Source: Streptomyces sp. V3I7 (GTDB lineage Bacteria > Actinomycetota > Actinomycetes > Streptomycetales > Streptomycetaceae). From it: a stretch of DNA of 64,000 bases. A program made the translations under genes and the position numbers. Shown here one piece after another: positions 1-64,000 of this stretch. Below the pieces are notes generated by a model. The model saw only the letters and a program-made list of their open reading frames with translations, made no database searches and had not been told where the DNA came from. The first letter of the stretch is position 1, and every line of letters begins with the position of its first letter. The DNA lies in assembly GCF_030817495.1 (NCBI RefSeq), contig NZ_JAUSZK010000001.1, forward strand, positions 4,009,001 to 4,073,000, written 5' to 3'.

Positions 1-771
1 ATGGCGCTGCGGCACGCCCGCGAGCAGGGCTCCAAGGTGCTGGCGATCTGCAACACCAACGGCTCGACCATCCCGCGCGAGTCGGACGCGGTGCTGTACA
101 CCCACGCCGGCCCGGAGGTCGCGGTCGCCTCGACCAAGGCGTTCCTCACGCAGCTCGTCGCCTGCTACCTGGTCGCGCTCTACCTGGGCCAGGTGCGGGG
201 CACCAAGTGGGGCGACGAGGTGAGCGTCGTCATCCGGGACCTGTCGCGGATCGCCGGTGCGGTCGACCGGGTCCTGGAGACCATGGAGCCGGTACGGGCG
301 CTCGCGCGCTCCCTCGCCGGGAAGAAGACGGTGCTGTTCCTCGGCCGGCACGTGGGCTACCCGGTGGCGCTGGAGGGTGCGCTCAAGCTCAAGGAACTGG
401 CGTACATGCACGCGGAGGGCTTCGCGGCGGGCGAGTTGAAGCACGGTCCGATCGCGCTGATCGAGGAGGACCTGCCGGTGGTGGTCGTCGTCCCGTCGCC
501 GCAGGGCCGCTCCGTCCTGCACGACAAGATCGTCTCCAACATCCAGGAGATCCGGGCGCGGGGTGCGCGCACGATCGTCATCGCGGAGGAGGGCGACGAG
601 GCGGTCGTCCCGTACGCCGACCACCTGGTCCGCATCCCGGCGACCCCGACGCTCCTTCAGCCGCTCGTGGCCACGGTGCCGTTGCAGGTGTTCGCGTGTG
701 AGCTGGCGACCGCGCGGGGCAACGAGGTGGATCAGCCGCGGAACCTGGCGAAGTCGGTGACGGTGGAGTGA
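1..771 (+). CDS. glmS: Glutamine-fructose-6-phosphate aminotransferase, C-terminal part (gene starts before the window)
   Basis: GlmS makes glucosamine-6-phosphate from fructose-6-phosphate and glutamine, the first step towards UDP-GlcNAc and peptidoglycan. Only the last 256 residues are here. They hold the end of the first SIS sugar-isomerase domain (SNxSxTxxR-like region, then THAGPEVAVASTKAF near residues 34-48) and the whole second SIS domain (ALEGALKLKE, HAEGF, AGELKHGP near 125-147). The family's typical C-terminus LAKSVTVE closes the protein. The N-terminal Cys-type glutaminase domain must lie upstream of position 1, so the ATG at base 1 is taken as an internal Met and not the start. 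A strong hairpin follows the stop. Confidence 0.95.
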   Translation: MALRHAREQGSKVLAICNTNGSTIPRESDAVLYTHAGPEVAVASTKAFLTQLVACYLVALYLGQVRGTKWGDEVSVVIRDLSRIAGAVDRVLETMEPVRALARSLAGKKTVLFLGRHVGYPVALEGALKLKELAYMHAEGFAAGELKHGPIALIEEDLPVVVVVPSPQGRSVLHDKIVSNIQEIRARGARTIVIAEEGDEAVVPYADHLVRIPATPTLLQPLVATVPLQVFACELATARGNEVDQPRNLAKSVTVE

Positions 772-783
772 GGGGCCCGCAGC

Positions 784-802
784 CCTTGCCCTGAAGCGGA
801 CT
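784..802 (+). repeat. 19-bp direct repeat, copy 1
   Basis: The sequence CCTTGCCCTGAAGCGGACT occurs here and again, identically, at 1266-1284. The two copies flank the small secreted protein gene at 895-1212. Copy 2 is the -35 half of a likely MerR-type promoter. Copy 1 has no matching -10, because it runs straight into the glmS terminator. Confidence 0.8.
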
Positions 803-805
803 GCA

Positions 806-837
806 CATGGCCCTCGCAGCAAGTTGCGAGGGCCATG
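806..837 (+). terminator. Hairpin terminator after glmS
   Basis: Perfect 13-bp stem (806-818 with 825-837) around a 6-nt loop, 35 bases after the glmS stop. There is no U tract, which is common for Streptomyces terminators. Confidence 0.75.
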
Positions 838-894
838 CGGGTGATTACAGTGGAAATTGATTCCTATGTGGCTCATGCGACAGAGGGGCATGTC

Positions 895-1212
895 ATGAAC
901 GCTAGCCATTGGAAGCGACCCATCGTCTGGAGCTCGGCCCTCGTCTTCGCCCTTTCCCTGGCCGGCGTGCAACAGGCTTCGGCCGCTTCGCCGAGCGAGA
1001 CCCACGCGAGTGTGTCCACGGCCGTCGAGAGGCCACGGGACTACGACCGGGGCTACAGGGATGGCTTCAGGTGGGGCTTCAGGGATGCCAGACAGGACTG
1101 CCGATGGGACGGGATAGGGCGTTCCTTCAGGGACTACTCCTACGAACGTGGCTTCCGTGACGGTTATCGCGACGGATTCAGGCAGGGGATCCGGCAGTTC
1201 TGCCGTCACTGA
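895..1212 (+). CDS. Small secreted protein with YRDGFR repeats
   Basis: Not a family I can name. The 105-residue product starts at the ATG at 895, which has an AG-rich ribosome site (agagggg) about 8 bases upstream. An upstream GTG/ATG-frame extension exists but would place residues before the signal peptide. Residues 1-30 form a signal peptide (HWKRP, hydrophobic SSALVFALSLAGV, then AxA-like QASAA). The mature part is dominated by a repeated Tyr-Arg-Asp-Gly-Phe-Arg motif: GYRDGFRWGFRD, GFRDGYRDGFRQG. It has two cysteines, one in DARQDC and one near the C-terminus (QFCRH). The mature protein is rich in Arg, Asp and aromatic residues, so it is probably extracellular and polyanion- or wall-binding; that role is a guess. 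It sits alone between glmS and an aldo/keto reductase, bracketed by a 19-bp direct repeat. Confidence 0.75.
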   Translation: MNASHWKRPIVWSSALVFALSLAGVQQASAASPSETHASVSTAVERPRDYDRGYRDGFRWGFRDARQDCRWDGIGRSFRDYSYERGFRDGYRDGFRQGIRQFCRH

Positions 1213-1265
1213 GCTTGCCGGGTAATCAACACGGATGGCGCAGGCGGGTGTTCAGCGGCTCCTCT

Positions 1266-1298
1266 CCTTGCCCTGAAGCGGACTCCAACTCGTAGGGT
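1266..1298 (+). promoter_or_regulatory. MerR-family-type promoter (19-bp spacer) of the aldo/keto reductase gene
   Basis: A -35-like TTGCCC (1268-1273) and a -10-like TAGGGT (1293-1298) are separated by 19 bp. That over-long spacing is the hallmark of promoters remodelled by MerR-family activators. CCCT and AGGG form the outer arms of an imperfect dyad across the spacer. The first 19 bases repeat those at 784-802. No MerR regulator is encoded in the window. Confidence 0.5.
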
Positions 1299-1337
1299 CG
1301 CGGCGTTCTCAACATGGCTGCGATCTAGGAGAGTTGC

Positions 1338-2393
1338 ATGCGCCATCGCGTTCTGGGCGGTACCGGCATCGAGGTCAGCGCCTACTGCCTCGGCACCATG
1401 ATGTTCGGCAGTGTCGGCAACCCCGACCACGACGAGTGCGTCCGGATCATCCACGCCGCGCTCGACGAGGGGATCGACTTCGTCGACACGGCCGACATGT
1501 ACTCGGCCGGGGAGTCGGAGACCATCGTCGGCAAGGCGCTCAAGGGCCGTCGCGACGACGTGGTGCTCGCGACCAAGGTCCACTTCCCGATGGGGGAGGG
1601 CCCCAACCGGGGCGGAAACTCCCGTCGGTGGATCGTCCGGGCGGTGGAGGACAGCCTGCGCCGGCTGGGCACGGACTGGATCGACCTGTACCAGGTGCAC
1701 CGCCCTGACCGCACGACCGACGTCGAGGAGACGCTCTCCGTCCTGACCGATCTGGTACGCCAGGGCAAGGTCCGGGCGTTCGGCTGCTCCACCTTCCCGG
1801 CGGACGAGATCGTGGAGGCCCACCACGTGGCCGACCGTCGAGGGCTCCACCGGTTCCGCACCGAGCAGCCGCCGTACTCGCTGCTCGCCCGTGGCATCGA
1901 GAAGCACGTGCTGCCCGTGGCGCAGCGCCTGGGCATGGGCGTGCTGACCTGGAGCCCGCTGGCCTCCGGCTTCCTGACCGGCCGCTACCGCCAGGGCCAG
2001 GACCTCGATCTGAGCCGCGGGCGTCCCACCATCAACCCGGCCCGCTTCGACCCCGACGCCCCGCTCACCGCCGCGAAGCTGGAGGCGGTGGAGCGGCTCG
2101 TCGCCGTCGCCGACGAAGTGGGCTGCACGCTGCCGGAGTTGGCCGTCGCCTTCCCGCTCGCGCACCCCGCCGTCACGTCCGTGATCGTCGGCCCGCGCAC
2201 GATGGAGCAGCTCCGGGACACGCTCAAGGGGGCGTCCGTGGTCCTGGACGACGCCGCGCTCGACCGGATCGACGAGATCGTGCCGCCCGGCACCGACCTC
2301 TACCCGCCGGACGGCGCGTGGGCCCCGCCGGCCGTGACGACCCCGTCCCTGCGCCGCCGCCCGTCCGACGCCAGGGCTGCCGCCGGCCGCTGA
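1338..2393 (+). CDS. Aldo/keto reductase
   Basis: NAD(P)H-dependent oxidoreductase of the aldo/keto reductase superfamily, a cytoplasmic (beta/alpha)8 barrel. The catalytic tetrad is visible: Asp in FVDTADMY, Tyr in the same stretch, Lys in LATKVHF, His in DLYQVHRPD. The 351 residues fit the YghZ/Kv-beta-like branch, which includes the RWIVRAVEDSLRRLGTDWID region. The ATG at 1338 has an AGGAG site 6-10 bases upstream. The gene is monocistronic and preceded by a promoter of MerR type, so induction by a small electrophile or oxidant is plausible. The substrate cannot be told from sequence. Confidence 0.92.
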   Translation: MRHRVLGGTGIEVSAYCLGTMMFGSVGNPDHDECVRIIHAALDEGIDFVDTADMYSAGESETIVGKALKGRRDDVVLATKVHFPMGEGPNRGGNSRRWIVRAVEDSLRRLGTDWIDLYQVHRPDRTTDVEETLSVLTDLVRQGKVRAFGCSTFPADEIVEAHHVADRRGLHRFRTEQPPYSLLARGIEKHVLPVAQRLGMGVLTWSPLASGFLTGRYRQGQDLDLSRGRPTINPARFDPDAPLTAAKLEAVERLVAVADEVGCTLPELAVAFPLAHPAVTSVIVGPRTMEQLRDTLKGASVVLDDAALDRIDEIVPPGTDLYPPDGAWAPPAVTTPSLRRRPSDARAAAGR

Positions 2394-2470
2394 CCGGGAA
2401 CGGCAACCGGGGCGAGGCGGCGCGGCGCGAGCTCGCCGTGGCGTGAACGCGGCGCCGTAAGGTGCGAGGC

Positions 2471-2842
2471 ATGAGCATCATCGGGGTCGGTATCGACGTG
2501 GCCGAGATCGACCGGTTCGGGGCGTCCCTGGAACGTACGCCCGGGCTGGTCGACCGGCTCTTCCTCAAGAGCGAGCTGCTGCTGCCCAGCGGGGAGCGGC
2601 GCGGCATCGCGTCCCTTGCCGTCCGCTTCGCCGCCAAGGAGGCCCTGGCCAAGGCGCTGGGCGCGCCGTCCGGCCTGTACTGGACGGACGCGGAGGTGTT
2701 CGTCGAGGAGTCCGGGCAGCCGAGGCTGCGGGTGACCGGGACGGTGGCGGCGCGCGCGGCCGAACTCGGCGTGCGGTCCTGGCACGTGTCGCTCAGTCAT
2801 GACGCCGGGGTCGCCTCGGCGGTGGTGATCGCCGAAGGGTGA
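2471..2842 (+). CDS. acpS: Holo-[acyl-carrier-protein] synthase
   Basis: AcpS transfers 4'-phosphopantetheine from CoA to the serine of acyl carrier proteins. The 123-residue protein has both family signatures: [13 protein letters not shown] at the N-terminus (Mg2+-binding Asp and Glu) and [12 protein letters not shown] (Lys/Glu for CoA and Mg2+) near residue 60. I use the ATG at 2471, which follows GAGG at short spacing and gives the usual family N-terminus; a GTG three codons upstream is less likely. It lies 16 bases before nnr, so the two are probably cotranscribed. Confidence 0.95.
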
Positions 2843-2858
2843 CGGCAGACTCGACGTT

Positions 2859-4295
2859 ATGCGAACCGCGTACAGCGTCGAGACGGTCCGAACAGCCGAG
2901 CGGGAGCTGATGGCCAGGCTCCCGGACGGTGCCCTCATGCAGCGTGCCGCCGCCGGGCTCGCCGCCGCCTGCGCCGACATCCTCGGCGGGGTCTACGGCA
3001 GCCGGGTCGTCCTGCTGGTCGGCAGCGGCGACAACGGCGGCGACGCCCTCTACGCCGGTGCCCGGCTCGCCCGGAGAGGCGCGGGCGTGACCGCCGTCCT
3101 GCTGTCGCCCGACCGCACCCATCCCGGCGGGCTCGCCGCGCTGCGCCGGGCGGGCGGCTCCGTCGTACGACCCGAGGCCGCCGAGGGGCCGATCGATCGG
3201 GCCGACCTGGTCGTCGACGGCATCGTCGGGATCGGCGGCAAGGGCGGGCTGCGCCCGGACGCGGCACGGCTGGCGGAGGCGGCCGAGCGGTCGCGGGCCG
3301 CCGTGGTCGCCGTCGACCTGCCGAGCGGCGTCGAGGCGGACACGGGGGAGGTGCGCGGCGACGCCGTACGGGCCGACTTCACCGTGACGTTCGGGGCGTA
3401 CAAGCCGGCGCTGCTGATAGATCCAGGGCGGGAGTACGCCGGTTTCGTGCGCCTCGTCGACATCGGGCTCGATCCGTATCTGCCGGACGAGCCGGACGTG
3501 GAGGCGCTCCAGCACGCCGACGTGGCCGCGCTGCTGCCGGTGCCCACCGCCGAGAGCGACAAGTACCGGCGCGGTGTCGTCGGCGTCGCCGCCGGGTCGG
3601 CGCGCTATCCGGGCGCGGCGGTGCTCGCCGTTGCGGGCGCGCTGCACGGTGGGGCCGGGGCCGTGCGGTACGTCGGGCCCGCCGCCGACGAGGTCATCGC
3701 CCGCTTCCCCGAGACGCTCGTGTCCGACCGGGGCCCGCGCAAGGCGGGGCGCGTGCAGGCCTGGGCCACGGGACCGGGCGCCGGGGACGACGCGGCCACC
3801 GTGGCGGAGGTCCTCGCGGCCGACGTCCCCGTGCTGATCGACGCGGACGGGCTGCGCCTGGCCGACCGGGATGCCGTACGGGAGCGCACCGCCCCGACCC
3901 TGATGACCCCGCACGCCGGGGAGGCCGCCGCCCTGCTCGGCGTGGACCGCGAGCAGGTCGAGCGCGCCCGGCTCACCTCCGCCCGCGAACTCGCCGCCCG
4001 CTACGGCGCCACCGTCCTCCTCAAGGGCTCGACCACCCTCGTCGCCGGCCCGGACGGCGGCCCCGTACGCGTCAACGCCACCGGCACCCCGTGGCTCGCC
4101 ACCGCCGGAAGCGGCGACGTGCTCTCCGGCCTGGCCGGCTCCCTGCTGGCCTCGGGCCTGGCACCGCGCGACGCGGGCAGCGTGGCCGCCTACCTGCACG
4201 GCCTGGCCGGCCGGTACGCATCCGACGGCGCCCCGGCAGCCGCCCAGGACGTGGCCGCCGCGATTCCGGACGCGTGGCGGGACGTGCGGGACTGA
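2859..4295 (+). CDS. nnr: Bifunctional NAD(P)H-hydrate epimerase / ADP-dependent NAD(P)H-hydrate dehydratase
   Basis: Repairs hydrated NADH and NADPH. Residues 1 to about 215 are the YjeF_N epimerase domain (LVGSGDNGGDALYAGARLARRG near 49-70, VDLPSGVEADTG near 151-162). Residues of about 220-478 are the ribokinase-like dehydratase domain, with MTPHAGEAAALLG and the catalytic GSGDVLSGLAGSLLASGL loop. Full length at 478 residues. It follows acpS directly. The last 30 codons recur as degenerate copies in the downstream intergenic DNA (4343-4692). Confidence 0.94.
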   Translation: MRTAYSVETVRTAERELMARLPDGALMQRAAAGLAAACADILGGVYGSRVVLLVGSGDNGGDALYAGARLARRGAGVTAVLLSPDRTHPGGLAALRRAGGSVVRPEAAEGPIDRADLVVDGIVGIGGKGGLRPDAARLAEAAERSRAAVVAVDLPSGVEADTGEVRGDAVRADFTVTFGAYKPALLIDPGREYAGFVRLVDIGLDPYLPDEPDVEALQHADVAALLPVPTAESDKYRRGVVGVAAGSARYPGAAVLAVAGALHGGAGAVRYVGPAADEVIARFPETLVSDRGPRKAGRVQAWATGPGAGDDAATVAEVLAADVPVLIDADGLRLADRDAVRERTAPTLMTPHAGEAAALLGVDREQVERARLTSARELAARYGATVLLKGSTTLVAGPDGGPVRVNATGTPWLATAGSGDVLSGLAGSLLASGLAPRDAGSVAAYLHGLAGRYASDGAPAAAQDVAAAIPDAWRDVRD

Positions 4296-4342
4296 CGCGG
4301 GGCGGGGCGTGTGATCGGCGGGTGCGCCGGATGTACGAACTG

Positions 4343-4692
4343 GCGGGATGTGCGGGACTGACGCGCGGCGGGCGCGTGCGCGATGCGCGCGGGGTGTGCG
4401 GCGGCGCGGGAGGTGTGATCGGCGGGCGGGCCGGGCGTACGGACTGGTCGGCCGATACGCGTCCGGCGGCGCCCCGGCGGGCGCCCAGGACGTGGCCGCC
4501 GCGATTCCGGGTGCGGGGCGGGATGTGCGGGACTGACGCGCGGCGGGCGCGTGCGCGATGCGCGCGGGGTGTGCGGCGGCGCGGGAGGTGTGATCGGCGG
4601 GCGGGCCGGGCGTACGGGCTCGTCGGCCGATACGCGTCCGGCGGCGCCCCGGCGGGCGCCCAGGACGTGGCCGCCGCGATTCCGGGTGCGTG
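4343..4692 (+). repeat. 175-bp tandem repeat containing copies of the nnr 3' end
   Basis: The 589-bp gap between nnr and alr holds two nearly identical 175-bp units (about 4343-4517 and 4518-4692). Each ends with DNA matching the last ~90 bp of nnr. The anchor GATTCCGG falls at 4262 (real gene), 4503 and 4678. Read in the frame of the nnr tail, the first copy still encodes a relative of the nnr C-terminus (GRYASGGAPAGAQDVAAAIP, then GAGRDVRD and a stop). The second copy stops earlier, at a TGA right after AIPGA. Nearly all sequence between the copies is GC-rich simple-looking DNA (gcgcgcgggg runs). No independent gene is seen here. Confidence 0.85.
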
Positions 4693-4884
4693 ACGGGACG
4701 TGCGGGACCGACGCGGGACTGGCGCGTGCGCGACGCGCGCGGGGTGCGTTGCGGGGCGTGCGATTGGCGGGTGCGCCGGGGGTGCGGACAGGGCGGGTGG
4801 AACGGTCCGTGGGCGGCGTACCCGGGGGCGTCGCCGAGGCTGCGCCCCGGGGGTGGCGGAGGGCTCTGAGAGACTGGGGGCGCC

Positions 4885-6048
4885 ATGAACAAGACAGCAG
4901 CTGCCCCGACCGCGCCCCTGCGCGCCCGCGCCGAGATCGACCTGGCCGCCCTGCGGGCCAACGTGCGGGCCCTGCGAGCCCATGCGCCGGGCGCGGCCCT
5001 GATGGCCGTGGTGAAGTCCGACGCCTACGGCCACGGCGCGGTGCCCTGCGCCCGCGCCGCCGTCGAGGCGGGCGCGACCTGGCTCGGCACGGCCACCCCG
5101 GAGGAGGCGCTCGCGCTGCGCGAGGCCGGCCTGACGGGGCGGATCATGTGCTGGCTGTGGACCCCGGGCGGGCCCTGGCGGGAGGCCATCGAGGCCGACC
5201 TCGACGTGTCGGTCAGCGGCATGTGGGCGCTGCGCGAGGTGACCGAGGCGGCCCGGCAGGCCGGCCGGCCCGCGCGCGTACAGCTCAAGGCCGACACCGG
5301 GCTCGGGCGTAACGGCTGCCAGCCCGGCGACGACTGGGCCGAACTGGTCGCCGCCGCCCTGCGCGCCGAGCGCGAGGGCCTGCTGCGCGTCACCGGCCTG
5401 TGGTCGCACCTCGCCTGCGCCGACGAGCCCGGCCACCCCTCCATCCAGGCCCAACTCGCCTGCTTCCGGGAGATGGTGACGTATGCCGAACAGCAGGGCG
5501 CACGCCCCGAGGTGCGGCACATCGCCAACTCGCCGGCCACGCTCACGCTGCCCGAGAGCCACTTCGACCTCGTCCGCACCGGCATCGCGGTGTACGGCAT
5601 CTCGCCCAGCCCCGAGATCGGCGTCCCGGCCGACTTCGGTCTGCGCCCGGTGATGACCCTGTCGGCGTCGCTGGCGCTGGTGAAGCACGTCCCCGGCGGA
5701 CACGGCGTCAGTTACGGGCACCACTACGTCACTCCGGGCGAGACAACCCTCGGCCTCGTGCCCGTCGGCTACGCGGACGGCATCCCGCGGCACGCCTCCG
5801 GCACCGGCCCGGTCCTGGTCGGCGGCAAGTGGCGGACGATCGCCGGGCGGGTCGCCATGGACCAGTTCGTGGTCGACCTGGGCGGCGACGAGCCCGAGAC
5901 CGGCGCGGAGGCCGTCCTCTTCGGCCCCGGCGACCGCGGCGAGCCGACCGCGGAGGACTGGGCGCAGGCCGCGGGCACGATCGGGTACGAGATCGTCACC
6001 CGGATCGGATCGCGCGTTCCCCGCGTCTATGTGAACAGCGGCTTGTAA
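4885..6048 (+). CDS. alr: Alanine racemase
   Basis: PLP enzyme interconverting L- and D-alanine for peptidoglycan. At 387 residues it has the usual length. The PLP lysine is in VVKSDAYGHG (K44). The second catalytic base is the Tyr of VSYGHHY (about Y277). The LxPVGYADG and AGRVAMDQFVVDLG motifs of the C-terminal beta domain are present. ATG at 4885; the spacer upstream is the nnr-tail repeat region, so the promoter must lie within or just after those repeats. Confidence 0.96.
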   Translation: MNKTAAAPTAPLRARAEIDLAALRANVRALRAHAPGAALMAVVKSDAYGHGAVPCARAAVEAGATWLGTATPEEALALREAGLTGRIMCWLWTPGGPWREAIEADLDVSVSGMWALREVTEAARQAGRPARVQLKADTGLGRNGCQPGDDWAELVAAALRAEREGLLRVTGLWSHLACADEPGHPSIQAQLACFREMVTYAEQQGARPEVRHIANSPATLTLPESHFDLVRTGIAVYGISPSPEIGVPADFGLRPVMTLSASLALVKHVPGGHGVSYGHHYVTPGETTLGLVPVGYADGIPRHASGTGPVLVGGKWRTIAGRVAMDQFVVDLGGDEPETGAEAVLFGPGDRGEPTAEDWAQAAGTIGYEIVTRIGSRVPRVYVNSGL

Positions 6049-6176
6049 GACCGGCAAGAATCGCCACAGCCACAGCCACAGCGGCAAAACAGATACCGCA
6101 AGTCGCAACAGGCACCACACCAGCAACACGCGCAACACCCCCCACCGAACGCAGCACGGCGAAGAGGAGCGGTTAC

Positions 6177-7406
6177 GTGAGCGAGAGCAGCGCGGAGGCC
6201 GTCGCGGAAGCCGCCACGGCGGCCGTCGCCTCCGCCACGGGGGCCGGCTGGCGCCGGGCCACCGGCGTCGCCGGGACCGCGATAGGCGTGCTCGCCGCGG
6301 GCGCCGCCGCCGGTGTCGCGCTGGAGCGGATGACCGTCGGCCGCGGGATGCGCCGCCGGGCCCGGCTGGCGCTGGACTCGGCCGGACCGTACGGCACCCT
6401 GCGCGGCACCCCGGGCAAGGCGTACGCCGACGACGGCACAGAGCTGTACTACGAGGTCGACGACGTCGAGCCCGAGGGCGGACCGGCGCCCCGGCGGCGC
6501 CGGCTCTTCGGCCGCAAGGCGCCCGCCCCCGTCACCGTCGTCTTCAGCCACGGCTACTGCCTCAACCAGGACTCCTGGCACTTCCAGCGCGCGGCGCTGC
6601 GCGGCGTCGTCCGGACCGTGCACTGGGACCAGCGCAGCCACGGACGCTCCGGGCGGGGCGGCGGCACACCCGTCACCATCGACCAGCTCGGCCGCGACCT
6701 GAAGGCCGTCATCGACGCGGCCGCGCCCGAGGGGAAGATCGTCCTGGTCGGCCACTCCATGGGCGGCATGACGGTGATGGCGCTCGCCGCGCACTACCCT
6801 GACCTGATCCGCGACCGGGTCGTCGCCACCGCCCTCGTCGGCACGTCCCCGGGACGGCTCGGCGAGGTCAACTTCGGGCTGCCCGTCGCCGGCGTCAACG
6901 CGGTGCGCCGGGTGCTCCCCGGAGTGCTGAAGGCGCTCGGGCAGCAGGCGGCACTGGTGGAGAAGGGCCGCCGGGTGACGGCCGATCTGTTCGCCGGGGT
7001 CATCAAGCGGTACTCGTTCGCGTCCCGGGACGTGGACCCGGCCGTCGAGCGGTTCGCCGAGCGGATGATCGAGGCCACGCCCATCGACGTGGTCGCCGAG
7101 TTCTACCCGGCTTTCACCGAGCACGACAAGACCGAGGCCCTCGCCTGCTTCACCGGCATGCCGGTACTGGTGCTGGCCGGGGTCCAGGACCTCGTCACGC
7201 CCAGCGAGCACAGCGAGGCCATCGCCGACCTGCTGCCCGACGCCGAGCTGGTCCTCGTCCCCGACGCCGGTCACCTGGTGATGCTGGAGCACCCGGAGGT
7301 GGTCACCGACCGGCTCGCCGACCTGCTCACCCGCGCGGGCGCCGTACCGGCAGGGGCTACCGTAATGGGCTATGGAAGCACCAGCAGCGCCGCAGGACCC
7401 GGCTGA
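6177..7406 (+). CDS. Alpha/beta hydrolase with N-terminal membrane segment
   Basis: 409-residue serine hydrolase. The GTG at 6177 is chosen because GAGGAG lies about 9 bases upstream; the open frame further upstream runs antiparallel to alr sense and is not used. Residues of about 29-50 are a hydrophobic Ala/Gly segment (GVLAAGAAAGVALE), likely a single membrane anchor. The hydrolase core follows: HGYCLN oxyanion region, nucleophile elbow VGHSMGGM, acid Asp in AGVQDLVTPSEH, His in PDAGHLVMLEHPE. It overlaps tsaE by 35 bp, so the two are translationally coupled. The 128-bp leader is C/A-rich with a CCACAG triple repeat and few G, hence probably unstructured. The substrate is unknown. Confidence 0.9.
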   Translation: MSESSAEAVAEAATAAVASATGAGWRRATGVAGTAIGVLAAGAAAGVALERMTVGRGMRRRARLALDSAGPYGTLRGTPGKAYADDGTELYYEVDDVEPEGGPAPRRRRLFGRKAPAPVTVVFSHGYCLNQDSWHFQRAALRGVVRTVHWDQRSHGRSGRGGGTPVTIDQLGRDLKAVIDAAAPEGKIVLVGHSMGGMTVMALAAHYPDLIRDRVVATALVGTSPGRLGEVNFGLPVAGVNAVRRVLPGVLKALGQQAALVEKGRRVTADLFAGVIKRYSFASRDVDPAVERFAERMIEATPIDVVAEFYPAFTEHDKTEALACFTGMPVLVLAGVQDLVTPSEHSEAIADLLPDAELVLVPDAGHLVMLEHPEVVTDRLADLLTRAGAVPAGATVMGYGSTSSAAGPG

Positions 7407-7893
7407 CCCCAACGCCGTGGAGATCACGATCAACGCCCCGGAGCAGATGCGGGAGTTGGGCCGCAAGCTCGCCGAGCTGCTGCGCGCGGGCGATCTCGTG
7501 ATGCTCAGCGGGGAGCTCGGTGCGGGCAAGACGACGCTCACCCGCGGACTCGGCGAGGGGCTCGGTGTGCGGGGCGCCGTCACCTCCCCGACCTTCGTGA
7601 TCGCGCGGGTGCACCCCTCGCTCGGCGACGGCCCGCCCCTCGTCCACGTCGACGCCTACCGGCTGGGCGGCGGCCTGGACGAGATGGAGGACCTCGACCT
7701 CGACGTCTCGCTGCCCGACTCGGTGATCGTCGTGGAGTGGGGCGAGGGCAAGGTCGAGGAGCTGACCGACGACCGGCTCCAGGTCACCATCCACCGCGCC
7801 GTCGGCGACACCACCGACGAGGTCCGGCACGTGACGCTGACCGGCCTCGGCGGCCGCTGGGGCAGCGTGGACCTCGGGGCGCTCACCGCCTGA
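7372..7893 (+). CDS. tsaE: tRNA threonylcarbamoyladenosine biosynthesis ATPase TsaE
   Basis: ATPase of the TsaB-TsaD-TsaE complex that puts N6-threonylcarbamoyl on A37 of ANN-decoding tRNAs. Walker A is GELGAGKTT (about residues 47-55), followed by switch-like TSPTFVIAR and HVDAYRL. VVEWGEG is the usual late motif. 173 residues, normal for the family with a short N-terminal extension. The start lies inside the end of the preceding hydrolase gene. tsaB and tsaD are 1.3-2.4 kb downstream, after an intervening mobile repeat and a reverse-strand gene. Confidence 0.94.
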   Translation: MEAPAAPQDPADPNAVEITINAPEQMRELGRKLAELLRAGDLVMLSGELGAGKTTLTRGLGEGLGVRGAVTSPTFVIARVHPSLGDGPPLVHVDAYRLGGGLDEMEDLDLDVSLPDSVIVVEWGEGKVEELTDDRLQVTIHRAVGDTTDEVRHVTLTGLGGRWGSVDLGALTA

Positions 7894-7962
7894 ACTTTCC
7901 GACGACATGTCGGCAAGACGTTGCGCCGGACGTGTCGGGCGTGGTCACATGGAATCCAGTCC

Positions 7963-7984
7963 GTAGTTAGGTGTGCCTAACTAC
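7963..7984 (+). promoter_or_regulatory. Perfect palindrome, possible DmdR/IdeR iron box
   Basis: GTAGTTAGG and CCTAACTAC form perfect 9-bp arms around TGTG. The core TTAGG-N4-CCTAA matches the first 14 positions of the actinobacterial iron-box consensus TTAGGTTAGSCTAACCTAA, but the outer CCTAA is replaced by CTACG. It lies 28 bases before the start of the small ORF at 8013. This site is a candidate operator only. Confidence 0.45.
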
Positions 7985-8012
7985 GCCCGCCCCCGGTCCT
8001 CAGGAGGCGTCC

Positions 8013-8219
8013 ATGCCGGCTTCGTCGAACGCGGCGGCCGTACCGGATCCGCAGGCGCAGGTGCCCTTGCGGCCGGCCGCACCCGCCGGGGTGTCCATGC
8101 GCGATCTGCTGGCCTCGTGCGCGGCCGCCGACGCGATCTCCCGCCCGCCGCGCGACCCCGGACCGCGGGCACCGCAGCCGGTGCCGGGGCACGGGCCGAC
8201 GGAGGCGCAGGCCGCCTAG
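8013..8219 (+). CDS. Small hypothetical protein (68 aa)
   Basis: Starts at the ATG at 8013 behind a perfect AGGAGG (8002-8007). The product is Ala/Pro-rich, with a short central helix SMRDLLASCAAADAIS and a proline-rich tail. It has no signal peptide or membrane segment. I do not recognise a family. The consensus ribosome site and the upstream 22-bp palindrome favour a real, regulated gene. If the palindrome is an iron box, the gene would be expressed under iron limitation. Confidence 0.6.
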   Translation: MPASSNAAAVPDPQAQVPLRPAAPAGVSMRDLLASCAAADAISRPPRDPGPRAPQPVPGHGPTEAQAA

Positions 8220-8220
8220 C

Positions 8221-8258
8221 GGGACGTACGGTGCCCGCGGGGACGTACAGTGCCCGCG
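8221..8258 (+). repeat. 19-bp tandem repeat, two copies
   Basis: gggacgtacRgtgcccgcg occurs twice head to tail (8221-8239 and 8240-8258), differing at one base, just after the stop of the 68-aa ORF. It may be a slipped-strand duplication. Confidence 0.7.
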
Positions 8259-8285
8259 GGGCGTACCGCCGACGGATCGTGACGA

Positions 8286-8517
8286 CCGCTAGGGCCTGTC
8301 GTTTGGATCATCCCGGCGTCGCGGGGTCTGGCACGCACATCTGCCGCGTTGTCGTCGGTTGCCAACTCCCCCACGCTCGGCTCCGCTCGCGCGGGGGGAC
8401 CCCCATCGCGTCGACGCCCTCCTCCGCCTTGCAGCTGCACGCACCAGACCCCGCTCGTGTCGGTCGAGAAGTACCGCACCTCACAGCCGGCCTGATCCAA
8501 ACGACAGACCCTAGCGG
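8286..8517. mobile_element. MITE-like element (about 230 bp) with 25-bp terminal inverted repeats
   Basis: The left end CCGCTAGGGCCTGTCGTTTG...GGATCA (8286-8310) and the right end (8493-8517) are inverted copies with one mismatch. The interior of about 180 bp has no credible ORF, as expected of a non-autonomous miniature element. Sequences with this GTCGTTTGGATCA terminus are familiar from Streptomyces intergenic regions (recollection, not a search). The right end supplies the stop codon (8511-8513) of the adjacent reverse-strand gene. Confidence 0.65.
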
Positions 8518-9065
8518 ATCACGACCACCGGTACGCCGATCGTCGCGAAGTTCCACATCGCGTCGCCGTCCGTGCGTGTCTCCCGGATGCCGCCCGTCTT
8601 CGTGCTGGAGTCGGCCTGCCCCGCCGTCTCGCCCACGGCGGCGCTGAAGCCGACGACCACGTCACCCACGGTGGTGAAGCGCACGACGTGCTCGACGGGG
8701 GTGCCGTCGGTGCCGGTGATCGCGTTGGAGCGGGACATGACCGCGTAACTGCCCGGTGCCGGATCGACGCTGCCCGGGGTCACCTTGAACGTGCGCTGGA
8801 CCCGGTTGGTCTCGCCGACCAGCCAGACCCGGTCGTCGTCCACCGAGTACACGACGCGTTCACCCTTGCCGGAGCCCGAGGGCAGGGCGTCGGGGTGGCG
8901 CTTGTCCCGGGGTGCCTTGACGGCCGCCGCGGGCGAGGCGCTCGGCCGGGCCTTGCCGCCGAGACCGGCAGGGACGTTCGCCGAGGCCTGGTAGGCGAGG
9001 AACCCGACCGTCGTGACGGCCGCCGCGGTGAGCCCGGCCACGATCTGCGAACTGGTCCCTGCCAC
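8511..9065 (-). CDS. Secreted or membrane-anchored protein, possible degenerate L,D-transpeptidase-like domain
   Basis: 184 residues from a GTG at 9065 with GAGGTGG upstream. Residues of about 7-30 form a signal anchor (VAGLTAAAVTTVGFLAYQAS). A Pro/Ala/Lys linker follows. The rest (about 65-184) is a beta-rich domain whose start, DDDRVWLVGETNRVQRTF...PGSY, resembles the opening strands of a YkuD (L,D-transpeptidase) fold. The catalytic HxxxxxSxGCxR signature is absent and the protein has no cysteine there, so it is not an active transpeptidase of that class. Its stop codon lies within the terminal repeat of the adjacent MITE-like element, so the C-terminus may have been changed by the insertion. 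Confidence 0.75.
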   Translation of the reverse strand: MAGTSSQIVAGLTAAAVTTVGFLAYQASANVPAGLGGKARPSASPAAAVKAPRDKRHPDALPSGSGKGERVVYSVDDDRVWLVGETNRVQRTFKVTPGSVDPAPGSYAVMSRSNAITGTDGTPVEHVVRFTTVGDVVVGFSAAVGETAGQADSSTKTGGIRETRTDGDAMWNFATIGVPVVVIR

Positions 9066-9177
9066 GTGCGCCCACCTCTGTTCGCGTCATATGTCGTACT
9101 TCGTGCAGACGGTAGCAGTCCGTGACCGTCCTGCCGGGGCGGCCCTGCACGCAGCGCGGGAGCCGTAGGCTGTTCGC

Positions 9178-9834
9178 GTGCTCTTGCTCGCTCTGGATAC
9201 CGCCACCCCTGCCGTCACCGTCGCCCTGCACGACGGAGACGCCGTCATCGCCTCCTCCAGCCAGGTGGACGCGCGCCGGCACGGCGAGCTGCTGCTCCCT
9301 GCCGTCGACCGTGTGCTCGCCGAGGCCGGGCTCAAGCTGGACGCCGTCACCGGGATCGTCGTCGGTACCGGGCCCGGCCCGTACACCGGCCTGCGCGTCG
9401 GTCTGATGACCGCCGACACCTTCGGGCTCGCCCTCGGTGTCCCCGTGCACGGCGTCTGCACGCTCGACGGCCTCGCCTACGCGGCCGACATCGAGAAGGG
9501 CCCCTTCGTCGTGGCGACCGACGCCCGGCGCAAGGAGGTCTACTGGGCGACGTACGCCGACTCGCGCACGCGGCTGACCGACCCGGCCGTGGACCGGCCC
9601 GCCGACATCGCCGAGAGGGTCGCCGGCCTGCCCGCCGTCGGCGCGGGCGCGCTGCTCTACCCGGACACCTTCCCGAAGGTCCACGAGCCCGAGCACGTCT
9701 CGGCCGCCGCCCTCGCCGCGCTGGCCGCCGAGAAGCTCGCCGCGGGGGAGGAGCTGGCGCCACCGAGGCCGCTGTACCTGCGCCGGCCCGACGCACAGGT
9801 CCCCAAGAACTACAAGGTGGTCACCCCCAAGTGA
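9178..9834 (+). CDS. tsaB: tRNA threonylcarbamoyladenosine biosynthesis protein TsaB
   Basis: Non-catalytic ASKHA-fold partner of TsaD in t6A synthesis. It has the family N-terminus LLALDTATPAVTVALHD and the GTGPGPYTGLRVGL loop near residues 61-74, and lacks TsaD's metal-binding His motif, as expected. 218 residues; GTG start at 9178. The stop overlaps the rimI start (GTGA), so tsaB-rimI-tsaD is an operon with translational coupling. Confidence 0.95.
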   Translation: MLLLALDTATPAVTVALHDGDAVIASSSQVDARRHGELLLPAVDRVLAEAGLKLDAVTGIVVGTGPGPYTGLRVGLMTADTFGLALGVPVHGVCTLDGLAYAADIEKGPFVVATDARRKEVYWATYADSRTRLTDPAVDRPADIAERVAGLPAVGAGALLYPDTFPKVHEPEHVSAAALAALAAEKLAAGEELAPPRPLYLRRPDAQVPKNYKVVTPK

Positions 9835-10349
9835 CCGAGCCCACGAAGCCCGAGCTGCCCGCGCTGCGCGAGATGCGCTGGTGGGACATCGACCCGGTGC
9901 TGGAGCTGGAGAAGGCCCTCTTCCCCGAGGACGCCTGGTCGCGGGGGATGTTCTGGTCCGAGCTGGCCCACTCCCGGGGCCCGGAGGCGACCCGGCGGTA
10001 CATCGTGGCCACCGGGGGCGACCGGAAGATCGTCGGCTACGCCGGACTCGCCGCCCAGGGCGACCTGGGCGACATCCAGACCATCGCCGTCGCCCGCGAC
10101 CTCCAGGGCACCGGCCTCGGCGCCCGCCTGCTGACCGAACTGCTGCGAGCCGCGACCGCCTTCGAGTGCGCCGAGGTGATGCTCGAGTGCCGCGTGGACA
10201 ACATCCGCGCGCAGAAGCTCTACGAGCGCTTCGGCTTCGCCCCCATCGGGTTCAGGCGCGGCTACTACCAGCCGGGCAACGTCGACGCCCTGGTCATGAG
10301 CCTCACCGACCCGTCAAACTCCGTACAAGAAACCGAGATCAATGGCTGA
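9831..10349 (+). CDS. rimI: Ribosomal-protein-alanine N-acetyltransferase RimI-like (GNAT)
   Basis: GNAT acetyltransferase, 172 residues. It begins [25 protein letters not shown], typical of RimI. The acetyl-CoA site is [20 protein letters not shown] (V-x-x-x-x-Q/R-G-x-G), followed by [19 protein letters not shown] and GFRRGYY. The GTG start overlaps the tsaB stop by 4 bp, and the end overlaps tsaD by 8 bp. The tsaB-rimI-tsaD order is the standard bacterial arrangement. In E. coli RimI acetylates S18; the Streptomyces substrate is not known from sequence. Confidence 0.93.
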
Positions 10350-11448
10350 CTCACGCGACGAGCCTCTCGTACTCGGCATCGAGACCTCCTGCGACGAGAC
10401 CGGCGTCGGCATCGTCCGCGGCACGACCCTGCTGGCGGACGCCGTCGCGTCCAGCGTCGAGGAGCACGCCCGCTTCGGCGGCGTCGTGCCCGAGGTGGCG
10501 TCCCGGGCGCACCTGGAGGCGATGGTCCCGACCATCGACCGCGCGCTGAAGGAAGCGGGCGTGAGCGCGCGCGACCTGGACGGCATCGCGGTCACCGCCG
10601 GACCCGGCCTGGCCGGCGCCCTACTGGTCGGCGTCTCGGCGGCCAAGGCGTACGCCTACGCCCTCGGCAAGCCGCTGTACGGCGTGAACCACCTCGCCTC
10701 CCACATCTGCGTGGACCAGCTGGAGCACGGCCCGCTCCCGGAGCCGACGATGGCGCTCCTGGTCAGCGGCGGCCACTCCTCGCTGCTGCTGTCCTCGGAC
10801 ATCACCTCCGACGTCCGCCCGATGGGCGCGACGATCGACGACGCGGCGGGGGAGGCCTTCGACAAGATCGCCCGCGTGCTGAACCTCGGCTTCCCGGGCG
10901 GCCCGGTCATCGACCGCTACGCACGCGAGGGCGACCCGTCGGCCATCGCCTTCCCGCGCGGCCTGACCGGCCCGCGCGACCCGGCGTACGACTTCTCCTT
11001 CTCCGGGCTGAAGACGGCGGTGGCCCGCTGGATCGAGGCCAAGCGGGCCGCGGGCGAGGAAGTCCCGGTGCGTGATGTCGCGGCCTCCTTCCAGGAGGCG
11101 GTCGTCGACGTGCTGACCAGGAAGGCGGTGCGGGCCTGCCGTGACGAGGGCGTCGACCACCTCATGATCGGCGGCGGCGTCGCGGCCAACTCCCGGCTGC
11201 GCGCCCTGGCCCAGGAGCGCTGTGAGAAGGCCGGCATCCGGCTGCGCGTCCCGCGCCCCAAGCTGTGCACGGACAACGGCGCGATGGTCGCCGCGCTCGG
11301 CGCGGAGATGGTGGCCCGTAACCGGTCCGCCTCGGACTGGGACCTGTCCGCCGACTCCTCGCTGCCGGTCACGGATCCGCATGTCCCCGGGCAGGGCCAC
11401 GGCCATGACCACGTGCACGAGGTCAGCCAGGAGAACCTGTACTCGTGA
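10342..11448 (+). CDS. tsaD: tRNA N6-adenosine threonylcarbamoyltransferase TsaD
   Basis: Catalytic subunit for t6A37: it transfers threonylcarbamoyl from TC-AMP to tRNA. Motifs in order: [15 protein letters not shown] (phosphate loop), VNHLASHI with the metal-binding pair H117/H121, [10 protein letters not shown], the GEAFDKIAR region, and [11 protein letters not shown] with a C-terminal DNGAM metal Asp. 368 residues, with a His-rich tail ([11 protein letters not shown]), a common actinobacterial extension. ATG at 10342, inside the rimI 3' end. Confidence 0.96.
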
Positions 11449-11711
11449 CGGTCGCGCTGATGTGGGAGGCGCGGGCGAGAGCGGGCCGGGGCGAGGAACT
11501 CCTGGCCTGGGCCCGCGCACAGGAGCCGGCCGAACGGCCGCTCCGCCGCGAGATCCTCCGGGCACCCCAGGACCGCGTCCTGGTCATCACCTGGTGGGAC
11601 GCCCCGTACGACGCGGACCTCCCGGAACTGCCCGAACCGGACACGGACTTGATCACCCGGGCCGTGCACCGCTGGCGATTCGAGTCGGTGGACGGGGACT
11701 TCACCTCCTGA
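11445..11711 (+). CDS. Small conserved-type hypothetical protein (88 aa), ABM-like fold
   Basis: Overlaps the tsaD stop by 4 bp (GTGA), so it is the last gene of the tsaB-rimI-tsaD operon. The product begins [21 protein letters not shown] and has VLVITWWD in the middle, a beta-alpha-beta pattern like small dimeric alpha/beta-barrel (antibiotic biosynthesis monooxygenase-like) proteins. It has no membrane segment. The function is unknown; linkage to t6A genes is the only clue. Confidence 0.75.
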
Positions 11712-11737
11712 GGTGGCGTGACGCCCCGCCGACCGGC

Positions 11738-11743
11738 TATGAT
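11738..11743 (+). promoter_or_regulatory. -10 box of the tRNA-Gly unit
   Basis: TATGAT is a near-consensus -10 hexamer 46 bases before the mature tRNA, so a transcript starting near 11750 would carry a 5' leader of about 34 nt. No good -35 is visible. Confidence 0.5.
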
Positions 11744-11783
11744 CATGACACGCGAACGGCCGGAACTCCGGTACGGACGCAGT

Positions 11784-11856
11784 GCGTTGGTGGTCCAAGG
11801 AAAGACGCCCCGCTTCCTGCGGGGAAATGCAGGTGCAAGGCCTGCCCGGCGCTCCA
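11784..11856 (+). tRNA. tRNA-Gly(UCC) with encoded CCA and atypical T loop
   Basis: A complete 73-nt cloverleaf. The acceptor stem GCGTTGG (11784-11790) pairs with CCGGCGC (11846-11852), 7 bp with two G-U pairs. T8 and G9 follow. The D arm is GTCC-AAGGAA-AGAC (three strong pairs, G18G19 present), then G26. The anticodon stem is CCCCG/CGGGG with loop CTTCCTG: U33 present, anticodon TCC at 11815-11817. The variable loop is AAAT. The T stem is GCAGG/CCTGC with loop TGCAAGG. Discriminator U73 and CCA (11854-11856) close it. G1-C72, C2-G71, U73 and C35C36 are bacterial tRNA-Gly identity features. The oddity is G55: the arm reads GUGC where elongator tRNAs have GTPsiC. The same GUGC substitution is known from staphylococcal peptidoglycan-specific tRNA-Gly. 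A terminator begins one base after the CCA. Confidence 0.85.
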
Positions 11857-11857
11857 T

Positions 11858-11893
11858 GAACACCCCGCCCCAGTCAGCTGGGGCGGGGTGTTC
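11858..11893. terminator. Strong bidirectional hairpin terminator
   Basis: 16-bp perfect GC-rich stem (11858-11873 with 11878-11893) and a TCAG tetraloop. It ends the tRNA-Gly transcript and also lies just beyond the stop of the converging methyltransferase gene. Confidence 0.85.
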
Positions 11894-11911
11894 ACGTTCC
11901 CCGCCTCGGGC

Positions 11912-13090
11912 TCAGCCCACTGGACCGCCGATCAGCATCGTCGGCGCCCCCGCGACCCGGGTGAGGAACACCGTCGCCGCGTTCGGTCCCTGTGGCTTGA
12001 CCTTCTTCCGCAGTTCCTCCGGCTCGACCGCCGAACCGCGCTTCTTCACGGTCAGGGTGCCGACGCCGCGTTCCCGCAGCAGGGCCTTCAGCTTCTTGAC
12101 GTTGAAGGGGAGTTGATCGGTGATCTCGTACGCCGACGCGTGGACCGTGTCGTGCAGCTCGTCGGACGTCACGTAGGCGATGGTCGGGTCGATCAATCCG
12201 CCCCCGACCTCCTCGGCGACGTCCGCCACCAGGTGTGCGCGGATGACGGCGCCGTCGGGCTCGTACAAGTACCGCCCCACGGGCCGCACTTCAGGGTCGG
12301 GCAGCCCCCGACCGACCAGCGAGCGCGGGCCCGGCAGCAGCGTCGCGCGCATGGCGCCCGGACGGACCCCGGCGCCGAACCACAGCACCGCCTCCTTCAC
12401 GTCCCCGCCGTCCGAGATCCACTCGGCCTCGGCCTCGGCCGGGATCGCCTCGTGGGGAATGCCGGGCGCGATCTTCAGCGCAGCGCGCGGAGCGGCCGTC
12501 GCCGCGCCCACCGCCCAGGACAACGGCGGCGAGTAGGCCTCCGGGTCGAAGATGCGGCCCCGGCCGCCGCGCCGCGCCGGGTCCACGAACACGGCGTCGT
12601 ACCCGGAGGTGTCGACCTCCGTGACGTCCGCCTCCCGCACCTCGATCAGGTCCTCCAGCCCCAGAGCCTCGGCGTTCGCCCGCGCGACCTCCGCCGTCAG
12701 CGGGTCCCGGTCGACGGCCAGCACCCGGATCCCGGCCCGCGCCAGCGCGATCGCGTCGCCGCCGATCCCGCAGCACAGGTCCGCGACGGACGTCACCCCC
12801 AGCTCGTTCAGCCGGCCGGCCCGGTACGTCGCCACGCTCGTCCGCGTCGACTGCTCGACCCCGTTCGGCGTGAAGAACATCCGCGCCGCGTCCTCGGCGC
12901 CGAACTTCGCCGCGGCGCGCTGGCGCAGCCGGGCCTGGCCGAGCGCCGCCGAGACCAGGTCGGCGGGGTGGTCGCGGCGCAGCCGGGTGGCGACGGCGAG
13001 CTCGTCGGACGGGTGGGTGTCGCGCACCTCGTCGAGGAGGGCGAGGCCCTCGGGGGTGAGCAGCGAGCGGAAGGAGAGCAGGTCGTTCAC
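11912..13090 (-). CDS. Class I SAM-dependent methyltransferase with THUMP-like C-terminal domain
   Basis: Likely RNA- or DNA-directed methyltransferase. The Rossmann core has motif I VADLCCGIGGDAIALAR, an acidic ribose-binding turn VLAVDRDPLTAEVA, and a catalytic-loop VFVDPARRGG. The last ~80 residues (PFNVKKLKALLRERGVG, KKRGSAVEPEELRKKV) match the THUMP-like domain fused to such enzymes. I take the GTG at 13090 (392 aa, N-terminus NDLLSFRSLLTPEG). The frame is open to 13198, but that extension is Arg-rich and would run into the divergent promoter. No clear Shine-Dalgarno is seen. The target is unknown. Confidence 0.88.
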   Translation of the reverse strand: MNDLLSFRSLLTPEGLALLDEVRDTHPSDELAVATRLRRDHPADLVSAALGQARLRQRAAAKFGAEDAARMFFTPNGVEQSTRTSVATYRAGRLNELGVTSVADLCCGIGGDAIALARAGIRVLAVDRDPLTAEVARANAEALGLEDLIEVREADVTEVDTSGYDAVFVDPARRGGRGRIFDPEAYSPPLSWAVGAATAAPRAALKIAPGIPHEAIPAEAEAEWISDGGDVKEAVLWFGAGVRPGAMRATLLPGPRSLVGRGLPDPEVRPVGRYLYEPDGAVIRAHLVADVAEEVGGGLIDPTIAYVTSDELHDTVHASAYEITDQLPFNVKKLKALLRERGVGTLTVKKRGSAVEPEELRKKVKPQGPNAATVFLTRVAGAPTMLIGGPVG

Positions 13091-13180
13091 CGGGTCATTG
13101 TGGGCCAGCCGGTGGACGCCGCGCCTCCGGCGGCGGTGTCGGGCCCAGAACGCCTCCCGTGCCTGCGAGGATCCGGCACC

Positions 13181-14116
13181 ATGCGAGCGGTGCGACAAAA
13201 TGACAAATACGGGGCGCTGGTGAGGAAGGCGGCCGTCCGGGGCGGCATCGCCGTGCTGGCCCTCGTCGCCGTCATGCCCGGCTGCTCGGCGTCGGGCAGG
13301 GGAACGGACGTACTACCGGCTCCCGGTCAGCAGCCGCTCAAGGCGCCCGCCGCCCCCGCCCTGGACAGCTACGCGGCCCGGCTCGGCGCCGACCACGACG
13401 CCCTGGTCGCCGCCGCCGACCGCTGGGGCCTGGGCCGGGTCCCGCTGCTGCCCCCGCCGCCTCCCGCGCACAAGCCGAGGATCACCGTTCGCGCCGGCTT
13501 CGAGGTCCGCGACCAGGAGGAACTGGACCTGCCCCCGGTCTTCACCACGATCCCCACCCGGCAGAAGGTCGTCTTCCTCACCCTGGACGACGGCGCCGAG
13601 AAGGACCCCGGGTTCCTGCGGATGATGAGCGACCTGCGGATCCCGTACACGGCCTTCCTCACCGACGAATCCGCCGGCGACGACTACGGCTACTTCCGGC
13701 GGATGCGGTCCCAGGGCGTCACCCTCGACAACCACACCCTGCACCACCCCTACCTGCCCGGCCTGTCCTACGAGGAACAGCGGGACGAGATCTGCGGCAT
13801 GCAGGACGTCATGGAGAAGCAGTTCGGCAAGCGGCCGACCGTCTTCCGCCCGCCCTACGGCAACTACGACCGGGACACCCTGCTCGCCGCCCGGTCCTGC
13901 GGGATCAAGTACGCCCCGATCTGGAGCGAGGAGGTCTTCGCCGACCACTGGGAGTACCGCGAGGACGACCGGAACCTGCACCCCGGCGACATCGTCCTCT
14001 CCCACTTCCAGGACCCGGCCGAGTGGAACGGCACCATGACCCAGATGGTCCGGCGCTTCCTGAACCGGGTCACCCGCGACGGGTTCGCGGTGGCACGCCT
14101 GGAGGACTACCTGTGA
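13181..14116 (+). CDS. Polysaccharide deacetylase-family lipoprotein
   Basis: Extracellular NodB-type carbohydrate deacetylase. ATG at 13181 with GAGG about 11 bases upstream, 311 residues. A signal peptide ending MPGC (about residue 36) suggests lipidation. The NodB domain (about residues 125-311) shows motif 1 FLTLDDGAEKD, motif 2 NHTLHHPYL (metal His residues), motif 3 FRPPYGNYD and motif 5 GDIVLSHF with its His. All are intact, so an active metal-dependent deacetylase of peptidoglycan or another wall glycan is likely. It overlaps the following paralogue by 4 bp. Confidence 0.9.
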   Translation: MRAVRQNDKYGALVRKAAVRGGIAVLALVAVMPGCSASGRGTDVLPAPGQQPLKAPAAPALDSYAARLGADHDALVAAADRWGLGRVPLLPPPPPAHKPRITVRAGFEVRDQEELDLPPVFTTIPTRQKVVFLTLDDGAEKDPGFLRMMSDLRIPYTAFLTDESAGDDYGYFRRMRSQGVTLDNHTLHHPYLPGLSYEEQRDEICGMQDVMEKQFGKRPTVFRPPYGNYDRDTLLAARSCGIKYAPIWSEEVFADHWEYREDDRNLHPGDIVLSHFQDPAEWNGTMTQMVRRFLNRVTRDGFAVARLEDYL

Positions 14117-14931
14117 GCCCCGCACCCGCCCCGCGCCGCGCCGTGCGGGCCGCCGCGGCCGTACTGGCCGCCGCCGCCCTGCTCACCGGCTGCGCCCAGT
14201 CCGTCGACCCCATCGAACGGCTCGGCAAGAAGGCGGCCCAGAGCGTACGTTCCCACACCCCGGCCGCGCGGCAGCCGTACCGCCGCTGGGGGCTGCCGGC
14301 CCCGCTCGCCCCGGCCCCGAGGCCCGCCTCCCGCCCCGCGCCGCCCCGCACGGCCGGCCCCGCCCTGGCGCCCGTCGTGGACCACGTCCCCACCCGCGAC
14401 CGGGTCGTCTTCCTCACCTACGACGACGGCGCCGAGAAGGACCCACGCTTCGTCGACATGGTCCGCGAACTACGGCTCCCGGTCAGCCTGTTCCTCACCG
14501 ACACCGTAGTCGGCCCCGGTTACGCCCACTTCGCGCGCCTGCGCTCGGTCGGCGCCGGCGTGCAGAACCACACCCTCGACCACCCCGCGCTCCCCGGCCT
14601 GCCTTACGCCGGCCAGCGCGCCGAGATCTGCGGCCAGCAGGACAAACTCACGTCCCGCTTCGGCATCCGCCCCCGCTTCTTCCGCCCGCCCTACGACCGG
14701 TACGACACCACGACCCTGCGCGCCGCCGCCGACTGCGGTGTGGCGGCCGTCGTCCTCTGGCGCGCCACCGTCACCTCCGGCGGCCTCTCCTACACCCACG
14801 GCGACCACCGCCTCCGCCCCGGCGACATCGTCCAGATCGGCCCGGACGACATCAGAGAACGTACGACCAGGGTCCTGCGCCGCCTCCAGAAGGAGGGCCT
14901 GACGGTAGCCCGCATCGAGGACTACCTGTAG
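14113..14931 (+). CDS. Polysaccharide deacetylase-like lipoprotein lacking the motif 5 histidine
   Basis: Tandem paralogue of the preceding gene, starting at a GTG that overlaps its stop (GTGA); 272 residues. A signal peptide with lipobox LLTGC (Cys about residue 27) precedes a Pro/Ala-rich linker. The NodB motifs are FLTYDDGAEKD, NHTLDHPAL and FRPPYDRYD. The fifth reads GDIVQIGP, whereas the sister protein has GDIVLSHF, so the catalytic-site His of that motif is missing. It may be a binding protein or a weakened enzyme. Confidence 0.87.
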   Translation: MSPAPAPRRAVRAAAAVLAAAALLTGCAQSVDPIERLGKKAAQSVRSHTPAARQPYRRWGLPAPLAPAPRPASRPAPPRTAGPALAPVVDHVPTRDRVVFLTYDDGAEKDPRFVDMVRELRLPVSLFLTDTVVGPGYAHFARLRSVGAGVQNHTLDHPALPGLPYAGQRAEICGQQDKLTSRFGIRPRFFRPPYDRYDTTTLRAAADCGVAAVVLWRATVTSGGLSYTHGDHRLRPGDIVQIGPDDIRERTTRVLRRLQKEGLTVARIEDYL

Positions 14932-14937
14932 CCAAAC

Positions 14938-15006
14938 AGCCCGTCCGGCGCTTGAGGACGAGGCCGTTCAGGCCGACAGCGGGGGCCTGGGGGCGCAGCC
15001 CCCGGG
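14938..15006 (+). repeat. Streptomyces-type interspersed repeat downstream of the deacetylase operon
   Basis: The block cagcccgtccggcgcttgag...gacgaggcc followed by a GGGGGCCTGGGGGCGCAGCC hairpin-forming tail looks like the dispersed intergenic element seen at many Streptomyces gene ends. It may act as a terminator. Recognition is from memory of similar sequences. Confidence 0.55.
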
Positions 15007-15082
15007 AGCGGCCACCCCAACACCGCAGCGCCGTAAACCCCGTACGCCAAACCGGCACCCTCGGCTGACGCGCCGCAGGCAA

Positions 15083-15109
15083 TTGGCACTCCGCTTGACC
15101 GAGTGCTAA
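15083..15109 (+). promoter_or_regulatory. CIRCE operator 1 (HrcA site)
   Basis: TTGGCACTC-N9-GAGTGCTAA, one base from the perfect CIRCE (TTAGCACTC-N9-GAGTGCTAA). It overlaps the groES promoter -35, so HrcA binding would block transcription until heat shock. Confidence 0.93.
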
Positions 15110-15124
15110 TCGCAGTCATAGTCT
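15095..15124 (+). promoter_or_regulatory. groES-groEL1 promoter
   Basis: TTGACC (15095-15100) and TAGTCT (15119-15124) with an 18-bp spacer. The -35 is embedded in CIRCE 1, and CIRCE 2 begins just after the expected start site, consistent with HrcA control. Confidence 0.6.
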
Positions 15125-15129
15125 CGGCT

Positions 15130-15156
15130 TTGGCACTCCCCCCTGGAGAGTGCCAA
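15130..15156 (+). promoter_or_regulatory. CIRCE operator 2 (HrcA site)
   Basis: TTGGCACTC-N9-GAGTGCCAA, a perfectly symmetrical CIRCE variant 20 bases downstream of the first, within the groES leader. Confidence 0.92.
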
Positions 15157-15255
15157 CACAGCGACGGGCAGGTCCGGCACCCGCGACGACGGATCCACCT
15201 GGTCGCCACCTCAGACAGTTAACCCCGTGAGATCTCCGAAGGGGGAGGTCGGATC

Positions 15256-15561
15256 GTGACGACCGCCAGCAAGGTTGCCATCAAGCCGCTCGAGGACCGC
15301 ATCGTGGTCCAGCCGCTCGACGCCGAGCAGACCACGGCGTCTGGCCTGGTCATCCCGGACACCGCCAAGGAGAAGCCCCAGGAGGGCGTCGTCCTGGCCG
15401 TGGGCCCGGGCCGTTTCGAGAACGGCGAGCGTCTCCCGCTCGACGTCAAGACCGGCGACGTCGTGCTGTACAGCAAGTACGGCGGCACCGAGGTGAAGTA
15501 CAACGGCGAGGACTACCTCGTCCTCTCGGCCCGCGACGTCCTCGCGGTCATCGAGAAGTAA
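15256..15561 (+). CDS. groES: Co-chaperonin GroES
   Basis: 10-kDa lid of the GroEL chaperonin, 101 residues. It contains [11 protein letters not shown], the mobile-loop region [16 protein letters not shown], and [18 protein letters not shown] start at 15256 with GGGGGAGG just upstream. First gene of groES-groEL1, 123 bases before groEL1, under two CIRCE operators. Confidence 0.97.
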
Positions 15562-15621
15562 TTCACCGTCGAGCACACACAGTTGCTTCGAGCTGCGCCC
15601 CTGGCCCCCCGCGACCCATAA

Positions 15622-17310
<1,689 letters not shown>

Positions 17311-17330
17311 GGCACGCGAGTCGCGTACGA

Positions 17331-17370
17331 CGAAGCCCCCGCTCCCGGTGCTCCCGGGGCGGGGGCTTCG
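17331..17370. terminator. Bidirectional hairpin after groEL1
   Basis: 12-bp stem CGAAGCCCCCGC/GCGGGGGCTTCG between convergent genes (groEL1 and the ABM/SnoaL protein). Confidence 0.85.
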
Positions 17371-17376
17371 CCCGTT

Positions 17377-18084
17377 CTACCGCTCCAACTCGTCCAGTGC
17401 GCCGAGCTGTTGCATCAGCCCGAGCTGGTCGTGCTGCCACCACAGCTCGGCGATCTTGCCCTCGGCGTCGAACCGGAACAGGGTCATCCCGGTCATGGTG
17501 ACCTCCTGGCCGGTGGGTGCGATGCCCAGGAAGTCGCCCCGGTGCGTGCCGCGCCAGGTCCAGCGCGCGCAGGCCCGGTCGCCCTGGGCGAACACGTCCT
17601 CGACCGTGAACACGAAGTCGAAGGCGCCGCGCCACATCCGGAACTCGGCGCGGACGCTGTCCAGCCCGATGGTGTCCTGCGGGTTCATCGGGTCATGGCT
17701 GTGGATGTCCTCATCCAGCAGGTCGTTGAGCGGAGGCAGCTCGCCCGTGGTGCACAGCGCCGCGAAGAACCTGCGCACGGTGTTCTCACAGAGGCGCTCG
17801 TCCCGTACGACGTCCAGATCCATGAGCGTCGGCATCTCGTCGCAGAGGGCGACCATCTCCTGGAAGATCCGGTCGGTCTCGGGCAGGTTCGAGTTCCGCA
17901 TCGCGTCCTCGTACGACGGGAACTCCACGACCTCGACGAAGTGCGAGGCGTCGGACCGGTCCCGCCCGACCATGTCGTGCGTCGCGGTCCGCTTCCCTTT
18001 GGTCTGCTCGACCCACCTGTCCATGAGCCGGTCCATCTCGTCGAACCGGCTGGTCCTGCAGTCGATGAGCTGTACGAACGTCAT
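17377..18084 (-). CDS. ABM-like plus SnoaL-like two-domain protein
   Basis: 235 residues; ATG at 18084 with GGAGGCGG upstream. Residues 1 to about 95 (TFVQLIDCRTSRFDEMDRL, HFVEVVEFPSYEDAM) resemble an ABM-type ferredoxin-like domain. Residues of about 105-235 (VRRFFAALCTTGELPPLNDLLDEDIHSHDP, GDRACARWTWRGTHRGDFLGIAPTG, FDAEGKIAELWWQHD) are a SnoaL-like cone-shaped cyclase/NTF2 domain. Both folds bind small aromatic or polyketide-like molecules. No biosynthetic cluster surrounds it, so a specific reaction cannot be assigned. Monocistronic, convergent with groEL1. Confidence 0.82.
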   Translation of the reverse strand: MTFVQLIDCRTSRFDEMDRLMDRWVEQTKGKRTATHDMVGRDRSDASHFVEVVEFPSYEDAMRNSNLPETDRIFQEMVALCDEMPTLMDLDVVRDERLCENTVRRFFAALCTTGELPPLNDLLDEDIHSHDPMNPQDTIGLDSVRAEFRMWRGAFDFVFTVEDVFAQGDRACARWTWRGTHRGDFLGIAPTGQEVTMTGMTLFRFDAEGKIAELWWQHDQLGLMQQLGALDELER

Positions 18085-18174
18085 GACGCCGCCTCCGGTC
18101 CCCCCTGGGTCCGGTTTCCCGTCACTCCCATTTTCCCACCGGTGCGACGCCGTCCGCCGGGTCGTGCGCGGGGC

Positions 18175-18948
18175 TCACTGCGGCCCGTACTTGCGCCCCG
18201 TCTTCGAGGTCACGCCGCCCAGCAGCCCGCGCGGTGTCACCTTCACCAGGCCCATCAGCGCCTTGTAGCGCGGGTCCGGGATCGAGACCGTCTTGCCGCG
18301 GGCCAGGTCGGCGAGGGCCGCCGCGACCAGCTTGTCCGCGTCCAGCCACAGCCAGCCCGGGATGTTGTCCGTGCCCATCCCGGCCCGCTCGTGGAACTCC
18401 GTGCGCACGAAGCCGGGGCACAGCGCCATCAGCCGTACGCCGGTGCCCGCGAGGTCCTTCGCCGCGCCCTGCGTGAACTGCACGACCCACGCCTTGGACG
18501 CCCCGTACGTGCCGCGCGGCACGAAGGCCGCCACCGAGGCGACGTTCACGACTCCACCGCGCCGGCGCTCGCGCATCGCCTCCGTCGCCGCCGACGTCAG
18601 CCGCAGCACCGCCTCGATGTGCACCTTGAGCATCTTCAGCTCGTCGTCCATCGAGACGTCGAGATAGCGGCCCTTGTTGCCGAAGCCCGCGTTGTTGACC
18701 AGCAGGTCGACGGGGTTCTTGCGGTCGCCGAGGCGGGCGGCGACCCGCTCGATGCCCTTGTCCTCGGCCAGGTCGGCCGCGAGCACCTCCGCCTCGATGC
18801 CGTGCCGGTCGTGCAGTTCCGTCGCCTGGTCGTGCAGCCGCTTGGCGTCCCGTGCCACCAGGACGAGGTTGTGCCCGTCAGCCGCGAGCCGGCGCGCGAA
18901 CGCGGCACCGATCCCCGCGGTCGATCCCGTAATCAGAGCCGTTGTCAT
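18175..18948 (-). CDS. Short-chain dehydrogenase/reductase
   Basis: 257-residue SDR. The ATG at 18948 gives the canonical start TTALITGSTAGIGAAFARRL (TGxxxGIG cofactor loop). NNAGFGNKG (NAG motif), the catalytic Ser region VVNVASVAAFVPRG, and YGASK (catalytic Tyr and Lys) follow. An Arg in the second-strand position (LVARDAKRL) suggests NADP(H). The substrate is unknown; the ending (GLLGGVTSKTGRKYGPQ) resembles DltE/YqjQ-like cytosolic members. Confidence 0.9.
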   Translation of the reverse strand: MTTALITGSTAGIGAAFARRLAADGHNLVLVARDAKRLHDQATELHDRHGIEAEVLAADLAEDKGIERVAARLGDRKNPVDLLVNNAGFGNKGRYLDVSMDDELKMLKVHIEAVLRLTSAATEAMRERRRGGVVNVASVAAFVPRGTYGASKAWVVQFTQGAAKDLAGTGVRLMALCPGFVRTEFHERAGMGTDNIPGWLWLDADKLVAAALADLARGKTVSIPDPRYKALMGLVKVTPRGLLGGVTSKTGRKYGPQ

Positions 18949-19057
18949 GGCCCAAGCGTAGTGACCCGGAGCGGGGGCGTCCGCCCTGCGCACAGGGCCC
19001 ACGACAGGTGAAACTTCCGGGGAAGTTTTCTTCTGCGAAAGCCCTGGTGACGGCCGA

Positions 19058-19726
19058 TCAGGAGCCGTGCTTCCCGGCGTACGCGCGGGCCGAAGCCAGC
19101 GTTCTGTGGTGCAGTGCGGCGCCCGCGGCGAGCAGGCGCGGCAGCAGCGTGCGCTCGGTCGTCTCCGCGCGGAACACGAGGCCCACCGTCACGTCGTGCT
19201 CCGGCCGGTGCACGATCTCGACCGCGTCGCCCGCCCGGATCTCACCCGGCTCGATCACCCGGAGGTAGGCGCCCGGCACACCCTTCCGCGTGAACCTCTT
19301 CACCCAGCCGCCCTCGGCCATGTGGCCTTGGAAGGTGCGGCACGGGACGCGCCCGCTGGTGACCTCCAGCAGGGGCCCGGAGCCGACCCGCCAGCGCTCG
19401 CCGATCAGGGCGCCGGTCAGATCGATGCCACAGGTGGTGAGGTTCTCGCCGAAGGCGCCGTTCGCCAGCGGCCGCCCCAGCTCGCGCTCCCAGTCGTCCA
19501 GGTCCTCGCGCGCGAAGGCGTACACCGCCTGGTCGTCCCCGCCGTGATGCTCCAGGTGGCACACCGCGTCCCCGGCCAGGCCGCTCGCGCCGATCCCGCT
19601 CGGGCCGGGAGTACTCACCCGGACCGGGCCGTCCACGGGGCGCTTGTCGATGCCGGTCACACCCTGCGACTGGGCCGTGTACGGCACGGCCTTCGCCCGC
19701 CCCACGTTCACCGAGAGAAGCTTCAT
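19058..19726 (-). CDS. MOSC domain-containing protein
   Basis: 222 residues from the ATG at 19726. It starts KLLSVNVGRAKAVPY, typical of YiiM-like MOSC proteins, with AVYAFAREDLDDWERELGR, FGENLTTCGIDLTGALIGERW and the conserved Cys in SGRVPCRTFQGHM, the likely molybdenum-cofactor ligand. YiiM-type proteins reduce N-hydroxylated compounds (known for the family; not shown here). Divergent from the LysR regulator 80 bp away. Confidence 0.9.
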   Translation of the reverse strand: MKLLSVNVGRAKAVPYTAQSQGVTGIDKRPVDGPVRVSTPGPSGIGASGLAGDAVCHLEHHGGDDQAVYAFAREDLDDWERELGRPLANGAFGENLTTCGIDLTGALIGERWRVGSGPLLEVTSGRVPCRTFQGHMAEGGWVKRFTRKGVPGAYLRVIEPGEIRAGDAVEIVHRPEHDVTVGLVFRAETTERTLLPRLLAAGAALHHRTLASARAYAGKHGS

Positions 19727-19806
19727 GACCGCACGGTACGTGGATCGCCCCCAAAGTGTCGACGCACTATTGGGTGACATGTCCAAGCCCGGCTTATGCT
19801 CGAAGG

Positions 19807-20715
19807 GTGATCGAGGCCCGTCATCTCCGCGTCCTGCGCGCCGTCGCCGCCACCGGTTCCTTCTCCGCGGCGGGGCGCGAACTGGGGTGCACACAGCCCG
19901 CGGTCAGCCAGCAGATGAAGGCGCTGGAGGCCTCCGTCGGCACCCCGCTGCTGGTCCGCAGCGGGCGCGAGATGCGGCTGACCCAGGCCGGCGAGGCGCT
20001 CGTCCGGCACGCGTCGGGGATCCTCGCCGGGCTCACCGCGGCCGAGGAGGAGGTCGCGGCCATCGCCGGGCTGCGCGCGGGCCGGGTGCGGCTGGTCTCC
20101 TTCCCCAGCGGCAGCTCCACGCTCGTGCCCACCGCCCTCGCCGCCCTGCGCGCCGAGCACCCCGGCACGCGCGTCTCCCTGGAGGAGGCCGAGCCGCCCA
20201 GGTCCGTGGAGCTGCTGCGCGAGGGCGACTGCGACGTGGCGCTGGCCTTCCGGTACGAGGGGGCGGCGGGCGCCGAGGAGTGGGACGACCTCGTCGTACG
20301 GCCCCTGCTGACAGACCGTCTGGTGGGCCTGGTGCCCGAGCGGCACCGCCTCGCGCGCACAGCGTCCTCGGGGTCTGTCGCCATCGGCGAACTCGCCGGG
20401 GAGCCCTGGATCGCGGGCTGCCCGCGCTGCCGCGGCCAGCTCGTGGAGGTGTGCGAGAGTGCGGGCTTCACCCCGCGCATCGACTTCGCCACCGACGACT
20501 ACCCGGCGGTGGTCGGCCTCGTCGGCGCGGGACTCGGCGTCGCGGTGCTGCCCCAGCTCGCGGTCGAGTCCGTACGTCCCCGGGGTGCGCGCACGGTAGC
20601 CCTGGAACCGGCGATGCGGCGGGAGATCGTCGCCCTCACGCTGCCCGACCTGGCCCAGGTGCCGGCGGTGGCGGCGACGCTGGAGCAACTGGCGCGGGCG
20701 GCCGAGCGACTGTGA
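19807..20715 (+). CDS. LysR-family transcriptional regulator
   Basis: 302 residues; GTG at 19807. The N-terminal winged helix-turn-helix (about residues 2-60) reads EARHLRVLRAVAATGSFSAA, CTQPAVSQQMKALE, LLVRSGREMRLTQAG. The C-terminal periplasmic-binding-like effector domain follows. A CPRC motif (GCPRCRG, about residue 203) could sense redox or metal, but that is speculation. Divergent with the MOSC gene, which is its likeliest target through the 80-bp shared spacer. Confidence 0.9.
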   Translation: MIEARHLRVLRAVAATGSFSAAGRELGCTQPAVSQQMKALEASVGTPLLVRSGREMRLTQAGEALVRHASGILAGLTAAEEEVAAIAGLRAGRVRLVSFPSGSSTLVPTALAALRAEHPGTRVSLEEAEPPRSVELLREGDCDVALAFRYEGAAGAEEWDDLVVRPLLTDRLVGLVPERHRLARTASSGSVAIGELAGEPWIAGCPRCRGQLVEVCESAGFTPRIDFATDDYPAVVGLVGAGLGVAVLPQLAVESVRPRGARTVALEPAMRREIVALTLPDLAQVPAVAATLEQLARAAERL

Positions 20716-20722
20716 GCGTGGC

Positions 20723-20767
20723 GGGCACGCGCGCGTGCCCCCCTCATGCGCCCGCACGCGCGCGTGC
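20723..20767. terminator. Two GC palindromes between convergent genes
   Basis: GGGCACGCGCGCGTGCCC (20723-20740) and GCACGCGCGCGTGC (20754-20767) lie between the LysR stop and the WhiB stop. Each can form a hairpin, and the alternating CG runs could also adopt Z-DNA. Likely bidirectional terminators. Confidence 0.5.
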
Positions 20768-20852
20768 TCGGGCCCATGCGGGAAGGCCGAAACGGTGTTT
20801 GTTCTGAAGCGTCCAGATGGAGCAGAAACGTTCCTTCAGACAATTAGGGCAG

Positions 20853-21182
20853 TCAGGTGCCCGGAGCGGGGTTCCTGCCGGACGACGACGCCGTCACCAG
20901 CCGGTTCCGCGCCCGCCCCATGAGCTCCTCGCGCTCGTCCTCGGTCAGGCCGCCCCACACGCCGTACGGCTCGCGCACCGCCAGCGCGTGTGCCGCGCAC
21001 TCGGCACGGACCGGGCACCTCATGCAGACCTCCTTGGCCGAGTTCTCTCGAGCGCTCCGAGCCGCCCCGCGCTCGCCCTCCGGGTGGAAGAAGAGCGAGC
21101 TGTCGACCCCACGGCAGGCAGCCAGGAGCTGCCAGTCCCACAAGTCCGCGTTCGGTCCGGGAAGGCGGGAGAAATCTGCCAT
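20853..21182 (-). CDS. WhiB-family iron-sulfur transcriptional regulator
   Basis: 109 residues from the ATG at 21182; the longer open frame upstream has no family features. The four cluster ligands are Cys23, Cys53, Cys56 and Cys62 (C-x29-C-x2-C-x5-C). The GVWGG turn follows, then a basic tail (GRARNRL) for DNA contact. WhiB proteins carry an oxygen- and NO-sensitive [4Fe-4S] cluster and act with the principal sigma factor. It is divergent from bldM across a 379-bp region. I cannot assign the specific Wbl letter from sequence alone. Confidence 0.93.
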   Translation of the reverse strand: MADFSRLPGPNADLWDWQLLAACRGVDSSLFFHPEGERGAARSARENSAKEVCMRCPVRAECAAHALAVREPYGVWGGLTEDEREELMGRARNRLVTASSSGRNPAPGT

Positions 21183-21409
21183 TACGTGACCCCTTGTGCC
21201 GTTCTGGGCGGATACCGTGCCCTCGACCGTACATCTCCGGTCTAAGGAGATGAAAATATGACCCATTGCGAATCTAGCCCCAGACACCGTGAAACGGGAA
21301 GGAAAAGGTCTAAATGGGGCACGGTTGTGATGAAAAGTTGAGAGTCCGTCGTTCATGTCTGCACCGTGCGCGGGCCCTCACGTAGAGTGCCGGAGATGTA
21401 ACGCAGCCC

Positions 21410-21437
21410 CGTAACTCTTTCGAGTGACCGTCGTTGA
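21410..21437 (+). promoter_or_regulatory. SigBldN-type promoter of bldM
   Basis: CGTAAC (21410-21415), 16-bp spacer, CGTTGA (21432-21437): an exact match to the promoter class I know for the developmental ECF sigma factor BldN, of which bldM is the classic target. The implied leader is about 115 nt. It lies in the 379-bp region between the WhiB gene and bldM; no ORF is seen there. Confidence 0.8.
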
Positions 21438-21561
21438 GAGTGCGGAGGCGGTTGAAAACACAAGCGCTCGGGCAGGCGTCCGAGGCGGTCGACCGCACAG
21501 GTGACGATTTCGTACCAGCCTGGAGGCTCAAGGTGACGCGCATCAGCTGCGGAGGACGGCC

Positions 21562-22173
21562 ATGACATCCGTCCTCGTCTGCGACGACTCCCCGCTTGCC
21601 CGAGAGGCGCTCCGCCGTGCGGTCGCGACCGTGCCCGGCGTCGAGCGCGTGACGACGGCGGCCAACGGCGAGGAAGTCCTCCGCCGCTGGGGCGCCGACC
21701 GCTCGGACCTGATTCTGATGGACGTACGCATGCCCGGTCTGGGCGGCGTCGAGACCGTGCGCCGGCTGCTGTCCGCCGACCCCGGTGCCCGCATCATCAT
21801 GCTCACGGTCGCCGAGGACCTTGACGGTGTAGCTCTCGCGGTCGCCGCGGGTGCCCGGGGCTACCTGCACAAGGACGCCTCGCGCGCGGAACTGCGTGCC
21901 ACGGTGACGCAGGCCCTCGCCGACCCGACCTGGCGACTGGCCCCGCGCCGGCTGCGCTCGGCCGAGATGGGCGCCGCGCCCACGCTCACCGCGCGTGAGA
22001 TCCAGGTGCTGGAGGGCATGAGTCACGGCCGCTCCAACGCCGAGATCGGCCGCGAGCTGTTCCTCTCGGAGGACACGGTCAAGACCCACGCGCGGCGTCT
22101 GTTCAAGAAGCTCGGCGCCTCCGACCGCGCGCACGCGGTCGCGCTCGGCTTCCGGTGGGGCCTGGTCCGGTAA
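21562..22173 (+). CDS. bldM: Developmental response regulator BldM
   Basis: 203-residue NarL/FixJ-type regulator. Receiver domain (1 to about 120): acidic pair D8/D9, phospho-acceptor position D54 ([10 protein letters not shown]), Lys in YLHKD. LuxR-type helix-turn-helix at about 140-200: [40 protein letters not shown]. Length, context (WhiB gene, sigma factor, guaB) and the SigBldN promoter identify BldM. It is an orphan regulator of aerial-hypha and sporulation genes, acting as a homodimer or with WhiI (family knowledge). ATG at 21562 behind GGAGGA. A hairpin follows. Confidence 0.93.
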
Positions 22174-22217
22174 CGCCGGCGGGAGAGCGAACCGCAGCGG
22201 TCGGCCGGTCCCGAAAT

Positions 22218-22242
22218 CCCCGCCCGCCCCGGCTGGGCGGGG
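22218..22242 (+). terminator. Hairpin between bldM and the sigma factor gene
   Basis: CCCCGCCC/GGGCGGGG stem with a 9-nt loop, 45 bases after the bldM stop. It should separate bldM from the sigma factor transcript. Confidence 0.65.
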
Positions 22243-22358
22243 GTGGATACAGCGGTCTTCCGGGTGCCCGCTGCTCGTTTCGTCGCGGATGCCGCATCCT
22301 TGAGGGTGTGGAGTTCCTCGGGGACGAGTCGGTCGAGCGGAAGGGGAGGGCGCAGGAG

Positions 22359-23036
22359 ATGAGTTCCGGCGCACCTGCTCATAACGCTTCGGTGCACAAC
22401 GATGGGCGCGGTGCCACGGATCGTGTGGCCGCAAGGCACCATGGACCGATGCGCGGTGACGAGGCGGGCACGGCCCAGGGGGCGTTCGGGACCCTCGTGC
22501 ACCGTGCCGTCGACGGGGACGAGCAGGCTACGCACGACCTGCTCGCCCATGTCCACCCCCTCGCGCTGCGTTACTGCCGCACCCGGCTGTCCCGTCTGCC
22601 GGGAGACGCCCGGCACTTCGTCGAGGACCTCGCCCAGGAGGTCTGCGTGGCCGTCCTCCTCGCGCTGCCCCGCTACCGGGACACCGGCCGCCCCTTCGAG
22701 GCGTTCGTCTTCGCCATCGCCTCGCACAAGGTCGCCGACCTCCAGCGTGCGGCGATGCGCCACCCGGGCTCGACGGCCATCCCCTCCGACGAGATGCCGG
22801 AGCGCCCGGACGACTCCCTCGGGCCGGAGGAGCGCGCGCTGCTCAGCAGCGATGCCGAGTGGGCGAAGAAGCTGCTCGCCAACCTCCCCGAGAACCAGCG
22901 TGAGCTGCTCCTCCTGCGGATCGCGGTGGGCCTCACCGCGGAGGAGACGGGCCAGATGTTGGGAATGTCACCCGGCGCCGTCCGGGTGGCCCAGCACCGG
23001 GCACTGAGCAGACTGCGGGCGCTGGCCGAGCAGTAG
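22359..23036 (+). CDS. shbA: ECF-like RNA polymerase sigma factor, ShbA-like
   Basis: Sigma-70-family factor with regions 2 and 4 only. Region 2: [48 protein letters not shown]. Region 4: [40 protein letters not shown]. The position between bldM and guaB matches ShbA, the sigma factor known in Streptomyces griseus to drive transcription of the principal sigma gene hrdB. I take the ATG at 22359 (225 aa) behind AGGGGAGGG; an ATG at 22449 is the alternative, and the 5'-extended frame is not supported. The N-terminal ~45 residues are low-complexity. Confidence 0.85.
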
Positions 23037-23182
23037 CCCCGCGTGGCGAACCCGGCCCGACCAGCCCCTTCTTGAGCACGTCACTCGTGAATCATGAACG
23101 GACCGCTCATGAAGTCCGTACGAACATACGAAGAGTGCAGCCGGTCGGAACCGTGGAATGTGAGCGCCGCGCTTCCCGTTAG

Positions 23183-24730
<1,548 letters not shown>

Positions 24731-24856
24731 GCGGACCATGCTGCCGAGGGCGGCCCCGGGCTCCGGGGCCGCCCTCGGCCGTGCGGGCCGGGGCCGCTGT
24801 CGTCGCCGTCGGCGATACTGGAAGACGCTGAAACGCATCAGGGAAAGGCCACAGAC

Positions 24857-25981
24857 GTGACTGAGATCGAGATCGGGCGCGGCAAGCGCGGCCGCCGGGC
24901 GTACGCCTTCGACGACATCGCCGTCGTCCCCAGCCGCCGTACGCGGGACCCGAAGGAGGTCTCGATCGCCTGGCAGATCGACGCCTACCGCTTCGAGCTG
25001 CCCTTCCTGGCCGCCCCCATGGACTCGGTCGTCTCGCCCGCCACCGCGATCCGCATCGGTGAGCTCGGCGGCCTCGGCGTGCTGAACCTCGAGGGCCTGT
25101 GGACCCGCTACGAGGACCCGCAGCCGCTGCTCGACGAGATCACCGAGCTGCCCGTCGAGCAGGCGACCCGCCGCCTCCAGGAGATCTACGCGGCTCCGAT
25201 CAAGGAGGAGCTGATCGGCCAGCGCATCAAGGAGGTGCGCGACGCCGGCGTGGTCACGGCCGCCGCGCTCTCCCCGCAGCGCACGGCGCAGTTCTCCAAG
25301 GCGGTCGTGGACGCGGGCGTGGACATCTTCGTCATCCGCGGTACGACGGTCTCGGCGGAGCACGTCTCGTCCGCTGCCGAGCCGCTGAACCTCAAGCAGT
25401 TCATCTACGAGCTCGACGTCCCGGTGATCGTCGGCGGCTGCGCCACCTACACCGCGGCCCTGCACCTGATGCGCACCGGCGCGGCCGGCGTGCTGGTCGG
25501 CTTCGGCGGCGGCGCCGCGCACACCACGCGCAACGTGCTCGGCATCCAGGTCCCGATGGCCACGGCCGTGGCGGACGTCGCGGCGGCCCGCCGCGACTAC
25601 ATGGACGAGTCCGGCGGCCGGTACGTGCACGTGATCGCGGACGGCGGCGTCGGCTGGTCCGGCGACCTGCCGAAGGCGATCGCCTGCGGCGCGGACGCGG
25701 TGATGATCGGCTCCCCGCTCGCGCGCGCCACGGACGTGCCCGGCCAGGGTCACCACTGGGGCATGGAGGCCGTCAACGAGGAGCTGCCGCGCGGCAAGAA
25801 GGTCGACCTCGGCACGGTCGGCACGATCGAGGAGGTGCTGACGGGCCCGTCGCACACTCCCGACGGCTCCATGAACCTCTTCGGCGCCCTGCGCCGCGCG
25901 ATGGCCACGACCGGCTACAGCGAGCTCAAGGAGTTCCAGCGCGTCGAGGTGACGGTCGCGGACGCGCAGCACAAGCGGTGA
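24857..25981 (+). CDS. guaB3: GuaB3-family IMP dehydrogenase-related protein
   Basis: 374-residue IMPDH/GMP-reductase barrel without CBS domains, the actinobacterial GuaB3 type. GTG at 24857. It opens EIEIGRGKRGRRAYAFDDIA and has LPFLAAPMDSVVSPATAIRI. Where guaB has GPGSICTTR, this protein has GGGAAHTTR: the catalytic Cys is replaced, with a His at that position. So it cannot form the usual Cys-IMP covalent intermediate at that position and its in vivo reaction is uncertain. It follows guaB by 126 bp on the same strand. Confidence 0.92.
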   Translation: MTEIEIGRGKRGRRAYAFDDIAVVPSRRTRDPKEVSIAWQIDAYRFELPFLAAPMDSVVSPATAIRIGELGGLGVLNLEGLWTRYEDPQPLLDEITELPVEQATRRLQEIYAAPIKEELIGQRIKEVRDAGVVTAAALSPQRTAQFSKAVVDAGVDIFVIRGTTVSAEHVSSAAEPLNLKQFIYELDVPVIVGGCATYTAALHLMRTGAAGVLVGFGGGAAHTTRNVLGIQVPMATAVADVAAARRDYMDESGGRYVHVIADGGVGWSGDLPKAIACGADAVMIGSPLARATDVPGQGHHWGMEAVNEELPRGKKVDLGTVGTIEEVLTGPSHTPDGSMNLFGALRRAMATTGYSELKEFQRVEVTVADAQHKR

Positions 25982-26065
25982 CGTGACGCTGCGCTCGGCT
26001 TGAGCGGAGTCAGGGGTCCGGTTGCTCACGGGGGTGGGTGACCGGGCCCCTTTGCGCGCCCCCCT

Positions 26066-27274
26066 TCACAACCGGTGCGCCGCCCCCGTGGGCGTGGCCC
26101 CGCGGGTGTCGAGGAGCAGTTGGGCCTTTACCGACAGGCCCTGGAGGTCGTACGTCCGGTGCTGCTGGAGGAGGATCGTGAGGTCGGCGTCGGCGGCGGC
26201 CTCGTAGAGGGAGTCGGCGCGGGGCACCGGGCGGGTGAGGACGTTCCAGGACGGGACGTGGGGGTCGTGGTAGCTGACGGAGGCGCCCAGCTCCATCAGT
26301 CGGGCCGCGATCTCCCGTGCGGGAGAGCCCTGTTGGTCGGCGAGGTCGGGTTTGTAGGTGACTCCGAGGAGCAGTACGCGGGCGCCGCGGGCGGACTTGC
26401 CGTGCTCGTTGAGCAGGGCGGCGGCGCGCTGGACGACGTACCGGGGCATGTGGCTGTTGACCTGCTGGGCCAGCTCCACCATGCGCAGCGAGCGGCCGGT
26501 GTGGGCGGTCAGGTCCTGCGGGACGACGTGGCCGCCGACGCCGGGGCCCGGGCGGAACGCCTGGAAGCCGAACGGCTTGGTCTCGGCGCAGCGGATGACG
26601 TCCCACAGGTCGACGCCCAAGTCGTGGCACAGGACGGCCATTTCGTTGACGAGGGCGATGTTGACGTGCCGGAAGTTCGCCTCCAGGAGCTGCACCGTCT
26701 CCGCCTCGCGCAGCCCGCGCGCGCGGACGACCTTGTCGCTCAGCCGCGCGTAGAAGGCGGCGGCCGACTCGGTGCAGGCCGGGGTGAGTCCGCCGATGAC
26801 CTTGGGCGTGTTGGCGGGGGTGAAGTCGCGGTTGCCGGGGTCGACGCGGCTGGGCGAGTAGGCGAGGTGGAAGTCGCGCCCTGCGCGCAGCCCCGAGCCC
26901 TCCTCCAGCAGGGGGCGCAGGAAGCCTTCGGTCGTGCCCGGGTGCACGGGCGACTCCAGGATCACCGTGGTGTGCGGGCGCAGCCGGGCGGCGAGGGTAC
27001 GGGCGGCGGCCTCCACCTGGCCGAGGTCCAGGCCGCCGTCCGCGCCACGCGGGGTCGGCGCGCAGATCACCGCGGTGCGCACCCGGCCGAGTCCCGCCGG
27101 ATCGGTGGCCGTCCGGAAGCCCCCCGAGAGCATCCGGCGCCGTTCGGCGGGGCTGAGGGAGCCGGCCTCCGGGCCGGTGGCGTACCCGAGGGTGGCGATG
27201 CCGGCGGCTACCGCGGCCTGAGCCAGAGGCAGGCCGTAGGGACCGAGTCCGATGACGGCGAGGTCTGCGGGCAT
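26066..27274 (-). CDS. UDP-sugar (UDP-GlcNAc/ManNAc-type) 6-dehydrogenase homologue lacking the catalytic Cys
   Basis: 402 residues from the ATG at 27274 (AAGGA upstream). N-terminal Rossmann domain LAVIGLGPYGLPLAQAAVAA, then CAPTP, ESPVHPGTT, and the YSPSRVDPGN substrate-recognition segment. The central EANFRHVNIALVNE helix and the TKPFGFQAFRPGPGVGGH region are WecC-like. In active enzymes this last motif continues GHCxPxDP with the nucleophilic Cys; here it reads GHVVPQD, so Cys is Val. The C-terminal UDP-binding domain (LLLGVTYKPDLADQQGSPA) is intact. It may be inactive, stop at the aldehyde, or have a different role. Divergent from glpD across a 274-bp gap in which I see no gene. Confidence 0.85.
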   Translation of the reverse strand: MPADLAVIGLGPYGLPLAQAAVAAGIATLGYATGPEAGSLSPAERRRMLSGGFRTATDPAGLGRVRTAVICAPTPRGADGGLDLGQVEAAARTLAARLRPHTTVILESPVHPGTTEGFLRPLLEEGSGLRAGRDFHLAYSPSRVDPGNRDFTPANTPKVIGGLTPACTESAAAFYARLSDKVVRARGLREAETVQLLEANFRHVNIALVNEMAVLCHDLGVDLWDVIRCAETKPFGFQAFRPGPGVGGHVVPQDLTAHTGRSLRMVELAQQVNSHMPRYVVQRAAALLNEHGKSARGARVLLLGVTYKPDLADQQGSPAREIAARLMELGASVSYHDPHVPSWNVLTRPVPRADSLYEAAADADLTILLQQHRTYDLQGLSVKAQLLLDTRGATPTGAAHRL

Positions 27275-27548
27275 GGGGTGGGCGGTCCTTCCCAATAGCC
27301 GAAGCGGGACGGGTGCGCAAGCCCTGTGGACAGGACGGACGAGCGCACTGTCAGACTAGGAGTAAATATGACCGTTATGCGGCATATTTTCCGTGTGTCT
27401 TCCGCTGGTCATGCGCCGGGTTGTCCACAGGCCGGATGCGAGTGGTGGCCGAAGTCGGGCATGGCCGTCAGAATTTGGGCATGGGTAGGGGGCGAACGGG
27501 GCTTCGCCCACCGGGTGCGGCCGACGCGACCTAGAGCGGGAGGCAGCG

Positions 27549-29255
27549 GTGAGGACAGCGACACTGGGGCCGGCGCAGCGCGCGGAGTCACTGGCGAGCA
27601 TGGCCGAGCACGAGCTGGACGTCCTGGTGGTGGGCGGCGGCGTCGTCGGCGCCGGTACGGCGCTGGACGCGGTCACGCGCGGCCTGTCCACCGGCATCGT
27701 CGAGGCCCGCGACTGGGCCTCGGGCACGTCCAGCAGGTCCAGCAAGCTGATCCACGGCGGCTTGCGCTACCTGGAGATGCTCGACTTCTCCCTCGTGCGC
27801 GAGGCACTGAAGGAGCGCGGCCTGCTGCTGGAGCGGCTCGCCCCGCACCTGGTCAAGCCCGTGCCGTTCCTCTATCCGCTCCAGCACAAGGGCTGGGAGC
27901 GGCTGTACGCCGGGACGGGCGTCGCGCTCTACGACGCCATGTCGATGGCCCGCGGCCACGGCCGGGGTCTGCCGATGCACCGCCACCTGAGCCGCAGCAG
28001 CGCCCTGCGCGTCGCCCCCGCCCTACGCAAGGACGCCCTGGTCGGCGCGCTGCAGTACTACGACGCCGAGATGGACGACGCCCGCTTCGTGGCGACGCTG
28101 GTGCGCACGGCGGTGTCGTACGGCGCGAAGGCCGCCAACCGCGCGCGCGTGACCGGGTTTCTGCGCGAGGGCGAGCGGGTGGTCGGCGTGCGGGTGCAGG
28201 ACGTCGAGGGCGGCGGGGAGTACGAGATCCGCGCCAAGCAGGTCGTCAACGCCACGGGCGTGTGGACCGACGACACCCAGGCGATGGTGGGGGAGCGCGG
28301 CCAGTTCCACGTCCGAGCCTCCAAGGGCATCCACCTGGTCGTGCCCAAGGACCGCATCCACTCCTCGACCGGGCTGATCCTGCGCACCGAGAAGTCCGTG
28401 CTGTTCGTCATCCCCTGGGGCCGGCACTGGATCATCGGCACCACCGACACCGGCTGGGACCTCGACAAGGCCCACCCGGCCGCGTCCAGCGCGGACATCG
28501 ACTACCTGCTGGAACACGTGAACTCGGTGCTCGCGGTCCACCTCACCCGCGACGACGTCGAGGGTGTGTACGCCGGGCTGCGCCCGCTGCTCGCCGGGGA
28601 GTCCGACGCCACCAGCAAGCTGTCGCGCGAGCACACCGTGGCGCATCCGGTGCCGGGCCTCGTCGTCGTCGCGGGCGGCAAGTTCACGACGTACCGGGTG
28701 ATGGCCAAGGACGCGGTCGACGAGGCGGTGCACGGCCTCGACATGCGCGTCGCCGACTGCGTCACCGAGGAGACCCCGCTGCTGGGCGCGGAGGGCTACC
28801 AGGCGATGTGGAACGCGCGGGCCCGCATAGCCGCGAAGACCGGCATACACGTGGTGCGGGTGGAGCACCTGCTCAACCGGTACGGCTCGATGGCCGAGCA
28901 GGTCCTGGACCTCATCGCCGCCGACCCCACCCTGGGCGAGCCGCTGAAGAACGCCGACGACTACCTGCGCGCCGAGGTCGTGTACGCCGCCTCGCACGAG
29001 GGCGCGCGCCACCTGGACGACGTCCTGACCCGGCGGACCAGGATCTCCATCGAGACCTTCGACCGGGGCACCCTCAGCGCCCGCGAGGCCGCCGAGCTCA
29101 TGGCACCCGTCCTCGGCTGGGACGAGGACCAGATCGAGCGCGAGGTCCAGCACTACGAGAAGCGGGTGGAGGCCGAGCGGGAGTCGCAGCGCCAGCCCGA
29201 CGATCTGACGGCGGACGCGGCCCGTCTGGGGGCGCCGGACATCGTCCCGTTGTGA
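27549..29255 (+). CDS. glpD: Aerobic glycerol-3-phosphate dehydrogenase
   Basis: FAD enzyme oxidising sn-glycerol-3-phosphate to dihydroxyacetone phosphate and passing electrons to quinone at the membrane. 568 residues. FAD site LDVLVVGGGVVGAGTALDAV (about 24-43), SSRSSKLIHGGLRYLE, the IIGTTDTGWD region, and YAGLRPLLAGE. The C-terminal regulatory domain (about 400-520) is present. GTG at 27549, preceded by GGGAGG. No glpF/glpK alongside. A glycerol-responsive operator may lie in the AT-richer stretch near 27357-27400. Confidence 0.95.
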   Translation: MRTATLGPAQRAESLASMAEHELDVLVVGGGVVGAGTALDAVTRGLSTGIVEARDWASGTSSRSSKLIHGGLRYLEMLDFSLVREALKERGLLLERLAPHLVKPVPFLYPLQHKGWERLYAGTGVALYDAMSMARGHGRGLPMHRHLSRSSALRVAPALRKDALVGALQYYDAEMDDARFVATLVRTAVSYGAKAANRARVTGFLREGERVVGVRVQDVEGGGEYEIRAKQVVNATGVWTDDTQAMVGERGQFHVRASKGIHLVVPKDRIHSSTGLILRTEKSVLFVIPWGRHWIIGTTDTGWDLDKAHPAASSADIDYLLEHVNSVLAVHLTRDDVEGVYAGLRPLLAGESDATSKLSREHTVAHPVPGLVVVAGGKFTTYRVMAKDAVDEAVHGLDMRVADCVTEETPLLGAEGYQAMWNARARIAAKTGIHVVRVEHLLNRYGSMAEQVLDLIAADPTLGEPLKNADDYLRAEVVYAASHEGARHLDDVLTRRTRISIETFDRGTLSAREAAELMAPVLGWDEDQIEREVQHYEKRVEAERESQRQPDDLTADAARLGAPDIVPL

Positions 29256-29390
29256 GGTCCCCGGGGGTGCTCGCACGGGGTGTGACGCCGTGGAGTTGGG
29301 CAGGTGTGAAGAAGGGCCCCCAGGGCGTCGTCCGTTCGCGGCATGAGAGACAATGGAGGCTCTGTCGGGGCGGGTTGCATGAGGGGACGC

Positions 29391-31331
29391 ATGTCGGAGG
29401 CGGAGCGGGCGGGGGCATCCCGCGAGGACGAGAGCAGACGTCTCCTCGCCGGGCGGTACCGACTGGGAAAGGTGCTCGGCCGAGGCGGCATGGGCACGGT
29501 CTGGCGGGCCGAGGACGAGACCCTCGGGCGTACGGTCGCCGTCAAGGAGCTGCGGTTCCCGACGGACATCGACGAGGAGGAGAAGCGGCGCCTGATCACG
29601 CGCACCCTGCGTGAGGCCAAGGCGATCGCACGGATCCGCAACAACAACGCCGTGACGGTCTTCGACGTGGTCGACGAGGACGACCGGCCGTGGATCGTGA
29701 TGGAACTGGTCGAGGGCAAGTCCCTCGCCGAGGTCATCCGCGAGGACGGCCTGCTCGAACCGAAGCGCGCGGCCGAGGTCGGGCTCGCGGTCCTCGACGT
29801 GCTGCGCGCCGCCCACCGCGAGGGCATCCTGCACCGTGACGTGAAGCCGTCCAACGTGCTGATCGCCGAGGACGGCCGGGTCGTGCTCACCGACTTCGGC
29901 ATCGCCCAGGTGGAGGGCGACCCGTCCATCACCTCCACCGGCATGCTCGTCGGCGCCCCCTCCTACATCTCCCCGGAGCGCGCCCGCGGCCACAAGCCGG
30001 GCCCGGCGGCCGACCTGTGGTCGCTCGGCGGCCTGCTGTACGCGGCGGTCGAGGGCAAGCCGCCGTACGACAAGGGTTCGGCGATCGCCACGCTCACCGC
30101 GGTGATGACCGAGCCGCTGGAGGAGCCCAAGAACGCGGGCCCGCTCAAGGACGTCATCTCCGGGCTGCTCGCCAAGGACCCGGCCCAGCGGCTGTCCGAC
30201 TCCGGCGCCCGGATGCTGCTCAACTCGGTGATCAACGCGCCCCGTACGGAGCCGCTGGACGCCACCAAGGTCGTCCCCCTGCCGCCGCAGCCCGACGGGG
30301 AGAAGGGCGCCGCCCAGCGCGGCGACGCGGCCGAGGATCGGCTGCGCGGGGCGCTGAGCTCCGTGCGCAAGGCCGCCGGTGCGGCCGGGGCGGAGACCGC
30401 CACGGCCTCGGCGTCCGGTGCGGGCGCCGGCGCCAAGAACACCGCGAACGCCAAGAACTCCCGGTCCGGCAAGCGCGGTTCGGGCTGGCCCGTGATGGCC
30501 GCGCCCGACGACCTGCCGTCGCGGCCCGCGCCCCGGGCGCCGCTGACCGACGTGGTGCCCCGGCGGACGCTGGTCGTCATCGCCGTGGTGGCCGTGCTCG
30601 CCGTGCTCGGCATCGTGCTGGCCCTCGCGCTGCGCGACGGCGGCGGGGGCGGCAACGGCGCGAGCGGCAAGGGCGGTTCGAAGGCCGTGGCGAGCACGGG
30701 CGCCAAGGACGAGACGAAGTCGGACAAGCGGGCCGGGGGCACACGCACCGACGGTGACTCCGCGGCCGCCACCGCGACGGACGCGACGTCGGCGAGCGGC
30801 AGCACCGACGGGAGCACGGTGAGCGCGAGCGACCCCGGCGACGACGCCGGTTCCGGTTCGTCGGACTCCGGTGGCTCCGGCGGCGGCGCGCCCGTGGCGT
30901 CGACGCACAAGGGTGGCCAGGGCTACTCGATCGGACTGCCGAAGGGCTGGAAGTTCCAGTCGTCGAGCGCCGCGGGGGACCGCTTCACCGGGCCCGACGG
31001 GCAGAAGCTGCTCGTGGCCTGGACGAGCACCCCGAAGGGCGACCCGGTCGCGGACTGGAAGAACCAGGAGCGCTACATGGTGCGCTCGCAGTACAAGCGG
31101 ATCCGGATAGAGAAGGTGGACTACCGCGGCTGGAACACGGCCGACTGGGAGTTCACGTACACCGACACCGACGACCACACCAAGTACCGCACGATCGACC
31201 GCGGTTTCGTGGTGAACGACCACCTCGGGTACGCCCTGATGTACACCGCCAAGGCCTCGGCGTGGGGCGACGGCCTGCGCAAGGACACGTGGAAGACGCT
31301 GACGCGGTCGTTCCAGCCGAAGAAGCGGTGA
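29391..31331 (+). CDS. Membrane Ser/Thr protein kinase with extracellular sensor-like domain
   Basis: 646-residue PknB-type (Hanks) kinase. ATG at 29391 behind GAGGGG. Kinase domain about 20-285: P-loop LGRGGMGTVW, VAVKEL lysine, HRDVKPSN catalytic loop (about 147-154), DFG, and the APSYISPE P+1 loop. A disordered juxtamembrane segment follows, then a single membrane helix (about 392-415) and an outside Ser/Gly/Thr-rich linker. The C-terminal ~140-residue domain begins GYSIGLPKGWKF. The same type of extracellular domain occurs in the next two proteins, so the three are paralogues. All catalytic residues are intact. Signal and substrates unknown. Confidence 0.93.
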   Translation: MSEAERAGASREDESRRLLAGRYRLGKVLGRGGMGTVWRAEDETLGRTVAVKELRFPTDIDEEEKRRLITRTLREAKAIARIRNNNAVTVFDVVDEDDRPWIVMELVEGKSLAEVIREDGLLEPKRAAEVGLAVLDVLRAAHREGILHRDVKPSNVLIAEDGRVVLTDFGIAQVEGDPSITSTGMLVGAPSYISPERARGHKPGPAADLWSLGGLLYAAVEGKPPYDKGSAIATLTAVMTEPLEEPKNAGPLKDVISGLLAKDPAQRLSDSGARMLLNSVINAPRTEPLDATKVVPLPPQPDGEKGAAQRGDAAEDRLRGALSSVRKAAGAAGAETATASASGAGAGAKNTANAKNSRSGKRGSGWPVMAAPDDLPSRPAPRAPLTDVVPRRTLVVIAVVAVLAVLGIVLALALRDGGGGGNGASGKGGSKAVASTGAKDETKSDKRAGGTRTDGDSAAATATDATSASGSTDGSTVSASDPGDDAGSGSSDSGGSGGGAPVASTHKGGQGYSIGLPKGWKFQSSSAAGDRFTGPDGQKLLVAWTSTPKGDPVADWKNQERYMVRSQYKRIRIEKVDYRGWNTADWEFTYTDTDDHTKYRTIDRGFVVNDHLGYALMYTAKASAWGDGLRKDTWKTLTRSFQPKKR

Positions 31332-31515
31332 GCTGAGCGGTCTCCGGTTCGGGGCGTGAGAATCCGCCATCCCTCATTGCGGGGCGCCGTCGGCACGTAT
31401 CGTGAGTGCTTGCGGACCGTACGCATCCGGGAATGCGTTCACAACGGTCCGTAATCCGCACGGAATTGACCATCCGGGCGACCAGTGACCAGCGATCAGC
31501 GATCAGGGAGGCACA

Positions 31516-34203
31516 GTGGACGAGTACGCGGGGCGGGTACTCGCCGACCGCTACCGCCTGCCGCTGCCGCCCTCCGACGAGTACGAACTCACCGAGACCC
31601 GGGCCTTCGACACCTACAGCGGACAGGAAGTCCTGGTACGCCAGCTGCCGTTGCCCGAGGTCGTCGAGGCCGAGGTGCTCGACGCGGACGGGCTGCCCGA
31701 CGGCTTCACCGCGGCCCATGACCGCGGCGCGCGCCGCACGCCCGGCGCCGGACGGTCCGCCACGCGGCGGCCCGCGGACCCGGTGGTCCGACGCGCCGTC
31801 GAGGCCGCGCAGGCCGCCGCCCGCATACCCGACCACCCCCGGCTCGACCAGGTCTTCGACGTGTTCGTCGAGGGCGGTTCGCTGTGGGTCGCCAGCGAAC
31901 TGGTGGCCGCGCGCCCGCTGGCCGCGCTGCTGGCCGAGCGGCCGCTGACGCCCTACCGGGCGGCCGAGGTCGCCTCCGACGTCCTCATGGCGCTGCGCGT
32001 GCTGCACGCCCACGGCTGGGTCCATCGCAACATCACCGCCCGCACGGTCCTCGTCTGCGACGACGGCCGGGTGATGCTGACCGGCCTCGCGGTCGGCGCG
32101 GCGGAGGAGGCCCTGTGCGGGCACGACCCCGTGCCCGGAGGCTTCGCCGGTCCCGGTGACGCCGAGGGCCCCGGTTCCCCGGGAGGTGCCGCCGCGGCGG
32201 GGGCCGGTAGCGCGCCCGGACGGACGGGCTCCGGTGCTCCTGGTGCGGGCGGTTCCGGGGCCGGTTCCGTCGGCGTTTCCGGTGCGTCGCGCGGCCTCGG
32301 CGCGGAGGGCGCCGGTGCTCGGGGTGGTGCTGCCGCGGCGGGGGCCGGTGGCGCGTCCGGACGGACGGGCTCCGGTGCTCCTGGTGCGGGCGGTGCCGGT
32401 GTTTCGGGCGGCCCCGGTTCTTCGCGCGGACTCGACGAGGTGGACCCCGAGGCGGCCCGGCGCGCCGCGATCCAGGCGCGGGCCGCGGGCGGGCTGCCGC
32501 CCGCCGGTGCCGACGGGGCCGCGGCGACGGGTGCGCAGGACCGCCGGGCACTGGACGGCGGCGATGACATCCGCGCCGCCCGGGCCGGGGCCATCGCCGC
32601 GTACCGGGAGGGCGCCCGCGCCGCCGCCCGCGTACAGCAGACGCAGCAGAACAGGCGGGCCGCGCTGCCCGGCGGCCGCCCGGCCGCCGACGAGGACACC
32701 GGGTCGACGCCGCCCGGACAGGTGGCGAGCCCCTACGGCGTACGGCCGCCCGGCGCCTGGCCGGGACAGGGACCCGTACCGCGCACCGCACCCGGGGGCC
32801 CGCCCGCGCTGCCCCCGCAGTCCGGGTTCGCCGCCGCGCTCCCGGAGCAGGCCCCCGCGAACCCGCCGTACGGCGGCATGGCCAACGCGCCGGAGCGGAA
32901 CGGCCGTTGGGCCGAGGGCTCCGACGGCCGGCCGGGGCCCGGTCCCGGTACCGCGCTGGCCGCCGAGCGGGCGCGGCAGGTGCGGATGACCGTGGTGGGG
33001 CCGGTCACCGAGCGGTGGGCGCCGGAGCAGGCCGGGCCCGTGCACGAGAACTGGCAGCTCGCTCCGCCCATCGGCCCCGCCACCGACCTGTGGGCGCTCG
33101 GCGCGCTGCTCTTCCGGGCGGTACAGGGGCATGCGCCCTACCCGGAGGAGTCGACGGCCGAGCTCGTGCAGCTGGTGTGCGCGGAGCCGCCCGCCTTCGC
33201 GGAGGAGTGCGGTCCGCTCCGGCCGGTCGTCGAGTCGCTGCTGCGCCAGGACCCCACCGAACGGCTGGACGTCGAGGAACTGCGCGGCTGGCTGCGCTCG
33301 CTCGTGCGGTCGGCGCCCGAGCCGGAGGCCGGCGCCTACGTCGTGTCCGCCCCGCCCACCGACACCAGCCGGCTGCCGATCGTGCGGCAGCGCGGCTGGC
33401 TGGTGCGCAGGCGGCGGGCCGGACTGCCCGAGCCCAGCGCCCACGGGCGGCACAAGCGGGCCCCGCAGGAGCCCAGGTCACCGCGGAACCTCGGCCGGGC
33501 GCTGCTGCTGTTGGTCCTGCTGCTGATGGCGGGCGCGATCGCGTACGCCGTGCTGTTCATGCCGAAGGCCGACCGCGGCGGCGCGGCGGGCGGGGGACGG
33601 ACCTCGGCCGCCGGGGACGCCCGCCAGGATCCGTCGGCCTCGGCCTCGGCCTCGTCGTCGGCGCAGGCGAGTGCCGAACCATCGTCCAGTCCCGCCGAGC
33701 AAAGCTCGTCCGCTCCCTCCGCCGAGACACAGGGCGCCACCGTCGCCGACGGCTTCACCCTGCGCAAGGACCCCGACGGCTTCCAGGTCGCCGTCGCCCA
33801 TGGATGGGACCGTTCACCGAAGAACGGGCGCGCTCAAGTGGTGTACTCCCACGGCGACTTCGAGCTCGTCGTCGTCCCCGGGCGTGACCGCGCGGCGACG
33901 TACGGCAGCGATCCGATGCGGTACCAGCGGGACAAGGAGCGCGAACTCCAGCCGTACCGCGACTCCAGCTGGGCCACCGCCACCGGGCTGCGCACCATCG
34001 AGGTGGGCGAACGGACCATGGCGGAAGGGCAGTTCACCTGGACCGACGACCAGGGACGCGACCTGTACGTGCGCAACGTCGCCATGCTCATCGGCGGCCG
34101 CTACCACGTGCTCCAGGTGCGCGGACCGGAGGCCGAGCGGGACGAGGTGACGCGGCTGTACGAGCAGGCGGCGGCGACGTACCGGTTCACGGGCTCAACC
34201 TGA
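31516..34203 (+). CDS. Membrane pseudokinase of the Ser/Thr kinase family with a large low-complexity insert
   Basis: 895 residues; GTG at 31516. The kinase fold is recognisable but catalytic residues are gone: no glycine-rich loop, VLVRQLPLP in place of VAVK, catalytic loop HRNIT (about 170-174) in place of HRD, and LTGLAVG in place of DFG. Between this and the C-lobe (GPATDLWALGALLFRAVQGH) sits about 300 residues of Gly/Ala/Ser/Pro-rich sequence, including a 47-residue tandem repeat. A membrane helix (about 659-682) and an extracellular domain starting GFQVAVAHGWDR follow, as in its neighbours. Likely a scaffold or regulator for the adjacent active kinases (inference). Confidence 0.88.
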   Translation: MDEYAGRVLADRYRLPLPPSDEYELTETRAFDTYSGQEVLVRQLPLPEVVEAEVLDADGLPDGFTAAHDRGARRTPGAGRSATRRPADPVVRRAVEAAQAAARIPDHPRLDQVFDVFVEGGSLWVASELVAARPLAALLAERPLTPYRAAEVASDVLMALRVLHAHGWVHRNITARTVLVCDDGRVMLTGLAVGAAEEALCGHDPVPGGFAGPGDAEGPGSPGGAAAAGAGSAPGRTGSGAPGAGGSGAGSVGVSGASRGLGAEGAGARGGAAAAGAGGASGRTGSGAPGAGGAGVSGGPGSSRGLDEVDPEAARRAAIQARAAGGLPPAGADGAAATGAQDRRALDGGDDIRAARAGAIAAYREGARAAARVQQTQQNRRAALPGGRPAADEDTGSTPPGQVASPYGVRPPGAWPGQGPVPRTAPGGPPALPPQSGFAAALPEQAPANPPYGGMANAPERNGRWAEGSDGRPGPGPGTALAAERARQVRMTVVGPVTERWAPEQAGPVHENWQLAPPIGPATDLWALGALLFRAVQGHAPYPEESTAELVQLVCAEPPAFAEECGPLRPVVESLLRQDPTERLDVEELRGWLRSLVRSAPEPEAGAYVVSAPPTDTSRLPIVRQRGWLVRRRRAGLPEPSAHGRHKRAPQEPRSPRNLGRALLLLVLLLMAGAIAYAVLFMPKADRGGAAGGGRTSAAGDARQDPSASASASSSAQASAEPSSSPAEQSSSAPSAETQGATVADGFTLRKDPDGFQVAVAHGWDRSPKNGRAQVVYSHGDFELVVVPGRDRAATYGSDPMRYQRDKERELQPYRDSSWATATGLRTIEVGERTMAEGQFTWTDDQGRDLYVRNVAMLIGGRYHVLQVRGPEAERDEVTRLYEQAAATYRFTGST
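32185..32440 (+). repeat. 141-bp in-frame tandem repeat in the pseudokinase gene
   Basis: Two imperfect units begin at 32185 and 32326 (period 141 bp, 47 codons), sharing e.g. GRTGSGAPGAGG. It expands the disordered insert of the pseudokinase. Confidence 0.75.
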
Positions 34204-34208
34204 GCGGT

Positions 34209-34265
34209 GAAGCGAAAACCTGAACCGGGAAGCGAAAACCCGAACCGTGAAGCGAAAACCGTCAC
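34209..34265 (+). repeat. 20-bp iteron-like tandem repeats upstream of a kinase gene
   Basis: GAAGCGAAAACCYGAACCGK is repeated at 34209, 34229 and (partial) 34249, a strict 20-bp period, i.e. two helical turns. It starts just after the pseudokinase stop and ends about 85 bp before the next kinase start. A regulator-binding array is possible. Confidence 0.75.
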
Positions 34266-34350
34266 AGTGCCGCCCCTTTGACACCCCGTAGGTTCCCTGA
34301 ACGCATCCCGGGTCCTTAGTCTGACCCTGTCAAGACCATTGCGGGGCAAC

Positions 34351-36045
34351 GTGAATCAGATGCAGGGCCTGCTCATCGCGGGCCGCTACCGGCTCGTCGA
34401 CTCCATCGGCAGCGGCGGCATGGGCCGGGTGTGGCGTGCCCACGACGAGGTGCTGCACCGGGCGGTCGCCGTCAAGGAGTTGACAGCAGCGCTCTACGCG
34501 TCCGAGGACGACCAGGGCATGCTGCTCGCCCGCACCCGGGCCGAGGCGCGCGCGGCGGCACGGATCAACCACTCGGCCGTCGTCACGGTCCACGACGTGC
34601 TCGAACACGACGGCCGCCCCTGGATCGTGATGGAGCTGGTCGAGGGCAACTCCCTTGCCGACGCGGTCAAGGAGAAGGGGCGCGTCGAGTCGCGCGAGGC
34701 CGCCCGGATCGGCCTGTGGGTGCTGCGCGCGCTGCGCGCCGCGCACGCCGCCGGGGTGCTCCACCGCGACGTCAAGCCCGGCAACGTGCTGCTCGGCCGG
34801 GACGGCCGGGTCCTGCTCACCGACTTCGGCATCGCCCAGATAGAGGGCGACACCACCATCACCCGCACGGGAGAGGTCGTCGGCTCGGTCGACTACCTGG
34901 CCCCGGAGCGGGTGCGCGGCCACGACCCGGGTCCCGCCTCCGACCTGTGGGCGCTGGGCGCCACGCTCTACACCGCGGTGGAGGGCCGTTCGCCCTTCCG
35001 CCGCACCTCGCCGCTGAGCACCATGCAGGCGGTCGTCGAGGAGGAGGCCGAGACGCCGCAGCACGCCGGTGCGCTCGGTCCCGTCATCACCGCCCTGCTG
35101 CGCAAGGACCCCGCGCAGCGCCCGGACGCGGCGCGGACGGAGCTGATGCTCGCGGAGGCGGCGGAGGGCCGGCGTTCCAGCACGGCCCAGGCGTACGTGC
35201 CGACGCAGCAGGTGGGCCCGCGGCCGGGGGAGCGGTCCGCTGCCGAGGGCGGCCACGCCGGTCCCGGTGCCGCGCACGGTCCCGCGTACGGGCAGGGCGC
35301 TCCCGCGTACCGGCCGGAGGCGGCGACTCCGGCCGTGCCCGCCCAGTTCGCCGATCTCGCCGCCGCACCCCGCCGTTCCCGGCGCGCGCGGCTGCGCAAG
35401 CTCGCCGCCGTGGTCGCCGTCTCGGCGATCGTGGGCGGCGGTGCCGCGGTGGCGTCACAGATGCTGGACCTCGGACGGTGGGGCGTCGGTGCGCAGGCCT
35501 CCCCGTCCCCGTCCGTGTCGCAGTCGGCGAGCGACACGGTGAGCAGCCCCTCGGAGCCGTCCGGCACGGTCCCCGACAGCTGGGTGCCCCGCTCCGACCC
35601 GATGGGTTTCCGCCTTTCTCTGCCCAAGGGCTGGAAGCGCTCGGTGTACGGCGTCCAGGGCGACCTCAAGCAGGTCGACTACACGCCGGACGGCGGCAAA
35701 CACCTCGTCCGCATCGCCATCGACGGCTCACCCGACTTCGCCTCCCCGCTCCAGCACCAGCAGGACCTCGAACAGCAGCTCCACCGGCTGGTCGACTACC
35801 GGCGCGTGGCGATGGAGGAGAACACCTACCGCGACCGCAAGGGCTCGCTGTGGGAGAACACCTGGACCGCGCTGCGCAAGGACCCGCCGTACGTCGCGGG
35901 GCCGTACCACGCCATCGAGCAGTCGTACGTCTCGCGGGAGGGCGTCGAGTACGTCATCTACATGGCGTCCCCCGCGCAGGACTGGGCGCAGACGAGCCGG
36001 CAGTTCAGGTGGGTGCTGCAGAGCTGGCAGCCGGACGCGGGTTGA
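34351..36045 (+). CDS. Membrane Ser/Thr protein kinase
   Basis: 564 residues from the GTG at 34351 (an in-frame ATG at 34360 is the alternative). Kinase domain about 14-270: GSGGMGRVW loop, VAVKEL, HRDVKPGN (about 137-144), DFGIAQIEG, VGSVDYLAPE, all intact. A linker with Ala/Gly/Pro precedes one membrane helix (about 350-372). The extracellular domain (about 405-564) starts PMGFRLSLPKGWKR, like the two upstream paralogues. Probably transcribed separately, given the 147-bp gap with 20-bp repeats. Confidence 0.92.
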   Translation: MNQMQGLLIAGRYRLVDSIGSGGMGRVWRAHDEVLHRAVAVKELTAALYASEDDQGMLLARTRAEARAAARINHSAVVTVHDVLEHDGRPWIVMELVEGNSLADAVKEKGRVESREAARIGLWVLRALRAAHAAGVLHRDVKPGNVLLGRDGRVLLTDFGIAQIEGDTTITRTGEVVGSVDYLAPERVRGHDPGPASDLWALGATLYTAVEGRSPFRRTSPLSTMQAVVEEEAETPQHAGALGPVITALLRKDPAQRPDAARTELMLAEAAEGRRSSTAQAYVPTQQVGPRPGERSAAEGGHAGPGAAHGPAYGQGAPAYRPEAATPAVPAQFADLAAAPRRSRRARLRKLAAVVAVSAIVGGGAAVASQMLDLGRWGVGAQASPSPSVSQSASDTVSSPSEPSGTVPDSWVPRSDPMGFRLSLPKGWKRSVYGVQGDLKQVDYTPDGGKHLVRIAIDGSPDFASPLQHQQDLEQQLHRLVDYRRVAMEENTYRDRKGSLWENTWTALRKDPPYVAGPYHAIEQSYVSREGVEYVIYMASPAQDWAQTSRQFRWVLQSWQPDAG

Positions 36046-36090
36046 GCCGGGAGCGGGGTCCGCGCCGGGCGTACGCGGCGCACGCCCGGC

Positions 36091-36135
36091 GTACGTGGCG
36101 GTGCTTGGCCGACGTACGTGGCGGTGCTTGGCCGG
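36091..36135 (+). repeat. 23-bp tandem repeat upstream of the fourth kinase
   Basis: gtacgtggcggtgcttggcc(gac) occurs twice in a row (36091-36113, 36114-36134) in the 123-bp space between two kinase genes. Similar gtacg-containing half-copies precede it. Confidence 0.7.
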
Positions 36136-36168
36136 TCAGTGCCCCGGAGGGCGGTGGCCCGCTGAGGC

Positions 36169-37311
36169 ATGATGAGGCTCATGGGGACCGAGTGGGCCGA
36201 CTCCCGCGTGCTCGCGGGCCGTTACCGCCTTCAGGCACGGGTCGGGCGGGGTGGGATGGCCGTCGTATGGCGTGCGACGGATCAGCTGCTGGGGCGTCCG
36301 GTGGCGGTCAAGGAGCTGGCCCAGGACGACTCGCTCACGTTCCTCACCGACGACGAGGCACGGTCGCTGCGCGAGCGCACGCTCCGTGAGGCGCGTGCGG
36401 TGGCCCAGGTGCGCCATCCGCACATCGTCGTCGTGCACGACGTGGTGGAGGACGACGAACGCCTTTACATGGTCATGGAGTTGGTGGACGGGGGATCGCT
36501 CGCCGAGCGGATCGCGGCGCACGGCCCGGTGGGCGCCGACGAGACCGCGCGCATCGGCATCGCCCTGCTGAACGCGCTGCGCACCGCCCACGCGGCCGGT
36601 GTCCTGCACCGCGACATCAAGCCCGAGAACGTCCTCATCGAGTCCGGCACCGAGCGGGTCGTCCTCACCGACTTCGGCATCGCGCGCTTCGACGGCGCCA
36701 CCACGCTCACCGAGTCCGGCTCCTTCGTCGGCTCTCCCGAGTACACCGCGCCCGAGCGGATGTCCGGCGCCGCCTGCGGCCCGGCCTCCGACCTGTGGTC
36801 CCTGGGCGCGCTGCTGTGCACGGCCCTGAGCGGCGAGTCCCCGTTCCGGCGCGACTCACTCGGCGGCGTCCTGCACGCCGTCGTCGACACCGAGTTCCAG
36901 CCGCCGCCCCAGACCGCCCCGCTGCTGCCCGTCGTCCGCGGCCTGCTGGAGCGGGACCCGGAGCGCCGCCTGGACGCGACGGAGGCGGAGCGGCTGCTGC
37001 GGGCGTTCCGCGCGACGGGCCATATGCCGGCCCGCCGGGACGCGACCGCGCCCGCCCCGATGACGAAGCTCCCGACGGCGCGTTCCCGACGCGGCCCGCT
37101 GGTCGCGGCACTGCTCGTGGCGGCGCTGGTGGGAGCGGCGGTGTCGGCGGCGGCCCTGCTGCTGAACGAGGGCGGCGACGGAGGCGGCGGTACGCCGACG
37201 AGCACGCCATCTCCCCCGCCCGCCGCGACCGTCACGGTGACAAGCTCCCCGACCTCCGCAACCGCCAGCACCCCTACAGCACCTAGGACAACCGTGTCGC
37301 CTGTGCGTTGA
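36169..37311 (+). CDS. Membrane Ser/Thr protein kinase without extracellular domain
   Basis: 380 residues from the ATG at 36169; the ATG at 36181 is equally possible. Kinase domain about 15-275: VGRGGMAVVW, VAVKEL, HRDIKPEN (about 147), DFGIARFDG, VGSPEYTAPE. A membrane helix lies at about 309-332, and the outside part is only a short Thr/Ser/Pro tail, so it lacks the C-terminal domain of its neighbours. Its 3' end overlaps the convergent Stealth gene by 29 bp. That junction is where accessory DNA seems to begin. Confidence 0.9.
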   Translation: MMRLMGTEWADSRVLAGRYRLQARVGRGGMAVVWRATDQLLGRPVAVKELAQDDSLTFLTDDEARSLRERTLREARAVAQVRHPHIVVVHDVVEDDERLYMVMELVDGGSLAERIAAHGPVGADETARIGIALLNALRTAHAAGVLHRDIKPENVLIESGTERVVLTDFGIARFDGATTLTESGSFVGSPEYTAPERMSGAACGPASDLWSLGALLCTALSGESPFRRDSLGGVLHAVVDTEFQPPPQTAPLLPVVRGLLERDPERRLDATEAERLLRAFRATGHMPARRDATAPAPMTKLPTARSRRGPLVAALLVAALVGAAVSAAALLLNEGGDGGGGTPTSTPSPPPAATVTVTSSPTSATASTPTAPRTTVSPVR

Positions 37312-39052
37312 CGGACGCCTCCCAACGGCTGGGGAACGGGAAGTACGACTCCAGGAAGGTGTGGAGTTCGGCGGCGATGCGATCCTGTTCGTCGGCGGGG
37401 GTGTTGACGTCGTTCATGCAGAAGAAGTCGAAGCGGCGGGTCGCCAGGAGGTCGGCCATGCGGTCCGCGGCGTCGGGCAGCGCGATGTCGATGTAGCGGA
37501 GACGGAAGGTGCCGGGGACGGCGCGACCGGTGAGATAGGCGTGGTGGTGGTGCAGGGAGGCACCCATCGCGATGTCGCTGGTGGCACGGAACCGGGAGCG
37601 GCTGGTGCGCTCGACGTCCTCGGCGAACCGCTCCTCGATCTCCCGCATGACCGACCGGATCTGGGGGTGCGGGGTGTGCATGAACTTGTTGACGGTGAAC
37701 CGGCCGTGCTCCTGGAGGAGCAGGTTGCGGACGTTCTTGCCCGCGGAGTTGGGGGCGGGTTCGTCGGGATGCGGGGCTCCCAGCCCCAGCTGGTAGGGAG
37801 AGAAGGGGAGCTTGGCGATGCCGTTGCCGTGGAAGAAGTGGCCGGCGGTGACGGGGCGGCCGAAGAAGACGTCGTCGTTGAGGTAGAGGTAGTGCTCGGA
37901 CAGGCCGTCGATGTGATGAAGCTGAGTGCCGATGGCGTGGGAGTTGAAGACGGGCAGGGCGGTCGGGTCGCTGAAGATGTCCTTGTGATCGACGACCTGG
38001 ATGCCCGGGGTGTGTGTGTCCAGCCAGGCCGGGGTCTGGCCGTCGGAAACGATGTAGATGTTCCGGACGAACGGGGCGTACATCTCCAGCGAGCGCAGGG
38101 AGTACTTCAGCTCGTCGTGGCTGGTGTAGCGAGAGGCACCGGTCTCGCGGGCGTGAATCGTGGGCGCCTTTCCACCGTTTCGGTAGGACTCGCGCTTGAC
38201 CGCGAGTTCGCGGTCGTTGCCGTCGACCCAGGTGTAGACGACGTCGACGGGGAAGTCGACGGTGTCGATGCGCGGCTGACGGAAGTCTTCCCATGTGGCG
38301 TATGCGCGGCCGGATATGGAGCGCGTGGCCGGTACGCGGGCGTCCGCGGGCAGAACGTCGGAGACGGCGTTCGGTCGCGGGGCGACCAGACTTGCGGTGA
38401 GAAGAGTGGGCGGGGCCTGGACGCGCAGGGCGGCCAGACGCTCGGCCTCGTCTTCGGTGAGCAGGTGGTCACCGTCGCGCCAGAACTCGACGTCGCACCC
38501 CTGGGAGAGCCCGGCGAGCACTTGTCCACCGGGTCCGAGCAGGATCTCGCCGAAGCGGATCACGTCCTGCCGTTTGAGCGCGGTGGGCAGTGCGCCGTCC
38601 GCGTAGAGGGCGGCGTCCGCGGGCCAGGCGTCCTTGCTCGGCTTGACGGCGTACAGGGCCGATGCGCGGTAGAGCTCGCGCAGGGATTCCAGCAGCGCCT
38701 TGCGGTCTTCGAGCCGTATGCCGATGACGTGACGGAGGGCGGAGCGGCCGGGCACCAGGAAGTACTCGATGCCCGCGTGTTCCAGGGCGTCCGCCACCAG
38801 CGACAGGTTGCGGACGGGCGCGTCCGCGTCCGCGACGGTGCTGACGTGGCGCCCGAAGTAGACCCGGCCGTCGACCGTCACCTCGCGCAGGTCGCTGTCT
38901 CCGTCCAGCACGGCCCTCCGGCGGGCCGCGATACGCTCCAGCCGCTTGCGCTCGGCCGCCTCGGCCTCGGCGGCACGCCGCTGTTCCGCTCGTTCCCGGC
39001 GGACACGTGGGGGGAGGAAGCGCTCTCCCAGAATCATTGCGCGTGACGGCAT
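37283..39052 (-). CDS. Stealth-family capsular/cell-wall polysaccharide phosphotransferase
   Basis: 589 residues. Stealth conserved regions: CR1 VDFPVDVVYTWVDGNDREL (about 268-285), CR2 SRYTSHDELKYSLRSLEMYA with IYIVSDGQTPAWLD and LYLNDDVFFG, CR3 FTVNKFMHTPHPQIRSVMRE, and a C-terminal CR4-like segment FFCMNDVN. These enzymes transfer sugar-1-phosphate from nucleotide sugars to build phosphodiester-linked polysaccharides. The N-terminal ~60 residues are Arg/Glu-rich and helical (RRERAEQRRAAEAEAAERKR). Start at the ATG at 39052; the ribosome site is poor. The gene follows the secreted esterase on the same strand. Confidence 0.9.
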   Translation of the reverse strand: MPSRAMILGERFLPPRVRRERAEQRRAAEAEAAERKRLERIAARRRAVLDGDSDLREVTVDGRVYFGRHVSTVADADAPVRNLSLVADALEHAGIEYFLVPGRSALRHVIGIRLEDRKALLESLRELYRASALYAVKPSKDAWPADAALYADGALPTALKRQDVIRFGEILLGPGGQVLAGLSQGCDVEFWRDGDHLLTEDEAERLAALRVQAPPTLLTASLVAPRPNAVSDVLPADARVPATRSISGRAYATWEDFRQPRIDTVDFPVDVVYTWVDGNDRELAVKRESYRNGGKAPTIHARETGASRYTSHDELKYSLRSLEMYAPFVRNIYIVSDGQTPAWLDTHTPGIQVVDHKDIFSDPTALPVFNSHAIGTQLHHIDGLSEHYLYLNDDVFFGRPVTAGHFFHGNGIAKLPFSPYQLGLGAPHPDEPAPNSAGKNVRNLLLQEHGRFTVNKFMHTPHPQIRSVMREIEERFAEDVERTSRSRFRATSDIAMGASLHHHHAYLTGRAVPGTFRLRYIDIALPDAADRMADLLATRRFDFFCMNDVNTPADEQDRIAAELHTFLESYFPFPSRWEASVNAQATRLS

Positions 39053-39172
39053 CGCGGGGTCTCGTTCTTTCGGGTGCTCGGTGTCGGTTGCGGGGCGGCT
39101 CGACGGGCGACGGCGACGGGTGATGCTGCGGTCACCGGTCGCCCGCTGGAGGATGAGCGAGGGGCGGACCGA

Positions 39173-40066
39173 TCAGACGTGGGCCGCGACCCAGGCCAGG
39201 ACCTTGTCCGGCATCCCGGGGGCGTCCAGCAGAGCGCCCCCGTGGGCGCTGCTTCCGGCCACGGTCTCGACCGTGACGCCGTCCGCGGGCATGTCGTGTG
39301 CGACCTCCTCGGCTTCCTCCAGGTCGAGGGAGTGCTGCACGGGAATGAAGTCACCCTCGGAATGGATCAGATACATGGGGGCGTCGTTTGCGCCGGACGC
39401 GCGGTTCTTGACGACCATGTCCTTCCAGGTATCCCAGCAGCTGGGGTGCAGGGACGTGTCGGTGTCGGCCGGGTCGGGGAAGCAGCGGGCCAGGATCGTC
39501 GCGTTGTCGCGGACCTTGAGCTCCTGCGGCGTGGCGGCACCGTCGTTGCCGTCGTTCCAGGCCCGGTAGGGGGAGGCCACGGGCGAGAGTCCGACGACAC
39601 CCTTGATGCGGTCGGCCCCGGACCCGTATGTGGCGACCGACGTTGCGATCTGACCGCCGGCCGACGAGCCGACCATCACCAGACGGTCAGGATCGAGATC
39701 GAACGACGTCGCCCTCGCCTTGACCCAGTCGATGGCTGAGATCGCGTCATCGCGCTGGGCGGGCCAGGCGGCATCGAAGTCAAGCCGGTAGTCGATGGAG
39801 AAGACGGCGTAGCCGGCGTCGGCGAAGTAGCGGGACCACGTGGCCCAGCCGGTGTCGTCGTACCAGTAGCCGCCGTGCACGACGACGATCCCGGCCTGAG
39901 GGGTGGCCGAACCGTGCCAGTAGGCGGTGAGTGTCTGCCGGGCGTGGGAGCCGTAGGAGTACGTGGACTCGTTGCGTTCGGCTGCTGCGCTTCCCGGGGC
40001 TTCCCAGGACAGCAGGCTCGCCACGAGCGCTGCACAGACCAGCAGAGATTGACACAGCCGGCGCAC
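39173..40066 (-). CDS. Secreted alpha/beta-hydrolase esterase
   Basis: 297 residues from a GTG at 40066 (GAGAGGCGG upstream). The signal peptide (SLLVCAALVASLLSWEAPGSAAA) covers about 1-30. The hydrolase core is of the hormone-sensitive-lipase/BD-FAE-like type: VVVHGGYWYDDTG (oxyanion hole), nucleophile GSSAGGQ, acid Asp in HSEGDFIPVQHS, His in SSAHGGALLD. Four cysteines may form disulfides. It could deacylate a polysaccharide made with the downstream Stealth protein, but that is only positional inference. Confidence 0.88.
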   Translation of the reverse strand: MRRLCQSLLVCAALVASLLSWEAPGSAAAERNESTYSYGSHARQTLTAYWHGSATPQAGIVVVHGGYWYDDTGWATWSRYFADAGYAVFSIDYRLDFDAAWPAQRDDAISAIDWVKARATSFDLDPDRLVMVGSSAGGQIATSVATYGSGADRIKGVVGLSPVASPYRAWNDGNDGAATPQELKVRDNATILARCFPDPADTDTSLHPSCWDTWKDMVVKNRASGANDAPMYLIHSEGDFIPVQHSLDLEEAEEVAHDMPADGVTVETVAGSSAHGGALLDAPGMPDKVLAWVAAHV

Positions 40067-40670
40067 GGCTACCGCCTCTCGGATTTATTTGATGATGTCC
40101 CGTCAAGCGGGGAGGGGGTCAAGGCGACAAGGTGAAGATCGCGCCCGAGATCTGAATTCCTGGGGCGCGAGTTCGGATGGCGGCGCGTCAGGGTGGGTGC
40201 TGAGCGCCCCGCGCCGGCGGCGCAGTCGGGCCAGTGGGGCGCCCCGCCGCGCGACGCGCAGAAGGCCCGGACGTACGTACGCCTTCGTTGCTGCTTTGTG
40301 GAGCGGCGGATGAAATTCAGCGAGTCGAATTCGGTGCCGCATGGGGCGAGTCAAGAATCGCCGAGATTGCGGGTGTGGCTGTCGATTCGTGCTCCAAACA
40401 ATACGGGGCGCACCCTTTTTTGGTGGCATTCAATGTTGCGAATGTGTTTGCCATTTCCGGAGAACGTGTCGACTGTGATGTGAATGTACCGCGACTCACT
40501 CGTGACCTCAAGGTAAGGGCATGGTGAGGCCCCAGGTCAAGAGGGTGATTCGAGTCATGGCGTGATGTCCGGTTCGGTCTTCTATGGGATGGAATGGCGA
40601 GCTCCGCTTCGTAAGGATCGTTAAAGGGCGATCGTGCCCCAACTTCGGGACCTTTTAGTGTCCGGGGATC
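40067..40670. other. Intergenic stretch with no convincing gene
   Basis: About 600 bp between divergent genes. The first part (to about 40300) is GC-rich; 40310-40670 is distinctly AT-richer than the flanks (e.g. gcacccttttttggtggcattcaatg). Open frames of about 95 codons exist (40193-40483 and 40234-40527) but lack a ribosome site and normal Streptomyces codon bias. It may be a decayed gene, and marks the edge of foreign-looking DNA. Confidence 0.5.
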
Positions 40671-40698
40671 TTGACAGCCTTTATGCGCCGGCTATTTA
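40671..40698 (+). promoter_or_regulatory. Strong sigma-70-type promoter of the FG-GAP/LamG/RHS operon
   Basis: Perfect TTGACA (40671-40676), 16-bp spacer, TATTTA (40693-40698). TTTAGT two bases on gives 18-bp spacing as an alternative -10. It lies about 70 bp before the start at 40768. Confidence 0.65.
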
Positions 40699-40767
40699 GT
40701 CTGCGCTTATGTGTGCCAGTGGAGTGGCAGGGGAGAGTCGGCCCGCATCGGGGATGAGGGGTGGATT

Positions 40768-42321
40768 GTGCGAAGACGTGAACGGCTGACCGCAGCTTTG
40801 GCAGCGGCGGCAGGCACCTTGCTCGTAGCCGCAGGGGCGGTCTCGCTGGGGACCCCGGCCGCGGCCACTACGTGTACGGCGGGCGCATCGAGTGATTTCA
40901 ATGGCGACGGAGTGACCGACACGGTCATCTCCGACCCGGACGCCACCGTGAACGGAGCCAAGGGTGCCGGGCTCGTACGGATTGTCCTCGGCGGTGGCAA
41001 GGGCGTGTCGGAGATATCTCAGGCGACCGCCGGCATGCCCGCGACCCCCGAAGCCGGAGACCACTTCGGTGCGGCGCGCACGTCGTACGACGCCGACGGT
41101 GACGGGTGCACCGATCTGGTCGTGGGCGCTCCATACGAGGACGTCTCGGTGAACGGCACCCAGATGATCGACGCTGGGGCGATCTTTGTCATCCATGGCA
41201 CCACGACCGGCATCGGCGCCGGTTCGGTGATCGAAGGGTATGCCCAGGCCGAGTTCGACCCGGCGACCTCCACCGAGGCGTACGACTGGTTCGGCTACTC
41301 GGTGCGGGCGGGCGTGAACGCGAGTAACACGCCGTTCCTGGTAGTTGGTGCGCCCGGTGAGGGTGTCACCGTGGACGGCAAGACGTTTGCGGATGCCGGG
41401 TGCATCGAGTACCGCCAGGGCGCGACCACCGTCCCGGTCAACGAGAACGACCCGAACGTGCCCGGAGTTGTCGAGGCGCATGACCGGTTCGGCTACTCGC
41501 TCGCCGCGACCAATCGCTACTTTGCGGTCGGCGCGCCGGGCGAGGCGATCGGAGCCCAGGCGTTCGCGGGCGGTGTCGCGGTCTTCAGTCACACTCTCTC
41601 CGGCGGGCTGCCCACCCCGCTCGTGGGACTCGACCAGGACAGTGCCGGTATCGGTGGCGTGCCCGAGGCAGGTGACGGTTTCGGCACCTCGATCGCGATG
41701 ACGAACTACCGGCCGAGCAACCAGACGTACAACTCGGACGCCCTTCTCGCCATCGGTGTCCCGGACGAGGACATCGGGACCACGGCGGACGCGGGAACCG
41801 TCACTGTGGTGCGGATCGAGCCGTCCGCGGCGTTCGCCCAGGTCACGGCCATCGACGCCACCGTGACGGACGTTGACGGTGACCCGGTCGCCGGGGACTT
41901 CATGGGCCAGCGGGTGACGCTCGCCAACACCGACACCAACGTCGTCACCACGACCGCCACGATCCGCCTCGCCGTGGGCATCCCCGGCAAGGACACCTCC
42001 ACCGTCAAGGACGCGGGCGCGGTCCAGGTCTTCCGCCCGCTCGACACCGCGATCGGTGCGAACGACAAGGTCCTCACTCGCGGCTCCGGCCTGCCGGGTA
42101 CCGCCACGGCACGCGATTACAACGGCATGGCTCTGACCTCCGGTTCCACCAACCTCTACGCCGGCGTGCCCTACAGCAAGGCCTCCGACTCCCCGAAGGG
42201 CGCGCTCTACGTCCTGCCGTGGACGGACATCGATGGAACGACTAGCACCGGCACCACCACGTATCTGCCCGGCTCGGGCGGCGTGCCCGACGCGGGCGAG
42301 GCGTTCGGAGCGGTCGGATGA
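40768..42321 (+). CDS. Secreted FG-GAP repeat (beta-propeller) protein
   Basis: 517 residues from the GTG at 40768 (GAGGGG upstream); the longer upstream frame is not used. Signal peptide VRRRERLTAALAAAAG...PAAAT (about 1-35). The rest is FG-GAP blades, each with an ExxDxFG turn (DHFGAA, DWFGYSV, DRFGYSLA, DGFGTSI, DFMGQ, DYNG, EAFG) and a VVGAP-type strand (VVGAPYED, VVGAPGE, AVGAPGE, AIGVPDED, AVGIPGKD). DxDGDG Ca2+ loops occur near the start (FNGDG, DADGDG). It is an integrin-like extracellular propeller. The end overlaps the next gene by 4 bp (ATGA), so it is coupled to the LamG and RHS genes. Confidence 0.88.
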   Translation: MRRRERLTAALAAAAGTLLVAAGAVSLGTPAAATTCTAGASSDFNGDGVTDTVISDPDATVNGAKGAGLVRIVLGGGKGVSEISQATAGMPATPEAGDHFGAARTSYDADGDGCTDLVVGAPYEDVSVNGTQMIDAGAIFVIHGTTTGIGAGSVIEGYAQAEFDPATSTEAYDWFGYSVRAGVNASNTPFLVVGAPGEGVTVDGKTFADAGCIEYRQGATTVPVNENDPNVPGVVEAHDRFGYSLAATNRYFAVGAPGEAIGAQAFAGGVAVFSHTLSGGLPTPLVGLDQDSAGIGGVPEAGDGFGTSIAMTNYRPSNQTYNSDALLAIGVPDEDIGTTADAGTVTVVRIEPSAAFAQVTAIDATVTDVDGDPVAGDFMGQRVTLANTDTNVVTTTATIRLAVGIPGKDTSTVKDAGAVQVFRPLDTAIGANDKVLTRGSGLPGTATARDYNGMALTSGSTNLYAGVPYSKASDSPKGALYVLPWTDIDGTTSTGTTTYLPGSGGVPDAGEAFGAVG

Positions 42322-45300
42322 GTGACAGTCCGGAGACTTCGGGGGGAAGGGACCACCGAACGATGAGGCCCCACAGAAGCGGTAGACGCCGTACCGTCGC
42401 AGCCGCCACCGCGCTTGCTGCCCTGCTGGCCACCGGCCTCAGCGCCGTACCGGCCGTAGGGCAGGTCGTCGCGGCCTCCACTAAGCCAGGGGGATTGACG
42501 GACGACGGTGTGTCGCTGACCGCCAATGCCGCTCAGGCCAAGGCTGAGAAGTCCGGCGACCCGGTCGAGATCCTCAGCCTGCGCGACGAGCGCAGCACCA
42601 CCGTAGCCAACCCCGACGGCACCTTCACAACCACCGAGTACGTCCAGCCCGTCCGCACGCGCATCGATGGCAAGTGGACGAACATCGACACCACGCTCGT
42701 CAAGCGGAAGAACGGGACGTACGCGCCGAAGGCGGCACTGTCCGCCATGGCGTTCTCCGGCGGCGGTGACTCGACGTTCGCGGAGATCGACAAGGACGGG
42801 CATGCGGTCTCCCTCGACTGGCCGGGCAAGCTGCCCAAGCCGAAGATCGACGGCTCGACCGCCACGTACGCGAACGTCCTGCCCGGCGTCGACCTCAAGG
42901 TCACCGCGAGCGCCGAGGGCTTCTCGCATGTGCTGGTCGTCAAGAACGCCAAGGCAGCCGCCAACCCCCGGCTGGAGAAACTGCAGCTTCCGGTCGACAC
43001 GTCGTCGGTCAAGCTGAAGGAGACCGGGAGCGGTGGACTCACCGCCACCGACAACGGAGCCGGCGGCACCATCTTCGAGGCGCCGCAGCCGGTGATGTGG
43101 GACTCCAGCCGCGCGGCGGCGGACGCACCCGCCGCCGAGGTGAGCACCCAGACGCCCCCCGAGGGCGCGCAGGTCGCCGACGTGGGCGTGGACGTCACCT
43201 CGGGCACGATGACGCTCACCCCCGACACAGGCCTGCTCACCGACGCGGACACGGTCTACCCGGTCTACATCGACCCCGTGTTCAAGACCGCCAACAGCAC
43301 TGGCTGGACCATGGTGTCCTCGTACTACTCGAACTCCGAGTTCTGGAAGTTCGGCGACGACGAAGGCGTGGGCCTGTGCCCGTCCAACGTGTCGTACCGC
43401 TGCTCCAGCTCCAGTGACGTCAAGCGGCAGTTCTTCGCGATCCCTACGGGCACCTTCGAGGGCAAGGACATCGTCAACGCCCAGTTCGCGGTGACCCAGG
43501 TGTTCACCTACAGCTCCTCCGCGCGCGAGGTGCAGCTCGCCCGGGTCAACAGCACGGGTGCCAGCGCGATCAGCTCGTCCACGAACTGGTCGAACCAGCC
43601 CTCCTCCAAGGAGACGATTGCCACCAAGTCTCCGACAGAGACGGCGGGTTCGTGCACGTCGACCAACCAGAACGTGCGCTTCGGGGTGACGAGCACCGTG
43701 CAGAAGGCAGCCGACAACGGCTGGGACACCACCACCTTCCGCCTCAAGGCGGGCAGTGAGTCCGACCCGTCGTACTGGAAGCGCTTCTGCGGCAACGCAC
43801 ACCTCGAGGTGACGTACAACCGGCCGCCCCTGGAGCCGGCCCAGGACGACCTGAACATGACCCCGGGCGACACCTGCGAGTACGGCAAGGCGACCGACCA
43901 CTACGTCACCGACCCGCCGGTCCTGTCCGCCGTGATCAAGGACTACGACCACAACGACATCGGCTCCAACTCCGAGTCGCTGCAGGCGCACTTCCATGTC
44001 TGGTGGACCAGTGGCTCCACCGTGGTCGACCACTATGCGACGACGGGCCCGACGTCCACGATCGGTACGGGCCAGACGGGCCAGGCCACGTTCAAATGGA
44101 CCGTTGGCACCGACATCAACGGCGACAACCAGCCCGCCTTCACCATCCCGCAGAACACCACCATCGCCTGGGAGGTACAGGGCTTCGACCAGCAGTCCTA
44201 CGGCGCCTGGTCCACCACCGGCAACCAGACCCGCTGCGAGTTCATCTACGACACCACCAAGCCCAAGTCCGCCGTGGTCACCTCGGCCGCCTACCCGGCC
44301 GACGACATCTGGCACACGGGCGTCGGCGACTACGGCGACTTCACCATGGACTCGCCGTCCACCGATGTGACGTCGTACTCGTACTACTTCACCGGTCCGC
44401 ATGCCGACAACACGAAGAAGACGGTGACCCCCGCGTCCACCGGCGGACCGGCGACGGTGCGCTGGATGCCCCCGAGCGAGGGCTCGTACTCCCTGCATGT
44501 CACCGCGATCGACGGCGCGGGCAACCCGCAGAAGACGCCGACCGCGTATGTCTTCTTGGTCAGCGACGGCCGCGCCCCGGTGGCCGGCTGGACCCTCGGT
44601 GACGCCTCGGGGTCCACGAAGGCGAGCGGCAGCATAGGCACGCCCGACGCCACCGCCGGTTCCGGTATAGCCTTCGGCGCCGGAGGGCCGCTCGGCTCGA
44701 CCGACACTGCGGCCTCCTTCGACGGCACCGCGAACGCATATCTCGATGCCGGAGCACCGGTCATCGACACCGGCAAGACCTTCTCTGTGAGCGCCTGGGT
44801 GATGACGCCCACGCTGCCTACCGAGAACGTGACGGTCGTCAGCCAGGATGGCACCGCACAGCCCGGTTTCGAACTCGGCTACGACGCGGGCGTCCAGTCC
44901 TGGGTCTTCCGCATCCCCGTCAGCGACATGGAGACGTTGGGGACCTGGACGGTCTCCGGCGCCACTGCCGTGGCCGGCAGTTGGACCCATCTCATCGGCG
45001 TCTACGACACCGAGCTCGGCAAGATGATGCTGTACGTCAACGGTGTCCTCGTCGCCGACGATGTTCAGGCGCGGCACACCACGTGGAATGCCACTGGGGC
45101 CCTGCAGATCGGTCGCAGGATCGGTCTCAACGGCTACAGCAACTTCCTCAAGGGCAGCGTCGCCGACGTGAAGATCCACGACCGTGTCATCCCGCCCACC
45201 GAGGGCCAGGAGCTCGGCGGCATCACGCCCCACCAGCTCGCGTACTGGCAGCTGGACGGGGCCATGAGCGGTGTGTCTCCGGAGACGAACGGGGGAACCG

Positions 45301-45968
45301 GACTCACGCTCGGCGGCGGAGCCTCCATCTACGTGCCGGACGAGTCCTGCGACCCCGAGGCCGACCCGGACTGCGTGCCGCCGGCCGAGCCGGTCTGGGG
45401 TGACGGGCACTTGGTGCTGAACGGCACCAACGCCTACGCCACCCGTGGGGTCGCCGGCCCGCTCACGGCCCAGGACAGCTTCACCCTGACCGCCCGCGCC
45501 CGGCTCGCTGCGGCGAACCCGACGGCGGACGAGACGGTGCTGTCACTGAAGGGTACGAACGGCAGCGCGATCAAGATCAAGTACGTAGCCGCCAGTGCCC
45601 GTTGGCAGCTCGTTGTGACCGACGCGGACAAGGGGACCCCGGTGACCACCACCCTTCTCGACAACGCCGATCCGCCGAGCTCGACGGGCGATGGCGATCA
45701 CCTCGCGCTGGTCTACAACGCGGTCTTCGGCGATGTGCTGCTCTACGTCAACGGCACCGCGGTGGCCGACGCGGCCTGGGACAACACCTGGGACTTCAGT
45801 ACGACGAGCCTTCAGGTCGGCCGCACGCTGACCGGGACGACGGCAAGCGAGTACTTCTCCGGCGCCGTCGACGAGGTACGCATGTATCAGGGGCCGTTGG
45901 ACGCCTCGCTGGTGGCGACCGTAGCGGTGTTGCCGGGCGGCGCGAGCATCGACGAGTCCTCGGCATAA
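42318..45968 (+). CDS. Large secreted protein with two C-terminal LamG domains
   Basis: 1216 residues; ATG at 42318, with an internal ATG at 42363 also possible. Signal peptide about residues 20-50 (RRRTVAAATALAALLATGLS). Residues of about 70-330 resemble the N-terminal part of RHS-associated secreted proteins (VQPVRTRIDGKWTNIDTTLV, LPGVDLKVTASAEGFSHVLV). About 335-510 is a DNRLRE-like beta domain (VKRQFFAIP, LEVTYNRPP). A fibronectin-like segment follows. LamG/concanavalin-like domains lie at about 800-955 (SVSAWVM, WTHLIGVYD, LYVNGVLV) and 1020-1190 (SFTLTARARL, LALVYNAVFGDVLLYVNGT). Second gene of the FG-GAP-LamG-RHS operon, probably a carbohydrate-binding exoprotein or partner of the RHS protein. 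Confidence 0.88.
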   Translation: MSDSPETSGGRDHRTMRPHRSGRRRTVAAATALAALLATGLSAVPAVGQVVAASTKPGGLTDDGVSLTANAAQAKAEKSGDPVEILSLRDERSTTVANPDGTFTTTEYVQPVRTRIDGKWTNIDTTLVKRKNGTYAPKAALSAMAFSGGGDSTFAEIDKDGHAVSLDWPGKLPKPKIDGSTATYANVLPGVDLKVTASAEGFSHVLVVKNAKAAANPRLEKLQLPVDTSSVKLKETGSGGLTATDNGAGGTIFEAPQPVMWDSSRAAADAPAAEVSTQTPPEGAQVADVGVDVTSGTMTLTPDTGLLTDADTVYPVYIDPVFKTANSTGWTMVSSYYSNSEFWKFGDDEGVGLCPSNVSYRCSSSSDVKRQFFAIPTGTFEGKDIVNAQFAVTQVFTYSSSAREVQLARVNSTGASAISSSTNWSNQPSSKETIATKSPTETAGSCTSTNQNVRFGVTSTVQKAADNGWDTTTFRLKAGSESDPSYWKRFCGNAHLEVTYNRPPLEPAQDDLNMTPGDTCEYGKATDHYVTDPPVLSAVIKDYDHNDIGSNSESLQAHFHVWWTSGSTVVDHYATTGPTSTIGTGQTGQATFKWTVGTDINGDNQPAFTIPQNTTIAWEVQGFDQQSYGAWSTTGNQTRCEFIYDTTKPKSAVVTSAAYPADDIWHTGVGDYGDFTMDSPSTDVTSYSYYFTGPHADNTKKTVTPASTGGPATVRWMPPSEGSYSLHVTAIDGAGNPQKTPTAYVFLVSDGRAPVAGWTLGDASGSTKASGSIGTPDATAGSGIAFGAGGPLGSTDTAASFDGTANAYLDAGAPVIDTGKTFSVSAWVMTPTLPTENVTVVSQDGTAQPGFELGYDAGVQSWVFRIPVSDMETLGTWTVSGATAVAGSWTHLIGVYDTELGKMMLYVNGVLVADDVQARHTTWNATGALQIGRRIGLNGYSNFLKGSVADVKIHDRVIPPTEGQELGGITPHQLAYWQLDGAMSGVSPETNGGTGLTLGGGASIYVPDESCDPEADPDCVPPAEPVWGDGHLVLNGTNAYATRGVAGPLTAQDSFTLTARARLAAANPTADETVLSLKGTNGSAIKIKYVAASARWQLVVTDADKGTPVTTTLLDNADPPSSTGDGDHLALVYNAVFGDVLLYVNGTAVADAAWDNTWDFSTTSLQVGRTLTGTTASEYFSGAVDEVRMYQGPLDASLVATVAVLPGGASIDESSA

Positions 45969-46065
45969 CGATTGCGACATATGGGCGGGCGGCCAGGAGC
46001 CGCCCGCCCATGTCGGCATGCGTACCCCGCTCTTTCTTTCACCTCCCTACTCACACGGAGATGTC

Positions 46066-48330
46066 ATGTCCTCGCCCCCCTGGTTCCGGTCGGCAAGACC
46101 GGCCTGGCGAAGCGGCCGAAGGCGGGCGGCGCTGGTCCTCGGACTGGCGCTGTCCATCGGCCTGCTTCCGCAGTACGCGCCCGAGGCGGTGGCCGACGGC
46201 GGCCTCACCAAGCCGAAGACGCAGACGAACCTGGACGATCCGGTCCGCGGCAAGAACGCCAAGGTCAAAGCTCTCAAGAAGACCGACGAGGCCAGAAAGG
46301 CCGCGGTCGAGCACGTCGACAAGGCGCACTGGCCCAAGGAAGGCAGCGTCGAGGTCGAGCTGTCGGGCAAAACGGCCAAAGCCAAGGGCCTGCCGCTGTC
46401 GGCAAAGGCGGTGAGCGGCAAGAAGGGGGCCGCGTCCGTACGTGTCGAGGTGCTCGGCCGCAAGGCGGCGAAGGCCGCCGGGGTGGACGGCGTCCTGTTC
46501 ACCGTCGCCCGTACCGACGGCGAAACGGCCAAGGGCCCTGCCCAAGTCAGCATCGACTACTCGGACTTCGCCGACGCCTACGGTGGCGGATACGGTTCCC
46601 GGCTCCGCCTCGCCCAGTACCCGGAATGTGTGCTGACGACGCCGGAGAAGAAGGCCTGCTCCACTCCGAAGTACCTGAAGAGCGCCAACGACGCGGCCAA
46701 GCAGACGCTGACCGCGACCGTCCAGGCTGCCGGTGACAGCTCCGGTCCGGCCACCCAGCTCCTCGCGCCGGCCGAGAGCAGCACCTCCTCGGCCACTCTC
46801 CTCGCGGCCACTTCCGGCAGCAGCGGCGACGGGGGCGACTACAAGGCGACCGGCCTCTCCCCGTCATCCCAGTGGGGCGTCGACACCAGCTCCGGGGCGT
46901 TCACCTGGTCGTACCCGATGACGACCTCGCCCGTCCCCGGCGGCATGCAACCGAACGTCGGTCTGGGCTACAACTCCCAGTCGATCGACGGTCAGACGGC
47001 GACGACCAACAACCAGGGCTCGTGGATCGGCCAGGGCTTCTCCTACGACCCCGGCTACATCGAGCGCAGCTACAAGCCGTGCGCCGACGACGGTCACGAC
47101 TCCACCAACGGCGACGAGTGCTGGGCGTTCGACAACGCCACGCTCGCTCTCAACGGGGGTACCTCCGGTCAGCTCGTCAAGGACGACACGACCGGTGAGT
47201 GGCGGATCAGCTCCGACGACAACTCCAAGGTCGAGCATCTGACCAGCGCCACCAACGGTGACAACAACGGCGAGTACTGGAGGATCACGACCGGGAACGG
47301 CACCCAGTACTACTTCGGTCTCAACCGGCTTCCCGGCTGGGCCAGCGGCAACGAGGAGACCAACTCCACCTGGACCGTACCGGTCTACGGCGACGACTCG
47401 GGCGAGCCCTGCTACAACGCCACCTTCGCCGACGCGTACTGCACGCAGGCATGGCGCTGGAACCTCGACTACGTCGTCGACCCGCACGGCAACGCCGAGT
47501 CGTTCTTCTATGGCACTGAGACGAACTACTACACGCAGGGCCTGAAGACCACCGAGAACGGCAAGCCCTACATCCGCGGTGGCTACCTCAAGCGCATCGA
47601 CTACGGTCAGCTCGCGGCCAGCATGTACTCGGCCAAGCCCGCTGCCCAGGTCGTCTTCACCACCGCCGAGCGCTGCATCGGGGCCCTGACGGACTGCTCC
47701 GCCGGCGCGCTCACGGACTCCACGGCGGCCGACTGGCCGGATGTCCCCTGGGACCAGAACTGCAATGCCGGCACCAAGTGCCCCGGCCAGAACTCGCCGA
47801 CGTTCTGGACCCGCAAGAAGCTGACGAAGATCACCACGCAGATCCGCACCGGCACGTCCACGTACTCGCCGGTCGACGAGTGGAGCCTGACCCACGTCTT
47901 CACGGACAACGGTGACGGCTCCAAGTCCCTGTGGTTGAGCAAGATCGACCACACGGGCAAGGTCGGCACCGACGTTTCCGTCCCGTCCGTTGAGCTGTAC
48001 GGCACGCAGTTGGCCAACCGCGTGGGACGCGACCGGGGACAACATCCAGCCGTTCTACCGCTTCCGTCTGTCGGCGGTGCAGAACGAGGCCGGCGGCGCG
48101 CTCAGCGTCAACTACGCAGCCAACCAGTGCACGACGAGCAACCACCCTGCCGAGGACTCGTCCACGGTGCGCTGCTTCCCGGTGAAGTGGACCCCGCCCG
48201 GCGCCACCGACCCCATCGTCGACTGGTTCCACAAGTACGTGGTCGCCTCGGTCGTGGAGACCGACCTGGTCGGCGACAGCCCGGACCAGGTCACCTCGTA
48301 CACCTACCTCGGCGACGCGGGCTGGCGTAA
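46066..48330 (+). CDS. RHS/YD-repeat toxin protein, N-terminal part (frameshifted gene)
   Basis: 5' part of a giant RHS gene. The ATG at 46066 has CGGAG 5 bases upstream; an ATG at 46018 is possible. A signal peptide (about 1-45, AALVLGLALSIGLLPQYAPE) shows export by Sec. Then come a Lys/Ala-rich region and the RHS-associated lead-in with repeated beta segments (FTWSYPMTTSPVPGG, GLGYNSQSIDGQTATTNNQG, GSWIGQGFSYDPGYIERSYK, YYFGLNRLPGW, WNLDYVVDPHGNAESFFYG). Family sense ends at VELYGTQLANRV (48024). After that the frame reads 100 residues of Arg-rich nonsense to a stop at 48330. The proper continuation is in the +1 frame (next entry). One extra G in the GGG at 48024-48026 explains it. Confidence 0.85.
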   Translation: MSSPPWFRSARPAWRSGRRRAALVLGLALSIGLLPQYAPEAVADGGLTKPKTQTNLDDPVRGKNAKVKALKKTDEARKAAVEHVDKAHWPKEGSVEVELSGKTAKAKGLPLSAKAVSGKKGAASVRVEVLGRKAAKAAGVDGVLFTVARTDGETAKGPAQVSIDYSDFADAYGGGYGSRLRLAQYPECVLTTPEKKACSTPKYLKSANDAAKQTLTATVQAAGDSSGPATQLLAPAESSTSSATLLAATSGSSGDGGDYKATGLSPSSQWGVDTSSGAFTWSYPMTTSPVPGGMQPNVGLGYNSQSIDGQTATTNNQGSWIGQGFSYDPGYIERSYKPCADDGHDSTNGDECWAFDNATLALNGGTSGQLVKDDTTGEWRISSDDNSKVEHLTSATNGDNNGEYWRITTGNGTQYYFGLNRLPGWASGNEETNSTWTVPVYGDDSGEPCYNATFADAYCTQAWRWNLDYVVDPHGNAESFFYGTETNYYTQGLKTTENGKPYIRGGYLKRIDYGQLAASMYSAKPAAQVVFTTAERCIGALTDCSAGALTDSTAADWPDVPWDQNCNAGTKCPGQNSPTFWTRKKLTKITTQIRTGTSTYSPVDEWSLTHVFTDNGDGSKSLWLSKIDHTGKVGTDVSVPSVELYGTQLANRVGRDRGQHPAVLPLPSVGGAERGRRRAQRQLRSQPVHDEQPPCRGLVHGALLPGEVDPARRHRPHRRLVPQVRGRLGRGDRPGRRQPGPGHLVHLPRRRGLA

Positions 48331-51300
48331 GGCGCCGGCCGACGGCATCACCAAGGACGAGTACCGCACCTGGGGCGACTGGCGCGGATACGGCAAGGTG
48401 CAGGTCATCAAGTCGGACGGCACCAACTCGCCCTCCAACACCAAGACCGAGCACGTCTACTTCCGCGGCCTCGACGGTGATGTGGACAAGAACGGGGCCA
48501 CCCGCTCGGCCACGGTCACCGATTCCAACGGCGTCTCCTACACCGACTCCGACTGGAAGGCCGGCCAGGAGCTGGAGGCGCTCACCTACAACGGCGCCAC
48601 CGTGACCGAGAAGTCGGTGACGGTGCCGTGGACGACGGTCACCGGGACCCAGACCGAGAGCTGGGGAACGCGCAAGGCCCGCTATGTCGCCACCGCTTCG
48701 ACGGACACCTACACGGCCCTCGCTGCGGGCGGCTGGCGCCACACCAAGTCGACCACCACGTACGACAACGCGACCGGCCGCGAGGTCCAGGTCGACGACG
48801 ACGGCGAGGTCGGTGTCGCCGACAACGAGTGCACGCGCACGGAGTACGCGGACAGCGTGAGCCGTCACATGTACGCGTTCGTGTCGCGGGTCGAGAAGGT
48901 CGCGGTCGACTGCGCGAGCACCCCGAACCGTGCCACGGACGTCATCTCGGACAACCTGACGTACTACGACGGTTCGACGACTCTGGGCGATGCCCCCACC
49001 AAGGGCGACCTCACCATGACCAAGCGGCTGTCCTCTCACGACGGCACGACGGCCACGTACCAGACGACCGCGACGACGACCTACGACGGCTTCGGCCGTC
49101 CGCTGGTGGTGAAGGACGCCGAAACCGCCTCGTCCTCGACGCAGTACACCACCTCGACCGCCTACACCGACACCTTCGGTCTGGCGACCAAGTCGACGGT
49201 CACCAACATCGACGGCTGGACGACCTCGACCGAGTACGCACCCCAGTGGGGTCTGCCGAGCGCGAAGGTCGACGAGAACAGCAAGCGCACGGACCTCGCC
49301 TATGACGGTCTGGGCCGCCTGCTGTCGGTCTGGCTGCCGGACCGCCCCAAAGCGCTCAGCTTCACCCCGTCCCTCAAGCACGAGTACCTGGTCCGCGGCA
49401 CCAGTGGGCCGACCGCCGTCCACACGCAGAAGATCCAGAGCGACGGTTCGACGTACGGCAGTGAATGGTCGCTGTACGACGGCAACCTGAGGCCGCGGCA
49501 GGACCAGACGGAGGGCGCCGGCGGTGGCCGTATGGTCGCCGACACGCTCTACGACGGTGCCGGCAGGGTGGTGAAGGTCAACGACACCTACTACACCTCT
49601 GGCGCCCCGTCCTCCACGCTCTTCGAGCCGCTCAACGCCGACCTCGACGCACAGACGGTCACGGAGTACGACGGCGCGGGCCGCACCACCGCCACGGTCT
49701 TCAAGGTCCAGGGCACGGAGAAGTACCGAACCACGTACAGCTACGGCGGCGACCGGGTCACGACCACTCCGCCGAACGGCGGCACGAAGACAACGGTCGT
49801 GTCAGATGCCCGGGACCGTACGACGACCCAGATCGAATACCCGTCGGGCGGCAGCGCGGTCACCACGTCGTACGGCTACAACCGCGACGGTCTGCTGACG
49901 AAGGTGACGGACGACAAGGGGAACAACTGGACGTACACATACGACCAGATGGGCCGCAAGAAGACTGCGGTCGACCCCGACACCGGTTCGTCCTCGTACA
50001 CATACGACGTCATGGACCGCCAGACCTCGGCCACCATCAACGGCGACAAGACGTCGACGGTGTACGACGAGCTGGGCCGCGCGGTCTCCACCTGGGACGG
50101 GGAGGCGAACACCGGCACCAAGCTCTCGCTGACCAAGTACGACACGGTCGCCAAGGGCGAGCTCTACGGTGTCTACACGTACAAGTCCGGCGCGGTGTAC
50201 TCGTCGGTGACCTATCCGGTCCTCGACCCGGACAACGACTTCAAGCCGACGTCGACGAAGTACTTCCTGTCCAAGACGGCCGAGCCGGAGCTGGGCGGAA
50301 CGTACGAGTTCACCACGCAGTACAACCGCGACGGGTCGCTCCAGGGAACGGGACTGCCGGCGGCGGGCGGTCTGTCGGCCGAGGCGTTGACCTACGTCTA
50401 CGACAACCTTCAACGTCCGGTCGGTCTCAACACGTCGCTCGGCAGCGGCAAGTACGTGTCGAACGCGTCGTACTCGCCGACGTCCGACCTGGAACAGCTG
50501 GAGCTGTACACCGGCGACTCCGCCGCCAAGAAGACGTGGGTGACCAACAGCTTCGAAGCGGGCACGCACCGTCTGACCAACTCGCGGGTCGACGTGGAGG
50601 GCGCCTCGAGCGTCGCCTACGACGCGAACTACACCTACGACGACTCCGGCAACATCCTGTCCATCGCGGACACGCCGACCGGCGGCACGAAGGACGTGCA
50701 GTGCTTCGACTACGACGGCCTGCGCCGTCTGAAGCAGACGTGGACGTCGTCGGTGTCGTCCAACGACGCGTCGGGCACGGGCAGCACGGACGCGGCCTGC
50801 ACCGCGGGGGCGTCGTCCACGACGGTGGGCGGTGTGTCCCCGTACTGGACGGAGTACGGCTACGACTCCCTCGGCGACCGCACGAGCGAGGTGCGGCACG
50901 GCCTGAACGGGGCGGGCACCGCGACCCGCACGTACGCGTACGGCAAGGGGTCCGGCCCCAACGGCACGGACTCCGGCCCGCACACGGTCTCCTCGGTCAC
51001 GCAGACGACCGAGGCGGCGGGCGGCAATCCGGCCGTCACTTCTCAGGACACGTACACCTACGACGCGTCCGGCCACACCAAGACGCGCGTCCTGGGCGGT
51101 GACACCCAGTCGTTGACCTGGGACAAGCAGGGCGAGCTGACCACGGTCACGAACGCCGACAGTTCGGTGACGTCGTACAAGTACGACGCTTCCGGCGCAC
51201 GGATTCTCCGGGACACCCCGAGCGAGAAGACGTTCTACCTGCCGGGCATGGAACTGCACCTGAACAAGTCCACGTCCGCGGTGACGGCCACGCGCTACTA

Positions 51301-52906
51301 CACCTTCAGTGGCACGACGGTCGCGATGCGGGAGGCGGACGGGGTCCACTTCCTCGTCTCGGACCACCAGGGCACGGCCGAACTGTCCGTCGACGGAAAG
51401 ACGGGCGCGACGATCCGTCGCCGTACCGACCCGTTCGGCAATGCCCGCGACACCTCTAACTGGGTGAACGACAAGGGCTTCGTGGGCGGCACGATCGAGA
51501 AGTCCACGGGCCTGACGACGCTGGGGGCACGGGAGTACGACTCCGACACCGGCCGCTTCATCTCGGCGGACCCGATCGTCGACTACACCGACCCGCAGCA
51601 GATCAACGGCTACGCGTACGCCAACAACAGCCCGGTCACGAACAACGACGCGTCGGGTCTGCGCCTGGCGAACTGCGTGGGCGGCTGGAACGAGTGCGGA
51701 CCGGGCCCGTCGACGCACCGCGGTGCCTGGACCGACAACGTCGACGGCACCCCCATGAGCAGCAGCTCGAGCAGCCGTTCGGGCGGCGGCACCACGGACA
51801 CGCCGGCCACGCGGCAGGCGGCCGAGGCTCACGCCAAGGAAGACGCGGCCAAGCAGCGAGCCATCGCGATCGCCAAGGAACTCGGCAAGATCGTCGCCGA
51901 CGAACTGGGCATCACGGACGCGCTGGACTGCTTCACCACCGGCGCCCTCGCCTCGTGCGGTGCGACTGCGGTCAACGTGGTTTCGTCCTTCATCGGCGGC
52001 GGTCCGCTCACCAAGCTGACCCTGAAGTACTGGAACAAGATCGACAAGGGCATTGCCCTGGGCAAGCGGATTGTCGGGCTTGGCAAGAAGCTGTGGGCGA
52101 CCTTCCAGGACTGGAGGAAGAGCAGTAAGGCGGCGGAGGCTGCCGAGAAGGCGTGTAACAGCTTCACGCCCGATACCCGGGTGCTGATGGCTGACGGCAA
52201 GGCCAAGAAGATCGAAGACGTCGAAATCGGCGACGAGGTCCTCGCCACCGACCCGGAAACCGGCGACACCAAGACGGAGACAGTCACTGCCGAGATCAAG
52301 GGCAACGGAGTCAAGCACCTTGTCAAGGTGGCGGTCGACGTCGATGGCAAGAAGGGTTCCAAGACGGCTTCGGTCACCGCGACCGACGGCCACCCCTTCT
52401 GGGTCGCCGAGCTCGGTGAGTGGATCAAGGCAACCGATCTGCACAGCGGCGAGTGGCTGCGCACCAGTGCCGGAGCGTACGTCCAGATCACTGCGGTAAA
52501 GCGGTGGACGGTTCTGCGGGCCACGGTCCACAACCTCACGGTCTCGGATCTTCACACGTACTATGTGCTTGCGGGGGCTACGCCGGTCCTGGTTCATAAT
52601 TCTGGAGGCGCGGCATGTAAGGGTCCGATCCCCGATAAGATTCCGCATGATTACTACGATCAGCTCGCTATGCAGGGAGCGAAGGCTCCCGGCGCGGGAA
52701 CCGTGATCATGAGGAATCTTGGCGACACTCCGAGGCTTGAGGCAAACTACGGTCCGGGCGAGTGGGTAAAGATGCAGTCGACCTTGGATGACGCCAGCGG
52801 AAAAGCCATCCGAACCGTTCACTGGTTCAGGAATCTCGACAATGAGATGAACGTCGAGTACAAGTTCAAGCTCGACTATCCCCAGATGGAGTCAAACGTA
52901 AGATGA
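47990..52906 (+). CDS. RHS/YD-repeat protein, main part with Hint domain and toxin tip (frameshifted gene)
   Basis: Continuation of the previous reading frame: sense resumes at codon 13 (DATGDNIQPFYRFRL, 48026), so the true gene is about 46066-52906 and over 2200 residues. YD/RHS repeats run through about residues 250-1180 (e.g. SYGYNRDGLLTKVTDDKGN, YDQMGRKKTAVDPDTG, YDELGRAVSTWDGEA). The RHS core closes with LGAREYDSDTGRFISADPIV, YTDPQQINGYAYANNSP (about 1175-1220). A linker with Ala/Lys helices follows. A Hint autoprocessing domain spans about 1389-1537 and a ~100-residue C-terminal tip follows. RHS shells encapsulate and deliver polymorphic toxins. The codon and base composition of the last 300 bp is less GC-rich than the shell, typical of swapped toxin tips. 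Confidence 0.88.
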   Translation: MSCTARSWPTAWDATGDNIQPFYRFRLSAVQNEAGGALSVNYAANQCTTSNHPAEDSSTVRCFPVKWTPPGATDPIVDWFHKYVVASVVETDLVGDSPDQVTSYTYLGDAGWRKAPADGITKDEYRTWGDWRGYGKVQVIKSDGTNSPSNTKTEHVYFRGLDGDVDKNGATRSATVTDSNGVSYTDSDWKAGQELEALTYNGATVTEKSVTVPWTTVTGTQTESWGTRKARYVATASTDTYTALAAGGWRHTKSTTTYDNATGREVQVDDDGEVGVADNECTRTEYADSVSRHMYAFVSRVEKVAVDCASTPNRATDVISDNLTYYDGSTTLGDAPTKGDLTMTKRLSSHDGTTATYQTTATTTYDGFGRPLVVKDAETASSSTQYTTSTAYTDTFGLATKSTVTNIDGWTTSTEYAPQWGLPSAKVDENSKRTDLAYDGLGRLLSVWLPDRPKALSFTPSLKHEYLVRGTSGPTAVHTQKIQSDGSTYGSEWSLYDGNLRPRQDQTEGAGGGRMVADTLYDGAGRVVKVNDTYYTSGAPSSTLFEPLNADLDAQTVTEYDGAGRTTATVFKVQGTEKYRTTYSYGGDRVTTTPPNGGTKTTVVSDARDRTTTQIEYPSGGSAVTTSYGYNRDGLLTKVTDDKGNNWTYTYDQMGRKKTAVDPDTGSSSYTYDVMDRQTSATINGDKTSTVYDELGRAVSTWDGEANTGTKLSLTKYDTVAKGELYGVYTYKSGAVYSSVTYPVLDPDNDFKPTSTKYFLSKTAEPELGGTYEFTTQYNRDGSLQGTGLPAAGGLSAEALTYVYDNLQRPVGLNTSLGSGKYVSNASYSPTSDLEQLELYTGDSAAKKTWVTNSFEAGTHRLTNSRVDVEGASSVAYDANYTYDDSGNILSIADTPTGGTKDVQCFDYDGLRRLKQTWTSSVSSNDASGTGSTDAACTAGASSTTVGGVSPYWTEYGYDSLGDRTSEVRHGLNGAGTATRTYAYGKGSGPNGTDSGPHTVSSVTQTTEAAGGNPAVTSQDTYTYDASGHTKTRVLGGDTQSLTWDKQGELTTVTNADSSVTSYKYDASGARILRDTPSEKTFYLPGMELHLNKSTSAVTATRYYTFSGTTVAMREADGVHFLVSDHQGTAELSVDGKTGATIRRRTDPFGNARDTSNWVNDKGFVGGTIEKSTGLTTLGAREYDSDTGRFISADPIVDYTDPQQINGYAYANNSPVTNNDASGLRLANCVGGWNECGPGPSTHRGAWTDNVDGTPMSSSSSSRSGGGTTDTPATRQAAEAHAKEDAAKQRAIAIAKELGKIVADELGITDALDCFTTGALASCGATAVNVVSSFIGGGPLTKLTLKYWNKIDKGIALGKRIVGLGKKLWATFQDWRKSSKAAEAAEKACNSFTPDTRVLMADGKAKKIEDVEIGDEVLATDPETGDTKTETVTAEIKGNGVKHLVKVAVDVDGKKGSKTASVTATDGHPFWVAELGEWIKATDLHSGEWLRTSAGAYVQITAVKRWTVLRATVHNLTVSDLHTYYVLAGATPVLVHNSGGAACKGPIPDKIPHDYYDQLAMQGAKAPGAGTVIMRNLGDTPRLEANYGPGEWVKMQSTLDDASGKAIRTVHWFRNLDNEMNVEYKFKLDYPQMESNVR
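52154..52600 (+). other. Hint (intein-like) autoprocessing domain in the RHS protein
   Basis: 149 residues with the three Hint marks: N-terminal nucleophile Cys in CNSFTPDTRVLMADGKAKKI, block B TDGHPFWV (Thr-x-x-His), and C-terminal block with the last residues VLVHN followed by Ser. Such pretoxin Hint domains cleave themselves to free the downstream toxin. Confidence 0.85.
52601..52903 (+). other. C-terminal toxin-like tip of the RHS protein
   Basis: About 101 residues after the Hint cleavage point (SGGAACKGPIPDKIPHDYYD ... HWFRNLDNEMNVEYKFK). The conserved-looking aromatic segment NYGPGEWVKMQ and IRTVHWFRNLDN suggest a compact enzymatic or binding domain, but I cannot name the activity. 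Position, overlap with a small downstream gene and shifted base composition argue for a polymorphic toxin domain. Confidence 0.6.
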
Positions 52907-53310
52907 AGGTGCGGGTAATCGGTAACTCCGGAGAGCGACTCCCTCTGTCCATGCTTGACTCCAAGTGGGGGTTGACTAGGGATGCTTCTTTCCCGCTTGC
53001 TATAGGGAAGGAATATGTCGTCTACGCGATTACTGTGGTCAAGGACGCCTTCTGGTACTACCTGCTCGACGAACATGATCTCCCGTATCCGGTCTGGTAT
53101 CCGAGTCCTTTGTTTCAGGTATCGGATGGATCGATTCCGGCTCATTGGGTCGTGAACTACGTTTCCAATGAAGCGTCATCGGATCGCACTGGAGCTTCAC
53201 TGATCACCTTCAAGGAGTGGGCGAATGATCCATTCTTCTATGAAAGGTTGGTCGAAGGTGAGGCGGGGGCTGTGGCCGCTTTCCAGAATGAGCGAAATAT
53301 TCCTTCCTGA
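52903..53310 (+). CDS. Candidate immunity protein of the RHS toxin
   Basis: 135 residues; the ATG overlaps the RHS stop (ATGA), so it is translationally coupled. The product is acidic and aromatic-rich (KEYVVYAITVVKDAFWYYLL, YPVWYPSPLFQV, FKEWANDPFFYERL), cytosolic, with no signal peptide. Base composition is clearly AT-richer than the host genes, as in the adjacent toxin tip, so the two were probably acquired as one cassette. I do not recognise a named immunity family. The toxin-then-immunity order and spacing are standard for polymorphic toxin loci. Confidence 0.75.
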   Translation: MKVRVIGNSGERLPLSMLDSKWGLTRDASFPLAIGKEYVVYAITVVKDAFWYYLLDEHDLPYPVWYPSPLFQVSDGSIPAHWVVNYVSNEASSDRTGASLITFKEWANDPFFYERLVEGEAGAVAAFQNERNIPS

Positions 53311-53410
53311 CGGTTCGTGACGGCAGCCGGGAATCTTGTTGAGGGAATTCAGAAGCCCCGTCAGGTGCATGGCGGTTTCTAGGGATCGTCGCAACACGTG
53401 ATCGTTTGTG

Positions 53411-54013
53411 TTAGGCGGCGAGTAGTTTATGCAGGCGCTCGGCTGGGGTTTCCCAGTCGAGCGTTTTGCGTGGGCGGCCGTTGAGTTCGGCGGCGACGGC
53501 GGCCAGGTGTTCGCAGGAGTGGACGGACACGTCGGTGCCCTTGGGGAAGTACTGTCGCAGCAGGCCGTTGGTGTTCTCGTTCGATCCCCGTTGCCGCGAT
53601 GATCAAGTCCCCTTCCCAATGGCCGGGCACCGCCCGGTCCTCCGCCTCGGCGGGACGTTCGCTGATCACGACCATCGGGTGCGTGAAACGCGGCTGGCGG
53701 CAGGCCGCCTGGCGGTGGGGGCGGCGGCGGGCGCGTCGCGAGCGAAGGGCCCGGGCCAGCTCGCGGCGCAGTTCTCCGCGACCCTGGACGTAGAGGGCCT
53801 GGTAGATCGTCTCGTGCACGACGTGCATCTCCGGCTGGTCGGGGAAAGTCCGGCGCAGACTCTCGCAGATCTGTTCCGGCTTCCGGTCCAGGCCGTCCTG
53901 GATGAAGTCCCGCAGCGCGGTGTTCCGGCCGATCTTGCCGGGCTTGGGGCGGGGCCGGCGAGCATCGGCGCGGGCCTGGGCGGCGTGCGGACGGTAGTGC
54001 CACCGGCCACGGG
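53411..54013 (-). pseudogene. IS30-family transposase remnant (5'-truncated, internal deletion)
   Basis: Read on the minus strand from 54013: RWHYRPHAAQARADARRPRP, LRDFIQDGLDRKPEQICESL, MHVVHETIYQALYVQGRGEL, then [12 protein letters not shown], the first DDE motif. At about 53600 the frame jumps directly to [20 protein letters not shown] (the third, Glu-containing motif) and runs [16 protein letters not shown] to a stop at 53411. About 100 residues carrying the second Asp are missing, and the N-terminal helix-turn-helix is also lost. The product cannot be an active transposase. It abuts a truncated Uma2-like gene at 54014. Confidence 0.85.
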
Positions 54014-54160
54014 GATCCGTCTCCCAAGGGCTACCGCTCCCGGACGAACATCCCCTTCGGGCGCCCCCTTCACGTGCCCGCGCCCTTCGACTTCGAGCTG
54101 GACACCTCGGACTTCATCCTTCCCGAACCTGACGCGGACACCTCCCCCGAAGCTCCCTGA
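54014..54160 (+). pseudogene. Uma2-family endonuclease-like C-terminal fragment
   Basis: An open 48-codon tail (GYRSRTNIPFGRPLHVPAPF, DFELDTSDFILPEPDAD) ends in TGA at 54158. The pattern of a substrate-binding strand followed by LPAPFxFxLDTSxF is the usual end of Uma2/DUF820 proteins. There is no start, and the 5' part is replaced by the IS30 remnant, so insertion or deletion truncated it. Confidence 0.6.
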
Positions 54161-54228
54161 ACTTCCGGCGTCGGCGCCCCGACTCCCCAGCGTCGACAAG
54201 GACATGCCGTGCGCGGTAGGCATGGGGC

Positions 54229-55149
54229 ATGAGTGGCGAGGGTGAACAGTCGACCGGCAGGTGCCTGCTCGACGGGCGCTACCGTCTGATCGAGCGTCTC
54301 GGGGCCGGCGGGGCTGTGTGGCGCGCCCGCGATGAAGTCGCCGGGCTCGAAGTCGCCGCCAAGCAGCCGCTGTTGCCAGCGGATTCGGATCCCGACGGTG
54401 AGGAGTGCCAACGGGCTGCCCACCGGCTCTACCACGAGGCCCGCGCCGCCGCCCGCGTTGCCCATCCCGCTGCCGTGGCCACTCATGACGTATTCCTCGA
54501 AGACGGACTCCTCTGGATCGTCATGGAGTGGGTCGAAGGCGAGTCGCTGCTCGCCGTGCTCCGGCGCGGCCCCCTGGCGCCGGCCGAGGCCGCCCGGATC
54601 GGGCTCGCCGTCCTCGGGGCCCTGCGGGCCGCGCACGCCGTCGGCATCGTGCACCGGGACGTGAAGCCCGCCAACGTCCTCGTCGAGTCGGGCACCGGCC
54701 GGGTCGTCCTCACCGACTTCGGCATCGGGCACGGCGGCTCGCCCGGCTTCCTCTCGCCCGAGCAGCTGTCGGGACCGGGCGCCGGTCCCGCCTCCGACCT
54801 GTGGTCGCTGGGTGCGCTGCTCCACGCGGCCGTCGAGGGCCGGCCGCCCTTCCGGCGTACCGCTGCGGAGTCCACTCCCGCGGGCCCCGCCGCCTGTGAG
54901 CACGCCGGTCCGCTCGCGCCGCTGCTGCTGCGGCTGCTCGCGCCGGAACCGGACGCGCGGCCGGCCGCCGAGGAGGTGGCGGCGGCGCTGGAGGAGGTGG
55001 CGGACCGCGTCGTACCGGGCACCCCCCTCCGCGCTCACCGTCTCCGGCTGACGTTACGAAAAAATGATCGGGAGTGGCGGGTGCGGCACAACGCCCTGAT
55101 CAGCGCATTCGTTGCCAGCGATCACTGGCAGTGTGTGTGCAGTACGTGA
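54229..55149 (+). CDS. Compact soluble Ser/Thr protein kinase
   Basis: 306 residues; ATG at 54229. P-loop GAGGAVW (one Gly fewer than its relatives), lysine in VAAKQPL, HRDVKPAN (about 141-148), DFG. The activation segment is unusually short: DFG is followed by IGHGGSPGFLSPE with none of the Thr residues that PknB-type kinases autophosphorylate. No membrane segment. A TTA leucine codon (55054-55056) sits in the C-terminal tail, a rare codon in Streptomyces that needs the bldA tRNA. It is related to the kinases at 29-37 kb and probably belonged to the same cluster before the accessory DNA arrived between them. Confidence 0.85.
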   Translation: MSGEGEQSTGRCLLDGRYRLIERLGAGGAVWRARDEVAGLEVAAKQPLLPADSDPDGEECQRAAHRLYHEARAAARVAHPAAVATHDVFLEDGLLWIVMEWVEGESLLAVLRRGPLAPAEAARIGLAVLGALRAAHAVGIVHRDVKPANVLVESGTGRVVLTDFGIGHGGSPGFLSPEQLSGPGAGPASDLWSLGALLHAAVEGRPPFRRTAAESTPAGPAACEHAGPLAPLLLRLLAPEPDARPAAEEVAAALEEVADRVVPGTPLRAHRLRLTLRKNDREWRVRHNALISAFVASDHWQCVCST

Positions 55150-55204
55150 ATCTCCGTTACCGATGGGTATCCAACCGCCCCAGCCCCGTCATACTCTGCG
55201 CCCC

Positions 55205-56851
55205 ATGACGGACTCGAAGGCCCCGGAGACGACCGGTACCGACACCGCCGAGCAGAGCGGCGGCACTGGTACCAACCCCCTCGCCCCCGCCCCCGCGGGC
55301 GCCCGAACCGCCGCCGACGTGGTCACCCCGGAGTTGGTCGCACAGCTCACCAAGGGTGTCGTCGGCTCCGGTCGTACCGCCAACCACACGCCGCTGACCG
55401 GCGAGAAGCTGGCCGACCTGCCCGAGTCCACGCCCGAGGACGTGGCCAAGGCCTTCGAAGCCGCCCGCGCCGCCCAGGCCGTCTGGGAGCGCACGCCGGT
55501 CCGGCAGCGCGCCGCCGTGCTGCTGCGTTTCCACGACCTGATGCTGGAGCGCCAGGCCGAGGTCCTCGACCTCATCCAGCTGGAGACGGGCAAGGCCCGC
55601 CTGCACGCCCACGAAGAGGTCCAGGCCGTCGCCATGGCCGCCCGCCACTACGGCGTCAAGGCGCCCGCCTACCTGCGGCCGAAGCGGCACGTCGGGGCCA
55701 TGCCGACGCTGACCAAGGTCACCGAACTGCGCCACCCGCGCGGTGTCGTCGGCCAGATCGCCCCCTGGAACTACCCCCTGGAGCTGTCCGTCGGCGACGC
55801 GATCCCCGCCTTCGCCGCGGGCAACGCCGTCGTGATGAAGCCGGACACCGAGACCTGCCTGACCGCCCTGTGGGCGCGCGACCTGCTCATCGAGGCCGGA
55901 CTGCCCGCCGACGTCTTCCAGGTCGTGCTCGGCGAGGGCCCGGTCGTCGGCCCGGAGATCGTCCGGCACGCCGACTACGTCTCGTTCACCGGCTCCACCC
56001 GCGTCGGCCGCGAGGTCGCCCAGGCCGCCAGTGCGCGGCTCGTCGGCGTCTCCCTCGAACTCGGCGGCAAGAACGCCATGCTGGTCCTGGAGGACGCCGA
56101 CATCGAGAAGGCCGCCGCGGGCGCCGTCCGCGCCTGCTTCTCCTCCGCGGGCCAACTCTGCATCTCCATCGAGCGGTTGTACGTCCACGAGTCGATCGCC
56201 GACACGTTCCTCGAACGCTTCGCCGCCCGCACGAAGGCCATGCGGCTCGGCACCTCCCTCGCCTACGGCGCCGACATGGGCTCGCTGGTCGGCGAGCGGC
56301 AGCTGGAGACCGTCAAGCGGCACGTGGAGGACGCCGTGGCCAAGGGCGCCACGGTCGTCGCCGGCGGTGTGGCGCGCCCCGACATCGGTCCGTACTTCTT
56401 CGAGCCCACGATCCTCGACGGCGTCGAGGCCCCGATGACCGTGTGCGAGGAGGAGACCTTCGGCCCCGTCGTCTCCATCTACCGCTTCACCAGCGTCGAC
56501 GAAGCGATCGAGGCCGCCAACTCCACGGCGTACGGCCTGAACTCCTCCGTCTGGACGAAAAACGCCCGCCGGGCCCGCGAGGTCGCCGCCCGGCTGCGCA
56601 CCGGCACCGTCAACGTCAACGAGGGCTACGCCCCCGCCTACGGCAGCGTCCAGTCACCCATGGGCGGCATGAAGGACTCCGGCCTCGGCCGCCGGCACGG
56701 CTCCGAGGGCATCCTCAAGTACACCGAGGCCCAGACGGTCGCCCATCAGCGTCTGCTGCCGATGGCTCCGTCCCTCGGTCTCGACGACGAGAAGTACGCC
56801 GCGCTGATGAGCCGCAGCCTCCGGCTCATGAAGGCGTTCCGCCTCCGCTAG
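55205..56851 (+). CDS. gabD2: NAD(P)-dependent succinate-semialdehyde dehydrogenase
   Basis: 548 residues; ATG at 55205. Aldehyde dehydrogenase superfamily: IAPWNYPLELSVGDAIPAF (cofactor region), FTGSTRVGREVAQ, the Glu of LELGGKNAM, and the nucleophilic Cys in FSSAGQLCISIERL, a succinic-semialdehyde-type active site (SSAGQxC). It converts succinic semialdehyde, e.g. from GABA, to succinate. The N-terminal ~35 residues are a low-complexity Thr/Gly/Ala extension. Ends 38 bp before the GMC oxidoreductase, so cotranscription is likely. Confidence 0.9.
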   Translation: MTDSKAPETTGTDTAEQSGGTGTNPLAPAPAGARTAADVVTPELVAQLTKGVVGSGRTANHTPLTGEKLADLPESTPEDVAKAFEAARAAQAVWERTPVRQRAAVLLRFHDLMLERQAEVLDLIQLETGKARLHAHEEVQAVAMAARHYGVKAPAYLRPKRHVGAMPTLTKVTELRHPRGVVGQIAPWNYPLELSVGDAIPAFAAGNAVVMKPDTETCLTALWARDLLIEAGLPADVFQVVLGEGPVVGPEIVRHADYVSFTGSTRVGREVAQAASARLVGVSLELGGKNAMLVLEDADIEKAAAGAVRACFSSAGQLCISIERLYVHESIADTFLERFAARTKAMRLGTSLAYGADMGSLVGERQLETVKRHVEDAVAKGATVVAGGVARPDIGPYFFEPTILDGVEAPMTVCEEETFGPVVSIYRFTSVDEAIEAANSTAYGLNSSVWTKNARRAREVAARLRTGTVNVNEGYAPAYGSVQSPMGGMKDSGLGRRHGSEGILKYTEAQTVAHQRLLPMAPSLGLDDEKYAALMSRSLRLMKAFRLR

Positions 56852-56889
56852 CCAGCCAGATCCCCCCCCGTTCTCGACGAGGAGAGCAC

Positions 56890-58728
56890 GTGTCGCAGGA
56901 GAAGTCTGTCCAGGCCCGGGACGATGACGGGCACGACGGCGTTCATGACGACGTTCACGACGACGGTTACGACTACGACGTCATCGTCGTCGGCTCGGGC
57001 TTCGGCGGCTCCGTCACCGCCCTCCGGCTGACCGAGAAGGGCTACCGGGTGGGCGTGCTGGAGGCCGGCCGCCGCTTCACCCGCGCCGCGCTCCCCAAGA
57101 ACTCCTGGGACCTGAAGAACTACCTCTGGGCCCCGAAGCTCGGCCTGTACGGCATCCAGCGCATCCATCTGCTGGGCAACGTGATGGTGCTGGCGGGCGC
57201 CGGGGTCGGCGGCGGCTCGCTCAACTACGCCAACACCCTCTACGTACCGCCGAAGCCGTTCTTCGAGGACCCCCAGTGGAAGGACATCACCGACTGGCAG
57301 GAGGAGCTGAAGCCGTACTACGACCAGGCCCAGCGCATGCTCGGCGTACGGCTCAACCCTACCGTGACCCCGTCCGACGTGCACCTGAAGGCGGCGGCGG
57401 AGCGGATGGGCGTGGCCGACACCTTCCACATGACGCCGGTCGGCGTCTTCTTCGGCGACGGCAAGGACGCCGACGGTGAGACGAAGGCTAAGCCGGGCGG
57501 CCAGGTCGACGACCCGTACTTCGGCGGCGCCGGACCGTCCCGCAACGCCTGCACCGAGTGCGGCGAGTGCATGACGGGCTGCCGGCACGGCGCGAAGAAC
57601 ACCCTCAACGAGAACTACCTGTACCTCGCCGAGAAGGCGGGCGCGGTCGTCCACCCCATGACGACGGTGGTCTCCCTCACCGACGACTCGCGGGGCGGCT
57701 ACGCGGTGGCCACCCTGCCGACCGACGCGAAGAAGAGCGCCGGGCGCACCTTCACCGCCCGCCGCGTCGTCCTGGCCGCAGGCACCTACGGCACGCAGAC
57801 CCTGCTGCACCGCATGAAGGCGAACGGCCAACTGCCCTACGTATCCGAGCGGTTGGGTGCGCTGACCCGGACCAACTCCGAGGCGCTCGTGGGCGCGCAG
57901 ACCAGTGACCGCCGCTATCGCAAGGCGCACGGCGCGGCGAAGGCCGACTTCACGCGCGGCGTGGCCATCACGTCCTCGATCCACCCCGACGAGAACACGC
58001 ACATCGAGCCGGTCCGCTACGGCAAGGGCTCGAACTCGATGGGCGGCCTCACCATCCTCCAGGTCCCGTACGCGGAGGGCTCCTCCCGCGTCCTGGGCTG
58101 GCTGGCGAACGCGGTCCGGCACCCGGTCCAGGTGGTCCGCTCGCTCTCCAACCACCGCTGGTCGGAGAAGACCATCATCGGCCTGGTGATGCAGTCCCTG
58201 GACAACTCCCTGACGACGTACCTGAAGCCGAAGGGCGTGGGCAAGGGGCTGCTGACCGCACGCCAGGGTCACGGCGCGCCCAACCCCCAGCAGATCAAGG
58301 CGGCCACGGAGGCCGCGACCATCCTCGCCGAGGAGATCAACGGCTTCGCCGGCAGCAACATCGGCGAGCTCATGGGCACCCCGCTGACCGCCCACTTCCT
58401 CGGCGGCTGCCCCGTCGGCGCCTCGCGCGAGACGGGCGTCATCGACGCCTACCACCGGCTGTACGGCCACCCGGGCATCTCCGTGGTCGACGGGGCGGCG
58501 GTGTCGGCGAACCTGGGCGTCAACCCGTCGCTGACCATCACGGCGCAGGCCGAGCGGGCGATGTCGTACTGGCCCAACAAGGGCGAGGCGGACCCGCGCC
58601 CGGCGCAGGGGCAGGCGTACGAGCGTCTCAAGCCGGTGGAGCCCAGCGACCCGGCGGTCCCGGCGGACGCCTTCGGCGCGCTGCGGCTGCCGTTCCTGGG
58701 GATACCGGCGGTGCCGCCGAAGAAGTGA
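56890..58728 (+). CDS. GMC-type FAD oxidoreductase (cholesterol-oxidase-like) with a CxxCxxCxxxC motif
   Basis: 612 residues; GTG at 56890 with GAGGAG upstream. N-terminal HDDVHDDGYDYD linker, then FAD Rossmann motif DVIVVGSGFGGSVTALRLTE (about 30-50). GAGVGGGSLNYANTLYVPP is the GMC signature. The FAD/active-site C-terminal block is HFLGGCPVG...GISVVDGAAVSANLGVNPSLTI. At about residue 222 the sequence CTECGECMTGC gives a C-x2-C-x2-C-x3-C pattern, resembling a ferredoxin cluster site. No signal peptide is seen. The substrate could be a sterol or another hydrophobic alcohol. A perfect hairpin follows. Confidence 0.88.
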   Translation: MSQEKSVQARDDDGHDGVHDDVHDDGYDYDVIVVGSGFGGSVTALRLTEKGYRVGVLEAGRRFTRAALPKNSWDLKNYLWAPKLGLYGIQRIHLLGNVMVLAGAGVGGGSLNYANTLYVPPKPFFEDPQWKDITDWQEELKPYYDQAQRMLGVRLNPTVTPSDVHLKAAAERMGVADTFHMTPVGVFFGDGKDADGETKAKPGGQVDDPYFGGAGPSRNACTECGECMTGCRHGAKNTLNENYLYLAEKAGAVVHPMTTVVSLTDDSRGGYAVATLPTDAKKSAGRTFTARRVVLAAGTYGTQTLLHRMKANGQLPYVSERLGALTRTNSEALVGAQTSDRRYRKAHGAAKADFTRGVAITSSIHPDENTHIEPVRYGKGSNSMGGLTILQVPYAEGSSRVLGWLANAVRHPVQVVRSLSNHRWSEKTIIGLVMQSLDNSLTTYLKPKGVGKGLLTARQGHGAPNPQQIKAATEAATILAEEINGFAGSNIGELMGTPLTAHFLGGCPVGASRETGVIDAYHRLYGHPGISVVDGAAVSANLGVNPSLTITAQAERAMSYWPNKGEADPRPAQGQAYERLKPVEPSDPAVPADAFGALRLPFLGIPAVPPKK

Positions 58729-58760
58729 CGTACGGCTGCCCTGGCCGGCGGTGACACGAA

Positions 58761-58796
58761 GAAGGACCTGCGCCCCCCTCCGAGCGCAGGTCCTTC
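58761..58796. terminator. Bidirectional hairpin terminator
   Basis: GAAGGACCTGCGC/GCGCAGGTCCTTC perfect 13-bp stem between the convergent GMC oxidoreductase and surface-protein genes. Reads to a C/T-rich tail on the plus strand. Confidence 0.85.
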
Positions 58797-58827
58797 CTCA
58801 TGTCCGGCGTGTCACGCACGCCGTGGT

Positions 58828-59865
58828 TCAGGCGCCGGCGGCAGCCTTGCGACGGCGCACCGCGAACACCGCACCCGCACCGGCGACGACGGCGACACCG
58901 CCGACGAGGCCGAGGACGGGCAGCGCGGAGCTGGAACCGGTCTCGGCGAGGTTGCCGGTCGGCAGCTCGGAGAGGTCACCCTGGGGCTTCTTCACCGAGG
59001 GCTTGCCGCCCTTGTCGCTCGGGGTGGCGTCACCCGGGCTGGGGTTCTTGCTGCCGGCCTTCAGGACCTGGAAGTCGTACTGGGCCCAGCCCTCGGCGAT
59101 GCAGTCCTGGCCCTCGATGTTGTCGAGGTAGGCACCGGAGCCGAAGGAGTAGGCGTCACCGGCAGGGGCCTTGGCGTCGATGCCGACGCGCAGGCTGACC
59201 GACTGGCTCGCGCCCGACTTCAGCTTGTCCACGCCGAAGAAGTAGTCGCCGGCCCAGTCGTCGGAGCCGATGCGGTCCCAGGAACCGGTCTCGGGGTTCT
59301 TGAACTCCAGGTCGACGTACTGGCTCAGGAACTTCGACTCGTCGAGCTCGTAGTTCTCGACCTCGGCGTAGAAGGCGACTTCCTTCACGTCGATGTCGGA
59401 CTGGTTGGTGACGGTCAGCTTGAAGTTGTGGAAGCCGTCGCCCGCGACGATCTTGCCCGGCAGACCCTTGATGTCGGCGGACACCTTGGCGTCGTCGAAG
59501 TTCTGGTCGAGCTCGTCGCAGTACGGGACGTCGGGGTCCGTCGGCTCCTCGCTCGGCTCGGCCGGCACCGACGGCACGGGGGACTCGCTGGCGCTCGTGC
59601 TCGGGGACGCCGACGTGCTGTTCGACGGGGGGTCGTTCGGCAGGGTGGAGGTTGACGGGTCGACGGAGGTGGACGGGGAGGTGGAGGTCGAGGGGTCGAC
59701 CGACTCCGACGTGGAGGGCGACACGCTCGTCCCGGTCGACGCCGACTCGCTCACGGAGGTGAGCGGCGCCGGGTCTTCGGCGAACGCGGCGGGCGCGGAC
59801 AGCAGGGCGACGGGGGCTATGGCAGCCGTTGCGGCTGCCGCGGCCATGACACGGCGAACATTCAT
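58828..59865 (-). CDS. Sortase-anchored surface protein (LAETG)
   Basis: 345 residues; ATG at 59865. Signal peptide (about 1-29, ending SAPAAFA). Then a Ser/Thr/Pro-rich stalk (SPSTSxDPST repeats to about 100), a folded domain (about 110-270) with two Cys (CDEL, QDCIAE) likely disulfide-bonded, and a Pro/Lys linker. The C-terminal sorting signal is LAETG, a membrane helix (ALPVLGLVGGVAVVAGAGAV), then RRRK. LAxTG is the class E sortase motif used in Streptomyces, the same type that anchors chaplins. The folded domain resembles bacterial surface/adhesin domains but is not nameable. Confidence 0.9.
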   Translation of the reverse strand: MNVRRVMAAAAATAAIAPVALLSAPAAFAEDPAPLTSVSESASTGTSVSPSTSESVDPSTSTSPSTSVDPSTSTLPNDPPSNSTSASPSTSASESPVPSVPAEPSEEPTDPDVPYCDELDQNFDDAKVSADIKGLPGKIVAGDGFHNFKLTVTNQSDIDVKEVAFYAEVENYELDESKFLSQYVDLEFKNPETGSWDRIGSDDWAGDYFFGVDKLKSGASQSVSLRVGIDAKAPAGDAYSFGSGAYLDNIEGQDCIAEGWAQYDFQVLKAGSKNPSPGDATPSDKGGKPSVKKPQGDLSELPTGNLAETGSSSALPVLGLVGGVAVVAGAGAVFAVRRRKAAAGA

Positions 59866-60359
59866 GAAGACCTCGGTACGAGTGGTAGGGGAGGCCTCCG
59901 CGTGGCGGCTGCGGGAGTGGCCCTTGTTCCTGCACGTTTGATCAGCGAGGGCGGTGAAAGGTTGCGCCGGTTCTCACGGGACTTTTATGTGGGCCGGGTC
60001 ACAGGAGTGCGCGCTGATGTCCGAGGCGGTGCGGACATGACGAAGGGCCCCGTGGCGGGGCCCTTCGGTGATCGTTGCTGTACTGGCTGGACTTGCCAGT
60101 TTCCGCCGGACGGCCCCGGGCGTCCCCGGAGCCGGCCGGTTCTCTTGGATGACCGGGCTGCTGTCCCCTGCCGTCCGGTCACTTCCCTGGAACGAGGTCC
60201 CACGACGTACGGCACGATCCGCACGTCTCATCGCCCCAGCGATCCACGCGTGGTTCTTTCGGGCCCGCCCCTGGCTGGCACGGACAACGGGACCAACGAA
60301 GGGTCCGCGAGCCGGTCACGCGCCGTACGAGTGAGAGCGGGACCGAACTCAGATGCGAC
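59866..60359. other. Intergenic region, no gene seen
   Basis: About 490 bp between the surface-protein start and the chorismate mutase stop, both genes being on the minus strand. It holds the hairpin at 60041-60067. Open frames here (e.g. minus 59974-60231) have no ribosome site or family features. I checked for a tRNA and found none. Confidence 0.5.
60041..60067. terminator. Hairpin, likely terminator of the chorismate mutase transcript
   Basis: CGAAGGGCCCC/GGGGCCCTTCG, 11-bp perfect stem with a GTGGC loop, about 290 bp beyond the chorismate mutase stop in its direction of transcription. No closer hairpin was identified. Confidence 0.55.
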
Positions 60360-60677
60360 TCAGACGCGACCCCGGCACAGTTCGAGGAGCGTCATCGCGA
60401 GGGCGGTGCCGGGCCGGCCGAGGGCGTCCCGGAAGTGAGTGAGGATCTCCGTCTCGCGGGAGAGGTTCACGCGTCGGCCTCCGGAGGTGATCCGGGCCTC
60501 CTGGATCACCGCGGACACGGCCATCCGCTCCTGCACGAGCCCGATGATCCGGTCGTCCAGCGCGTCCATGCGCTCGCGTGCGTCGCTGATCGTTGCGGCG
60601 GCCTCGGCGGTACGGGCGCCGGTCTTCTCGGTGGCGGTGGCCGTGGCGGTGGCAGTGGCGATGGCGGTGCTGCTCAT
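60360..60677 (-). CDS. Chorismate mutase (AroQ type)
   Basis: Converts chorismate to prephenate, the branch to Phe and Tyr. 105 residues; ATG at 60677. The first ~25 residues are a TATA-like Ala/Thr repeat (ATATATATATEKT) and probably disordered. The helical AroQ domain follows, with the active-site Arg in ARERMDALDDRIIGLVQERM, the Lys/Arg-type residues in VIQEARITSGGRRVN, and RETEILTHFRDALG. Cytoplasmic (no signal peptide). A leader ORF and terminator upstream suggest transcription attenuation by Phe/Tyr. Confidence 0.88.
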   Translation of the reverse strand: MSSTAIATATATATATEKTGARTAEAAATISDARERMDALDDRIIGLVQERMAVSAVIQEARITSGGRRVNLSRETEILTHFRDALGRPGTALAMTLLELCRGRV

Positions 60678-60720
60678 GTCGGGGGCTCCTTGTCGATGTC
60701 CCCGCGGCGACAGATCACGG

Positions 60721-60761
60721 AAAACGCAAGGCGCCCCGGACCTTGTCGGCCCGGGGCGCCT
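60721..60761 (-). terminator. Attenuator terminator in the chorismate mutase leader
   Basis: On the minus strand AGGCGCCCCGG...CCGGGGCGCCT forms an 11-bp stem with an 11-nt loop, followed by TGCGTTTT, a real U tract. It lies between the leader ORF (ends 60783) and the chorismate mutase start (60677), so it would stop transcripts before the gene. Confidence 0.8.
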
Positions 60762-60782
60762 GGGAAGTCGCTTGTCAGTTGC

Positions 60783-60854
60783 TCAAGCAGCACGACCATG
60801 GCAGCCGGTGGGCCGGTTGCCATAGGTAAAGAGGAAGGTCGTCTGCGTGAGCAT
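60783..60854 (-). CDS. Leader peptide of the chorismate mutase attenuator (23 aa)
   Basis: The minus-strand ORF from an ATG at 60854 encodes MLTQTTFLFTYGNRPTGCHG then RAA. Phe, Phe and Tyr codons cluster in FLFTY, i.e. the two end products of the chorismate mutase branch. Immediately after, the RNA can form a hairpin ATGGCAACCGG/CCGGCTGCCAT, a pause-type structure. A CATACT -10-like hexamer ends 6 bases before the ATG, so the mRNA is probably leaderless at this ORF. Together with the downstream terminator this is the layout of a classical amino-acid attenuator. Confidence 0.6.
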   Translation of the reverse strand: MLTQTTFLFTYGNRPTGCHGRAA

Positions 60855-60933
60855 GGGGGCAGTATGCCACGGCGTGCGGCCGGGGTCCGGGGCGGAGCCC
60901 ACTGAGCCGGGACCGGTCCGACGGCCACCCCGT

Positions 60934-60939
60934 TAGAAT
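60934..60939 (+). promoter_or_regulatory. -10 box of guaA
   Basis: TAGAAT, 42 bases before the guaA GTG start. A matching -35 is not clear. It is divergent from the leader-peptide promoter. Confidence 0.45.
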
Positions 60940-60980
60940 CGGAACCACAGACCCCCTGCCCCACCGCCGGAAGGCACCCC

Positions 60981-62561
60981 GTGTCATCAGCGACTTCTGC
61001 TGCCGCCACTCCCGACACCGTCCTGGTCGTCGACTTCGGCGCGCAGTATGCCCAGCTCATCGCCCGTCGCGTCCGCGAGGCGCGGGTCTACAGCGAGATC
61101 GTGCCGAGCACCATGCCGGTCGAGGAGATGCTCGCCAAGAACCCCGCGGCGATCATCCTCTCCGGCGGCCCCTCGTCCGTGTACGAGGAGGGCGCCCCCC
61201 GCCTGGACCGCGCGCTCTTCGAGGCCGGCGTCCCCGTCTTCGGCATGTGCTACGGCTTCCAGCTGATGGCACAGGTCCTCGGCGGCACCGTCGACAACAG
61301 CGGAGCCCGCGAGTACGGCCGTACCGACCTCGTCGTCTCCAAGCCCTCCTCCACGCTCTTCGAGGGCACCCCGGCCGAGCAGCACGTGTGGATGTCGCAC
61401 GGCGACGCCTGCTCCGCCGCCCCCGAGGGCTTCGCCGTCACCGCGTCCACGGACGTGGTCCCGGTCGCCGCCTTCGAGAACGACGAGAAGAAGTTGTACG
61501 GCGTCCAGTACCACCCCGAGGTCATGCACTCCACGCACGGCCAGCAGGTGCTGGAGCACTTCCTGTACCGCGGTGCCGGCCTGAAGCCGGACTGGACGAC
61601 CGGCAACGTCATCGATGAGCAGGTCGCCGCGATCCGCGAGCAGGTCGGCGACAAGCGCGCCATCTGCGGTCTGTCCGGCGGCGTGGACTCCGCCGTCGCC
61701 GCCGCCCTCGTCGCGCGCGCCATCGGCGACCAGCTGACCTGCGTCTACGTCGACCACGGCCTGATGCGCAAGGGCGAGACCGAGCAGGTCGAGAAGGACT
61801 TCGTCGCCGCGACCGGCGTCAAGCTCGTCGTCGTCGACGCCGAGGAGCGCTTCCTCAAGGCGCTCGCCGGGGTCTCCGACCCCGAGGAGAAGCGGAAGAT
61901 CATCGGCCGCGAGTTCATCCGCGTCTTCGAGCAGGCGCAGGCCGAGATCATCGCCGACGAGGGCCCGGCGGTCGAGTTCCTGGTCCAGGGCACCCTGTAC
62001 CCGGACGTCGTCGAGTCCGGCGGCGGCACCGGCACCGCGAACATCAAGTCGCACCACAACGTCGGCGGCCTCCCCGAGGACCTCGAGTTCCAGCTCATCG
62101 AGCCCCTGCGGAAGCTGTTCAAGGACGAGGTCCGGATGGTCGGCCAGGAGCTGGGCCTGCCCGAGGAGATCGTCCAGCGCCAGCCGTTCCCGGGCCCGGG
62201 CCTCGGCATCCGCATCGTCGGCGAGGTCACCAAGGAGCGCCTGGACCTGCTGCGCGACGCCGACGCCATCGCCCGCGAGGAGCTGACCGCGGCCGGCCTC
62301 GACCGCGCCATCTGGCAGTGCCCGGTGGTCCTGCTCGCGGACGTCCGCTCCGTCGGCGTCCAGGGCGACGGCCGCACCTACGGCCACCCGATCGTCCTGC
62401 GTCCGGTCTCCTCCGAGGACGCGATGACCGCCGACTGGACGCGTCTGCCGTACGACGTCCTGGCCCGCATCTCGACCCGGATCACCAACGAGGTCCGCGA
62501 CGTCAACCGCGTCGTCCTCGACGTCACCTCGAAGCCCCCGGGCACCATCGAGTGGGAGTAG
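60981..62561 (+). CDS. guaA: GMP synthase (glutamine-hydrolysing)
   Basis: Amidates XMP to GMP. 526 residues; GTG at 60981. Glutaminase triad: Cys90 in [10 protein letters not shown], His179 and Glu in YHPEV. ATP-pyrophosphatase P-loop [14 protein letters not shown] (about 230-243). C-terminal dimerisation/XMP domain ends with the family signature [14 protein letters not shown]. Completes guanine nucleotide synthesis with guaB, though encoded separately here. A 16-bp stem terminator follows. Confidence 0.97.
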
Positions 62562-62594
62562 TCCCGGCCCCCATCGGGTCGGTGAGGTCGGTCT

Positions 62595-62632
62595 GAAAGA
62601 GGTGGAACGGTCACGGCCGTTCCACCTCTTTC
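62595..62632 (+). terminator. Terminator after guaA
   Basis: GAAAGAGGTGGAACGG/CCGTTCCACCTCTTTC, 16-bp perfect stem with a 6-nt TCACGG loop. The descending arm ends CTCTTTC, a partial U tract. Confidence 0.88.
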
Positions 62633-62741
62633 GCGTACGCCCGTTGTGCTGCGTGCGTCACCTTTGTGCAATAGCGCTGTCCTGTCGTCCGGACCGGCGG
62701 TAACTTCCGCCCCGTACAGGAGATCCAGTGCTGGAGGACCT

Positions 62742-63545
62742 ATGCACGGGCCCAGCTGGCCCCCGCCACCCCCGCCCCTGCCCACCGATCAGCTGCGGTT
62801 CGCGATGCCGCCGCGGTACGAGTCGCTCGACGACGAACGACGCCACCGCAAGGAACGTCTCGCCGGTGCGCTGCGGATCTTCGGCCGGGCCGGATTCGAG
62901 GACGGGGTGTCCGGACACATCACCGCACGCGACCCGGAGTACAGCGACTGCTTCTGGGTGAACCCCTTCGGGATGCCCTTCCGGCACGTCACCGTCGGCG
63001 ATCTCGTACTGGCCAACCAGGACGGCCAGGTGATCGAGGGCCGCTACCACGTCAACCAGGCCGCGTTCACCGTCCACGCGGCGGTCCACGCCGCCCGCCC
63101 CGACGTCGTCGCCGTCGCCCACTGCCACTCCGTGCACGGCCGCGCGCTCGCCGCCCTCGGCGAACTCCTCGAACCCATCACCCAGGAGAGCTGCGCCTTC
63201 TACGAGGACCAGGCCCTCTACGACACCTACACCGGGGTCAACGTCGACGCCGAGGAGGGCCGTCGGACAGCCGCCGCGCTCGGCTCCGGCAAGGCGCTCG
63301 TCCTGCGCAACCACGGGCTGCTGACGGTCGGCGACTCGGTGGACGCCGCGGCCTGGTGGTTCCTGTCGATGGAGCGGTCCTGCCAGGTACAGCTGGCGGC
63401 GCGGGCGGCCGGACGCCCGGTCCTCATCGACCACAAGCTGGCCGAGGCCACCCGCGAACAGCTCGGCGGCGACCTCGTGGCGTGGATCAACTACCAGCCC
63501 TTGTGGCGGGACATCAGCCGCAGCGAGCCCGAACTGCTCAGCTAG
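62742..63545 (+). CDS. Class II aldolase/adducin-family protein
   Basis: 267 residues; ATG at 62742 behind GGAGGA. Class II aldolase/adducin domain: GHITARDP (substrate-phosphate region), AHCHSVHGRAL with the zinc-binding His pair, and RNHGLLTVG. Metal-dependent retro-aldol or decarboxylating enzymes of this family act on short sugars; others are inert. The N-terminal run of prolines (PSWPPPPPPLP) is unusual. The substrate cannot be predicted. Confidence 0.88.
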   Translation: MHGPSWPPPPPPLPTDQLRFAMPPRYESLDDERRHRKERLAGALRIFGRAGFEDGVSGHITARDPEYSDCFWVNPFGMPFRHVTVGDLVLANQDGQVIEGRYHVNQAAFTVHAAVHAARPDVVAVAHCHSVHGRALAALGELLEPITQESCAFYEDQALYDTYTGVNVDAEEGRRTAAALGSGKALVLRNHGLLTVGDSVDAAAWWFLSMERSCQVQLAARAAGRPVLIDHKLAEATREQLGGDLVAWINYQPLWRDISRSEPELLS

Positions 63546-63597
63546 CCGGAGCGGAGGTGTTCGAGGGGCCGGACGGGGTGCGTGCGCGTCAACGCGG

Positions 63598-63619
63598 CAC
63601 CCCGGCTTCACCCGGGGTG
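63598..63619 (+). terminator. Hairpin after the class II aldolase
   Basis: CACCCCGG/CCGGGGTG stem with a CTTCAC loop, about 50 bases past the stop. Confidence 0.6.
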
Positions 63620-63713
63620 ACCACCTACCGAACGCGAGCGGTACGCCATGGGGCACAATTCGCTTTCATCACACGGGAGTTGCGCGGGGGCGTACGGAAG
63701 GCGGGCGGCGGGC

Positions 63714-64000
63714 GTGGCGGTGCAGGAAGCAGGACAGGGTGCGCGGGCGCGCGCCCACGAGGGCGGCTGCACCTGCGGGGACTGCCCGCACGGCGCACGC
63801 GAGGGACACCGGCGGGCGGTTGCCGAATTCCTGCGCAAGCGCGACGAGTTCGCGGCCGGACAGGGCCTCCCGGCGGCGGTGGCACACTCGGCCTCCGCCT
63901 CCCGGCAGTGGGTCTCCGCCGAACTGACGCAGACCGCCGGCACCGTCACCGCGCACGGCCGCGCCGAGGGCGACGCCTGGCTCGCCCGTCTCTGGCAGCG
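63714..64000 (+). CDS. Hypothetical protein, 5' part (continues beyond the window)
   Basis: An uninterrupted frame with normal Streptomyces codon bias from a GTG at 63714 to the window end, 95 codons visible. It contains a Cys cluster GGCTCGDCPHG (C-x-C-x2-C) followed by a helical segment (RRAVAEFLRKRDEFAAGQGL). The Cys motif could bind a metal. No family recognised. The start is provisional, since the gene is incomplete. Confidence 0.6.
   Translation, partial: MAVQEAGQGARARAHEGGCTCGDCPHGAREGHRRAVAEFLRKRDEFAAGQGLPAAVAHSASASRQWVSAELTQTAGTVTAHGRAEGDAWLARLWQ

Follow-up and report, generated by a model that had tools for sequence, protein, structure and literature searches.

An accessory family of G55 glycine tRNA genes in Streptomyces that probably serves largely outside translation

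The diversion of aminoacyl-tRNA from translation to cell walls and natural products is a largely open question. The closest described systems come from staphylococci. As described in the consulted sections of PMC4052509, three staphylococcal non-proteinogenic tRNA-Gly have lost the pairs G49-U65 and G51-C63 and also G18G19, and loss of the 49-65 and 51-63 pairs is taken there to indicate that EF-Tu is bound weakly. The same sections report aminoacyl-tRNA as a substrate of FemX and VanK in S. coelicolor. In the consulted part of PMC12945691, Orf11 and DhpK are presented as Fem-related enzymes of natural-product pathways that use Gly-tRNA, and the section of PMC9976931 consulted gives the bacterial glycine identity set as G1-C72, C2-G71, C35, C36, and U73. 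A literature search among open-licence PMC papers found no paper on the Streptomyces tRNAs described here.

The gene analyzed lies in a stretch of 64,000 nt from Streptomyces sp. V3I7, referred to as the window (Table 1). An earlier note on this DNA had described a complete cloverleaf with anticodon UCC, U73, encoded CCA, and the T loop UGCAAGG. All of this was read directly in the sequence, and both ARAGORN, which called tRNA-Gly(tcc) over the same positions, and the tRNA model RF00005 agreed. The tRNA has a 7-bp acceptor stem, a 3-bp D stem, the anticodon loop CUUCCUG (UCC, U37), and the T arm GCAGG-UGCAAGG-CCUGC with G55; it ends with U73 and an encoded CCA that provides C74. The -10 element was found where the note had placed it, 46 bases before the tRNA, and transcription would start about 7 bases downstream of TATGAT. 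A terminator had been proposed one base past the CCA. A hairpin of 16 pairs is indeed located there, but the consensus scan of the window recognized no T-rich terminator tail, nor did it recognize a -35 element. Further downstream, at about 13200-14931, the window holds two consecutive polysaccharide-deacetylase-like ORFs, the second matching PF01522 and the first assigned by sequence reading.

Table 1. Positions of the tRNA gene, its accompanying elements, its neighbors, and the second G55 tRNA-Gly of the same genome (window coordinates unless a contig is given)
Feature	Position	Strand	Basis and remarks
tsaD, upstream neighbor (context only)	10342..11448	+	Pfam TsaD, 2.2e-95
-10 element TATGAT, presumed own promoter	11738..11743	+	Sequence reading; TAnnnT kept across type A members
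Possible small leader hairpin CCGG-AACT-CCGG	11760..11771	+	Weak; seen in sequence/alignment; sequence varies between sites
Type A tRNA-Gly gene (anticodon UCC)	11784..11856	+	Sequence reading, ARAGORN, RF00005
16-bp hairpin, putative transcription terminator	11858..11893	+	Sequence reading, fold
Convergent methyltransferase with THUMP-like domain (context only)	11912..13198	-	Pfam Thump_like 1.1e-24, Methyltransf_25 1.3e-7
Type B tRNA-Gly(UCC), own genome	G000:C1:3243447-3243519 (L184 148-220)		Just upstream of tRNA-Gly(GCC)

Beyond what the note had described, the window tRNA belongs to a multi-copy, dispersed gene family, which we named type A. The odd T loop had been expected to lower the scores of standard predictors. 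RF00005 (Infernal) matched 11784-11853 with 39 bits (E 2e-7; 121 bases searched), and in the whole genome 69 matches above the cut-off were listed, 68 of them at 47.2-79.7 bits and the lowest, at 37.3 bits, being a sister type A copy (L006). Type A thus scores low, but it remains above the gathering score of 29. Detection depended on the stretch searched: RF00005 missed the window tRNA in a 2-kb stretch, the other two of the three type A copies of the genome were absent from the whole-genome listing, and when 10 complete loci totalling 55 kb were searched at E up to 1, nothing was listed even for L006, so that this last outcome is uninformative. ARAGORN called no tRNA-Gly for the groups with CUCCAA or CAGCCG anticodon loops or for L028, L031, and L059. 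Elsewhere in the same genome, at G000:C1:743932-744023, ARAGORN predicted a tRNA-Sec (UCA), and RF00005 stayed below its cut-off there.

The three type A cores of this genome occupy unrelated places. By BLAST, the core was present in 51 of 101 Streptomyces genomes. The covariance model R1 matched 63 of 121, and this number was corrected to 62 by removing G025, where the match (L173) turned out to be a tRNA whose T loop, UUCGA, is normal; the other 59 genomes had no type A. Carrying genomes held one to six matches and were larger (9.13 vs 7.96 Mb, p 4.6e-7). Type A was also found in 70 plasmid records (68 Streptomyces and 2 Streptantibioticus); S. clavuligerus ATCC 27064, for instance, carries it on plasmid pCLA1. 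Copies occupy several inherited sites, most commonly the one that follows tsaD and is also seen in the window. Other sites appear, by our reading of the sequences, to adjoin an LCP-like gene, mdh, or an Hsp20-like gene. No gene family accompanied type A across sites in the neighbor clusters listed, and the ten annotated plasmid neighborhoods (smallest plasmid 21 kb) had nothing visibly in common beside it. Two loci, L175 and L180, hold decayed copies, and in plasmid copy L394, which looks decayed too, base 73 is C and the -10 element is missing; part of the family is thus in turnover. Near-mirror pairs were seen at the chromosome ends of G091 (37150/10229427 and 49196/10217381) and G068 (31051/12093685), an arrangement that terminal inverted repeats would produce.

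In Actinomycetota outside Streptomyces, R1 matched 39 genomes at 29-45 bits. Of 23 such loci viewed, 20 read as common tRNAs in which the T loop has TTC, and no tRNA was visible in the stretch displayed for the other 3. A strict pattern, CTTCC...GTGCRA, was found in 32 of 40 Streptomyces genomes and in 4 of 354 others when 394 genomes of the class were searched, and the three of the latter four that were checked had no ARAGORN tRNA call; since the pattern misses TTTCC loops, which are frequent in the second tRNA family described below (type B), it says little on other families. The looser G55 pattern GGTGCRANNCCN7CGCTC occurred in 69 of 121 genomes, but it also matched the background control and was dropped from the counts. 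At L172 (G073:C253:14554-14628), another tRNA-Gly with G55 was seen; it has the loop CUUCCGG and belongs to a separate sequence lineage.

The structure was analyzed in an R1 alignment of 106 matches (71 distinct rows) from 100 loci, which were picked from 234 loci with a match, many of these 234 overlapping; some of the loci may come from a single genome entered under two names. Paired cells amounted to 99.9%, and 8 of 20 pairs had changed on both sides. None of 500 shuffles reached this value and slid controls paired at 39-49%, although the alignment was fitted to the R1 structure, which favors pairing statistics. Removal of one incomplete row and one type B row left 104 full-length type A rows with 31 distinct cores. 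These keep the core contacts U8/A14, A15/U48, and U54/A58 and also C56; G18 is present in 104 and G19 in 103, and position pair 26/44 swaps between G-A (90), A-G (13), and A-A (1). With a score above the RF00005 gathering value and a covarying cloverleaf that retains the core contacts, type A belongs to this tRNA family, and it is very likely a real tRNA gene. In a few copies (L234, L271, L182, L178, L179, L398), the D loop co-varies with T-loop bases 59-60: AAGGAAA occurs with UGCAAGG, AAGUCAA or AAGCAA with UGCAAUC, and AAGUCAA of L398 with UGCAAGC. This suggests an unusual elbow contact.

Promoter and hairpin were conserved together with the tRNA. Among 69 distinct members, 68 had a TAnnnT element in the corresponding 35 upstream bases (compared with 1.4% of 35-mers drawn at random from these loci), and in 68 the 55 bases downstream folded below -25 kcal/mol (16% of random 55-mers). 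Alignment of 24 distinct spacers at the tsaD site, a comparison that the earlier note had proposed, gave a mean column identity of 0.98 for the core and 0.88 for the 35-base leader vs 0.67 in the upstream and 0.68 in the downstream flank. The stems and G55 are conserved, the opposite of one outcome by which the earlier note would have been refuted. The hairpin sequence at these 24 sites shifts, and its pairing stays, as judged by eye. These features predict a stand-alone transcript that starts behind a -10 element of its own and ends in a hairpin. The window tRNA alone was predicted to fold into a cloverleaf of unremarkable stability (z -1.84). The 139-base stretch including leader and hairpin was stable (z -5.05); its lowest-energy fold contains the anticodon and T hairpins, lacks the acceptor stem, and is therefore not a cloverleaf.

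Conservation within type A separates charging from decoding. G1, C2, G3, C70, G71, C72, U73, C74, C35, C36, and G55 are invariant in all 104 rows, so the glycine identity set is fully present; the C73 of plasmid copy L394 is an exception outside this set. The anticodon loop is CUUCCUG in 77 copies, CUUCCCG in 16, CUCCAA in 8, CAGCCG in 2, and CUGCCG in 1, and additional plasmid copies read CAUCCG (L395) and CAACCG (L398). Bases 33 and 34 vary while C35C36 is constant. Position 37 is a pyrimidine in 93 copies and the other 11 have a six-base loop, so that the elongator trait of a purine 37 within a seven-base loop was not found. Drift of the decoding bases around a fixed C35C36 is what one would expect of a loop that is read by the synthetase and not by the ribosome. 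The encoded CCA, which the note had listed for the window copy, is no family feature, as it occurs in 53 of 104 copies. C74 is fixed and the following bases are variable, which indicates a need for CCA addition; the elongator tRNA-Gly genes of the same genome likewise have a fixed C74 with variable bases after it. Taken by its identity bases, type A is likely chargeable with glycine.

The T arm was compared with that of the elongators. Besides type A, the genome has normal tRNA-Gly genes for UCC and CCC and three for GCC, and their UCC, CCC, and GCC species have UUC T loops and the pairs G49-U65 and G51-C63. In the T stem of type A these pairs are replaced by G49-C65 and A51-U63, the latter in 103 of 104 copies. 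All 37 distinct ARAGORN calls viewed (one doubtful; a subset of the tRNAs) in loci of this genome without type A had UUC. The non-translational part of the earlier reading found support in the sequence: the identity bases and G55 are kept in 104 of 104 rows while decoding features decay, the T-stem pairs of elongators are replaced, and tRNA-Gly genes of staphylococci have this T arm and a similar loop. Type A is probably used largely outside translation.

A contig scan for tRNA-Gly with G55, a CUUCC loop, and encoded CCA returned at least 120 stretches. The 80 matches listed comprised 62 from Streptomyces, 7 from Staphylococcus, and 11 from other taxa. The staphylococcal matches listed read CUUCCCG and GGUGCAARUCC, so the GUGC that the note had ascribed to staphylococcal tRNA-Gly was confirmed in the loci viewed, together with a matching anticodon loop. 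For 6 of the 11 listed matches from other taxa, among them Intestinimonas, Ruminococcus, and a bin of Propionibacteriaceae, ARAGORN called a tRNA-Gly at the matching place, and three of these six had a normal A37 loop. As G55 occurs with a normal loop in a few other taxa, G55 alone proves nothing on non-translational use. G55 and a normal A37 loop stand together in tRNA-Gly(UCC) at L230, L278, and L285, two of these bins belonging to candidate phyla and one to a cyanobacterium.

Streptomyces has a second G55 tRNA-Gly, which we named type B (Table 1). RF00005 scored the copy of this genome with 51.1 bits, and ARAGORN on the same genome missed it. Its T arm is probably GCAG(U)G-UGCAAUU-CCUGU, a proposed pairing in which a single U bulges out of the stem; this arm is absent from the minimum-energy fold. 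A pattern for its 3' part (≤2 mismatches) had between one and three matches in every Streptomyces genome searched (121 of 121) and zero in the controls. Type B had no match in Streptomyces plasmids. All 59 matches viewed (22 distinct) had a normal loop with A37. Type B adjoins tRNA-Gly(GCC) in the genome studied, in G078, and in G038. It resembles type A in the G55 T loop, the glycine identity bases, UCC and, under the proposed pairing, A51-U63, and differs in A18, the normal seven-base loop with A37, and its one to three core copies.

What was directly established for type A is the gene, its family, the covarying structure, the conservation pattern, and the distribution. The best explanation, which we regard as reasonably probable, is that type A is a supernumerary, autonomous glycyl-tRNA that would act largely outside translation and serve non-ribosomal glycine transfer. 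Its transcription would begin at a -10 promoter of its own and stop at the hairpin; the transcript would then be trimmed, and the CCA-adding enzyme would complete the 3' end where CCA is not encoded. Glycyl-tRNA synthetase would charge it, as the invariant identity bases suggest. The G55 T arm without strong EF-Tu pairs and the non-decoding loops would then keep the glycyl-tRNA mostly from translation, leaving it free for a non-ribosomal glycine-transfer reaction. Fem-type enzymes of peptidoglycan synthesis would be the obvious users, with type A as an accessory addition and not an essential supply; the first candidates are these wall enzymes or natural-product Gly-tRNA enzymes such as Orf11 and DhpK. 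Several findings weigh against this explanation: 59 of 121 genomes lack type A, the neighborhoods viewed contained no linked enzyme gene, G18G19 and a G-C pair at 49-65 set type A apart from the staphylococcal tRNAs, G55 occurs with normal loops elsewhere, the tRNA with its leader and hairpin is not predicted to fold best as a cloverleaf, and some copies are decayed.

A narrower form of this explanation, whose odds are contained in those given above, would reserve type A for FemX, as its source of glycine for the LL-DAP-Gly bridge. The T arm and anticodon loop resemble those of the staphylococcal genes, S. coelicolor FemX and VanK use aminoacyl-tRNA according to the sections of PMC4052509 consulted, and FemAB (PF02388) was present in 121 of 121 Streptomyces genomes. 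Type A, in contrast, was present in only 62 of 121. Genomes with type A had a mean of 1.92 FemAB genes (matches halved), compared with 1.71 in those lacking it (p 0.35), and among 1605 predicted neighbor ORFs of 234 loci (about 1-8.5 kb, many overlapping) phmmer detected no FemAB homolog beside type A, one query ORF being clearly in-frame. Across the class, FemAB occurred in 176 of 394 genomes, 136 of them among the 354 non-Streptomyces genomes. Given the lack of a difference in FemAB numbers, the larger genomes, and the presence in about half of the genomes, type A behaves as accessory DNA and not as a general FemX supply. The cell-wall use claimed by the earlier note thus gained partial but no specific support, and the FemX-donor form is doubtful. 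The universal type B fits a core role better and appears to be the better cell-wall candidate; because it is universal, its co-occurrence with FemAB is uninformative. A possible arrangement, which we put forward tentatively, has two tiers of non-ribosomal glycine tRNAs: type B would be the universal core, probably for the FemX bridge, and type A an accessory, horizontally circulating tRNA with a loop freed from decoding (6 or 7 bases, N33, N34) and C35C36 held only for the synthetase, feeding another glycine-transfer chemistry.

Type A might instead be an uncharged, tRNA-shaped small RNA, a decoy or regulator that binds a tRNA-handling protein or a toxin. The predicted stand-alone transcript with a hairpin end, the dispersed and plasmid-borne copies, and a weak match to skipping-rope RNA agree with this. 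We consider it unlikely, since exactly the glycine identity bases are invariant, including C35C36 in otherwise free loops and U73-C74, and since the 3' ends resemble those of the genome's own elongator tRNA-Gly genes. Identity with skipping-rope RNA (RF02924) was rejected: the two share a four-stem shape and align weakly over the core, but the match reached 17.3 bits vs a gathering score of 36.7. Weak matches below the cut-off occurred in 17 of 61 Streptomyces and 4 of 14 control genomes and none of the 61 exceeded it, and the type A core was absent from all 8 skipping-rope loci viewed. That type A is an ordinary extra elongator tRNA-Gly(UCC) would suit the seven-base loop with U33 and UCC in 93 of 104 copies, but those 93 have a pyrimidine at 37, the other 11 have six-base loops, all 104 have G55, the T-stem pairs may bind EF-Tu weakly, and a normal UCC gene already exists, so that this reading is very improbable. 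A decaying or selfish, functionless tRNA copy is scarcely credible: the patchy, multi-copy occurrence, its tie to genome size, and some remnants would suit it, but covariation, the identity of the core relative to its flanks at the tsaD site, and the -10 element and hairpin retained at unrelated sites speak against it.

Other identities were rejected. The many plasmid copies found by BLAST could suggest the end or repeat of a mobile element, yet neither the largest neighbor clusters nor 14 plasmid regions viewed (10 annotated) had a constant neighbor or transposase. A phage origin was dismissed, as 50,697 phage records contained no type A match at E 0.01. A riboswitch or attenuator is at odds with the convergent next gene in the window. 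A small peptide (AUG CAG GUG ...) was rejected because the CUCCAA group reads AUG UAG and is not coding there. For a shared promoter regulon, TAnnnTnGATCTTG had six matches in the genome of the window, two of them type A; the other four had no visible common theme.

If the favored explanation of type A as a glycyl-tRNA for non-ribosomal transfer is true, an accessory tRNA-Gly together with a universal G55 tRNA-Gly makes the question of aminoacyl-tRNA diversion testable. In that case, tRNA predictors also appear to include non-translational tRNAs among the decoders.

Compared with the elongator tRNA-Gly(UCC) of its own genome (G000:C1:2312528), type A shares the acceptor identity, U73, and C35C36, and the elongator differs in its UUC T loop, G49-U65, G51-C63, and a purine at 37. 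The staphylococcal tRNA-Gly genes used for comparison are, according to the literature (PMC4052509), the tRNAs of the pentaglycine bridge. Type A differs from them in that its pair 49-65 is G-C and not A49-U65, and it keeps G18G19, as the earlier note had said of the window copy. It also has six-base-loop, GCC, and ACC variants, lies outside tandem tRNA arrays, is dispersed and plasmid-borne, and occurs in about half of the species, where no link to a Fem enzyme was seen. Like the staphylococcal genes, type A combines the anticodon UCC, a GUGC T arm, a CUUCCYG loop with a pyrimidine at 37, the pair A51-U63, and several copies per genome.
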